Positions 1-43,755 of a stretch of DNA of 43,755 nucleotides are shown here, piece by piece. The stretch lies in the NCBI GenBank assembly GCA_029778075.1, contig JAKORA010000334.1, positions 1-43,755 of the forward strand, in the 5' to 3' direction. The translations under genes were made by a program, and so were the position numbers. The DNA is from Bacillota bacterium (GTDB taxonomy: Bacteria; Bacillota; Dethiobacteria; DTU022; UBA8154). Every line of letters begins with the position of its first letter. Within the stretch, counting starts at the first letter, position 1. The notes beneath the pieces are model-generated. The model was not told where the DNA came from and did not search any database. It saw nothing but the letters and a program-made list of their open reading frames with translations.

Positions 1-609
1 ATTGAAGACTGGTCCAATGCCGCCGTCAGCATGCGCTACCTGGCCGGGGCGTTAAATCTGCCTTTTATGGCTATACGCTCCATGCTGGGCTCAGATATAC
101 TTAAATACAACAAAAGAATAAAAACTATCGATGATCCGTATGAAGGAAAACCAGTGGCACTGGTGCCTGCCGCCAAGCCAGATGTAGCCATAATACACGT
201 CCAGCGCGCCGACGTCATGGGTAATGCCCAGGTCTGGGGCTTCACAGGCAATGATGAAAATAAAGTCCGGGCAGCCAAGCATACCATCATCACCTGCGAG
301 GAAATCGTCTCCTCTGAAGAGATCAGGAGAAACGCCAATTTAACCATTATCCCCTTTTATTGTGTGGATGCGGTGGTCCAGGTGCCCTACGGGTGTCACC
401 CACAGTCCTGCTACGGCTACTATGCTTACGATGTGCTCTTCTGCGGGGAGTATCACCAGGCCAGCAGCACCCGCGATGGGTTCCTGCAATGGCTGGATAC
501 CTATGTATACGGATGTAAGGACCACTGGGACTACTGTGCGAAGGTGGGCTGGCACCGGCTGCGTAAACTGACCTACCTGGAACGCCAATTTAACTGCATT
601 CGTGCCTAA
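1..609 (+). CDS. gctA: Glutaconate CoA-transferase-type subunit A (partial, 5' end outside window)
   Basis: This is the alpha subunit of a class I CoA-transferase resembling glutaconate CoA-transferase, which moves CoA from acetyl-CoA to a dicarboxylate. The reading frame is open from base 1 (IEDWSNAAVS then MRYLAGALNL), so the start lies upstream of the window; about 202 codons are present and the TAA is at 607-609. It is followed directly by the beta subunit, as in gctAB pairs. The fold assignment rests on overall similarity to GctA (LPFMAIRSMLGSDI and PYGCHPQSCYGYYAYD segments). The true substrate (glutaconate, glutarate or another acyl group) cannot be told from sequence. Confidence 0.85.
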   Translation: MEDWSNAAVSMRYLAGALNLPFMAIRSMLGSDILKYNKRIKTIDDPYEGKPVALVPAAKPDVAIIHVQRADVMGNAQVWGFTGNDENKVRAAKHTIITCEEIVSSEEIRRNANLTIIPFYCVDAVVQVPYGCHPQSCYGYYAYDVLFCGEYHQASSTRDGFLQWLDTYVYGCKDHWDYCAKVGWHRLRKLTYLERQFNCIRA

Positions 610-634
610 CATTAAAGGAGAGGTGAGCCGTCTT

Positions 635-1483
635 ATGAAGGAACGTAGCTATACACCGGGTGAAATGATGGCGATTATGACCTGTAAAGAATTTAGGGAC
701 TGGGAAATCGCCTTTGTAGGCATCGGTATTCCCCTGATAGCCGGAATACTGGCCAAGCGTTTCCATGCTCCGCATTTAAGTCTGGTTTACGAATCCGGCT
801 GCATCGGACCTGAAAAATTGAGAGTTGATTTTAACGTTGGAGACTCCTCGGCCGCTGACTATGCCTTGAGCCTTACTTCTGAGTGGCGTGTATTCGGAGA
901 TCTGCAGCGCGGGTTTTACGACGTGGGGGTCCTGGGTGCCGCCCAGATCGACCGCTTCGGGAACCTGAATACTACCGCTATTTTCGGGGATAGGGATTAC
1001 TTTACACCTCTAGTGCGCCTGCCCGGCAGCGGTGGTGGTAACGATATCGGTTCCTCGGTAGGACGTGTAGTTGTAATGATGCGGCTGGGGAGAAACCGTT
1101 TTGTAAAAAAGGTGGATTATCTGACCACACCGGGCTTCTTGGACGGCAGCCCGGGAGCACGGGAACGGGCTGGGTTGCTTGGTAATGGCCCCTCGGCAGT
1201 GGTTACCGACAAAGCCCTTTTCTATTTTGATCCCTCAACAAGGGAGATGTACCTGGACACCCTCTACCCCGGAGTAACACTGGAGGAGGTTAGAGCTTCA
1301 GTCGATTGGGAGCTCAAGATTGCCGAAAACCTGAAGACAGCGCCCCCCCCTACTGAGGCGGAACTAAACGCTTTAAGGGCTGCGGACCCCGCTAACCTGA
1401 TTATGGGCGGCGTCAGCGAGCGGGAGAAACTTGACGGAATCGACGCCTATGTTAACCTGACCTTAAACTACGCCCGAAAATAA
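635..1483 (+). CDS. gctB: Glutaconate CoA-transferase-type subunit B
   Basis: This is the beta subunit, which carries the catalytic glutamate of class I CoA-transferases; the likely residue is the Glu in VYESGCIGP near residue 52, which forms the covalent CoA thioester. The glycine-rich segment LPGSGGGNDIGSS matches the family. I start at ATG 635 because AAAGGAGAGG lies about 11 nt upstream. The frame is open back to a GTG at 602, which would overlap the gctA stop. The product is 282 aa, close to known GctB (about 266). A strong terminator follows at 1510-1547, so gctB ends the transcript. The pair probably acts on a CoA thioester of amino-acid or aromatic degradation (inference). Confidence 0.87.
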   Translation: MKERSYTPGEMMAIMTCKEFRDWEIAFVGIGIPLIAGILAKRFHAPHLSLVYESGCIGPEKLRVDFNVGDSSAADYALSLTSEWRVFGDLQRGFYDVGVLGAAQIDRFGNLNTTAIFGDRDYFTPLVRLPGSGGGNDIGSSVGRVVVMMRLGRNRFVKKVDYLTTPGFLDGSPGARERAGLLGNGPSAVVTDKALFYFDPSTREMYLDTLYPGVTLEEVRASVDWELKIAENLKTAPPPTEAELNALRAADPANLIMGGVSEREKLDGIDAYVNLTLNYARK

Positions 1484-1509
1484 TACGTAACAACAAGACT
1501 ACGAAAAGC

Positions 1510-1547
1510 GGGAACTGGTAAGGCGAAAAGCTTTACCAGTTCCCTTT
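1510..1547 (+). terminator. Rho-independent terminator after gctB
   Basis: A 12-bp stem (GGGAACTGGTAA paired with TTACCAGTTCCC) with a short G/C-A-rich loop is followed by TTTT. It lies 27 nt after the gctB stop and 18 nt before the end of the convergent trmL, so it may serve both strands. Confidence 0.85.
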
Positions 1548-1564
1548 TAAAAGATGAATGGGTT

Positions 1565-2026
1565 TTATCTCATGCCGGGAAAGCCCTGCTGGCGAAGGGC
1601 CTCATAGAGGGCAACGGCAACTGCGTTGGAAAGATTCAAAGAACGCGGTATCCCCTCAATCATGGGGATCCTTACACAATTGTCGCCCCATTTCTCCAGT
1701 AATTCTGCAGGGAGTCCTGCCGTTTCCTTGCCGAAAATCAGGAAATCATTGGACAGGTAGCTTATTTCTGTATATCTTTTTTTACCCTTGGTGGTAAAAA
1801 AATAATAGTTACCGCCCCTGTTAAAGCTTAAAAAATCGTCAAAACCCTTGTAGTGGAATAAGCGTAGATGTGGCCAGTAATCGAGTCCGGCCCGGCGCAA
1901 ATAGCGATCTTCCAGGGAAAAGCCCAGTTTCCCGATAAGGTGCAACGTCGCTCCGGTCATCACACATGTCCGGGCAATATTTCCTGTATTCTGGGGGATT
2001 TCAGGTTCGACCAGTACCACATGCAT
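1565..2026 (-). CDS. trmL: tRNA (cytidine(34)-2'-O)-methyltransferase, SPOUT family
   Basis: TrmL methylates the ribose 2'-OH of the wobble base of certain leucine tRNAs using SAM. The 153-aa length and the motifs fit: the N-terminal MHVVLVEPEIPQNTGNIAR, FGKETAGLP in the middle, and the C-terminal knot segment IPMIEGIPRSLNLSNAVAVALYEA. These are typical of the SPOUT trefoil-knot cofactor site. The ATG at 2026 has GGGAGG just upstream and sits 4 nt after the stop of the preceding methyltransferase gene, so the two are co-transcribed and probably translationally coupled. Confidence 0.92.
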   Translation of the reverse strand: MHVVLVEPEIPQNTGNIARTCVMTGATLHLIGKLGFSLEDRYLRRAGLDYWPHLRLFHYKGFDDFLSFNRGGNYYFFTTKGKKRYTEISYLSNDFLIFGKETAGLPAELLEKWGDNCVRIPMIEGIPRSLNLSNAVAVALYEALRQQGFPGMR

Positions 2027-2029
2027 TAG

Positions 2030-2785
2030 TTAATCCTCCCGGCGGGCAACGCAGAATATATTTCGATCCTGCGCTGACGGTTTTTCCAGGCTGAAAGCTC
2101 TGTAGCTGGCTTCCAACTGCCAGCCGCTCCGGGCAAGCAGGGGCTCGAGCTCCTCAAGGGAATAAGAGCGTTCCCTGTGCTCCTCGCGTATCCTGGTATA
2201 TAACCCATTACCCTCGTGGATAAAAGCCGTCAGCTTTATTTTCCATATTTTATCTCCCGGCTCCAGGCAACTCTCCCAGACCAGGGTAAACTCCTCATCT
2301 TCCAGCCAGGAAATTTCGGGCGAAGTGCTGGCAGGCAGCTTCTCTACCCGGTTAATGTTAAAAATAAAATATCCTCCCGGGCGTACAGCAGAACGTATGG
2401 CGGTAAAAGCGTTTAACAAATCCCTTTCGTTAAGCAGGTAGTTCAAGCCGTCTTGATAGAGCACCGCCACATCTGCAGAAAAGGGCAGCTTAAGGGTGCG
2501 CATATCCTGCTGGTAAAAGTCTATTTCCAGGCCCATTTTTTCTGCCTTTTGCCTGGCCGCCTCCAGCATTTCTGCGGAGATATCCACCCCGCAAACGCTG
2601 TAACCTCTTTGGGCCCACGGCAAGGTAGAATTACCGGTTCCGCAGGCCAGATCGAGAACTTTCCGGCATGGTTCTATTTTAAAATACCCGAATAGCTGCT
2701 CCAGGTAGTCAGCCCACTCCTGGTAATTTACACCACTCAACAGGTAGTCGTAGATGCGGGCCAGTCCTTTGTAGGGCTGCTGCAT
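2030..2785 (-). CDS. Class I SAM-dependent methyltransferase
   Basis: This is a 251-aa Rossmann-fold methyltransferase. Motif I is VLDLACGTGNSTL, followed by the acidic end of beta2 (VCGVDIS) and the motif SADVAVLYQDGLNYLL. The substrate is unknown; similar proteins are annotated as UbiE/YcgJ-type methyltransferases. I start at ATG 2785 (MQQPYKGLARIYDYL) because GGGGAGG lies just upstream. The longer frame to 2869 would translate the left end of the repeat at 2811-3032 and is not expected to be real. The gene is the first of a two-gene unit with trmL. Confidence 0.75.
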   Translation of the reverse strand: MQQPYKGLARIYDYLLSGVNYQEWADYLEQLFGYFKIEPCRKVLDLACGTGNSTLPWAQRGYSVCGVDISAEMLEAARQKAEKMGLEIDFYQQDMRTLKLPFSADVAVLYQDGLNYLLNERDLLNAFTAIRSAVRPGGYFIFNINRVEKLPASTSPEISWLEDEEFTLVWESCLEPGDKIWKIKLTAFIHEGNGLYTRIREEHRERSYSLEELEPLLARSGWQLEASYRAFSLEKPSAQDRNIFCVARRED

Positions 2786-2810
2786 GCTTGCCTCCCCAAG
2801 ATAATATGGA

Positions 2811-3032
2811 AATGGAGCAGCGATTGCTGTAGGCGAGAGCAACTTGTGGAGCGAAGTCAAAAAGTTCACGGCGAAGCGAAGGCCGGAGACGACCCTGCCG
2901 ACATGGACGTCGGCAGCCGGCCTCTGACCATGGATGGGAATTGGCCGGGTAGGTCGGCGGAGGCCTGAGCAAGCCGTAGAACTTTACGAGCGGAACTCGG
3001 AGCTCCGCCCACAGCAAATCGCTGCTTCCATT
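2811..3032. repeat. MITE-like repeat element A with terminal inverted repeats
   Basis: This 222-bp non-coding element lies between the Lon-type protease and methyltransferase genes. Its left end (AATGGAGCAGCGATTGCTGT, 2811-2830) is the near-exact inverse of its right end (3011-3032). In the centre is a perfect 8-bp hairpin (2895-2902 with 2909-2916). The inner modules recur elsewhere in the window: the left half is the reverse complement of the segment at about 32970-33058, and the right half (2940-3010) that of 32620-32695 and 24540-24610. There is no ORF of its own. It looks like a non-autonomous mobile repeat; no transposase is present here. Confidence 0.75.
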
Positions 3033-3046
3033 ATTATTGGAAATAA

Positions 3047-5509
3047 CTACTGTTCGTCATCGGGCTCCTGGCGGTTATTATGATCTTTGCTCTCGCTGTT
3101 TTGAGTATCTGCCTTTTCCCGTTCACCTGATTGTTTGCCCAGTGCTTCATGGAATTCCCTTAATTTTTTCTCGACGAGATAATTAATTGTCCCCTCGGGA
3201 TATTTCCCGTCTTCACCCCGTTCGCCTGCCGGTATCCCCGTCAGTATAGAGATACCCTCATCTACTGTTTTGACGGCATAAATATGAAATTTGCCGTCGC
3301 GGACAGCCTCCACGATTTCATCGTCGAGCATCAAGTTTACAATATTTTGATGGGGAATAATAACCCCCTGATCTCCGGTCAGGCCTTTAAGTTTGCAAGC
3401 GGCAAAAAAGCCTTCAATTTTTTGGGTAATACCCCCTACCGGTTGTATTTCACCTTTCTGGTTTACAGAGCCACTCACGGCAATGTTCTGCTTAATCGGG
3501 ACGCCGCTGAGGCTGGAAAGCAGGGCATATAGCTCGGTGCTTGAAGCGCTGTCCCCGTCCACCCCTTCGTAGGACTGTTCAAAGCAAATACTTGCTGACA
3601 AGGTCAGGGGAATTTTTTGGGCATATTTCTGTCCCAGGTAGCCGCTAATTATCATAACACCCTTGTCATGAATGCGGCCACTCATCTTGCTTTCCCTTTC
3701 AATGTTGACAATCCCCCTGCGTCCCAGGAAGGTAGAAGCAGTAATACGGGAAGGACGGCCGAAGATATAGTCCCCCAGATTTAAAACGGCAAGGCCGTTA
3801 ATCTGGCCTACTTTTTCACCTGACAAATCAAGTAGTATCTGTCCCTCCTCCACAAGCTCCAGAAGCTTTTTCTCATACTTGTCAGAGCGAAAAGTCTTTT
3901 CCTTAATAGCTTTTTCGACATGGCTTTTGCTTACATATCTGGCTCCTTCCATCCTGGCCCAGGCATCGGCTTCATAAAGAATCTCCACAATGTCGTTAAA
4001 GCAAGTGGTAAGCTTCTCCTGGTGATCCGCCAGGCGCGAGCTATATTCCATAACCCTGGCGACCCCCGAGCGGTCAAAGTGCTTTAAACCCTCTCTCCGG
4101 CAGTGATTGGAGATAAAATTGGCCATTTTGGCGATATTTTCTGCTGATCGTTCCATAACGGTATCAAAATCCGCTTTAACTTTAAACAGTTTGCGGAAGT
4201 CCTCGTCATAACGGTAAAGAAGCTGGTAAAGCAGAGGATTGCCGATCAGAATAACTTTAACATCCAGAGGAATGGGTTCGGGTTTCAAAGTGGACATGGC
4301 TAAAAGGGCATACTGTTCGCCAATGGTTTCTATGCGAATTTCTCTTGTCTTCAAAACGCGCTTTAAGGCCTCCCAGGACTGGAGATTGAGCAAAACATCG
4401 TTGGCCTGCAGTATCAAGTAGCCTCCATTAGCCCTGTGCAGCGCCCCGCTTCTAATCATTGTAAAGTCAGTGGTAATCATTCCCATCCTGTTTTCATGCT
4501 CCACCCGGCCGACAAGATTGTAGTAGGTGGGATTGGGCTCCACCACAACAGGGGCGCCTCCAGTGTCCCGATTATCAATAAAGAGATTGACGGCATACTT
4601 TTTCGCAGCAGCATCGGGCCCCCTCTTTAACCAGAAAAAGGGGAACTGTTTGTCGTCCTCCTCCTCATCTTTAAAATCACCCAGATTTTCCAGGACATCC
4701 GCTTTAAGTGCTTCCAGGTAACTTAAAACCTTGGGGAAATCCTTGTATTTTTCTTTTAACTCATCAATTAAATGCCCTACTGCCTGCAAGCCTGTTTGAT
4801 ATTCCAACTCCTTGAAGCGGTCTTTAATATTTTTTTCTTCGTTTTGAATAAGCCTGACGATTTCCATGGCTTTTAGCTGGACCTCGGTAGACTTTTTCTC
4901 CAACTCTTCTCTTTGTGATTGCTCCAGTTGGTTGTACTCCTCCTCGCTCATTTCCCTTCCCTCTTTTAGAGGTATAGTTAAAAAGCCTGTTCCGGTCTTT
5001 TTCAATACAAAACCATTTTCCTGGGCAACCCTGTTTAATTTCTCCACTAAAGCGCTCCTGATCTCCTGGAACTCTTTAAAAATAGCCCCTTTCTGCCTTT
5101 CGTACTCCTCTGATTTAAATACTTTAGGAATCTCTTCCTTTAATTCTTCCAAAAGATTGTCAATATCCCTGGCAAAGACGCTGCCTTTACCCGCCGGCAG
5201 GTTCAAGGCCATGGGTTCACTGGGATTTTTAAAGTTATAGAGGTAGCACCAGTCATCAGGAACAGGCTCCCTCTTGGCAACTTCCCGGGCAATGGAGTGG
5301 GCATAGCTGGTTTTTCCTGTTCCGGTAATACCGGTCATAAAAATATTGTAACCGTGCCTTTTAATATTCAGGCCGAAATTCATGGCCTTAACGGCTCTTT
5401 CCTGCCCGATAATATCTTCCAGCGGTTTTATCTCCTCAGTCGTTTCAAACTCAAACATAAGAGGGTCGCATTTTTTTACCAGTTGTTCAGCTTCCAGCCT
5501 GCTGTGCAC
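3047..5509 (-). CDS. Lon-type ATP-dependent protease (COG1067-like)
   Basis: This is an 820-aa cytosolic AAA+ serine protease of the Lon superfamily, S16 clan. The N-terminal P-loop is GITGTGKTS near residues 60-68. The proteolytic domain is C-terminal, with Ser654 in DGDSASSTE and Lys697 in GGITQKIEG. The 43-residue Ser-Lys spacing equals that of E. coli Lon (679/722). A long charged, probably coiled-coil insertion occupies about residues 115-280. I choose GTG 5509 because AAGGAGG lies 9 nt upstream; the frame extends to 5563 without a ribosome site. It differs from classical LonA in lacking the LAN domain. Its targets are unknown. Confidence 0.88.
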   Translation of the reverse strand: MHSRLEAEQLVKKCDPLMFEFETTEEIKPLEDIIGQERAVKAMNFGLNIKRHGYNIFMTGITGTGKTSYAHSIAREVAKREPVPDDWCYLYNFKNPSEPMALNLPAGKGSVFARDIDNLLEELKEEIPKVFKSEEYERQKGAIFKEFQEIRSALVEKLNRVAQENGFVLKKTGTGFLTIPLKEGREMSEEEYNQLEQSQREELEKKSTEVQLKAMEIVRLIQNEEKNIKDRFKELEYQTGLQAVGHLIDELKEKYKDFPKVLSYLEALKADVLENLGDFKDEEEDDKQFPFFWLKRGPDAAAKKYAVNLFIDNRDTGGAPVVVEPNPTYYNLVGRVEHENRMGMITTDFTMIRSGALHRANGGYLILQANDVLLNLQSWEALKRVLKTREIRIETIGEQYALLAMSTLKPEPIPLDVKVILIGNPLLYQLLYRYDEDFRKLFKVKADFDTVMERSAENIAKMANFISNHCRREGLKHFDRSGVARVMEYSSRLADHQEKLTTCFNDIVEILYEADAWARMEGARYVSKSHVEKAIKEKTFRSDKYEKKLLELVEEGQILLDLSGEKVGQINGLAVLNLGDYIFGRPSRITASTFLGRRGIVNIERESKMSGRIHDKGVMIISGYLGQKYAQKIPLTLSASICFEQSYEGVDGDSASSTELYALLSSLSGVPIKQNIAVSGSVNQKGEIQPVGGITQKIEGFFAACKLKGLTGDQGVIIPHQNIVNLMLDDEIVEAVRDGKFHIYAVKTVDEGISILTGIPAGERGEDGKYPEGTINYLVEKKLREFHEALGKQSGEREKADTQNSESKDHNNRQEPDDEQ

Positions 5510-5729
5510 CTTTTTCTCCTCCTTCCGGTACGTTCTATGCTTTACTAAATTTAAGAGTGTCACTTTAACTAACTAATTTTCTTTTTTCTTTCCTTATTTT
5601 CCTGTCAGAAGCAGAAAATTTTTATTTAGTTTCTCCTGAAAAATTGTTCTTTGAAAACTATATCTATAACCAATAACCTACAATAATCATATTCGAAGCT
5701 ATTACCTACCGGATATTGCTAATTTACTA

Positions 5730-5776
5730 TGCCAGTTGGGCAATCCTTTGCAAAGGATTTTGCCGGCAGACTGGCA
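5730..5776. other. 47-nt imperfect palindrome
   Basis: TGCCAGT (5730-5736) pairs with ACTGGCA (5770-5776). Inside it, AATCCTTTGCAAAGGATT is a perfect 18-bp palindrome. No T-run follows. It could be an operator or RNA hairpin for the divergent Lon-type gene; the role is unknown. Confidence 0.55.
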
Positions 5777-5882
5777 GTGAGCCTTATCTAACACGGTACT
5801 CGAAGCACAACCCTTCTATGAACCGCAGTCTGCAAATATGATCCGGGAAAGGTAACTCTTTCTAGCAGTCGAGCTGTCAGGC

Positions 5883-5911
5883 TTGACATTCTACAATCAA
5901 AGTTATAGAAT
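5883..5911 (+). promoter_or_regulatory. Sigma-A type promoter for the acyl-CoA synthetase transcript
   Basis: A perfect -35 TTGACA (5883-5888), a 17-bp spacer and a -10 TAGAAT (5906-5911) are visible on the plus strand. The next plus-strand gene starts at 6268, giving a leader of about 350 nt. An 8-bp stem (GAGATCAG 5919-5926 with CTGATCTC 5968-5975) begins right at the predicted start of the transcript. Confidence 0.7.
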
Positions 5912-6150
5912 CGAGCATGAGATCAGTTAACTTAAGCTTGCAAAAGGTACCCTATTTAATACTGTCGCTGATCTCCTAAACCGGAAGTTTTTAAAAGGAA
6001 AGAGGTCTTAAATAGTTAACCCTGAAAAACACCTTATAAAATTCCTGAAAAATAGAAATGTTTGCCACCATATTATTTATGATGATGCAGGGAATACTAC
6101 CGGTAGTGAATAATCAGCGGGATCTGGGACAAAAAGGAGAACGTTTGCCC

Positions 6151-6267
6151 ATGAAGGAGTAACTATGAAGGAGGAGCAATTATGAAGTAGCAATTTAGGA
6201 AGCAATTATAAGGAGCAATGATGGAGCAATGATGGAGCAATTATGAGGAGCAACGAAGGGAGCAATT
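6151..6267 (+). repeat. Tandem SD-start codon micro-repeats with overlapping mini-ORFs
   Basis: Degenerate 11-14 nt units of the type GGAGCAATTATGA recur about eight times directly before the synthetase start. They create short ORFs, several with a good Shine-Dalgarno: ATG 6151 (MKE), 6165 (MKEEQL), 6182 (MK), 6218 (MMEQ), 6229 (MMEQL) and 6243 (MRSNEGSNYEGTIFEQTV). Several stops overlap the next start as ATGA. The last unit supplies the start of the main gene at 6268. Slippage expansion or a translational control device are both possible. Confidence 0.75.
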
Positions 6268-8520
6268 ATGAGGGAACAATATTTGAGCAAACTGTTTAAC
6301 CCAGAGAGTATTGCCGTAATAGGGGCTTCAAAGAAGCCGGAAAAAGTAGGATATGCCATCGTTAAAAATCTGCTGGAATGCGGCTATCCCGGCAAGATAT
6401 ATCCCATTAACCCACGGGAAGAACAGATTTTAGGGCTGCGCTGCTATAAAACGGTCAGTGAACTGTTATCCTCGAAGGAAAAAGGGGATCCCGTGGGTAT
6501 AGATTTGGCTGTCATCGCCATCCCCGCTTCCAGGGTGCTGGAAGCTGTAAAAGAATGTGCCGGAAACAATATTAACCTGGTAATCGTCATTACGGCAGGT
6601 TTCAAGGAAACAGGCCCTGAAGGCCTGGAACTGGAAAAGAAACTAACAGCATTCTGTCATGAGCATAAAATACGCCTTTTGGGACCAAACTGCGTTGGAG
6701 TGTTGCATACCCATACTCCTATTAACGCCTCTTTTTCCAGGGGTTTTCCGCAAAAAGGGCATATCTCCTTTATTTCCCAGAGCGGCGCCATGCTTGTTTC
6801 CATTATCGACTGGAGCAAAACAGCCGGCCTGGGGTTTTCCCACTTTGTCAGCCTCGGTAACAAAGCCGATCTAAACGAGATAGACTTTCTCGAATATTCC
6901 GGTTGGGACCCGACCACCAGAGTAATTTTGTGTTATCTTGAGGAAATCGCTGACGGACCAAAATTTTTAGAAACGGCCAGCCGTATTTCCACCCGCAAGC
7001 CAATTATTGTCCTCAAAGCCGGCTCCAGTCCCGCCGGAGCAAGAGCCGCTACCTCCCATACAGGAGCCCTGGCCGGTTCCGATAGCGCTTATAACGCCGC
7101 CTTCAAACAAAGCGCCGTGCTTAGGGCCGAAAACATGGAAGAGCTGTTCGATATGGCTTTTGCTTTCGCCAACCAGCCCCTTCCCCAAGGTAACAGAATT
7201 GCTGTCGTAACGAATTCCGGAGGACCGGGCATTTTAACAACAGACTGTATAGAAAAGATGGGGCTGCATATGGCCCGCTTTACGGCGGAGACCTCCCAGC
7301 AGCTGAGAACTTTTTTGCCGCCCGAAGCCAGTATTTACAACCCGGTGGATGTCCTGGCGGATGCCCCGGCCGAACGCTACCGTTTTGCTCTGGAAAAAGC
7401 CCTCTCCGATCCACAGGTGGACGGAGTTATTGTTTTGCTGTGCCCGACGGCCACAACAGATCCCCGGGAAATAGCGCACAGTATCCTGGAAATAAGAAAA
7501 GAACTTCCGGAAAAACCGCTTCTGTCCGTTTTTATAGGCGGGAAGGAAATCCAGGAAGCACAAAACATCCTCAGGGAGGGGCGAATACCCTGCTATACTT
7601 TTCCGGAAAGAGCGGTTGCCGCCATGGCAGGCATGGTCAGGTACTATAGAAACAGTGCCGCGTTGCGTGAAAAAACAGAACTCCTAAAAAAGACAGCTAA
7701 AAAGGCGCAAAGGGAGCCGGAACCGCATTGCCCGGTATATAATACAGCGCAAGTTAAAGCCACCTTTTATGACGCGTTAAGAGAAAGAAGAGTGGTTCTC
7801 CTGGGACATGAAGGTATCAAGGTTCTCTCTGCGTTCAAAATCCCGGTGGCACCCATCAAGCTCGCCAAAGACGCAGAGGAGGCGGCACGGATAGCTGAAG
7901 AAGTGGGTTTTCCCGTCGTTCTCAAAATAGCCTCCCCCAAAATCCTACATAAGACTGACATTGGCGGGGTAGTTGTAGGGCTCGAAAACGGCAGGGAAGT
8001 AAAAAGGCACTTTGAAGAAATAATGCACAGGGTCCAGCGTTTTGTTCCTGATGCACCGTTTTACGGTATCGAAGTGCAAAAAATGATGCCTGCGGGAATG
8101 GAGATAATAATTGGCTCCTCTTATGATATTCAGTTCGGCCATTTGCTGGCTTTTGGACTCGGAGGCATATATGTAAATCTTTTCCAGGATTTTTCCCTAC
8201 GGCTGACTCAAAACCTGGAGGAATCAGACATCGATGAAATGATTAAAGAAACTAAAGCTTACCGCCTCTTGCGAGGGTTCAGGGGAAGCAATCCCCTGGA
8301 TATACAATCCTTAAAAGATACGCTTCTCAAGGCGGCACACCTGGTCACGACCTTCCCTGAAATCAGGGAGCTGGATATAAACCCTCTCCTTGTCTATGAA
8401 AAAGGGGTGTGTGCCGTTGATGTAAAAATTACTCTTTCTCATAATCTTGTGGATGATGTTCATCCGGTAGGGGAACGCGAAGAGCAATTAATCGAGCAAT
8501 TTGCAGAAAGGAGGAGCTGA
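6268..8520 (+). CDS. ADP-forming acetyl/acyl-CoA synthetase (fused alpha-beta)
   Basis: This enzyme converts acyl-CoA + ADP + Pi to acid + CoA + ATP, a one-step energy-conserving reaction of anaerobes (COG1042 type). The order in the 750 aa is CoA-binding domain (residues 1-130, VIGASKKPEKVGYAIVKNL), succinyl-CoA-ligase-like domains with the phospho-histidine segment SHTGALAGSD near 257, and an ATP-grasp domain (about 510-735; FPVVLKIASPKILHKTDIGG). The start ATG 6268 follows GGGAGCAATT, the last unit of the micro-repeat array. It is followed by a DRTGG protein, with which it is probably co-transcribed. The acyl substrate (acetate, benzoate or another) is not determined. Confidence 0.9.
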   Translation: MREQYLSKLFNPESIAVIGASKKPEKVGYAIVKNLLECGYPGKIYPINPREEQILGLRCYKTVSELLSSKEKGDPVGIDLAVIAIPASRVLEAVKECAGNNINLVIVITAGFKETGPEGLELEKKLTAFCHEHKIRLLGPNCVGVLHTHTPINASFSRGFPQKGHISFISQSGAMLVSIIDWSKTAGLGFSHFVSLGNKADLNEIDFLEYSGWDPTTRVILCYLEEIADGPKFLETASRISTRKPIIVLKAGSSPAGARAATSHTGALAGSDSAYNAAFKQSAVLRAENMEELFDMAFAFANQPLPQGNRIAVVTNSGGPGILTTDCIEKMGLHMARFTAETSQQLRTFLPPEASIYNPVDVLADAPAERYRFALEKALSDPQVDGVIVLLCPTATTDPREIAHSILEIRKELPEKPLLSVFIGGKEIQEAQNILREGRIPCYTFPERAVAAMAGMVRYYRNSAALREKTELLKKTAKKAQREPEPHCPVYNTAQVKATFYDALRERRVVLLGHEGIKVLSAFKIPVAPIKLAKDAEEAARIAEEVGFPVVLKIASPKILHKTDIGGVVVGLENGREVKRHFEEIMHRVQRFVPDAPFYGIEVQKMMPAGMEIIIGSSYDIQFGHLLAFGLGGIYVNLFQDFSLRLTQNLEESDIDEMIKETKAYRLLRGFRGSNPLDIQSLKDTLLKAAHLVTTFPEIRELDINPLLVYEKGVCAVDVKITLSHNLVDDVHPVGEREEQLIEQFAERRS

Positions 8521-8521
8521 C

Positions 8522-9637
8522 TTGCTACAAAAAATTTACTTAATGGGCCGATCAGGTTCCGGAAAAACTGCCGTCGCCCTGGGCCTCTCCCTGCTCTGGA
8601 AAGAAAAAGGGTTAAATGTTGCCTATTTCAAGCCAAAAACTACGGGACACAACCTGCAGCGCAATCAGGATCCCGACGCCATTCTCTTTAAACAGGTCTT
8701 GAACCTTCCCTGGGAACCGGAACAAATAGCCCCGTTAAATTTTGAATCCATCTATATTTTTGGAGCTTCAAACCACAATCGCCTGACAGTAGAAAAAATG
8801 GAAGCGAAATTAGAAGAAAATTTCAGGGATATAGGCGATAATAACGGGATCATGGTTATAGAAGGGGGGAGTTCCCCCTGTGCCGGAATGTCCCTTTCCC
8901 TTGATGACTTCAGCCTGGCTAAAAGATGGGAAGCCCCTGTAATTTTAATTTCCAATCTGAACAAAGACTATGACTTGGATCGCATCCTTTTTTACAACAA
9001 CTTTATCCAAGCCAGGGGTCTTTATATTCTGGGGAACATTTTAAACAATCTTTCACCGGCGGCCCTCGATAAGGCCAGGAACATTTACCGTCCCTTACTG
9101 GAAGAAAAAGGCTATAAAGTGTTGGGTATAATCCCGGCACATCCTGCCATAACCTTTCCTACCGTAGCCGAGTTTCACGAAACGCTGCAAGGGGAGATCC
9201 TGTGCGGAGAAGAAAACATGGGGCTACCGGTAGAGGAGATTGTGGTGGGAACCATGACCATTGAAAGTGCCCTGAGGTATCTGCGCAGAGCTTTAAACAA
9301 GGCCGTTATTACCGGAGGGGATCGAAGCGACATGGCTTTGACAGCCCTGGAAACAAGCACTTCCGTCCTCATCCTTACAGGAGGTCTGCATCCCGATATC
9401 CGCGTAATTGCACGTGCCCGGGAGAAAGGTATCCCTGTGATCCTCGTTCATTTCGATACTTATACCACCATTGGGGCACTGCAAGGCATTGCCAGGCAGA
9501 TTCGCCCCCAGGACAGCAGAACCATATCGCTAATCAAAGAAGAAGTGGCGCGTAATTGTTCTTGGGAAAAAATCGAGGAGGGAATAGAATCCTACAGTGT
9601 CTTTTCTTCTACTGAAAGAGGTGCTGAAGGACAGTAG
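8522..9637 (+). CDS. P-loop/DRTGG-domain protein (phosphotransacetylase N-domain-like)
   Basis: This 371-aa protein has an N-terminal BioD-like P-loop (YLMGRSGSGKTAVALGLSLL) and a C-terminal DRTGG-type domain (VITGGDRSDMALTALETSTS). The arrangement matches COG0857, the regulatory half of long phosphotransacetylases, without the catalytic Pta domain. The TTG start at 8522 has AGGAGG 7 nt upstream; the SD lies inside the end of the synthetase gene. Such stand-alone proteins are often paired with ADP-forming acyl-CoA synthetases, as here, which suggests a nucleotide-sensing role (inference). The 3' end overlaps the convergent nth by 46 bp. Confidence 0.78.
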   Translation: MLQKIYLMGRSGSGKTAVALGLSLLWKEKGLNVAYFKPKTTGHNLQRNQDPDAILFKQVLNLPWEPEQIAPLNFESIYIFGASNHNRLTVEKMEAKLEENFRDIGDNNGIMVIEGGSSPCAGMSLSLDDFSLAKRWEAPVILISNLNKDYDLDRILFYNNFIQARGLYILGNILNNLSPAALDKARNIYRPLLEEKGYKVLGIIPAHPAITFPTVAEFHETLQGEILCGEENMGLPVEEIVVGTMTIESALRYLRRALNKAVITGGDRSDMALTALETSTSVLILTGGLHPDIRVIARAREKGIPVILVHFDTYTTIGALQGIARQIRPQDSRTISLIKEEVARNCSWEKIEEGIESYSVFSSTERGAEGQ

Positions 9638-10257
9638 AGGCTCAGGGAGCAGGAACTGCACAAGGGTTTTCTGGCCCGGCAAACCCGGCGACCATGCGCA
9701 ATCAGCCGGTGATGGGTTTCGCTCCAGAGTTCCGGGGGTAATAAACGACAGATGTCTTCTTCCACGGCTAAAGGGGTTTTTCTTTTGCTCCACCCAAGAC
9801 GCCGGCATAGACGCTGCACATGAGTATCCACGGCAAAGGCAGGAATACCAAAAGCATTGCTTAAAACCACATTCGCCGTTTTACGGCCCACCCCGGGAAG
9901 CGTCATAAGCTCTTCTCTCGTCCGGGGAACCTCGCCGCCGAATTTTTCACACAACAGGCGCGAGGTTTCCATAATTTGCCGGCTCTTTTGCCGGTATAAT
10001 CCGCATCCTTTGATCGCTTTTTCCAGCCAGGCAACTCCCCGGTCCAAAATGTCACAGGGGCCTTTTATTTGCGAAAAAAGCCTTCCCGTAATCTTGTTTA
10101 CCTGCTGATCCGTTGTCTGCGCGGAGAGTATTGCGGCCAGAAGCAGCTCAAAAGGAGTGTTATAGCGTAAGGCCGTTGTTGCCGCCGGGTATTCCTGCTC
10201 CAGGATTTGTAAGATCTTTTTAATGCTAGAAGGTTTTTTGTTAATATTATTTTCCAA
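9592..10257 (-). CDS. nth: Endonuclease III
   Basis: This is a DNA glycosylase/AP lyase for oxidised pyrimidines. The helix-hairpin-helix LPGVGRKTANVVL carries the catalytic Lys, FAVDTHVQR the catalytic Asp, and CRARKPLCSSCSLSLYC is the C-x6-C-x2-C-x5-C ligand set for the [4Fe-4S] cluster. I choose TTG 10257 (AAGGGAG about 10 nt upstream), giving 221 aa, the usual size. The frame is open to 10320 but that part has no ribosome site. The start overlaps the 3' end of the broken malic enzyme gene, so nth was probably the last gene of that operon. Confidence 0.9.
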   Translation of the reverse strand: MENNINKKPSSIKKILQILEQEYPAATTALRYNTPFELLLAAILSAQTTDQQVNKITGRLFSQIKGPCDILDRGVAWLEKAIKGCGLYRQKSRQIMETSRLLCEKFGGEVPRTREELMTLPGVGRKTANVVLSNAFGIPAFAVDTHVQRLCRRLGWSKRKTPLAVEEDICRLLPPELWSETHHRLIAHGRRVCRARKPLCSSCSLSLYCPSAPLSVEEKTL

Positions 10258-11414
10258 TCTTTCGAGCTCCCTTAATACCCCTTCCTTTTCCCCATCTCTT
10301 CGGCACAGGTATAATACCACTCTCCATAAGCAACTTGGTTTGCTCTTGAGCTCGTTTAATTTTTTGCAGGGCGGTTTGGTACACTGTTTCCCGATCCAGT
10401 TTCAGGCGGGCAACTCCTTCCGTAATAGCCTGCATAGCGGTGGCAGCGGCGACCCTGGGGTATACCTCCCGGTCATCCATAACCGGTAGTATTTTTTCCG
10501 GATTTAGTCTTTTTTCGGAGGCGCAAGCAGCCAGTTCCTTTGCCGCGGCTATGCACATGGTATCCGTAATAGTGCTGGCCTGAACATCCAGAACACCGCG
10601 AAAAATAGCAGGGAAACCAAGGGAATTGTTAACCTGATTGGGAAAATCGGAACGTCCGGTTGCTACCACGGCAGCACCGGCTTCCTTGGCCTCCCAGGGC
10701 CATATTTCCGGAACGGGATTGGCGCAAGCAAATACTATGGCGTCTTTGGCCATTGCCTCTACCCATTCTTTTTTAATTGTATCCGGCCCCGGCCTGGAAA
10801 GGGCGATTACTACATCAGCATCCTTCATGGCTTCCGGGATACCCCTGTACACCCGCCTGTGTTGCTAATCTCGATCATGTCGAGCTTCTCCCGGTGAGCT
10901 TCTGTAATATCGTTCCTGCCTTTATGCAGTATCCCCTTGCTGTCACACATAACAATATTTTTGCCGGGAACACCGGCAGCCAGTAAAAGGCGGGCGGTGG
11001 CAACATTTGCCGCACCCACGCCAATCATCGCTATTTTAACCTTCTCCAACTCTTTATCCACTATCTGCAAAGCGTTGAACAGCCCGGCTAAAGTAACACA
11101 GGCTGTCCTGCTGATCATCATGCCACACAGGGATATGGCACTCCCGGCGCAGCCGCTCCAGGATGTAAAAACATTTGGGGCTGGCAATATCCTCCAAATT
11201 GATACCGCCGAAACTCGGCTGCAACATTTTCCTTACGGGCTTGAATAGCCCGGCAGGGAGCCGCCACCCCCGGAGTATACCATACGGCGAAATCATGGTA
11301 ATCATGGACGGCAGCCTTCAGGGTTACCTCCACCTTACCCTGGTAAAAAGGATGTAATTTCATGGCCTCTTCAGCAGGTTTCTCTGCATTGGCCAACAAC
11401 TCCTCCTTATTCAA
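10247..11414 (-). pseudogene. NAD(P)-dependent malic enzyme, disrupted
   Basis: Malic enzyme decarboxylates malate to pyruvate. Its parts are spread over three frames. The N-terminal part (from ATG 11414, [19 protein letters not shown]) breaks near 11230, where about 70 residues usually found before [11 protein letters not shown] are missing. The HDDQ segment at about 11125 lacks one base, so [15 protein letters not shown] is shifted. A further one-base lesion near 10855 separates EISNTGG from YRGIPEAMKDADVVIALSRPG. The NAD-binding part (MIGVGAANVATARLLLAAGV) and the C-terminus remain readable. With three lesions including an internal deletion, activity is very unlikely unless the assembly is wrong. 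It lies between fumarase beta and nth. Confidence 0.87.
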
Positions 11415-11484
11415 GGGCCTGACCTCCCCTCTGTCTTAAAAATTAATCCCAAGAACCAATACTTAACGATGTTTATCTTTGCTC

Positions 11485-12042
11485 TTACTGCTCCAGATTA
11501 TATTTCTTACGTCCCTCTTCATAGAGATCGCCGCCGTAAGCATCATTAATGACAATAGCCGGGAAATCTTCCACGACAAGACGGTAGATGGCCTCCGTCC
11601 CCAGTTCGGGATAGGCCACGACCTCCGCCTCCTTAATAGCCTTGGACAGCAGGGCTCCGGCACCCCCTGTAGCGGCAAGGTATACCCCTTTGTAATCTTT
11701 TAAAGCCTGGCGGGTGGACTGATTACGGCTCCCCTTGCCCATTAAAGCCTTGACGCCGCAGCGCAGCATAGCGGGAGTATAGGCATCCATCCTGCCGCTG
11801 GTGGTAGGACCGGCAGAACCGATAACCCGCCCGGGGGGAGCCGGAGTTGGCCCAACATAGTAGATGATCTGTCCTTTTAAATCGACAGGCCATGGCTCTC
11901 CTCTCGCCAGCAACTCCGCCAGCTTCTGGTGGGCAGCGTCCCGGGCGGTATAGACCACTCCGGAGACAAGAACTTTATCGCCTGCTCTCAATTTCAAAAC
12001 ATCTTCGTCGGACAAAGGGGGGTTGATCCTTTTTATCTCCAT
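11485..12042 (-). CDS. Class I fumarate hydratase (tartrate dehydratase type), beta subunit
   Basis: This is the C-terminal (beta) part of the oxygen-sensitive [4Fe-4S] fumarase that hydrates fumarate to malate. The 185-aa reading frame looks intact, with the family segments IIYYVGPTPAPPGRVIGSAGPTTSGRMD (written here in part), GKGSRNQSTRQAL and FPAIVINDAYGGDLYEE. AAGGAGG precedes ATG 12042. In class I heterodimers the alpha subunit is also essential; only its last 60-65 codons survive just upstream. This gene may therefore be an orphan in early decay, unless an alpha subunit is encoded elsewhere. Confidence 0.87.
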   Translation of the reverse strand: MEIKRINPPLSDEDVLKLRAGDKVLVSGVVYTARDAAHQKLAELLARGEPWPVDLKGQIIYYVGPTPAPPGRVIGSAGPTTSGRMDAYTPAMLRCGVKALMGKGSRNQSTRQALKDYKGVYLAATGGAGALLSKAIKEAEVVAYPELGTEAIYRLVVEDFPAIVINDAYGGDLYEEGRKKYNLEQ

Positions 12043-12068
12043 CCAACCGGAGGCCTCCTTGAAAATAG

Positions 12069-12270
12069 TTAAATAATGCGTTCAACATGGCGGCTGGCAT
12101 GGCAGTTTATATTAAACGGCTACCGGCAAGCTCGCAATATGGCAGGGAAAGGCTTCGATGTGCACTGCCAGGGCTGTAAAGCGCCCGCCAAATCCCTGGG
12201 GCCCGATCCCCGTCCTGTTTATTTTTTCCAGAAGCTCCATTTCCAGGCCGGCATAGAGCGGATAATATAA
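12069..12270 (-). pseudogene. Class I fumarate hydratase alpha subunit, C-terminal remnant
   Basis: On the minus strand the frame reads LYAGLEMELLEKINRTGIG then PQGFGGRFTALAVHIEAFP, the conserved end of fumarase alpha. One extra base near 12114-12117 shifts the last stretch, so VAV is followed by a stop, while the other frame continues NINCHASRHVERII to a stop at 12069. Everything upstream of about residue 220 of a normal alpha subunit is gone; upstream is non-coding leader of the plus-strand comFB gene. The remnant sits 27 bp before the beta subunit, as in intact operons. Confidence 0.82.
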
Positions 12271-12366
12271 TTATGATAAGCAGGAGAGGAGAACAATACT
12301 GTCGAATACAACCAGTGTTCTGTTAATCCATTCCCCTGAAAATATTTTTTGGAAGGATGATATGCC

Positions 12367-15989
<3,623 letters not shown>

Positions 15990-16063
15990 TTAAAGTCCTC
16001 CCTTATGGCTGTTCCTCTATGAAAAAACGTCTGCGGCTTATTCTGCCGGTTAACAGAAGGGTT

Positions 16064-17617
16064 CTAATGTTTGAAGTAGCGCTTCCCAGTAAACAACATG
16101 GCCATACGATATTTTTCACATGTTTCGATAACCTCTTGATCCCGTGCCGATCCCCCCGGCTGAATGACAGCTGTTACTCCTTCAGCAGCCGCTATTTCCA
16201 CGCCGTCTTTAAAGGGGAAGAAAGCATCAGAGGCCATAACGCTTCCCTTGATATTCTCGCCGGCCTGGTTTGCGGCGATCCTAACCGCTCCCACCCGGCT
16301 CATTTGGCCGGCGCCTATCCCCAGGGTCTGCTGCCTCTTGGCTATAACAATGGCGTTTGACTTTACATGTTTGACAACCTTCAGGGCGAATAACAGATCT
16401 TTAATCTCCTGTTCCGTCGGCTTTCTCGCGGTTACGCATCGCCATTGGGTGGGATCGTATGTTTCCTGGAGATCATCCTGCAAAAGCAGCCCTCCGCCGA
16501 CCTTTTTGAAATCAAGCCCTTTCTTGCGGTTCTCCTGGGGAACAAAGGCGATCTCCAGCAAGCGAATATTTTTCTTGGAGGAAAATATCTCCAGGGCTTC
16601 TCTGGAGAAAGAAGGCGCGGCGATAACCTCTAAAAAGATCTTGGACATCAACAGGGCTGTTTCCCTATCAACCTCCCTGTTTAAGGCCACTATTCCACCG
16701 AAAATAGAAACCGGGTCGGCATCATGGGCTTTGCGGTAAGCCTCCACCAGGCTATCGGCAGAGCCGACGCCACAAGGGTTGGTATGTTTTACCGCTACAG
16801 CAGTCGGTTCTGTAAATTCCCTGACCAGCTCCCAGGCTGCGTTAAGGTCATTGATATTGTTAAAAGAAAGCTCTTTTCCCTGGAGCTGTCTGGCTGCTGC
16901 CACTGAGCCGTTTTCCGGGAGGGGTTCGTGGTAGAAAGAGGCTTTCTGGTGCGGGTTTTCTCCGTAGCGTAACTCCTGGGCCTTGACAAAGGGCAGGGCA
17001 AACCGCTCGGGGAATTTAGCGTCCCCATCTTCCTTCAACCCCCGCAGGTAGTTGCTGATAATACTATCATAGTAGGCGGTATGTGAGAAAGCCTCCACCG
17101 CAAGATTATAGCGTGTTTCCAGGGAGAGGTCCCCTTTATGGCGAAGCTCTTCAATAACCATGCTGTATTTGGCCGGTTCCACCACGACAATGACGTCCCT
17201 GTAATTTTTCGCGGCAGACCTTACCATGGTCGGCCCTCCGATATCAATGTTTTCGATCGCCTCCTCCAGGGTAACGTTATCCCTGGCAATCACTTCCGGG
17301 AAAGGATAGAGGTTGACCGCCACCAGGTCAATTGCTTCAATGCCATGTTTCTGCATCTGCTCAAGATGAAGGGCAGAGTCTCTGCGGCCGAGGATTCCGC
17401 CGTGAACCAGGGGGTGGAGAGTTTTCAGGCGCCCCTCCAAAATTTCGGGGAAACCTGTGAGCTCGCTTATATCCTTGACTTTAACCCCGGCCTCCCGCAG
17501 AGCTTTGGCGGTCCCTCCCGTAGAAATTATCTCCCAGCCCATTGCTTCCAGTTCCTGGGCAAAGATTACCACTCCGGTTTTATCGGAAACACTGATAAGA
17601 GCTTTTCTAGTTTTCAT
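16064..17617 (-). CDS. purH: Bifunctional AICAR transformylase/IMP cyclohydrolase
   Basis: PurH performs the last two steps to IMP. The 517-aa protein starts with the IMP cyclohydrolase (MGS-like) domain (KALISVSDKTGVVIFAQEL, and ILEGRLKTLHPLVHGGILGRRD). The C-terminal transformylase contains AVKHTNPCGVGSA and the KSNAIVIAKRQQTLGIGAGQ segment. The start at 17617 overlaps the end of purN by 11 bp, which suggests translational coupling. Confidence 0.96.
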   Translation of the reverse strand: MKTRKALISVSDKTGVVIFAQELEAMGWEIISTGGTAKALREAGVKVKDISELTGFPEILEGRLKTLHPLVHGGILGRRDSALHLEQMQKHGIEAIDLVAVNLYPFPEVIARDNVTLEEAIENIDIGGPTMVRSAAKNYRDVIVVVEPAKYSMVIEELRHKGDLSLETRYNLAVEAFSHTAYYDSIISNYLRGLKEDGDAKFPERFALPFVKAQELRYGENPHQKASFYHEPLPENGSVAAARQLQGKELSFNNINDLNAAWELVREFTEPTAVAVKHTNPCGVGSADSLVEAYRKAHDADPVSIFGGIVALNREVDRETALLMSKIFLEVIAAPSFSREALEIFSSKKNIRLLEIAFVPQENRKKGLDFKKVGGGLLLQDDLQETYDPTQWRCVTARKPTEQEIKDLLFALKVVKHVKSNAIVIAKRQQTLGIGAGQMSRVGAVRIAANQAGENIKGSVMASDAFFPFKDGVEIAAAEGVTAVIQPGGSARDQEVIETCEKYRMAMLFTGKRYFKH

Positions 17618-18212
17618 CTCTGAAACATCTTCTCCCTTCTATTCTTAATTTGCCCTCCATAAAAAGCCGGATAGCTTGGGGGTAAAGACGGTGTTCGGCC
17701 TGGTGGATCCGTTCGTGCAAGGATTCCACTGTATCATCATCATAAACGGGGACAGCCTCCTGGAGAATAATTGGCCCTGTGTCCAACCCCTCATCAACAA
17801 AATGAACCGTACAGCCGCTCACTTTTACCCCGTAGTCCAGGGCCTGTTTGACACCTTCCAGCCCGGGAAAAGCAGGCAGAAGTGAAGGATGTATATTCAT
17901 TATTTTGCCCCTGTACTTGTCAATAATAACAGGAGATACCAGGCGCATATAGCCGGCTAGAATAACCAGATCAATTCCTCTTTCTTCTAACAGGGCGGCG
18001 ATAGCTTCATCGAAGGCTTTTCTTCCCGGGTAATCCCGCGGATTTATATAGATGGCCTCAATATTATGGTGCCTGGCCCTTTCAAGGGCATAGGCATCCT
18101 TGACATCGCTGATTACGGTCTTTATACGTCCTTTTATTTCCCCCCTTTCCACGGCATCGATAATGGCTTGCAAATTACTTCCATAACCTGAAGCCAGCAC
18201 AGCCATATCCAT
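17607..18212 (-). CDS. purN: Phosphoribosylglycinamide formyltransferase, folate-dependent
   Basis: PurN formylates GAR with 10-formyl-THF. The fold is visible from MDMAVLASGYGSNLQAII onward, with the active-site region NIHPSLLPAFPGLEG and HFVDEGLDTGPII. I choose ATG 18212 because GGGAGGG lies 8 nt upstream and family members begin here (201 aa). The frame extends to 18242 without an SD. Confidence 0.95.
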   Translation of the reverse strand: MDMAVLASGYGSNLQAIIDAVERGEIKGRIKTVISDVKDAYALERARHHNIEAIYINPRDYPGRKAFDEAIAALLEERGIDLVILAGYMRLVSPVIIDKYRGKIMNIHPSLLPAFPGLEGVKQALDYGVKVSGCTVHFVDEGLDTGPIILQEAVPVYDDDTVESLHERIHQAEHRLYPQAIRLFMEGKLRIEGRRCFRDEN

Positions 18213-18247
18213 TTTTTTACCCTCCCTAAATAATTGCGTCACCCTTC

Positions 18248-19288
18248 TTAAAGGATCTCCACTCCCTGTTCGTCGCCTTTCTTTTCGGCGATTAGGCCAA
18301 TTTCCCAGGCTTTTTCTCCTGTGCTGCGGATCTGCTCCAGCACCAGGGCAGATATCTCCGGTGCAGTGACCAGAACCATACCGATACCCATATTGAAGGT
18401 GCGGAACATTTCCCTCTCCTCCACGTGGCCGTACTTCTGTATAAAAGGAAAGACTGGCGGGACCTCCCAGCTCTTCTTTCTGAGGAGAGCTTTTAATCCT
18501 GCCGGTAAAATTCTCGGCAGGTTAAGCTCCAGACCGCCGCCGGTGATATGCGCTATCCCCTTAAGCTCATACCGGCGCAGCAAAGGAAGAATCAGGGGAA
18601 CATAAATAATTGTCGGTTTAAGCAACTCTTCTCCTAGGGTACACCCCAGTTCCGGCAAAAATTGATCCAGGCTTAAGCCGGCATGCTCCAGCAACACTTT
18701 TCTTACCAGGGAAAACCCGTTACTGTGAAGCCCGCTGGAGGCGACACCGATAAGAATATCGCCCGGAGCGATATGCTCGCCTGTAATGATGTTTTCTTTC
18801 TCGGCAATACCTACGGCAAAACCGGCCAGATCGTATTCTCCGGGAGGGTAAAAACCCGGCATTTCTGCCGTCTCGCCACCCAGAAGGGCGCAGCCGGCTT
18901 GCCGGCAACCCTCCACTACCCCCCCGATTATCTCGGTTGCCTTATCCACATCAAGTTTTCCCACCGCAAGATAATCGAGGAAAAAAAGTGGTTCGGCGCC
19001 CTGGACAATCAAATCGTTTACGCACATAGCCACGGCATCTATACCTACAGTATCATGTTTATCCAGCATGAAGGCAATTTTCAACTTTGTTCCCACCCCG
19101 TCGGTGGCAGCAGCAAAAACAGGATCTTTAAAAGCGTGCAGGTTAGGGCGGAAAAAGCCGGCAAACCCGCCGATATCCGTTAAAACCTCTGGACGGAAAG
19201 TGGTGCGGACCATCGCTTTGATGCTTTGCACCACCTCCTCTCCCGCATCAATGTTAACTCCTGCTTTTTTATAATCGAAACTTTCCAC
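18248..19288 (-). CDS. purM: Phosphoribosylformylglycinamidine cyclo-ligase (AIR synthetase)
   Basis: PurM closes the imidazole ring of AIR with ATP. The 346-aa protein has the expected motifs: [20 protein letters not shown] near the N-terminus, [14 protein letters not shown] in the middle and [15 protein letters not shown] in the second half. The start is GTG 19288 with GAGGGTG upstream. It lies between purF and purN with short spacers, typical of a Gram-positive pur operon. Confidence 0.96.
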
Positions 19289-19307
19289 AGTGTCACCCTC
19301 TTACCTC

Positions 19308-20672
19308 TTAAATAGGATATTCGCCGGTAAAACAGGCCAGGCAGAAGTCCTCCGCCGGCATCCCTACCGCCTCCAACACTCTCTGGAGACTCAGGTACCC
19401 CAGGGAAGTAGCCCCGATTTCCTGCCGAATTTCTTCGATTTTGCGCTTCGCGGCAATCAGTTCTTCGGAATTCTGCATATCAATACCGTAAAAACAGGGT
19501 GAAATTATCGGTGAGGAACTGATTCGCAGGTGGACTTCTTTGGCTCCCGCTTTAAAGAACATGTCTACCAGCTTCTTGCTCGTCGTGCCTCTAACGATAG
19601 AGTCGTCCACGACGACAATCCGCTTTCCTTCTACCACTTTTTTTATGGGATTTAACTTCAACTGCACCCCGATATTACGGATCTCCTGCCGCGGTTGAAT
19701 AAAGGTGCGTCCAATATAACGGTTTTTAATCAAGCCGACTTCATAGGGTAACCCTATCTCTTCGGCATAACCGGAGGCGGCTGCAATGCTGGAGTCCGGA
19801 ACTCCCGTAACGATATCTGCCGCTGCGGGATGCTCGCGGGCCAGCAGGCGCCCGAGCTTCTTGCGCACCAGATGAACATTTTTTCCGTTAATATTGCTAT
19901 CGGGCCTGGCAAAATAGATAAATTCAAAAATACAGAGAGCCGAGCGCGGGGAGGGCAGGATCTGGGTACTGGTCATCCCCTCTTTCGTTATAACTACCAT
20001 TTCCCCCGGGTTAATATCCCGGATCATTTCCGCGCCAATCGTGTCGAAGGCACAGCTCTCCGAAGCCAGGACATAGTAATCGTTCCACCGTCCCAGGGAA
20101 AGGGGCCTCATTCCGTAAGGATCGCGCAGACCCACAAGTTTATCTTCCGTCAAGAAAAGAAAAGAATAGGCTCCACGAAGATAAGGTAGGACAGCTTTAA
20201 GGGAAGTTACCAGATCATCGTTACCGTAGCGGGCAATCAGGTGGGTTATAAGCTCGCTGTCGGTCGTGGTCTGAAAGATAGAACCTTCTTTTTCCAACCT
20301 GTCCCTCAGTTCACCGGCATTCACCAGGTTCCCGTTATGGGCGACAGAAAGGCATCCGTGGCGGTAACGGATTAAAAGCGGCTGAGCGTTCTCCGGGCGT
20401 GTTCCGCCGGTAGTGGAATAACGCACATGCCCGATAGCGGCCTGCGCAGGAATATTCTCCAGATTACGGAAATGAGGAAAGACTTCAGAAACCAGCCCCG
20501 GGCTTTTCTTTACATGAACCTTTTCCCCGTCGCTCAGAGCAATTCCGGCGCTCTCCTGTCCACGATGCTGCAGGGCATAAAGGGCATAGTTAGTCAGGCG
20601 TAGCAAATCCTCTCCCGGTGCAAAGATGCCAAATAATCCACAAGCCTCTTCCATTTTGTCTTGGGTTAACAT
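19308..20672 (-). CDS. purF: Amidophosphoribosyltransferase, Fe-S type
   Basis: PurF commits PRPP to purine synthesis. The catalytic Cys of the glutaminase follows a short propeptide (MLTQDKMEEA then CGLFGIF), as in Bacillus PurF, which is matured by cleavage before this Cys. The PRPP loop is IVVVDDSIVRGTT. Cysteines in ALCIFEFIYFARPDS, ISPCFYGID and DFCLACF match the [4Fe-4S] ligands of Bacillus PurF. I use ATG 20672 rather than 20681, because GGAAGGG sits against the upstream ATG but at good spacing from the second. No purL, purQ, purS or purC lies upstream of it. Confidence 0.94.
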   Translation of the reverse strand: MLTQDKMEEACGLFGIFAPGEDLLRLTNYALYALQHRGQESAGIALSDGEKVHVKKSPGLVSEVFPHFRNLENIPAQAAIGHVRYSTTGGTRPENAQPLLIRYRHGCLSVAHNGNLVNAGELRDRLEKEGSIFQTTTDSELITHLIARYGNDDLVTSLKAVLPYLRGAYSFLFLTEDKLVGLRDPYGMRPLSLGRWNDYYVLASESCAFDTIGAEMIRDINPGEMVVITKEGMTSTQILPSPRSALCIFEFIYFARPDSNINGKNVHLVRKKLGRLLAREHPAAADIVTGVPDSSIAAASGYAEEIGLPYEVGLIKNRYIGRTFIQPRQEIRNIGVQLKLNPIKKVVEGKRIVVVDDSIVRGTTSKKLVDMFFKAGAKEVHLRISSSPIISPCFYGIDMQNSEELIAAKRKIEEIRQEIGATSLGYLSLQRVLEAVGMPAEDFCLACFTGEYPI

Positions 20673-20724
20673 GGAGCACATCCCTTCCAGGTGTCAATTA
20701 TTTTGAATTAACGATTCCCAGAGT

Positions 20725-20844
20725 TTAACCGGCTCCTTGCAGCATGCCAGTAGTTCGGATAAAAGCTGTTTCCTTGATCATCTCTATTTCCCGGGGAAAG
20801 ATCAGTTCCAGGCACACATAGATTATGAAGCTCTTTTTTTCCAT
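20725..20844 (-). CDS. Short ORF of unknown nature between purB and purF
   Basis: A 39-codon frame starts MEKKSFIIYVCLELIFP after an AGAGGCG sequence and ends at 20725. I recognise no family. It starts 14 nt after the purB stop and ends 53 nt before the purF start. In many relatives purC, purS, purQ and purL fill this position, so the piece could be a scar left after their loss, but it shows no clear similarity to their ends. It could also be a non-coding spacer. Confidence 0.3.
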   Translation of the reverse strand: MEKKSFIIYVCLELIFPREIEMIKETAFIRTTGMLQGAG

Positions 20845-20857
20845 AGCATCGCCTCTT

Positions 20858-22165
20858 TTAGCTTTTTTCCTGAAATAAGCCGAGCCTTTCATATATATAG
20901 GGGACAAAACGCAGATGTTTCTGGGGGTCAAAGCAGGATTCGATCTCTTCGGCAGTAAGCAGTGAAGCGATCTCGCGGTCATTTTCCAGTAACTGCCGGA
21001 AAGGCACTTGTTCCTCCCAGGAACGCATGGCATACTTCTGCACAAGATCATAAGCTCTTTCCCGGGAGACTCCTTTTCCTACCAAAGTCAAAAGAACAGC
21101 CTGGGAGTAAATCAACCCGCCTGTTTTCTCCAGATTGGCCAGCATATTCCCGGGATAAACATGCAGATTTTTAATAATACGATTCATTTGGTGGAGCATA
21201 TAATCGACCAGAATAGTGGAATCCGGCAAAATGATCCTCTCGGCAGAGGAATGAGAAATATCGCGCTCGTGCCAGAGAGGAATGTTTTCCAGTGAAATCT
21301 GGGCATTGGCACGGACCACGCGGGCAAGGCCGCTGATCTGCTCACAGGAAACCGGATTGCGCTTGTGGGGCATGGCAGAGGAACCTTTCTGCCCCTGGTA
21401 AAAAGGCTCCTCCAGTTCGCGAATTTCAGTTTTTTGCAGACCTCTTATTTCCACGGCGAACTTATCCAGTGAAGTAGCGATAAGCGCCAAAACCATAAGA
21501 AGCTCGGCATGCAGATCCCGCTGCAGGATCTGGGTGGAGATCGGAGCAGGTTTCAACCCCAGGCGCCGGCATACGGACTCTTCCACATCGGGGTCCAGAT
21601 GCGCAAAAGTCCCCACTGCACCGGAAATTTTTCCATAGGAGACAGTTTCCTCGGCTCTCCGGAGCCTTTCCCGGTGCCTGTTCAGCTCATCCCACCACAG
21701 GGCAAATTTTAAGCCAAGCGTTATCGGTTCGGCGTGAACTCCGTGCGTACGCCCGATCATAATCGTGTTCTGATGCTTCAGCGCCTGCTCTTTTAAAGTT
21801 GCTGATAAAGTCGCCAGCCCTTCAGCAATCAGGCCGACTGCTTCCTTCAGCAACAGTGAAAGGGCTGTATCCACGATATCATAGGAGGTGAGCCCGTAAT
21901 GAAAATAGCGCGACTCCTCTCCCAGGCTTTCCGCTACACACCGTGTAAAAGCTACCACATCATGACGGGTAGTTTCTTCAATTTCTAAAATCCTCTCTAC
22001 AGAAAAATTCGCCCTTTGCTCTATGGCTTCGGCGGCTTCCAAAGGGATAATCCCTTTTTCTGCCAGGGCGTAACAGACAGCAATTTCTATCTCCAGAAAT
22101 TTTCTATACCTGTTTTCCAGGGTCCAGATGCGTCCCATCTCCGGCCGGGTATATCTATCAATCAC
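20858..22165 (-). CDS. purB: Adenylosuccinate lyase
   Basis: PurB cleaves SAICAR and adenylosuccinate, releasing fumarate. The 435-aa protein contains the superfamily signature GSSAMPHKRNP (residues about 263-273), the TSYDIVDTAL segment and MIGRTHGVHAEPITLG with the catalytic His. GTG 22165 follows AAGAGGTG. It lies 16 nt after purE. Confidence 0.95.
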   Translation of the reverse strand: MIDRYTRPEMGRIWTLENRYRKFLEIEIAVCYALAEKGIIPLEAAEAIEQRANFSVERILEIEETTRHDVVAFTRCVAESLGEESRYFHYGLTSYDIVDTALSLLLKEAVGLIAEGLATLSATLKEQALKHQNTIMIGRTHGVHAEPITLGLKFALWWDELNRHRERLRRAEETVSYGKISGAVGTFAHLDPDVEESVCRRLGLKPAPISTQILQRDLHAELLMVLALIATSLDKFAVEIRGLQKTEIRELEEPFYQGQKGSSAMPHKRNPVSCEQISGLARVVRANAQISLENIPLWHERDISHSSAERIILPDSTILVDYMLHQMNRIIKNLHVYPGNMLANLEKTGGLIYSQAVLLTLVGKGVSRERAYDLVQKYAMRSWEEQVPFRQLLENDREIASLLTAEEIESCFDPQKHLRFVPYIYERLGLFQEKS

Positions 22166-22181
22166 TTTTACAACACCTCTT

Positions 22182-22700
22182 TTACTTTTCAGCGCCGGCT
22201 ATATACTTCTTATACCCCAGCTTTTGCAACCTTTCATTTTTCTCCTTCACCTGGTTGGCGAGCTCTTTTTTATAAGCTATAATTCTTTCCCTGACCAGGG
22301 GATCTTTGACACCGATAATCTGAGCAGCCAGGATACCGGCATTAAAGGCTCCGTCAACAGCCACTGTGGCCACGGGAATGCCCCTGGGCATCTGAACCAT
22401 AGCATAAAGGGCATCAAGTCCTCCTAAAGGAGAGGAGCTCAAGGGCACCGCAATAACAGGCAACGGAGTTAAAGCGGCAATCACCCCGGCAAGGTGTGCA
22501 GCTCCGCCAGCTCCGGCAATAATTACTTCTATCCCCCTGGCAGCGGCATTTTTGGCTATTTCTGCCGTTTCTTCCGGCAAACGATGGGCGGAAGAAATAA
22601 GCACCTCATAGGAGAGTTGGAACCTTTCCAGGGCATTTAAACACTGGGACATTACGGGCAGGTCCGAATCACTACCCATAATAACGCTAACCTGTGGCAT
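22182..22700 (-). CDS. purE: N5-carboxyaminoimidazole ribonucleotide mutase
   Basis: PurE (class I) moves the carboxyl group of N5-CAIR to give CAIR. The 172-aa sequence begins with the family signature VSVIMGSDSDLPVM and contains SAHRLPEE, GAGGAAHLAGVIAA and PVIAVPLSSSPLGGLD. It appears to be the first gene of the purE-B-F-M-N-H-D unit, with a promoter at 22840-22868. No purK is present in the window; it may lie elsewhere. Confidence 0.95.
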   Translation of the reverse strand: MPQVSVIMGSDSDLPVMSQCLNALERFQLSYEVLISSAHRLPEETAEIAKNAAARGIEVIIAGAGGAAHLAGVIAALTPLPVIAVPLSSSPLGGLDALYAMVQMPRGIPVATVAVDGAFNAGILAAQIIGVKDPLVRERIIAYKKELANQVKEKNERLQKLGYKKYIAGAEK

Positions 22701-22839
22701 AAAACCCCTCCGTTTAATTTGTTACTACTCCTCATTCACATCCGGAGGTTAAAATTATTCTTTCAATAAATCCGAATCAACTTTTGTTCCTGTCAGGCAG
22801 CATAACAAGAGTTGTTCCTGACAATATTATTACACTTTT

Positions 22840-22868
22840 ATAATACATGAAATTTCCCTATCCGTAAA
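22840..22868 (-). promoter_or_regulatory. Candidate sigma-A promoter of the purE operon
   Basis: On the minus strand TTTACG (plus 22863-22868), a 17-bp spacer and TATTAT (22840-22845) precede purE, predicting a leader of about 130 nt. Inside that leader TGTCAGG and CCTGACA can form a hairpin (about 22793-22825). Plus 22764-22776 resembles a Gram-positive PurBox half (AAATCCGAATCAA), but the match is weak. I see no purine riboswitch core. Confidence 0.5.
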
Positions 22869-22906
22869 CGGGATAAAAGAATGACCTGTAAACTCTAAAA
22901 TGTAGC

Positions 22907-24445
22907 TCACTCCCATTCAATAGTTGATGGAGGTTTGGAAGTCAGGTCGTAAACAAAGCGGTTAACCTGGGGAATTTCGTTTACCAGCCTGCTGGAGATA
23001 GTGCTCAACACTTCATAGGGTATGGGGTACCAGTCGGCGGTCATTCCATCCCGACTCGTGACTGCACGCAGTGCCACGGTATGAGCATAAGTGCGCCGGT
23101 CACCTTTCACACCGACACTTAAAATATTCGGCAGGACGGCAAAAACCTGCCATATTTTGCGGTAAAGGCCGGCTCTTTTTATTTCCTCTACAACAATATG
23201 GTCAGCCTCTCTGAGAATGGAAAGCTTTTCGGGAGTAACCTCGCCCAGGATGCGCACCGCCAGCCCAGGCCCGGGAAAAGGATGTCTCCAGACCATTTCT
23301 TCAGGCAACCCCAGCTCTTCTCCCACCCTGCGGACTTCATCCTTAAAAAGATATTTCAGGGGTTCAATTAAAGCCAGCTGCATATCTTCCGGCAGCCCCC
23401 CTACATTATGATGGGACTTGATTAAGGCGGCAGTAGCTGTTCCGCTTTCAATTACATCGGGATAAAGAGTGCCCTGAACCAGAAAATCAATATCCCCCAG
23501 CTTTTTTGCCTCCCGTTCAAAGACACGGATAAAATGCCGGCCGATAATCTTTCTCTTTTCCTCCGGGTCGGTAACACCTTCAAGAAGTTTGAGGAATTCC
23601 TCCGCTGCATCCACAGCGATAATTTGCATATTAAATTTATCCCGAAAGGTGGAGAGGACCTCTTCTTTTTCTCCTTTACGCAACAGCCCGTGATCAACAA
23701 AGATGCAAAACAACCTGGAACCAATGGCCTTGTGTACCAGCATGGCTGCAACAGAAGAATCAACACCCCCGCTTAAACCGCAAACCGCACGGCCATGAGG
23801 CCCCACCTGTTCCCTGATTTCTCTGATGCTGCTTTCCACAAAGCTTTCCATAGTCCACTTTCCGGAAAAACGGCAGATTCTAAACAGAAAATTGCCCAGA
23901 ATCGCCTGCCCCTGGGGAGTATGGATAACCTCAGGGTGAAATTGTAAACCATAAAGTTTGGCTGTTTCGTCGGCCATGGCAGCCACCGGGGTATCTTTGC
24001 TTTGAGCAAGAACCCTGAATCCGGGAGGCACCGCGGTGACCTGATCTGCATGGCTCATCCAGGCTTCAAATTTTTTCCCCAGCCCTTTAAGCAACTCTCC
24101 ACTTTCTATAACGGATAAAAATGTCCGGCCGTATTCTTGGTTGGGGGCCTGGACGACCTCCCCTCCGAGATCTCTGGCCATAAGCTGCATCCCGTAACAG
24201 ATACCCAAAACGGGAATGCCCAGCCGATAAAAACGGGGATCACAGCAAGGGGCCTCCGGCTCGTAAACACTGGCAGGGCCGCCAGAAAAAATAAGCGCAG
24301 AGGGTTTCCCTTGAAGGAGCTCCTCCAGAGAAACATTATATGGTTTAATCTCACAGTAAACCTTTTGTTCTCTTATCATCCGGGCGATTAGTTGTGTATA
24401 TTGGCCTCCAAAATCTAGAATAATCACTTTTTCTTCTACAGCCAT
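22907..24445 (-). CDS. guaA: GMP synthase (glutamine-hydrolysing)
   Basis: GuaA aminates XMP to GMP. The 512-aa protein has an N-terminal class I glutaminase ([18 protein letters not shown]; nucleophile in [16 protein letters not shown]), the PP-loop ATP pyrophosphatase [13 protein letters not shown] near residue 225, and a C-terminal dimerisation domain ending KPPSTIEWE. About 200 bp separate it from purE, and a separate promoter is seen there, so it may be transcribed on its own. Confidence 0.96.
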
Positions 24446-24527
24446 ACATATTTTCTCCTATCTTCTGAATTACGACTCTTCATATTCGTCAAGGCTCTCT
24501 ACATTTCCTGCTGTCAATACGAAAATA

Positions 24528-24645
24528 TAGCAGCAATTGCTGCAGGCGGAGCTTAAGGCGTTTTGGCTCGTAAAGTTCTACGGCTTGCTTGAGTCCCCTA
24601 CGACCTGCCCGGCCAAATCCCATATTAAATAGGGGTTGCGAATGG
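24528..24645. repeat. Partial copy (B) of the dispersed repeat family
   Basis: The stretch contains TAGCAGCAATTGCTGCAGGC and a module beginning GGCTCGTAAAGTTCTACGGC that matches 32637-32700 and, in reverse complement, 2940-3010. Only the left terminal part and the first module are present, so this is a truncated or solo copy. It lies upstream of guaA, between its start and the terminator at 24651-24681. Confidence 0.7.
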
Positions 24646-24650
24646 CAGGA

Positions 24651-24681
24651 AAAAGGACCGGAAATTTGCTCCGGTCCTTTT
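24651..24681 (-). terminator. Rho-independent terminator
   Basis: AAAAGGACCGGA (24651-24662) pairs with TCCGGTCCTTTT (24670-24681); on the minus strand the stem is followed by TTTTTCC. It lies 40 nt beyond the copy of the groEL 3' end at 24721-24747 and may have been the original groEL terminator before the intervening segment arrived (inference). Confidence 0.8.
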
Positions 24682-24720
24682 CTATATGGTATGGCTCTTT
24701 TTTGCTTTTCTGCTTTTCCT

Positions 24721-24747
24721 GTTTTTTACATTGGAGGCATGTCGCCC
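24721..24747. repeat. 27-bp direct repeat, copy of the groEL 3' end
   Basis: These 27 bases are identical to 27206-27232, where they encode the last codons of groEL (GDMPPM, stop) plus 5 nt of 3' UTR. In this copy the tail is in frame with a short minus-strand frame that reads to 24884 (beginning VTKDCFPKKEFMRIKAEN) and continues up to the stop codon of the neighbouring gene. Together the two copies bracket a 2.46-kb segment like attachment-site repeats. Confidence 0.9.
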
Positions 24748-24896
24748 TTTTTGATTATATCTGTGTCAATGCTATGAATAGGGATTTTAAGGGTATTTAC
24801 CAGCCTCTTACCGGAAATATTATTCCGTTCATTCTCCGCTTTTATACGCATAAATTCTTTTTTTGGAAAACAATCTTTTGTCACGTTGATTCCCGA

Positions 24897-25823
24897 TTAC
24901 TCCCGGGTAGGCGTAACCGTCCTGGAAGTCTCGTTGGTTATCTCTATCGTCGCCTGATCAGGCGGATAAGTTATACCGGAGCATAAAAATTCAAGCCCTG
25001 TAAAGAGGCTCTCTTTCCCGGCGGGCATGTACTTCGCGGTTTCTGGGTACCCGAATCCTTTTGACTGGATGAAGTCGAATGTAATGTTCCTTACCCATTC
25101 GTATCTCTTGCCCTGGTACTCTATTCCCCAATTTCCGGCATGTTCCTTTACTTCGTAATAAGAGACTGTAACTCTTGGAATGAGCAACGGTAAGCTTTGA
25201 AACATTTTCTGGACATCCTGGACGTGAGCTTCAGAGAAGCTCATTGAACGAAGCAGTTCCACGGCCTGTTCTTTTTCTTCAGCGCTGCCCAAAACATCCC
25301 CTGTGCCGGCGTTATATACTTCGATTTTAAAGCCTAGGTCGAATTTGTCATGGCTGAACAGCACTGCAGCGGCCTCGGTTTTGTCGTTCACGGAAGGGTC
25401 GGTGCGGATAATATAGTTCAGTATGTCGTTTACCCATACCCTTACGGCCTGTCCTGCGCTGTCGTATCGAGTGGGCTGCCAGTTGGCTAACGCCTGTGCA
25501 TCAAAATAGAACTTCGGATAATTTCCAACTTTTATCCAAAGAAGAGGCGTGCGGTAGCGTATCCCCGTTACGGCGCGTGTAGCCGTAACAAAGAAGTCGA
25601 AGTAATCGAATTTGCCGGTTTCCCGATTGTATTCAGGTCTTATTCTGCCGTATACAGGGCCTTCTACTACTTCTTCCGCACGTATCTCTTCATCTAAAGC
25701 CAGGTTTAACTTAGGAAAAGAACTGGCGTCTGCCTCGGGGACAGACGCCAGTAACAGCAAAATTATCAATAAGAAACCAACTGCTTTTCTCAGCGCACTA
25801 ATCACTCCTTGACCTCCTTCCAA
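24897..25823 (-). CDS. Uncharacterised exported protein
   Basis: This 308-aa protein is not recognised. It has a typical signal peptide near the N-terminus (VISALRKAVGFLLIILLLLA followed by SVPEADAS), so it is probably secreted or surface-bound. The remainder is aromatic-rich and of mixed beta type (FDYFDFFVTATRAVTGIRYR, TVSYYEVKEHAGNWGIEYQG), without cysteine motifs or further membrane segments. The start overlaps the end of the upstream gene (25802) by 22 bp, suggesting coupling. Both genes lie inside the segment bounded by groEL-tail repeats, which suggests acquisition by transfer. Confidence 0.6.
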   Translation of the reverse strand: MEGGQGVISALRKAVGFLLIILLLLASVPEADASSFPKLNLALDEEIRAEEVVEGPVYGRIRPEYNRETGKFDYFDFFVTATRAVTGIRYRTPLLWIKVGNYPKFYFDAQALANWQPTRYDSAGQAVRVWVNDILNYIIRTDPSVNDKTEAAAVLFSHDKFDLGFKIEVYNAGTGDVLGSAEEKEQAVELLRSMSFSEAHVQDVQKMFQSLPLLIPRVTVSYYEVKEHAGNWGIEYQGKRYEWVRNITFDFIQSKGFGYPETAKYMPAGKESLFTGLEFLCSGITYPPDQATIEITNETSRTVTPTRE

Positions 25824-26380
25824 TTGCTTAACGGAATTCTAAAATCAATTCTCCAGCCGATGGTTTGTGGATCAAGAGCGCTAAGGCTACCCAAATATTC
25901 CATGTCCCTCTCATACAGCTTTCCGGGTTCAAGCCCTTCAGGATTGGAACCTTTGTATTTAATTTGCAATACCCCGCGGACTGCTCCATAACCTCGAAAA
26001 TCTTTATAAACTGTTCTCGGGTCGGCATAGAATCTCACGTATTCTGCTCCCGGATAAAACTCTCCTCCGCGGTATTGATTGCTGTTTAAGACTTTAGTAG
26101 TTTCATGCACATCAAAATTAGCATCGAAGCCGTTGTTGAATTTCAGATAATCGTCGAAAGACATATAATCATTCATTTTCCGTTCAATCGGATAGCTCCT
26201 CAGTCTCTGAATGTCTGCCTCAGTCAATGCCGTGGTCTTAGGAGACAACTCTCCTTTCCCGCCGCCAGTCGTCCAGATATTGACGGTCCTCGTTGCTCCG
26301 TCCCAATCCACTTTTAAGCACTTTAAAAGCTGTCTCGGAGGGTCAATTTTGTTTGTGCTTATAATAAGGGTATCCCCCAC
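25802..26380 (-). CDS. Uncharacterised protein with copper-amine-oxidase-N-like motif, probably 5'-truncated
   Basis: The frame of 192 codons starts at GTG 26380 with AGGAG nearly touching it. An in-frame TGA lies 12 nt upstream. Residues about 23-36 (KVDWDGATRTVNIW) resemble the end of the stalk domain known as copper amine oxidase N-terminal domain, which usually follows a signal peptide. Here the first part of that domain and any signal peptide are missing, so the gene may be a truncated survivor. The rest (YPGAEYVRFYADPRTVYKDF) is not recognised. It overlaps the following exported-protein gene. Confidence 0.5.
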   Translation of the reverse strand: MGDTLIISTNKIDPPRQLLKCLKVDWDGATRTVNIWTTGGGKGELSPKTTALTEADIQRLRSYPIERKMNDYMSFDDYLKFNNGFDANFDVHETTKVLNSNQYRGGEFYPGAEYVRFYADPRTVYKDFRGYGAVRGVLQIKYKGSNPEGLEPGKLYERDMEYLGSLSALDPQTIGWRIDFRIPLSNWKEVKE

Positions 26381-26403
26381 TCCTACAAATCAAAGCTCAA
26401 CAC

Positions 26404-26655
26404 CAGCTCCGGAACCATATTCGATATGCTTTTCGCCCCCTTTCCGCCCCCTCTTCATTATCGGTAAAAATCAACCGAACTTTATCTTTTAAATCTGGAA
26501 AGCAGGCAATTTTTAACAACAAAGAAACTCCGCTGGTATTGTCGTTCTAGTTGCACGGAGTCGGGCTCATTTGAAAGAACATAGCTAAAAGATATATTAA
26601 AGCCAGAATGACTATAAAAGGAACGTATATCGTTAAACAGGCTATCTGCCTAAGG
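26404..26655 (-). pseudogene. Membrane-anchored M28-type metallopeptidase fragment
   Basis: On the minus strand one frame gives a hydrophobic helix (IYVPFIVILALIYLLAMFF), then a TAG near 26554, then NDNTSGVSLLLKIACFPDL and VRLIFTDNEEGAERG. The NDNTSGV and TDNEE segments match the zinc-ligand Asp and catalytic Glu-Glu region of M28 aminopeptidases. The frame ends soon afterwards, without the remaining ligands. An in-frame stop and the missing halves indicate a decayed gene. Amber readthrough is conceivable but would still leave a fragment. Confidence 0.55.
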
Positions 26656-27178
26656 ATAGGCTACTTTAAAAATTTTTTAAAAAGAAATAAGTAGAAAAGG
26701 AGACCCAAAAAAAGTCTCCTTTAAGTTTTTCGAAATTCAAATTATTAAAATACAATATATGGTTATAAGCCTGTACTCTCTGCAGGAGGCGCGCGTTTGA
26801 CCTCCTAGAGCAGGAACCTTTTTCTTCGTTGTAATATCTTCTTCTGAGCTTTATTATTTCCATTTATATGATATGTATTAGGGGCGTAAAGCCCCTTAAA
26901 ATTATTGATGCGTCTTTTAAGCCTTCTCCGGTTGTCCTGAAAGCGTTTCGATGTAAGGGCGCAGAATGGCAAAGGCCGCGACCCAGATCAGGACGAATAT
27001 CCCAATTCCATTTTTGCTTGACGCACTCTAAATTAAGGCTTCGCCCGTTTTGAGCGAAGCCCGTTATTTTTATTTGAAGGTGCGTGTTTAAGTCTTGTGC
27101 GACGTCCATCATCCAGGTAGAGTCTTGATCGGAAAGTACTACTTTTGGAAAAAAAACGGAAAGAAGTCGGATATGAAA
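26656..27178. other. Non-coding stretch with several hairpins
   Basis: I find no supportable gene in this part of the groEL-tail-flanked segment. It contains three stem-loops: AAAGGAGAC/GTCTCCTTT (26696-26722), AGGGGC/GCCCCT (26880-26896) and GGCTTCGC/GCGAAGCC (27037-27061, followed on the plus strand by a T-rich run). These may be terminators of lost genes. Open frames here lack ribosome sites and recognisable motifs. Confidence 0.5.
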
Positions 27179-27200
27179 AAGCCCCGTATAATCGGGGCTT
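27179..27200 (-). terminator. groL: Rho-independent terminator of groESL
   Basis: AAGCCCCG (27179-27186) pairs with CGGGGCTT (27193-27200); on the minus strand TTTTTC follows. It is 10 nt beyond the groEL stop. Confidence 0.88.
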
Positions 27201-27205
27201 ATAAG

Positions 27206-28836
<1,631 letters not shown>

Positions 28837-28862
28837 TCACAATAACCCTCCTTGTTTGGTAT

Positions 28863-28888
28863 TATATTAGGTAACTATATTAGGTAAC
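28863..28888. repeat. 13-bp perfect tandem duplication in the groES-groEL spacer
   Basis: The unit TATATTAGGTAAC occurs twice head to tail. It lies 27-52 nt before the groEL start. No function is apparent; replication slippage is the simplest origin. Confidence 0.9.
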
Positions 28889-28954
28889 TCCTGAAAAAAA
28901 ATTCAATCTGGGTTAATTTAAATACAAAACTAAGTGGACTCTGTTTTTAAGCTT

Positions 28955-29242
28955 TTATACATAAACAGCCAAAATGTCGTCCTGGCGTAAAATGAGGTAC
29001 TCTTCGTCACCAATCTTGATTTCTGTGCCGGCATACTTGGAAAAAACAACCTTGTCGCCGACTTTAACGTCCATTTGCACTTTTGTCCCGTCATCAAGGA
29101 CCCTGCCTGGACCTACAGCTTTAACTTCCCCTTCCTGTGGCTTTTCCTTGGCTTTATCCGGAAGGACAATGCCAGCGCTGGTCTTCTCCTCCTTCTCCAG
29201 GACCTTGATGATTACCCTGTCCCCTAATGGCTTTAAGTTCAT
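28955..29242 (-). CDS. groS: Co-chaperonin GroES (Hsp10)
   Basis: GroES caps the GroEL ring. The 95-aa product has the family's start ([20 protein letters not shown]), the mobile loop with TSAGIVLPD and the [15 protein letters not shown] segment. I choose ATG 29242 with AAGGAGG 8 nt upstream; the frame is open to 29290 but that part covers the CIRCE operator. Confidence 0.97.
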
Positions 29243-29279
29243 TCTGATACCTCCTTGTTGTGTTGTAAAATGTTCATTG

Positions 29280-29306
29280 TTAGCACTCATTTAAACTGAG
29301 TGCTAA
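29280..29306. promoter_or_regulatory. CIRCE operator (HrcA site)
   Basis: A perfect TTAGCACTC - 9 nt - GAGTGCTAA inverted repeat lies 38 nt before the groES start. This is the consensus site for the heat-shock repressor HrcA, so groESL is expected to be induced by unfolded-protein stress. No hrcA is present in the window. Confidence 0.97.
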
Positions 29307-29319
29307 TCAACCTTATCTA

Positions 29320-29349
29320 ATATTATTAAAAATTGCCTTAGGATATCAA
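29320..29349 (-). promoter_or_regulatory. Candidate sigma-A promoter of groESL
   Basis: On the minus strand TTGATA (plus 29344-29349), an 18-bp spacer and TAATAT (29320-29325) lie just upstream of CIRCE, the usual arrangement in which HrcA overlaps the transcript start. Confidence 0.55.
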
Positions 29350-29439
29350 CTCAAGCGTAACACTTATAAACAGCCATATTAACAGGTAGAGCTTGTTTGC
29401 TTTAAATTTCCTTCTAATTCTCCTTTTTCCTTTAAATTT

Positions 29440-31398
29440 TTAAGTACATCTTTTATTATATCCTTCCCCTAAAAAAATATGCTTAAGGTTGGGGAATTCG
29501 TGACTCTTGTGCGGTAAAGCTAGAGCCTTGGCAAAACGTATCTGAAAATCCGGTTCGGCCGCTGTTTCGATAAACTGTACCCTTCTGGCTACTTCCTCCG
29601 CTTCCTGCCGTTTTTTCAGGCTCAGGAGAGCCAGCTTTGCGCCATCCCCGGCAGCATTTCCTACAGCGTAAACATTTTCCAGGTTACAGTCGGGAATCAT
29701 CCCGATAACCATGGCATTCTCTTTATTGATATAGCTGCCAAAGGCTCCGGCCAGCACTTTTTTCTCCGGCTTTTTCCCGCCAGACTTCTCTATTAAATAT
29801 TCGGCACCGCAGTACATCGCCGCCTTGGCCAGCTGGACGGCACGCACATCTCCCTGCGTAACGGTAATATCCTTACCAATGGCAGTTTCATCTGCGTAAC
29901 AAAGCACATACTCCATTTTTCCATCGACACCCTTACGGATCCTGGGGCTGTCAATTTTCTTGTTGATACGCCCCGAACTGTCAATGATCCCGGCCTTAAA
30001 CATTTCCGCTATGGCATCTATGATTCCGGAGCCGCAGATTCCTTTCGCCAGGGGCTCGTCACCTTTTTTAAACCAGTCATCCTGCCCGATAACTTTAAAC
30101 TCGGGCTCTTTTGTCCGTGGATCGATCCTCACAGCTTCCACGGCCCCTGGAGCGGCACGCATACCGAAAGTAATCTGGGCGCCTTCCAGGGCGGGGCCGG
30201 TGGCACAGGAGGCAGAAAAAAGCTTTTCCCTGTTGCCAAAAACAATCTCCCCATTGGTGCCGATGTCAATAAGCAGTACCATTTGGTCCTGATTATAGGG
30301 CTCTTCGGCAATAAGGGCGGCGACATTATCAGCACCGATAAAACCGGCTTCAATCGGCAGCCAGTGGATATAGGCTCCTTTATTTATGTTAATACCCAGG
30401 TCGCGAGCCTTAAAATCAACACCTTGTTTAAGCGCCGGGATAAAGGGCACCCGGCCGATATACTCGGGATTGATGGCCAGGAATAGATGATGCATGGCGG
30501 TATTTCCGACGAGTACCATATCCACTATCTCTCGGGGGGACAAACCTGCCTCTTCTGTTACGTCCTGGACCAGAAAGTTAATACCATTAATAATTGCCTT
30601 GCTCAACTTCTCCAGCCCGCCCTCATTCCTCAGCGCATAGGTAATGCGGGAGAGAATATCTTCACCGTAGGCAATCTGTGGGTTCATCATCGATTTTACC
30701 GTAGGAGATTCACCCGTTCGCAGGTTACAGAGGTAGGCGGCTACAGAAGTGCTGCCTACATCAATGGCGATCCCCCAGAGATTTTCTTTCATCCCGGGGA
30801 AAACATCAATTATCTCCTTACCCTTCCATACGGCGGCTGTGACCTTCCAGCCGGCAGCGCGCACTGTTTGCGAGAGGTCTGGAACTATAGAATAATCAAT
30901 ATGCTCAATTCCCTTGAGACCGTATTTTTCCGCGACGGCATTCTTGATACGCGCGAAATCATCGGTCTGGTCTTCCAGTGTTGCCGGCGCCATCTCAATA
31001 TAGTAGCTGCCAACCGCGGGTTCCACGGCTATCTCCCTGTCTTTTCCGGTCTTCCTGATCACCTGCCGGGCACCCCGGGATTCTTCAGGAAGGTAAACAA
31101 GAACATTGCCGCGCACTTCAGCGCAGCAGGCCAGCCTGTAATTGCCGGCCAGTTCATAATCCTCCAGCTTTTCTTTCTCGGCATCCGTGAGAGGAGAAAG
31201 GTTGCTTGCTTTTGATTCAATACCGATCTTTTCAAAAAAACCTTCTTCAATTTTTACTTTACACTTACCGCAACTGTGTGCTCCCCCGCAGGGCGATTCT
31301 ATATCCACTCCCAACTCGCGGGCCGCCGCCAGGAGGGTCTTCCCTTCATCAACGATTCCCCGCCTGCCGGAAGGTTGAAAGACAACAACATATCCCAT
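29440..31398 (-). CDS. Ferredoxin-ASKHA protein, RACo-like corrinoid protein activator
   Basis: This 652-aa protein has an N-terminal plant-type [2Fe-2S] ferredoxin domain (Cys37, Cys43, Cys46 in SPCGGAHSCGKC, and Cys91 or 92 in RLACCAEV) and a large C-terminal ASKHA ATPase-like domain (GIAIDVGSTSVAAYL, LLIDIGTNGEIVFG). The family includes RACo and RamA-like proteins, which use ATP to re-reduce inactive Co(II) corrinoid methyltransferase partners. I use ATG 31398; AAGGAGG lies 12 nt upstream, and the frame's GTG at 31431 lies before that SD. It follows the MogA-CobA fusion gene; a corrinoid link is plausible. No corrinoid protein is encoded nearby, so the partner is unknown. Confidence 0.82.
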   Translation of the reverse strand: MGYVVVFQPSGRRGIVDEGKTLLAAARELGVDIESPCGGAHSCGKCKVKIEEGFFEKIGIESKASNLSPLTDAEKEKLEDYELAGNYRLACCAEVRGNVLVYLPEESRGARQVIRKTGKDREIAVEPAVGSYYIEMAPATLEDQTDDFARIKNAVAEKYGLKGIEHIDYSIVPDLSQTVRAAGWKVTAAVWKGKEIIDVFPGMKENLWGIAIDVGSTSVAAYLCNLRTGESPTVKSMMNPQIAYGEDILSRITYALRNEGGLEKLSKAIINGINFLVQDVTEEAGLSPREIVDMVLVGNTAMHHLFLAINPEYIGRVPFIPALKQGVDFKARDLGININKGAYIHWLPIEAGFIGADNVAALIAEEPYNQDQMVLLIDIGTNGEIVFGNREKLFSASCATGPALEGAQITFGMRAAPGAVEAVRIDPRTKEPEFKVIGQDDWFKKGDEPLAKGICGSGIIDAIAEMFKAGIIDSSGRINKKIDSPRIRKGVDGKMEYVLCYADETAIGKDITVTQGDVRAVQLAKAAMYCGAEYLIEKSGGKKPEKKVLAGAFGSYINKENAMVIGMIPDCNLENVYAVGNAAGDGAKLALLSLKKRQEAEEVARRVQFIETAAEPDFQIRFAKALALPHKSHEFPNLKHIFLGEGYNKRCT

Positions 31399-31511
31399 AG
31401 CACCGCCTGACCTCCTTTGTCTCCGCTCCACTTCTTTTCCCCAAATCCGGCCTTCTATAAAGCTGTGCAGGGCAAGAGCCCCGCTCTATTTAAGCCAAAA
31501 CTTTAAGCCCG

Positions 31512-32573
31512 TTAAAACTCCAGGCCCGCCATAGCCTTAACGCCGGCGCGGAAATAATGCTTCACCTCTTGCACCTCGCTGACAAGATCGGCGGCGTTAA
31601 TTATTTCTGCAGGGGCATACCTCCCGGTCAGGACCACATCTACATGTTCCGGCCGGTTGGCAAGCATATCGATCACTTCCTGAATGGAAAGCTGCCCGCG
31701 GTGCATAACAATGTTTATTTCATCAAAGATTACGAGGTCATACTCTCCGCTGCTCAATGCCTCTTTACCTTGTATAAACCCGTCTAAAACAACGCTTTGC
31801 TGATCATCAAGGAGTACACCGTCGGGAGACATTCTATTCCTTCCGGCCTGCACAACTTTAAAATCCGGTAGGTACTTTTGGATAGCCTGGATCTCCCCTG
31901 AACCGGGATCGCTTTTTTTAAACTGAAGCATAAAGACGCGGCGGCCCTGCCCGAGAGCCCGCAAAGCCAGGCCCAGCGCCGCCGTTGTTTTTCCCTTGCC
32001 GTTTCCTGTATAAACCAGGACCATACCCTTGCGTCTCTGCAGGGAACCGGCCTCTCTTTCTGTGGCGCAGTCGGAAACACCTCCCTGCATTAGTTCCTGG
32101 GCATGGGGAATTGCCGGCGCAATCACCTCCAGGCATTCCCTTACAGCCCGTGGGCTTCCGGGCAGGTTTACAATAAGAGTTTTTCCCCTCGCTCCGCAGA
32201 CGGCCCGGGAGAGCATGGCATGCGGAGTCTTTTTCAGACTCTCCATTCTCATGGCCTCGGCCAGCCCTGGAACCTCCCTGTCAATAACTTCCAGTGTTGC
32301 TTCGGGGGTAAAATCCCGGGGAGCAAGACCCGTTCCGCCGGTGGTTAGAACAAGATCGACCTTTAGTTGGGCCTCCATTTTAATCAGTTCTGTCCGAATA
32401 GTTTCCTTGTCATCGGGAACGACACCGTAATAGGCTACCTCCCACCCATTGGAGCGGACGATCTCTTCAATTACCTTGCCGCTGAGATCTTCTCTTTCGC
32501 CTTTTGAGCTACGGTCGCTGATCGTTAAAACGGCTACCTGTATCCGGCGTGCGTTTGTCCGGTTTTCTTTCAT
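31512..32573 (-). CDS. MogA/MoaB-type molybdopterin adenylyltransferase fused to CobA/BtuR corrinoid adenosyltransferase
   Basis: This single 353-aa frame has two complete domains. Residues about 10-165 are MogA/MoaB-like (VAVLTISDRSSKGEREDLSG, VDLVLTTGGTGLAPRDFTPE, TLIVNLPGSPRAV), which activates molybdopterin with AMP before metal insertion. Residues about 178-353 are CobA/BtuR-like (VLVYTGNGKGKTTAALGLAL, LVIFDEINIVMHRG, VDVVLTGRYAPAEII), the ATP:cob(I)alamin adenosyltransferase. The linker is short and charged (TEREAGSLQRRKG). ATG 32573 follows GAGGTGAT. I see no frameshift at the junction. I do not know of this fusion as a described enzyme. The gene lies between a RACo-like gene and moeA genes, fitting both halves. 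Confidence 0.88.
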   Translation of the reverse strand: MKENRTNARRIQVAVLTISDRSSKGEREDLSGKVIEEIVRSNGWEVAYYGVVPDDKETIRTELIKMEAQLKVDLVLTTGGTGLAPRDFTPEATLEVIDREVPGLAEAMRMESLKKTPHAMLSRAVCGARGKTLIVNLPGSPRAVRECLEVIAPAIPHAQELMQGGVSDCATEREAGSLQRRKGMVLVYTGNGKGKTTAALGLALRALGQGRRVFMLQFKKSDPGSGEIQAIQKYLPDFKVVQAGRNRMSPDGVLLDDQQSVVLDGFIQGKEALSSGEYDLVIFDEINIVMHRGQLSIQEVIDMLANRPEHVDVVLTGRYAPAEIINAADLVSEVQEVKHYFRAGVKAMAGLEF

Positions 32574-32596
32574 CAAATATCACCTCGTTAAAATGA

Positions 32597-33565
32597 AATG
32601 GAGCAGCGATTTGCTGTAGGCGGAGCTCCGGGGTTTTGGCTCGTAAAGTTCTACGGCTTGCTTGAGTCCCCGACGACCTCCCCGGCCAATTCCCATTAGG
32701 TGGGGGTGGCGAAGGTTAGTGCTCGCTTCAGGGTTCGCTTGAGGCAGGTTTTACAGCTCAGCTCGGGCTTTCGATTGGCCTTCCCGGCAGAGCTCACCTC
32801 CATGTTCGCGCTGCCGGCGGCGGACGTCCGTGTCCGCCGGGCTATCTCAAGCCCTTGCTTCGCTGAACCTGCATGCTCAAACTGCACATTCCGCTCACCA
32901 CAACCTTGCGCCACCCCTGCGGGACATGAAACGGGTTCTAAATAAGGGTATTTTTATCGGTTTTTGAGTCAGCAAGGTCGTCTTCGGCCTTCGCTTCGCC
33001 GTGAACTTTTTGACTTCGCTCCACAAGTCGCTCTCGCCAACAGCAAATCGCTGCTTCCCTACCAACAGTAGCAGGGGCTAAACGAGAAAAACAAGAAGCT
33101 ATGACAAGGGCATTTATGTCTGCCGGATCATCTTCAAGCCCTCGCTTCGCTGAACCTGCAGACTCAAGCTGCACATTCCGCTCACCACAACCTTGCACCA
33201 CCCCTGCGAGGCATGAAACGGGTTCTAAGCAAGGCTATTTTCATCGTTTTTTGAGTCAGCAAGACTGGCTGCCGACATCCATGTCAGCAGGGTCGTCTCC
33301 GGCCTTCGCTTCACCGTGAACTTTATGTCTTCGCTCCACAAGTCGCTCTCGCCAACAGCAAATCGCTGCTTTCCTACGAACGGTAGCAGGGGCTAAACGA
33401 GAAAACTAATAAGCAACAATGGCAGACGTGTCCGCCGGGCCATCTTTAAGCCCTCACTTCACTGAACCTGCCGGCTCAAGCTGCACATTCTGCTCGCCAC
33501 AACTTTACACTATCCCTGCGGAACATGGCTCAAAATAGGCTATTTTCATCCGTTTTGTGCCGGTG
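32597..33565. repeat. Composite array (C) of the dispersed repeat family, three tandem units
   Basis: The array starts with the terminal repeat AATGGAGCAGCGATTTGCTG at 32597 and the first module (to about 32700). It continues with units beginning GCCGG(G/A) at 32836, 33122 and 33434. Units 1 and 2 each end with the inverse terminal repeat (33040-33058 and 33355-33373); unit 3 is truncated. Unit 2 carries an extra 25-bp hairpin insert (about 33265-33290). Hairpins such as GCGGAC/GTCCGC (about 32818-32835) are present. The minus-strand frames in units 1 and 2 give similar peptides (QGCGERNVQ...AGSAK), but have no proper ribosome site. Nothing else is seen in this 1-kb gap. Confidence 0.8.
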
Positions 33566-33569
33566 GGTT

Positions 33570-35492
33570 CTAACCCTGACGCCAGATAACCTTCCCGCTC
33601 TGCCGTAGATCATAGCCCCCCATTTTCTCCACTCCCTCACGGAATGAAGGAGAGGCTATAACAGTCAAAAGTGCCTTGCACTGGGCTGAATTGTAGAAAA
33701 ACGCTGGAATGGCCAGATCGTATGACTCCCAGGCAAGCGGTATAAAATCTACGTTAAGAGCTTGGGCAGCAGCTCGGATTCCCAGTCCGGCATCGGCGCC
33801 TCCTGCGGCAACCGAGGCGGCAACGGCAAGATGGGTATATTCTTCACGCTCATAGCCCTTAATAAGGGCAGGATCGATGCCCTTCCCCCTGAGCATAAAA
33901 TCAAGATAAATACGAGTTCCCGCACCCTTTTGCCTGTTAACGAACACAACATCATTCCTGCTAAGATCTTCTATCCTGGTAATTCCCAGAGGGTTGCCTT
34001 TGGCTACTATCAAGCCCAGTTCTCTTTTGGCCAGATGAACCAGGACGATTTCCATATCGGGCAGGTATCGCCGTAAATAGGGAATGTTATACAGGCCGCT
34101 CTCAGGATCGAGCAAGTGCACGCCGGCCAGGTGGGTCTCTCCCCTTTTGATTGCTATTATGCCTCCCATGCTTCCTACATGGGCGGAAGATAGCGTGTAC
34201 CCAAGTCCCTGCTTCTGCAGGTGGTCGTTTAGAATATCAAGGCTGAGGTCGTGGCTCCCCAGGCAGACGATAGTGTTCTCAATTTCGGCGGGAGTACGCC
34301 ACAATTCAATGGAAACTGCCTCCCCGGCCTCAATGCCTTCCTTATCCTGGGGGATAACTGTGATACCGTCGGCACGCACCAGCGACATAGTTACCCCAGA
34401 ACCTCCCGGTAGCGGGGTAGCGACCAATTTATTGTTTACTTTTCCCACCTTTAGACGCAAAAACTCCTCTTCCTTTAATGAAGAGATAATGCGCCGGGAA
34501 CTGAAGGCTTCCAAGATAGGGCGTTGAGGGGGAGTCTGTTTCTGCCAGTTATACAGGAGAGGCATGACAAAGAGTTCCAGCGCCATATAAGCGGCAACGG
34601 GATAACCGGGAAGGCCAACTACCGGCGTTGAGCCGATCATAGCCAGGATAACCGGTTTACCGGGCTTTATGGCCACGCCGTGCACAAGTACCCGGCCAAG
34701 TTTTTCCAGGATACTAACGGTATAATCCTTGCGCCCTGCAGACGAACCGGCACTTATAAGCACCAGATCGCTCTTTTCCACAGCCTTTAAAAGGGCGGCC
34801 TCCAGTTTTGCCGGATCATCCTTTATGATCGGGAATCTGGTGGTTTCTGCGCCCCAGTCCCTAACAGCCGCAGCAAAGGTATATGAATTGGACTCCAAAA
34901 TCTTACCCGGTTCAGGTAAATCTACCGGCTCCACAAGCTCAGAACCCGTAGGAATTAAAGCGATCCGGGGCTTTTTAAACACTTTAAGGGTAAATATACC
35001 GCCGTTTATCAGTGCCCCAATATCGAAAGGCCTGATGAGATGGTAGGAAGGCAAGATCATTTCCGTAGCCACGATATCCTCACCAATGGAACGGACATGC
35101 TGCCAGGGGGTTGCCGGCTCCCTGATCTCTATTTCACGGGGGTTTTCCTTATCGGGGTAAAAAATATCTTCAATCATGATCACGGCATCACAGCCAGGAG
35201 GAAGCATCCCACCGGTATCCACGTAAAAGGCATTATCTTCCAGCCTGAGCCTCCGGGGAGAGGTCGGAGCAGCGCCAAAAGTATCAGCGGCTTTAACGGC
35301 CACACCATCCATGGCCGCAGCATGATAATGTGGTGACGAAATGCGTGCAAAAACCGGCTCGGAAGTTACCCTCCCCGCAGCCTCGACAGTTGCGATCTCT
35401 TCATCGCCCATCTTTCTGGCAAGAGCCGCCTGCAAGAAAATCTCCCGGGCCCTGGAGAGCGAAGTATTGCTAAGATAAATCTTTCTTTCCAT
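33570..35492 (-). CDS. MoeA-type molybdopterin molybdenumtransferase fused to periplasmic-binding-protein-like domain
   Basis: Residues 1-400 form a MoeA domain that inserts Mo or W into adenylylated molybdopterin: YHAAAMDGVAVKA, DTGGMLPPGCDAVIMIEDI, LISAGSSAGRKDYT and PVVGLPGYPVAAYMALELF. From about residue 415 on there is a PBP/LysR-substrate-like domain (DLSLDILNDHLQKQGLGYTL, RQKGAGTRIYLDFMLRGKGI, AAGGADAGLGIRAAAQ), which may sense a ligand such as an oxyanion or a cofactor precursor. The architecture is known among Gram-positive anaerobes and archaea. ATG 35492 follows AGGAGG. It follows a second, single-domain moeA. Confidence 0.88.
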   Translation of the reverse strand: MERKIYLSNTSLSRAREIFLQAALARKMGDEEIATVEAAGRVTSEPVFARISSPHYHAAAMDGVAVKAADTFGAAPTSPRRLRLEDNAFYVDTGGMLPPGCDAVIMIEDIFYPDKENPREIEIREPATPWQHVRSIGEDIVATEMILPSYHLIRPFDIGALINGGIFTLKVFKKPRIALIPTGSELVEPVDLPEPGKILESNSYTFAAAVRDWGAETTRFPIIKDDPAKLEAALLKAVEKSDLVLISAGSSAGRKDYTVSILEKLGRVLVHGVAIKPGKPVILAMIGSTPVVGLPGYPVAAYMALELFVMPLLYNWQKQTPPQRPILEAFSSRRIISSLKEEEFLRLKVGKVNNKLVATPLPGGSGVTMSLVRADGITVIPQDKEGIEAGEAVSIELWRTPAEIENTIVCLGSHDLSLDILNDHLQKQGLGYTLSSAHVGSMGGIIAIKRGETHLAGVHLLDPESGLYNIPYLRRYLPDMEIVLVHLAKRELGLIVAKGNPLGITRIEDLSRNDVVFVNRQKGAGTRIYLDFMLRGKGIDPALIKGYEREEYTHLAVAASVAAGGADAGLGIRAAAQALNVDFIPLAWESYDLAIPAFFYNSAQCKALLTVIASPSFREGVEKMGGYDLRQSGKVIWRQG

Positions 35493-35543
35493 TGAAATGT
35501 ACCTCCTGTATTACATTCCCGGTAACAATTTGCTTGTTAACCC

Positions 35544-35565
35544 GACCCCGTGCCCGGGCGGGGTC
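35544..35565 (-). terminator. Hairpin between the two moeA genes
   Basis: GACCCCG (35544-35550) pairs with CGGGGTC (35559-35565) around a GC-rich loop. There is no clear T-run on the minus strand, so it may be an attenuator or processing site between the moeA genes rather than a full terminator. Confidence 0.45.
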
Positions 35566-35637
35566 TTGAAGATCGCGGTGTTCTGCTCAGGTAGCTTGAA
35601 TTCTGGAAGGTACTCTGTCAGGCCTTTATTATGATGT

Positions 35638-36882
35638 TTAAAAAAGAAAAACTTTTATCTTGCTTCCCTCTAACATACCCTCAACATCACGTGGAATGAC
35701 GAAATATCCGTCCCCTTTGACCATGGTGCTCAACAGACTCGACCCGCCGAAGACAGGCCTGGCGCGAAGTGGCGCTTCCTTTCCGGAAGTAGAGGGTCCC
35801 TCGTGCAGCGTTACCCGTACATAATCTTCCCTGCCCCCCGGAGACGATAGATTTGTATCCAGAAAGGCCTCAACATACGGCGAAAAGGCAGGAAAAGCAG
35901 AAAGACCCTGCATCAAGCGCAATGCAGGCCTGACAAATAAAATAAAGCTAAACATCGCAGAAACAGGATTCCCGGAAAGGCCAAAAATCGGTTTGCCCCC
36001 ACTAAGCCCGAAAATGAAGGGCTTCCCCGGTTTCATAGAGACACCGTGAAATAGCACCTCGCCCCCGGGCAGTTCATTTATTGCCTCTACAGCAACATCC
36101 CTGGCACCTACGGAACTGCCACCGGAAATGAGGACTATATCGTAACGCTCCAAACTAGTGAGCAGCCCCCTTTTCAGCCCTTCCTTTTCATCGGCGATAA
36201 TGCCGCAATACTGCGGTTCTCCACCGCTCTCCAAAACCTGTGCCGAAAGGGCAAAACCATTAATATCCCTGATCTGCCCGGGTTTGGGCTGTTCACTGGG
36301 GGAGACAATTTCATCCCCGGTAGAGAAAATGCCAACCCTGGGCCGGGCATAAACCTCTAGCTCCATAATTCCCAGGGCAGATAAAATGCCGATATCCTGG
36401 AAGCGGATCATATGCCCGGCCGGTAAAACAAGAGATCCCTCCTGAAAATCCTCTCCTTCGCGGACGATGTTCTCCAGGGGAGCAGCAGGCCGGTATACAG
36501 CCACCTGGTTTCCCAGCACTTCGCAGTACTCCAGCATTACAACGCTATCGCTACCCGGGGGCAGCATCCCCCCCGTAGGAATAGACATGGCTTCACCAGT
36601 CCCCAGGCTGCCAGGTGGCTCTTTCCCCATCAGGATGTGGCCTTTTAACGTAAGCAGAGAGGGAATGCTTTCAGACGCCCCAAAGGTATCGGAGCTGCGC
36701 ACAGCAAAACCATCCATTGTTGCGCGGGCAAAAGGAGGGACCGCTTCTGTGGCCACAATCTCTCTGGCGGTAACTCGACCCAGCGAATCCGTGACCGGAA
36801 TGTTTTCTTTTTCTGTCCGTGTATCGTTTAATGAAGCTATGATACGTTCCTGGGCCTCTTTAACAGTGAGCACTGTTAACAA
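35638..36882 (-). CDS. moeA: Molybdopterin molybdenumtransferase MoeA
   Basis: This is a 414-aa single-unit MoeA. The motifs are FARATMDGFAVRSSDTFGA, IPTGGMLPPGSDSVVMLEY, GIFSTGDEIVSPSEQPKPGQ, LISGGSSVGARD and KPIFGLSGNPVSAMFSF. The start is probably TTG 36882 with GGAG 8 nt upstream. A 20-bp near-palindrome (36860-36879) covers the first codons. Two MoeA paralogues in one cluster are often taken to serve molybdenum and tungsten separately; the AOR further along would need the tungsten or molybdenum form (inference). Confidence 0.93.
   Translation of the reverse strand: MLTVLTVKEAQERIIASLNDTRTEKENIPVTDSLGRVTAREIVATEAVPPFARATMDGFAVRSSDTFGASESIPSLLTLKGHILMGKEPPGSLGTGEAMSIPTGGMLPPGSDSVVMLEYCEVLGNQVAVYRPAAPLENIVREGEDFQEGSLVLPAGHMIRFQDIGILSALGIMELEVYARPRVGIFSTGDEIVSPSEQPKPGQIRDINGFALSAQVLESGGEPQYCGIIADEKEGLKRGLLTSLERYDIVLISGGSSVGARDVAVEAINELPGGEVLFHGVSMKPGKPFIFGLSGGKPIFGLSGNPVSAMFSFILFVRPALRLMQGLSAFPAFSPYVEAFLDTNLSSPGGREDYVRVTLHEGPSTSGKEAPLRARPVFGGSSLLSTMVKGDGYFVIPRDVEGMLEGSKIKVFLF
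36860..36879. promoter_or_regulatory. Inverted repeat at the moeA start
   Basis: TTAACAGTG (36860-36868) and CACTGTTAA (36871-36879) are exact inverse arms with a 2-nt centre, placed directly after the TTG start codon. This could be an operator or could hide the start in an RNA hairpin. No known regulator site is recognised. Confidence 0.45.
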
Positions 36883-36988
36883 TTAAACCACTCCACCGGT
36901 ATATTAATATGAAAATCAAAAATTTACATCCAAACTGATGGTGAAGCACATACTTCATGGGTGTCTAAAAGCAAATGCTGCCCTATTC

Positions 36989-37156
36989 TCAAAAACAACC
37001 GAGCTGGCAGTTTATAATCTTTATCTTCAAATCATTACAGAGTTTTCCCACCTCAGCTATAGCACAATTACACTCCCTGGCAATTTTAAAAGCCATCACA
37101 CAGGGGATCTTACCATTTGGAGCTGCTTCAAGTAGTTTCTTTTTAACTTCCTCCAT
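36989..37156 (-). CDS. Small Cys-rich protein ending in CQLGCF
   Basis: A 55-aa product starts MEEVKKKLLEAAPNGKIPC and ends LKIKIINCQLGCF. It has six cysteines (residues 19, 29, 31, 40, 50, 54), with the last pair in a C-x3-C motif, and a helix-turn-helix-like middle (FKIARECNCAIAEVGKLCND). TAGGAGGG lies 6 nt before ATG 37156, and a TTGACA promoter is at 37238. I cannot assign a function. Its position ahead of moeA suggests a link to the molybdopterin genes; metal or Fe-S binding is possible. The strong SD and compact design make it likely to be real. Confidence 0.7.
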   Translation of the reverse strand: MEEVKKKLLEAAPNGKIPCVMAFKIARECNCAIAEVGKLCNDLKIKIINCQLGCF

Positions 37157-37214
37157 TGTTTTCCCTCCTATTCGTATAACAACCAGTATAAAAGTATTGG
37201 CATATTCAAATTTT

Positions 37215-37243
37215 AAGTTACATCATTCTCCGCCTTTTGTCAA
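37215..37243 (-). promoter_or_regulatory. Candidate promoter of the small Cys-rich gene and moeA cluster
   Basis: On the minus strand a perfect TTGACA (plus 37238-37243), a 17-bp spacer and a weak -10 TAACTT (37215-37220) precede the small gene by about 60 nt. The weak -10 hints at activator dependence. Confidence 0.45.
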
Positions 37244-37366
37244 TTAAAGCAGCATTTTAAATGCGGGTGATTAAACCTGACATTAAATGAGGCAGATACG
37301 GCTATAATCTTGTTTTTTTATCTCATTGTCGGACAAACACAGGAAGCTGGTTGAAAGTTTAAAACT

Positions 37367-37397
37367 ATTGAGCCCGGGAGTACCCCCCGGGCTCAAT
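37367..37397 (-). terminator. Terminator after bamA
   Basis: ATTGAGCCCGGG (37367-37378) pairs over 12 bp with CCCGGGCTCAAT (37386-37397), 28 nt beyond the bamA stop. On the minus strand AGTTTTAAAC follows. The very stable stem makes termination likely. Confidence 0.83.
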
Positions 37398-37424
37398 CCA
37401 TGTAGTATCTCTAAATTTAATTCC

Positions 37425-38576
37425 CTATTTCTGAGGCTTCGGCATAACTTCCTCAAAGAGTTCTTCATCAAAACGGCGGCCTTTGGCCAGCAACTGCCGG
37501 AGTTTAATGATATCGGCATCCCTGCTACCGGTCATCTTAGAGGTGTTAAATGCGGTCATACCCATATCGAACTCACCGTATACGCCGGCATTGGCGGCCC
37601 ACCAGAAGATAGTCTCAGCTTTGGTTCTTTCCCAGGACACTTTCTTCTGAGCTCTGATCATTTGCAGTGAATTCCCGACCTGTTGCGGATACAGATTGGC
37701 AAAAGTCCACACTACTTCGTCAACCGCTTGATCCAGGCGGGAAGTATCCCTTTCCAGCGTCTTGACGAGGGCTTTGGCCTCTTTCAACTCGTCACCGGTT
37801 TTAAATTCGCCGTATACAATTTGTCCATCTTCAATCCACTTGTCGGTTATGACTTCCGGGTTCCTGATAAATTTGCCGTCTTTCTTGAGCACGGGTTCAA
37901 CCCTGTGGATATAGCTTTTGCGCAGCATCTTATAAGCGCTCCACTGCTCAGCACAGGCGACGGTATTCCATACTGCATCTTCGATAGTCATGAAAACCGA
38001 TTTAAACTGAACAGCACCGCCCATGGCTGTAGAACCATGACGTGGCCCTACCTGACCAAAAGTGGCGGTATCGGCGGCAATAGTCAAATCGCAGCAGCCG
38101 CTGATCTCTTCGCCACCACCGATACTCATACCCTGCACCCGGCGGATAAAGGGTTTCGTTGAAGTCCAAACAGCATTAAAAGCATCCCAATATACCTGCA
38201 TATAAGCCTGGCAATCCAACGGCCTGCCAATCATATGTTCTGAATACTCGGGAACGTTGCCGCCCGTGCAGAAAAATCTGTCGCCTGCACCGGTAAGAAC
38301 AACGGCAACCACACTAGGATCGCGGGAGGCCAGTTGAAAAGCGCAGGCAGCTCCAGCTAACATCTCAAGGTTGTAAGAGTTCCCCTGCTTTTCGTTATCC
38401 AGAATTACATAGCCCACATACAGCCCCTCTACTGGTTCTTTTGTCTGGGGATTAACTAAAGGTCTTTTCTCATATACGGTACGCGGAGGAGCTGGTTTTT
38501 CTAAAAGGTCCCTTCTGACAGTCGTGTAGTCAAATATGTTTTCTTTTGGTGCTCTTGGAATCCAATCTAACGACAT
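37425..38576 (-). CDS. bamA: 6-oxocyclohex-1-ene-1-carbonyl-CoA hydrolase (BamA)
   Basis: BamA (also called OAH) opens the ring of 6-oxocyclohex-1-ene-1-carbonyl-CoA by adding water twice, giving 3-hydroxypimelyl-CoA, in anaerobic benzoyl-CoA degradation. The 383-aa length and the enoyl-CoA hydratase fold with characteristic extensions fit the OAH family: PKENIFDYTTVRRDLLEKP near the N-terminus, TGAGDRFFCTGGNVPEYSEH, RVQGMSIGGGEEISGCCDLT and QVGPRHGSTAMGGAVQFKSV. AAGGAGGG precedes ATG 38576. It stands alone here, without other bam genes. A role in aromatic degradation is the family's known function; a cyclohexanecarboxylate branch is also possible. Confidence 0.9.
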   Translation of the reverse strand: MSLDWIPRAPKENIFDYTTVRRDLLEKPAPPRTVYEKRPLVNPQTKEPVEGLYVGYVILDNEKQGNSYNLEMLAGAACAFQLASRDPSVVAVVLTGAGDRFFCTGGNVPEYSEHMIGRPLDCQAYMQVYWDAFNAVWTSTKPFIRRVQGMSIGGGEEISGCCDLTIAADTATFGQVGPRHGSTAMGGAVQFKSVFMTIEDAVWNTVACAEQWSAYKMLRKSYIHRVEPVLKKDGKFIRNPEVITDKWIEDGQIVYGEFKTGDELKEAKALVKTLERDTSRLDQAVDEVVWTFANLYPQQVGNSLQMIRAQKKVSWERTKAETIFWWAANAGVYGEFDMGMTAFNTSKMTGSRDADIIKLRQLLAKGRRFDEELFEEVMPKPQK

Positions 38577-39260
38577 ATCTTTTTATGACCCTCCTTAAAA
38601 AGTAATTTGTTAATTATGCTAGAGCCGGGATTAGTAGAACCCTTCTAGCAGAAGAACCTCCTTTATATGCATCAACAACCAATTATTAAGGCTTAGAACT
38701 CTTAACCATTCTATCCCACAAACAATTCTTCTTTCCCCAGTACCACAATCCGGATAATATTTTATTATGTATCGTGTTGTTTGCACTGCTACTTGTACCG
38801 ATTTCTCCGGCAATGTAAATACTGGTTATTCCAACTTTCCTGGCTTAAAGTCTTCTGCTCACCTCCTTCACTGTTGTAGTAATCGATTCAACTAAGGAGG
38901 TTCAGGAAATCCAGTCTCTCCTTAAACCATTTTTGTTACATAAATAAATAAATGAATAATCTCTGAAGTCTGCTTTTTGAGAGAATGCCAGGCAAGCATA
39001 TCTTTCTTTAAGAAGAACTATTTGCGGGAACACTACATTGCTTACCAACCTATGTAGGATGATTATTTATCCTATCGTCAAATTTTATTTTATTTTATAA
39101 CCTATCTTCGTGCACACTTTATAACATATCATAGCAGTTGCCTTAAGTCAAGCATTTTTCGCCTCGCTTTGTGAATTACTGTTCCAATCGCAAAACGGTG
39201 AATCCGCGCAGATCCGCAGATTGAAAAAATGGAGTTTCTTGTAATGACTGGCAATAAAAG
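38577..39260. other. 684-bp intergenic region upstream of bamA
   Basis: No gene is supported; a 60-codon minus-strand frame at 38631-38813 has a TTG start without SD. Visible items are an inverted repeat of Shine-Dalgarno-like arms (ACCTCCTT 38861-38868 with AAGGAGGT 38894-38901) and a possible promoter on the minus strand (TTGACT at plus 39146-39151, 17-bp spacer, TATGTT at 39123-39128), about 550 nt before bamA. The region is AT-rich. Confidence 0.5.
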
Positions 39261-39479
39261 TTACCCCCCGGCAATAACGGGATAGATACGGATCTCATCC
39301 CCGTCTCGAATCGCCTTTTTACTGTATTCCGAGGGAGGAATGACTTCATTGTTAACAATTACTGTAGCCCTGCCGCTAAAAACAATATTGTAAGTTTTTT
39401 CCTTCCTTATGATCTGTAGGAGCCCTTCGACCGTCAGCCCATCTTTCCATTCCATTTCCCGGAAGTTAACCCGAATCAA
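39261..39479 (-). CDS. MoaD/ThiS-family sulfur carrier protein
   Basis: This is a beta-grasp protein of 72 aa ending in the Gly-Gly tail (IRIYPVIAGG) that is adenylated and thiocarboxylated in MoaD/ThiS. The body has VIVNNEVIPPSEYSKKAIRD and GDEIRIYP typical of the family. I propose the TTG at 39479 as start because a G-rich SD (GGGGGGAAAG) precedes it; the frame is open to 39572 but that part covers a hairpin. Small MoaD proteins next to AOR genes are thought to supply sulfur for tungstopterin. It follows AOR after a hairpin. Confidence 0.8.
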   Translation of the reverse strand: MIRVNFREMEWKDGLTVEGLLQIIRKEKTYNIVFSGRATVIVNNEVIPPSEYSKKAIRDGDEIRIYPVIAGG

Positions 39480-39505
39480 CAGCTTTCCCCCCACTTTCAA
39501 AAGAG

Positions 39506-39540
39506 GAGAAGAGGTGCCGTGAAAAAAAGCACCTCTTCTC
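39506..39540 (-). terminator. Strong hairpin between AOR and moaD-like gene
   Basis: A perfect 12-bp stem (GAGAAGAGGTGC 39506-39517 with GCACCTCTTCTC 39529-39540) has an 11-nt loop and begins 10 nt beyond the AOR stop. The minus strand continues CTCTTTTG, a weak T-run. It probably lowers rather than blocks transcription into the moaD-like gene. Confidence 0.65.
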
Positions 39541-39549
39541 AATTTGATC

Positions 39550-41250
39550 TTAGTAATTGAGCACACCGTCAAGTTCCAATGGTTTTATATCAAAAACGGA
39601 ACCTGTAGCCGGGGCTTTATCCGTGGTAAAGAAGTCCGGCAAACGGTCATCTTCAGGTTTAAATCCGGCGGCAGCATTGAATGCTTTCTCCCTTAAAACG
39701 GACTGCCGTCCGATGTCGATTACTTTGTTAAAATCCCATTCGCCTCCATACACTCCCGCCAGCAATTCCGGAATTGTGTCGGGAGAAGCAGCTGCAAACC
39801 AGGCAAACAGGCACATAAGGCTGTCCGCAGCGGCAAATATGGGTTGCAGCATGGATGAAACGGCGGCCTGACCCAGGGGGTTCAGGGGATCCAGCGGCGC
39901 CTCCAGTGTCAGACCTGCGGTATGGTCGGCACCCATGGGTGAAGTAGCATAGGTTACGCCGGTTCCTTTAAGGTTCCTCGGTTCGTATCCGGACAGCGCC
40001 TGCCCTTTTACGACCGGTATTCTCTTTACACCAAGCGCCTTACCGGTAGCCATAGTGCCCTGTCCAAGCAGCCTGCCCAGTTCAGTCCCTTCCATCATCT
40101 CTTTAATCAGCCCAATCGCCGCCTCACCGTCTCCCCAAGGGATCTTGCCGGCTTCCATGCAGACGGCAATTGTGGCTCCAGTCTCAATGGTGTCAAGGCC
40201 GAAGTCGTCGCACAACCTGTCCATGCGGGCAATTATGTCCAGGTCGGCGATGGCGCAGTTGGAGCCGCAAAGGGCGATAGTTTCGTATTCCAGGCCGGAG
40301 GTAACGTATTTCCCGTCGGGATCGTGATAACGGTTGGAGCAGTGGAGCACACAGCCCGCCTGACAGGGTTCCCCGGTTTTTCCTCCGCGTGATTTGATGT
40401 TGTTCATGAATTGATCCGCGGTGATAGAGCTTAATTTGTCGTTGAATCCGCCGCTGTAGTTACGGAAGGGCATAATGGCTACAGAACCGGTAATGCCAAC
40501 GAGCGCGGGGGTACCTATTTCACGCAACCATTGCATCCCCGCATTGTTAATGATTACTTCGGTAAATTTTTTCCTGGCAGCCTCAAATCTCTCTTTATCA
40601 GCATACTGGAAAACATGAGGGGTTTCATTTCTTTCGATGACCACGGCTTTGATCTTTTTAGAGCCCATAACGGCCCCCAGTCCTCCCCGCGCATTTGCGC
40701 GGGAGGGGTAGCCTGTTGAAAAATCGATGTTTTGCAGTGAGGAGTTACGGTACTGCATCTCCCCGGCTTTGCCAATGGAGATAACGGCAATTGAATCCCC
40801 AAATTGTCCTTTCAGTTTTTCAACCAGGTCATAGTTATTGAGCCCGGCATAGCCGCCAGCCGGTACAAGCTCCGGCGTTCCGTCTTTACCTATTTTCAGT
40901 AGATGCCACTGATCAGTTTCAGGCAGGTCTTCAAAAATAATCATTTTGATGTCGTGACGCGCCATGTAGGTCGCAAAGGTGCCACCGGAGTTGGCCTCTT
41001 TAATTCCTCCCGTCAGAGGGCTTTTGGCACCGACGGAGATCCGGTGAGCGGCAGGCACTGTGGTTCCGGCCAGCAGGCTTGTACAGAGGATCAGTTTGTT
41101 GCCCGCACCAAGCGGGTCGCAGGTAGGATCTACTTCTTCACTCAGCACTTTGCTGATCAAGCTCCGGCCGCCCAGCAGCCGGTAATCCTCTTTAAGCTCT
41201 TCCCGGGCTATTGTTTTTGTTTTTACATTGACCCTGTATACTTTTGCCAT
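39550..41250 (-). CDS. Aldehyde:ferredoxin oxidoreductase family protein (tungstopterin)
   Basis: AOR oxidises aldehydes to acids, or the reverse, with ferredoxin, using tungstobispterin and a [4Fe-4S] cluster. The 566-aa sequence has the N-terminal family domain (LGGRSLISKVL, AHRISVGAKSPLTGGIKEAN, GRGGLGAVMGSKKIKAV in near form), the CQAGCVLHC cluster motif near 290, and a pterin-binding part (YATSPMGADHTAGLTLEAPL). It is somewhat shorter than classical AOR (about 605 aa). It starts 19 nt after the alcohol dehydrogenase stop with GAGGTG upstream, so the two form an operon. The substrate is unknown; BamA nearby makes an aromatic aldehyde a fair guess. Confidence 0.9.
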   Translation of the reverse strand: MAKVYRVNVKTKTIAREELKEDYRLLGGRSLISKVLSEEVDPTCDPLGAGNKLILCTSLLAGTTVPAAHRISVGAKSPLTGGIKEANSGGTFATYMARHDIKMIIFEDLPETDQWHLLKIGKDGTPELVPAGGYAGLNNYDLVEKLKGQFGDSIAVISIGKAGEMQYRNSSLQNIDFSTGYPSRANARGGLGAVMGSKKIKAVVIERNETPHVFQYADKERFEAARKKFTEVIINNAGMQWLREIGTPALVGITGSVAIMPFRNYSGGFNDKLSSITADQFMNNIKSRGGKTGEPCQAGCVLHCSNRYHDPDGKYVTSGLEYETIALCGSNCAIADLDIIARMDRLCDDFGLDTIETGATIAVCMEAGKIPWGDGEAAIGLIKEMMEGTELGRLLGQGTMATGKALGVKRIPVVKGQALSGYEPRNLKGTGVTYATSPMGADHTAGLTLEAPLDPLNPLGQAAVSSMLQPIFAAADSLMCLFAWFAAASPDTIPELLAGVYGGEWDFNKVIDIGRQSVLREKAFNAAAGFKPEDDRLPDFFTTDKAPATGSVFDIKPLELDGVLNY

Positions 41251-41269
41251 TAGCTTTCACCTCTTTCTT

Positions 41270-42427
41270 TTAATATTCATAGACCTTCTTGAGCATCCCC
41301 AGTATTTGGGCAGCGGAGGCGCGCTTGGGTCCGAACATAAAGCAGTCATCGGTCATAACTCCATCGATTAGTTGTTCTAACGATGACTCTTCAATTTTAA
41401 AGTCCTTCAGGCTGGGAATTCCTACCTCCCGGTTCAACTGCCGGATGGCCTCCGCTACCGCTCCACCCAGCTCTGCAGGGGATAGATTTTCGTCCAGTGA
41501 AAGTCCCATAGCCAGACCTACCTGCCGGACTTTGCCTGGAACAGCATCTGCTACATATTCCATAACCGCCGGCAGCGCAAGGGCACAGCCTACTCCATGG
41601 GGAATATGGTACTTCGCCCCGATTGTATGGGCGATAGCATGCCCCCAGTGCGTAAGAGAATCGCTAAAGGAAAAACCGGCGATCAGAGCGGCAAAAGAGA
41701 GGTTTGTCCTGGCGGCAAGATCGCTGCCGTCTTTAACAGCCTTGTTCAAGTTCTGAGTAATCAGGGAGATTGCTTTTTCCCCCAGCACATCAGACATAGG
41801 ATTCATACCCCCCGAGGTCAGCGCCTCTGCGGCATGGGCAAAGGCGTCCATGCCGGTCGATGCCGTGATCTGCGGGGGCAGCCCCAGGAGCAACTCGGGG
41901 TCAACAATGGCCAGTGTCGCCGTAGTGGCTGGCCCAATTACCCCTTTTTTGCTGTTGGTAGCTGTGTCAGACACTACGCTGATCGGTGTGACCTCACTTC
42001 CGGTCCCTGCCGTGGTGGGGATCATGACGGCAACTTTACCGGGTTTATGCTCCCGACCGGAGCCGACATAGTAAAGATTGATGGGCGGCGGGTTGGTGAG
42101 AAGCAAATTTATGGCCTTGGCGGTATCCATAGTACTGCCTCCGCCCACCCCGACGACACCGTCAACTTGCTCCTCATTAGCCATTACAGCCGCTTCATTG
42201 ATGATGGTATCAGGCGGATCCGCCTTTACTCCATCAAAAATTACGACCTGAAGCCCCGCCGCCTTAAGATTGTCGATGATCTTGTCGGCAATCCCGGCAC
42301 TTTTTACTCCCTGGTCATAAACACACAGGACCTTCTGAGCACCCAGCTCTTTCACTTTTAGACCTGTTCGCATTGAGGCTCCCGGACCGAAAAGAACGGG
42401 GACCGTCCGACTGAAACTGGTAATCAT
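41270..42427 (-). CDS. Iron-containing alcohol dehydrogenase
   Basis: This is a group III (Fe-dependent) NAD(P)-alcohol dehydrogenase of 385 aa. It shows the nucleotide motif GVGGGSTMDTAKAINLLL, TAGTGSEVTPISVV, and the metal ligands in GMDAFAHAAEAL and HWGHAIAHTIGAKYHIPHGV. ATG 42427 follows AAAGGAGTG. It is the first gene of the adh-AOR-moaD set and would supply or consume the aldehyde used by AOR. Upstream lie inverted repeats that could bind a regulator. Confidence 0.93.
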   Translation of the reverse strand: MITSFSRTVPVLFGPGASMRTGLKVKELGAQKVLCVYDQGVKSAGIADKIIDNLKAAGLQVVIFDGVKADPPDTIINEAAVMANEEQVDGVVGVGGGSTMDTAKAINLLLTNPPPINLYYVGSGREHKPGKVAVMIPTTAGTGSEVTPISVVSDTATNSKKGVIGPATTATLAIVDPELLLGLPPQITASTGMDAFAHAAEALTSGGMNPMSDVLGEKAISLITQNLNKAVKDGSDLAARTNLSFAALIAGFSFSDSLTHWGHAIAHTIGAKYHIPHGVGCALALPAVMEYVADAVPGKVRQVGLAMGLSLDENLSPAELGGAVAEAIRQLNREVGIPSLKDFKIEESSLEQLIDGVMTDDCFMFGPKRASAAQILGMLKKVYEY

Positions 42428-42445
42428 TAATGTATCACTCCTTTC

Positions 42446-42459
42446 GAATCTGTTGATTC
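42446..42459. promoter_or_regulatory. Short inverted repeat before the alcohol dehydrogenase
   Basis: GAATC (42446-42450) and GATTC (42455-42459) flank TGTT close to the ribosome site. It may be part of an operator or a leader hairpin; the evidence is only the symmetry. Confidence 0.3.
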
Positions 42460-42534
42460 AAGGGGTTAAAACCCTTCTTCCACAAGGACACCTTGCCCGG
42501 AAATTTATGATACGGTATTATGGTTATAAAATGT

Positions 42535-42549
42535 ATATTCGACGAATAT
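42535..42549. promoter_or_regulatory. Palindromic operator candidate upstream of adh-AOR
   Basis: ATATTCG-A-CGAATAT is a perfect 7-bp-arm palindrome about 110 nt before the adh start and within AT-rich promoter-like sequence. The size and symmetry fit a dimeric repressor or activator site. No regulator gene is present in the window. Confidence 0.5.
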
Positions 42550-42642
42550 TCTAAAAACCCTTTATTATAAATCTGGTTTAAATTTTATTAGTAATTGTTA
42601 AAGTTAAACTAATGGCAATTTTAATTTATCACAGATTTTCGG

Positions 42643-43755
42643 CTACACTGAAGCAGCGGCGTCTTTTCTCTCTTTGGCAAACACTCCTTTTTCCCCCGGA
42701 AGTATGGCAGTAAGCCCTACGCCAAAAATGATGGAAATAAAAAGACTGGCAAAAGCAGGGCTTAACCATGCGGGCATAGATAGTGCTGCCGGCAATGAAG
42801 TGTACTGCCAAAGAATAAGGGTTATGGTGGAAATCACCATGGTTATAAATGCAGCCGTGGAATTCCTTTTCCAGAACAGACCGATAGGCATCAACACAAA
42901 AAGAGGTGCAACCAGACTAAAAGCAAAAATACCGGTTAATAGTATATGCGGCATAAAAAAGGCCGGGATCAAAGCAATAAGTGCCGGAATGATAATAAAA
43001 ACCCTGCTTAAAACAGGAACAAGTTTTTGCTTTTCAGCATCAGGTTTCCTTGAATATACCATATAAAAATCGTTGACCAGTATGTGGCTAATGGACATAT
43101 TAAAACGTACCCATGTAGAAAGGACTATTACAAGAAACGCCGCCAAAAGAATGCCTGCCACGAAAGTTGGCAGGTAGGATAACAACATTGTTACACCTGC
43201 CATTTTAGGGCCATGTGCGGCAAACTCAGGGATACTCATAGCCGCCAAACCAAAAGAAACGGTGAAGAAACCGACAAAAGAAAGGAAAATTACCGCAATA
43301 AAGTTGGACGTTCTTGCACCCCGTACATCCCTGGAACCCAGGATGTACTGGATTTTCCCCTGATCCATGGCATCACAAAAGCATGTTGCTACTACCAGTG
43401 CCACACCAAAACCTATTAGCAGACCCAAATCTTTGGGCCAAAAGCTAAGCATATCAGATAAACCTTGATTTAGATAAAAAGAATCAACACCCTTCCAACC
43501 TCCCGGAAGTTTCATGGTCACGATAATAAAAGCGACGATTAATACTATATACGACACGATCATGTTTATTACATTTGTATATGCTGCCTGCCAGTTGCCG
43601 GCGATCATGACGTAAGCTCCTGCACAGAGCATAAAGACAACCAGGGCAACACGCACATCTATGCCCGTTATTGCCGAGAGCATTATGGCACCGCCTTGCG
43701 TTTCCAATGAGACGACAGCAAAAGCCAGTGCGATCCCCAGTATCGATGAAAGAAA
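42643..43755 (-). CDS. Sodium:solute symporter family transporter (partial, 5' end outside window)
   Basis: The frame is open to the window edge, so the N-terminus is missing; about 370 codons are present. It has some ten hydrophobic helices, and the sequence resembles SSS-family permeases (VATCFCDAMDQGKIQYILGS, SYLPTFVAGILLAAFLVIVL, ending with GEKGVFAKERKDAAASV). Family members take up organic acids, sugars or amino acids with Na+. Its position upstream of the adh-AOR genes suggests uptake of a related acid or alcohol substrate, but an intergenic gap of 215 bp with an operator-like palindrome separates them. Confidence 0.82.
   Translation of the reverse strand, partial: FLSSILGIALAFAVVSLETQGGAIMLSAITGIDVRVALVVFMLCAGAYVMIAGNWQAAYTNVINMIVSYIVLIVAFIIVTMKLPGGWKGVDSFYLNQGLSDMLSFWPKDLGLLIGFGVALVVATCFCDAMDQGKIQYILGSRDVRGARTSNFIAVIFLSFVGFFTVSFGLAAMSIPEFAAHGPKMAGVTMLLSYLPTFVAGILLAAFLVIVLSTWVRFNMSISHILVNDFYMVYSRKPDAEKQKLVPVLSRVFIIIPALIALIPAFFMPHILLTGIFAFSLVAPLFVLMPIGLFWKRNSTAAFITMVISTITLILWQYTSLPAALSMPAWLSPAFASLFISIIFGVGLTAILPGEKGVFAKERKDAAASV

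Follow-up and report, generated by a model that had tools for sequence, protein, structure and literature searches.

The gene for an ADP-forming acyl/acetyl-CoA synthetase with fused subunits (750 aa; 6268–8520, plus strand) is preceded, directly at its start codon, by a nine-unit tandem array (6151–6267, plus strand; consensus ATGAAGGAGCAATT) that constitutes a net insertion of 117 bp in the ancestral first codons of the gene, and this array is missing in the sister genome G001 and in three further congeneric genomes. On balance we favour the reading that the array is a slippage-born minisatellite derived from the gene's own start, and that its minigenes constitutively, and only modestly, tune translation of the synthetase, probably with a lower net output. 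The synthetase itself was recognized by Pfam matches to CoA_binding_2, Succ_CoA_lig, Ligase_CoA_2, and ATP-grasp_5. The window, i.e., the whole 43,755-nucleotide stretch that was analysed, represents contig C154 in a Bacillota draft genome (2.39 Mb in 409 contigs; 87% complete, 7% contamination) that is apparently metagenome-assembled, like its named relatives, which include Dethiobacter sp. SURF_39 (G002) and Bacillota UBA9862. Our comparison set contained one genome per species, with G001 (90% protein identity) as the sister genome; a plasmid database search gave no match.

The nine units measure 14, 17, 15, 11, 13, 11, 11, 14, and 11 bp (117 bp in total) and are degenerate, while the native start of the synthetase gene forms a tenth unit. 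The original prediction, made from the letters of the DNA, had described a repeated unit of Shine-Dalgarno (SD) sequence and ATG at 6151–6270 with the main start codon lying inside the last unit, which agrees with our analysis, in which the ATG of the first unit is at 6151 and the main ATG at 6268–6270; only its count of about eight units was slightly low. The array contains six exact GGAGN5ATG pairs, as against a mean of 0.06 and a maximum of two in 20,000 shuffles, so a chance origin is excluded. Repeated 7-mer pairs were similarly in excess (72, with a shuffle mean of 1.9 and a maximum of 13), the highest score in the window, and Tandem Repeats Finder picked up the array with several periods. 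A looser window-wide search (GGAGCAATTATGA, up to three mismatches) gave 16 matches where 14.6 were expected, which is not significant; seven of these cluster in the array. The insertion is itself in frame and reading frame 0 through its 117 bp holds four stops, so the array is no N-terminal extension of the synthetase. The leader RNA was less structured than its shuffles (z +1.1), and its start sites should therefore be accessible; a structured leader or riboswitch was dropped as a candidate on this ground and because an Rfam search of 5300–6600 returned no family match up to E = 1. A leader bound by TRAP is a series of G/UAG triplets with spacers of 2–3 nt. The spacers between such triplets here are 0 or 5–17 nt, and a TRAP-like binding array was rejected.

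Comparison with relatives indicates where the repeated unit came from. Synthetase orthologues in more distant family members, like those of the four congeners, start without an array, and at this position G001 reads ...TAAGGAGTACTTTATTCGTCTATGAAGGAGCAATATTTGAGCAAACTG. When the window was aligned to G001 by BLAST the match fell into two parts sharing the 13-bp stretch TATGAAGGAGCAA of G001 (locus L025, 2255–2267), which comprises the last leader base, the start codon, and codons 2–4. As this one G001 segment matches both the left and the right end of the array, we conclude that the array arose by tandem expansion of the beginning of the coding sequence. All nine units are closer to the G001 coding start (summed score 176) than to the SD region of G001 (110) or the old SD region of the window (105; shuffled sequence ~92), and an origin from the upstream SD region of either genome was rejected. 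The claim that the array grew from the real ribosome site thus stands for the translation start and fails for the upstream ribosome-binding site, which is still in its old place: the copied segment is the start codon with codons 2–4, and the ancestral ribosome-binding site and spacer are retained at 6134–6150 (plus strand; AAGGAG at 6134–6139), aligned with the single G001 leader (TAAGGAGTAC...CTATGAAGGAGCAA). A resemblance to the unit was also seen in the SD region of G002, a more distant genome (sum 175), so leader sequence may have contributed as well. In G001 there is a short repeat, TAT, 13 bp apart, and AAGGAG occurs twice, once as the SD and once as codons 2–3; both features could have served as seeds of slippage. 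Judged from the alignment, the start used in the relatives corresponds to 6151, and the working start has shifted to 6268, in unit 10, where the protein now begins MREQYLSKLF (MKEQYLSKLF in the orthologue).

Eight upstream ATGs, all on the plus strand, open six distinct mini-ORFs of 2–18 codons in this leader, in line with the at least six that had been predicted. The ancestral start at 6151 with codons 2–3 is now the minigene MKE* (unit 1, 6151–6162), since the G001 ATG AAG GAG CAA reads ATG AAG GAG TAA here and the codon after GAG is a stop. The second mini-ORF, MKEEQL* (6165–6185), begins 2 nt past the stop of the first, and its TGA overlaps the ATG of the third, the two-codon MK* (6182–6190), which has the best SD match of the leader. 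After an interruption of the chain at 6191–6217 there follow MMEQ* (6218–6232, with MEQ* nested from 6221) and MMEQL* (6229–6246, with MEQL* nested from 6232), the stop of the latter overlapping the ATG at 6243 that opens the last, an out-of-frame ORF of 18 codons (6243–6299) that overlaps the main start. The ATGA stop/start overlaps that had been noted beforehand lie at 6182–6185 and 6243–6246, and the SD spacing at 6165, 6182, 6221, 6232, and 6243 does equal that at 6268. Short ORFs with their own SD upstream of the main ORF, the mark of leader minigenes, are accordingly present in the array. Their stops lie at various distances from the main start: MMEQL* ends 21 nt and MK* 77 nt before it, and the 18-codon ORF extends 32 nt into the main gene. 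By a crude, home-made initiation score (duplex, spacing, and start codon) the minigene starts equal or beat the main start, with −16.4 for MK*, −12.6 for the old start at 6151, and −9.4 for 6268. The idea that duplication had improved the ribosome site was dropped, as the new start scores below the old one on this crude scale.

The favoured history would run as follows. After the split from the sister species, the 13–14 bp segment ATGAAGGAGCAA (start codon and codons 2–4) would have been duplicated repeatedly, presumably by slippage. Because codons 2–3, AAG GAG, are themselves a Shine-Dalgarno sequence, each duplication supplies the next ATG with an SD site, and every new copy would thereby set a ribosome-binding site 5 nt upstream of the ATG of the following copy. 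The old start region would in this manner have become a leader of six minigenes, with the working start moved 117 bp downstream. Ribosomes should initiate within the array, given that the old start and MK* outscore the main start; they would be expected to terminate after 2–6 codons and in part to reinitiate, either at 6268 or at the start that comes next; the 18-codon ORF, which crosses the main start out of frame, would divert some of them. Net output would then probably fall below that of the ancestral leader, and under this model lower or buffered synthesis of the synthetase is the likeliest net effect, although its sign is uncertain because expression is raised by the leader minigenes described for txe and ler.

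Alternatively, the array may be a neutral minisatellite, a set of slippage repeats without appreciable effect, with most ribosomes binding the last GGAG and the ATG at 6268 directly. It is consistent with this that the array is known from one species only, that 11-bp minisatellites with GGAG and ATG also occur away from gene starts (L047, described below), and that across the ten units ATG and GGAG are each conserved in seven, no better than the CAA linker (nine of ten), so that there is no sign of selection on the translation signals. However, at least five upstream ATGs have an SD as good as the main one and one ORF crosses the main start out of frame, which makes complete neutrality unlikely, and we give this explanation a distinctly minor place.

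More speculative is an extension of the favoured history in which the start acts as a self-propagating cassette: in genes that begin ATG-AAG-GAG, where codons 2–3 would serve any tandem copy as its SD, one slip would make an upstream minigene, and repeated slips would build a functional leader that is kept to set synthetase expression. A little more doubtful again is a leader selected for increased expression, in which the repeated ribosome sites would serve to load ribosomes, shield the mRNA, or promote reinitiation, as with txe and ler. The increase in expression reported for short leader minigenes (PMC8708949), the strong SD of the two-codon MK*, and the ATGA and 2-nt stop-start contacts all point this way, as does the apparent retention of the array for much of the independent history of the lineage. 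The latter is suggested by the divergence of the units from their consensus, ~7% (substitutions; 8 changes in 111 sites), next to a divergence of 16% from G001 at four-fold sites; from these small numbers the array seems to be an old feature of its lineage that is not being actively homogenised. Against selection for increased output, the chain is broken after the third mini-ORF, the best minigene terminates 77 nt short of the main start, which the last ORF crosses, and the predicted site of the main start is weaker than the ancestral one.

We consider it quite improbable that the leader is a CsrA target or sponge, in which GGA motifs in unstructured RNA would bind several CsrA dimers and so gate translation of an acetate-metabolism gene. 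A csrA gene is present in this genome (88.5 bits), and there are eleven GGA motifs within ~140 nt, mostly 11–25 nt apart, which is compatible with known sites, these being SD-like GGA motifs more than 7 nt apart (summary in PMC4679880). Yet these motifs follow from the repeat, since every SD contains GGA; there are no evident hairpins with GGA in their loops (as the z-score above also suggests), G001 and G004 (both incomplete genomes) yielded no CsrA, and the orthologous leaders are without an array. An assembly artefact is conceivable in a contig from so fragmented a draft with the completeness and contamination given above, but we think it very unlikely: both flanks match the relatives in order, nearly all units differ from one another in a way that an assembly loop would not create, and a typical short read can cross the array because it is only 117 bp long. 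Least credible is the phase-variable switch by unit number that had also been proposed; units of 11–17 bp could slip, but the main start follows the array with its own GGAG, all nine single-unit deletions leave the main gene in frame and eight of them also preserve its GGAG and start ATG (the exception being the last unit, whose loss changes the SD context), and the units, diverged and unequal in length, do not resemble a hypervariable repeat, so on/off variation is unlikely.

The original prediction had further suggested a search for similar arrays before other genes of this genome, and none were found: a pattern of three SD-ATG-like pairs occurred only at this locus. The same pattern retrieved no comparable array from 97 other genomes of the class, the two that matched doing so at a gene end and at a repeat away from a start. 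When 398 phylum genomes were scanned, a set that shares 16 members with the class set (this genome is one of the 16), nine other genomes gave matches; on inspection these proved to be protein-coding repeats, gene ends, a minisatellite between genes (L047), and one analogue, weak and independent (L048). A wider family of arrays was therefore rejected, with none comparable in this genome or its class and a single weak analogue among ~380 further genomes of the phylum; the array is a real lineage-specific oddity, and there is no evidence of a widespread system or switch. The analogue (G420:C2, ~242578–242613) is a 12-bp GGAGTAATTATG-like repeat of about four copies that runs in frame into the start of a gene which, judged by eye, looks TetR-family. 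L047 (1436–1605, in G117) lies in an intergenic region and consists of 15 copies of an 11-bp minisatellite unit, TGGAGTACGTA, with 347-bp tandem repeats after it. A simpler layout was seen in the orthologous leader of G002 (L027, 2976–3012), where a good SD (GAGGAGCAATTA) precedes just one minigene, ATG TAC TTA TGA; the stop of this minigene overlaps the main ATG, making it a one-unit version of a similar arrangement.

Downstream of the synthetase lies a gene for an AAA_26/DRTGG-domain protein (8501–9637, plus strand) whose N-terminal part is phosphotransacetylase-like by its domain matches; the two reading frames overlap and the genes probably share an operon. On the upstream side, ~430 bp (5629–6061 of the window) are missing at the same place in G001 and represent a decayed insertion sequence, the ends and a middle piece of which match G004:C82 (L042–L045), where the ORFs carry DUF772 and DDE_Tnp_1 transposase domains. 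This element holds a good match to a sigma-70-like promoter (TTGACA-17-TAGAAT, 5883–5911) facing the synthetase gene. Further along the window, on the minus strand, a malic-enzyme-like sequence (10247–11187) looks split: in 10247–10852 only the last part of the Malic_M domain is matched, and an ORF in another frame (10825–11187) lies just upstream, possibly marking a pseudogene or a frameshift.

The ancestral state kept in the sister species shows how the first codons of a gene can give rise to a series of leader minigenes, and if the start-site cassette proves true it would be a mutational route by which such minigenes arise. Were the minigenes translated, the locus would be a natural test case for the influence of unit number and stop-start distance on reinitiation. 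A further lesson concerns the annotation of starts, which may be misled here, as position 6151 is homologous to the start of the relatives yet now encodes a three-codon ORF.

Among known systems, the leader minigenes mg2 of axe-txe and the two-codon minigene of ler (LEE1 operon) act in cis on the translation of the gene that follows and raise its expression (PMC8708949). As in these cases, the ORFs of the array are very short, come with an SD of their own, and lie close to the main start or directly upstream of it; unlike them, with their one or two minigenes, the array has six, which arose by tandem duplication of the gene's own start. The distances also differ. Stop-start overlaps between successive mini-ORFs recall termination-reinitiation at ATGA/TGATG, ATGA overlaps being associated with translational coupling (PMC6728339); in contrast to coupling as presented there, the main gene here is not ATGA-joined to a minigene, and the last overlapping ORF ends inside it. 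The TAACTGA direct repeats upstream of start codons in marine Beggiatoaceae, Cyanobacteria, and Bacteroidetes, for which a role in translation has been proposed, are likewise short direct repeats at the ribosome-binding region (PMC4679880). They are, however, exact heptamers with little SD character, found as 169 sets in a Beggiatoaceae genome, while the present array is one locus of degenerate 11–17 bp units with SD and ATG, derived from a coding start (PMC4679880). With ordinary bacterial minisatellites (VNTR) the array shares tandem degenerate units, restriction to a single species, and a slippage-like origin, but its unit holds both a start codon and an SD, and it sits exactly on a translation start.
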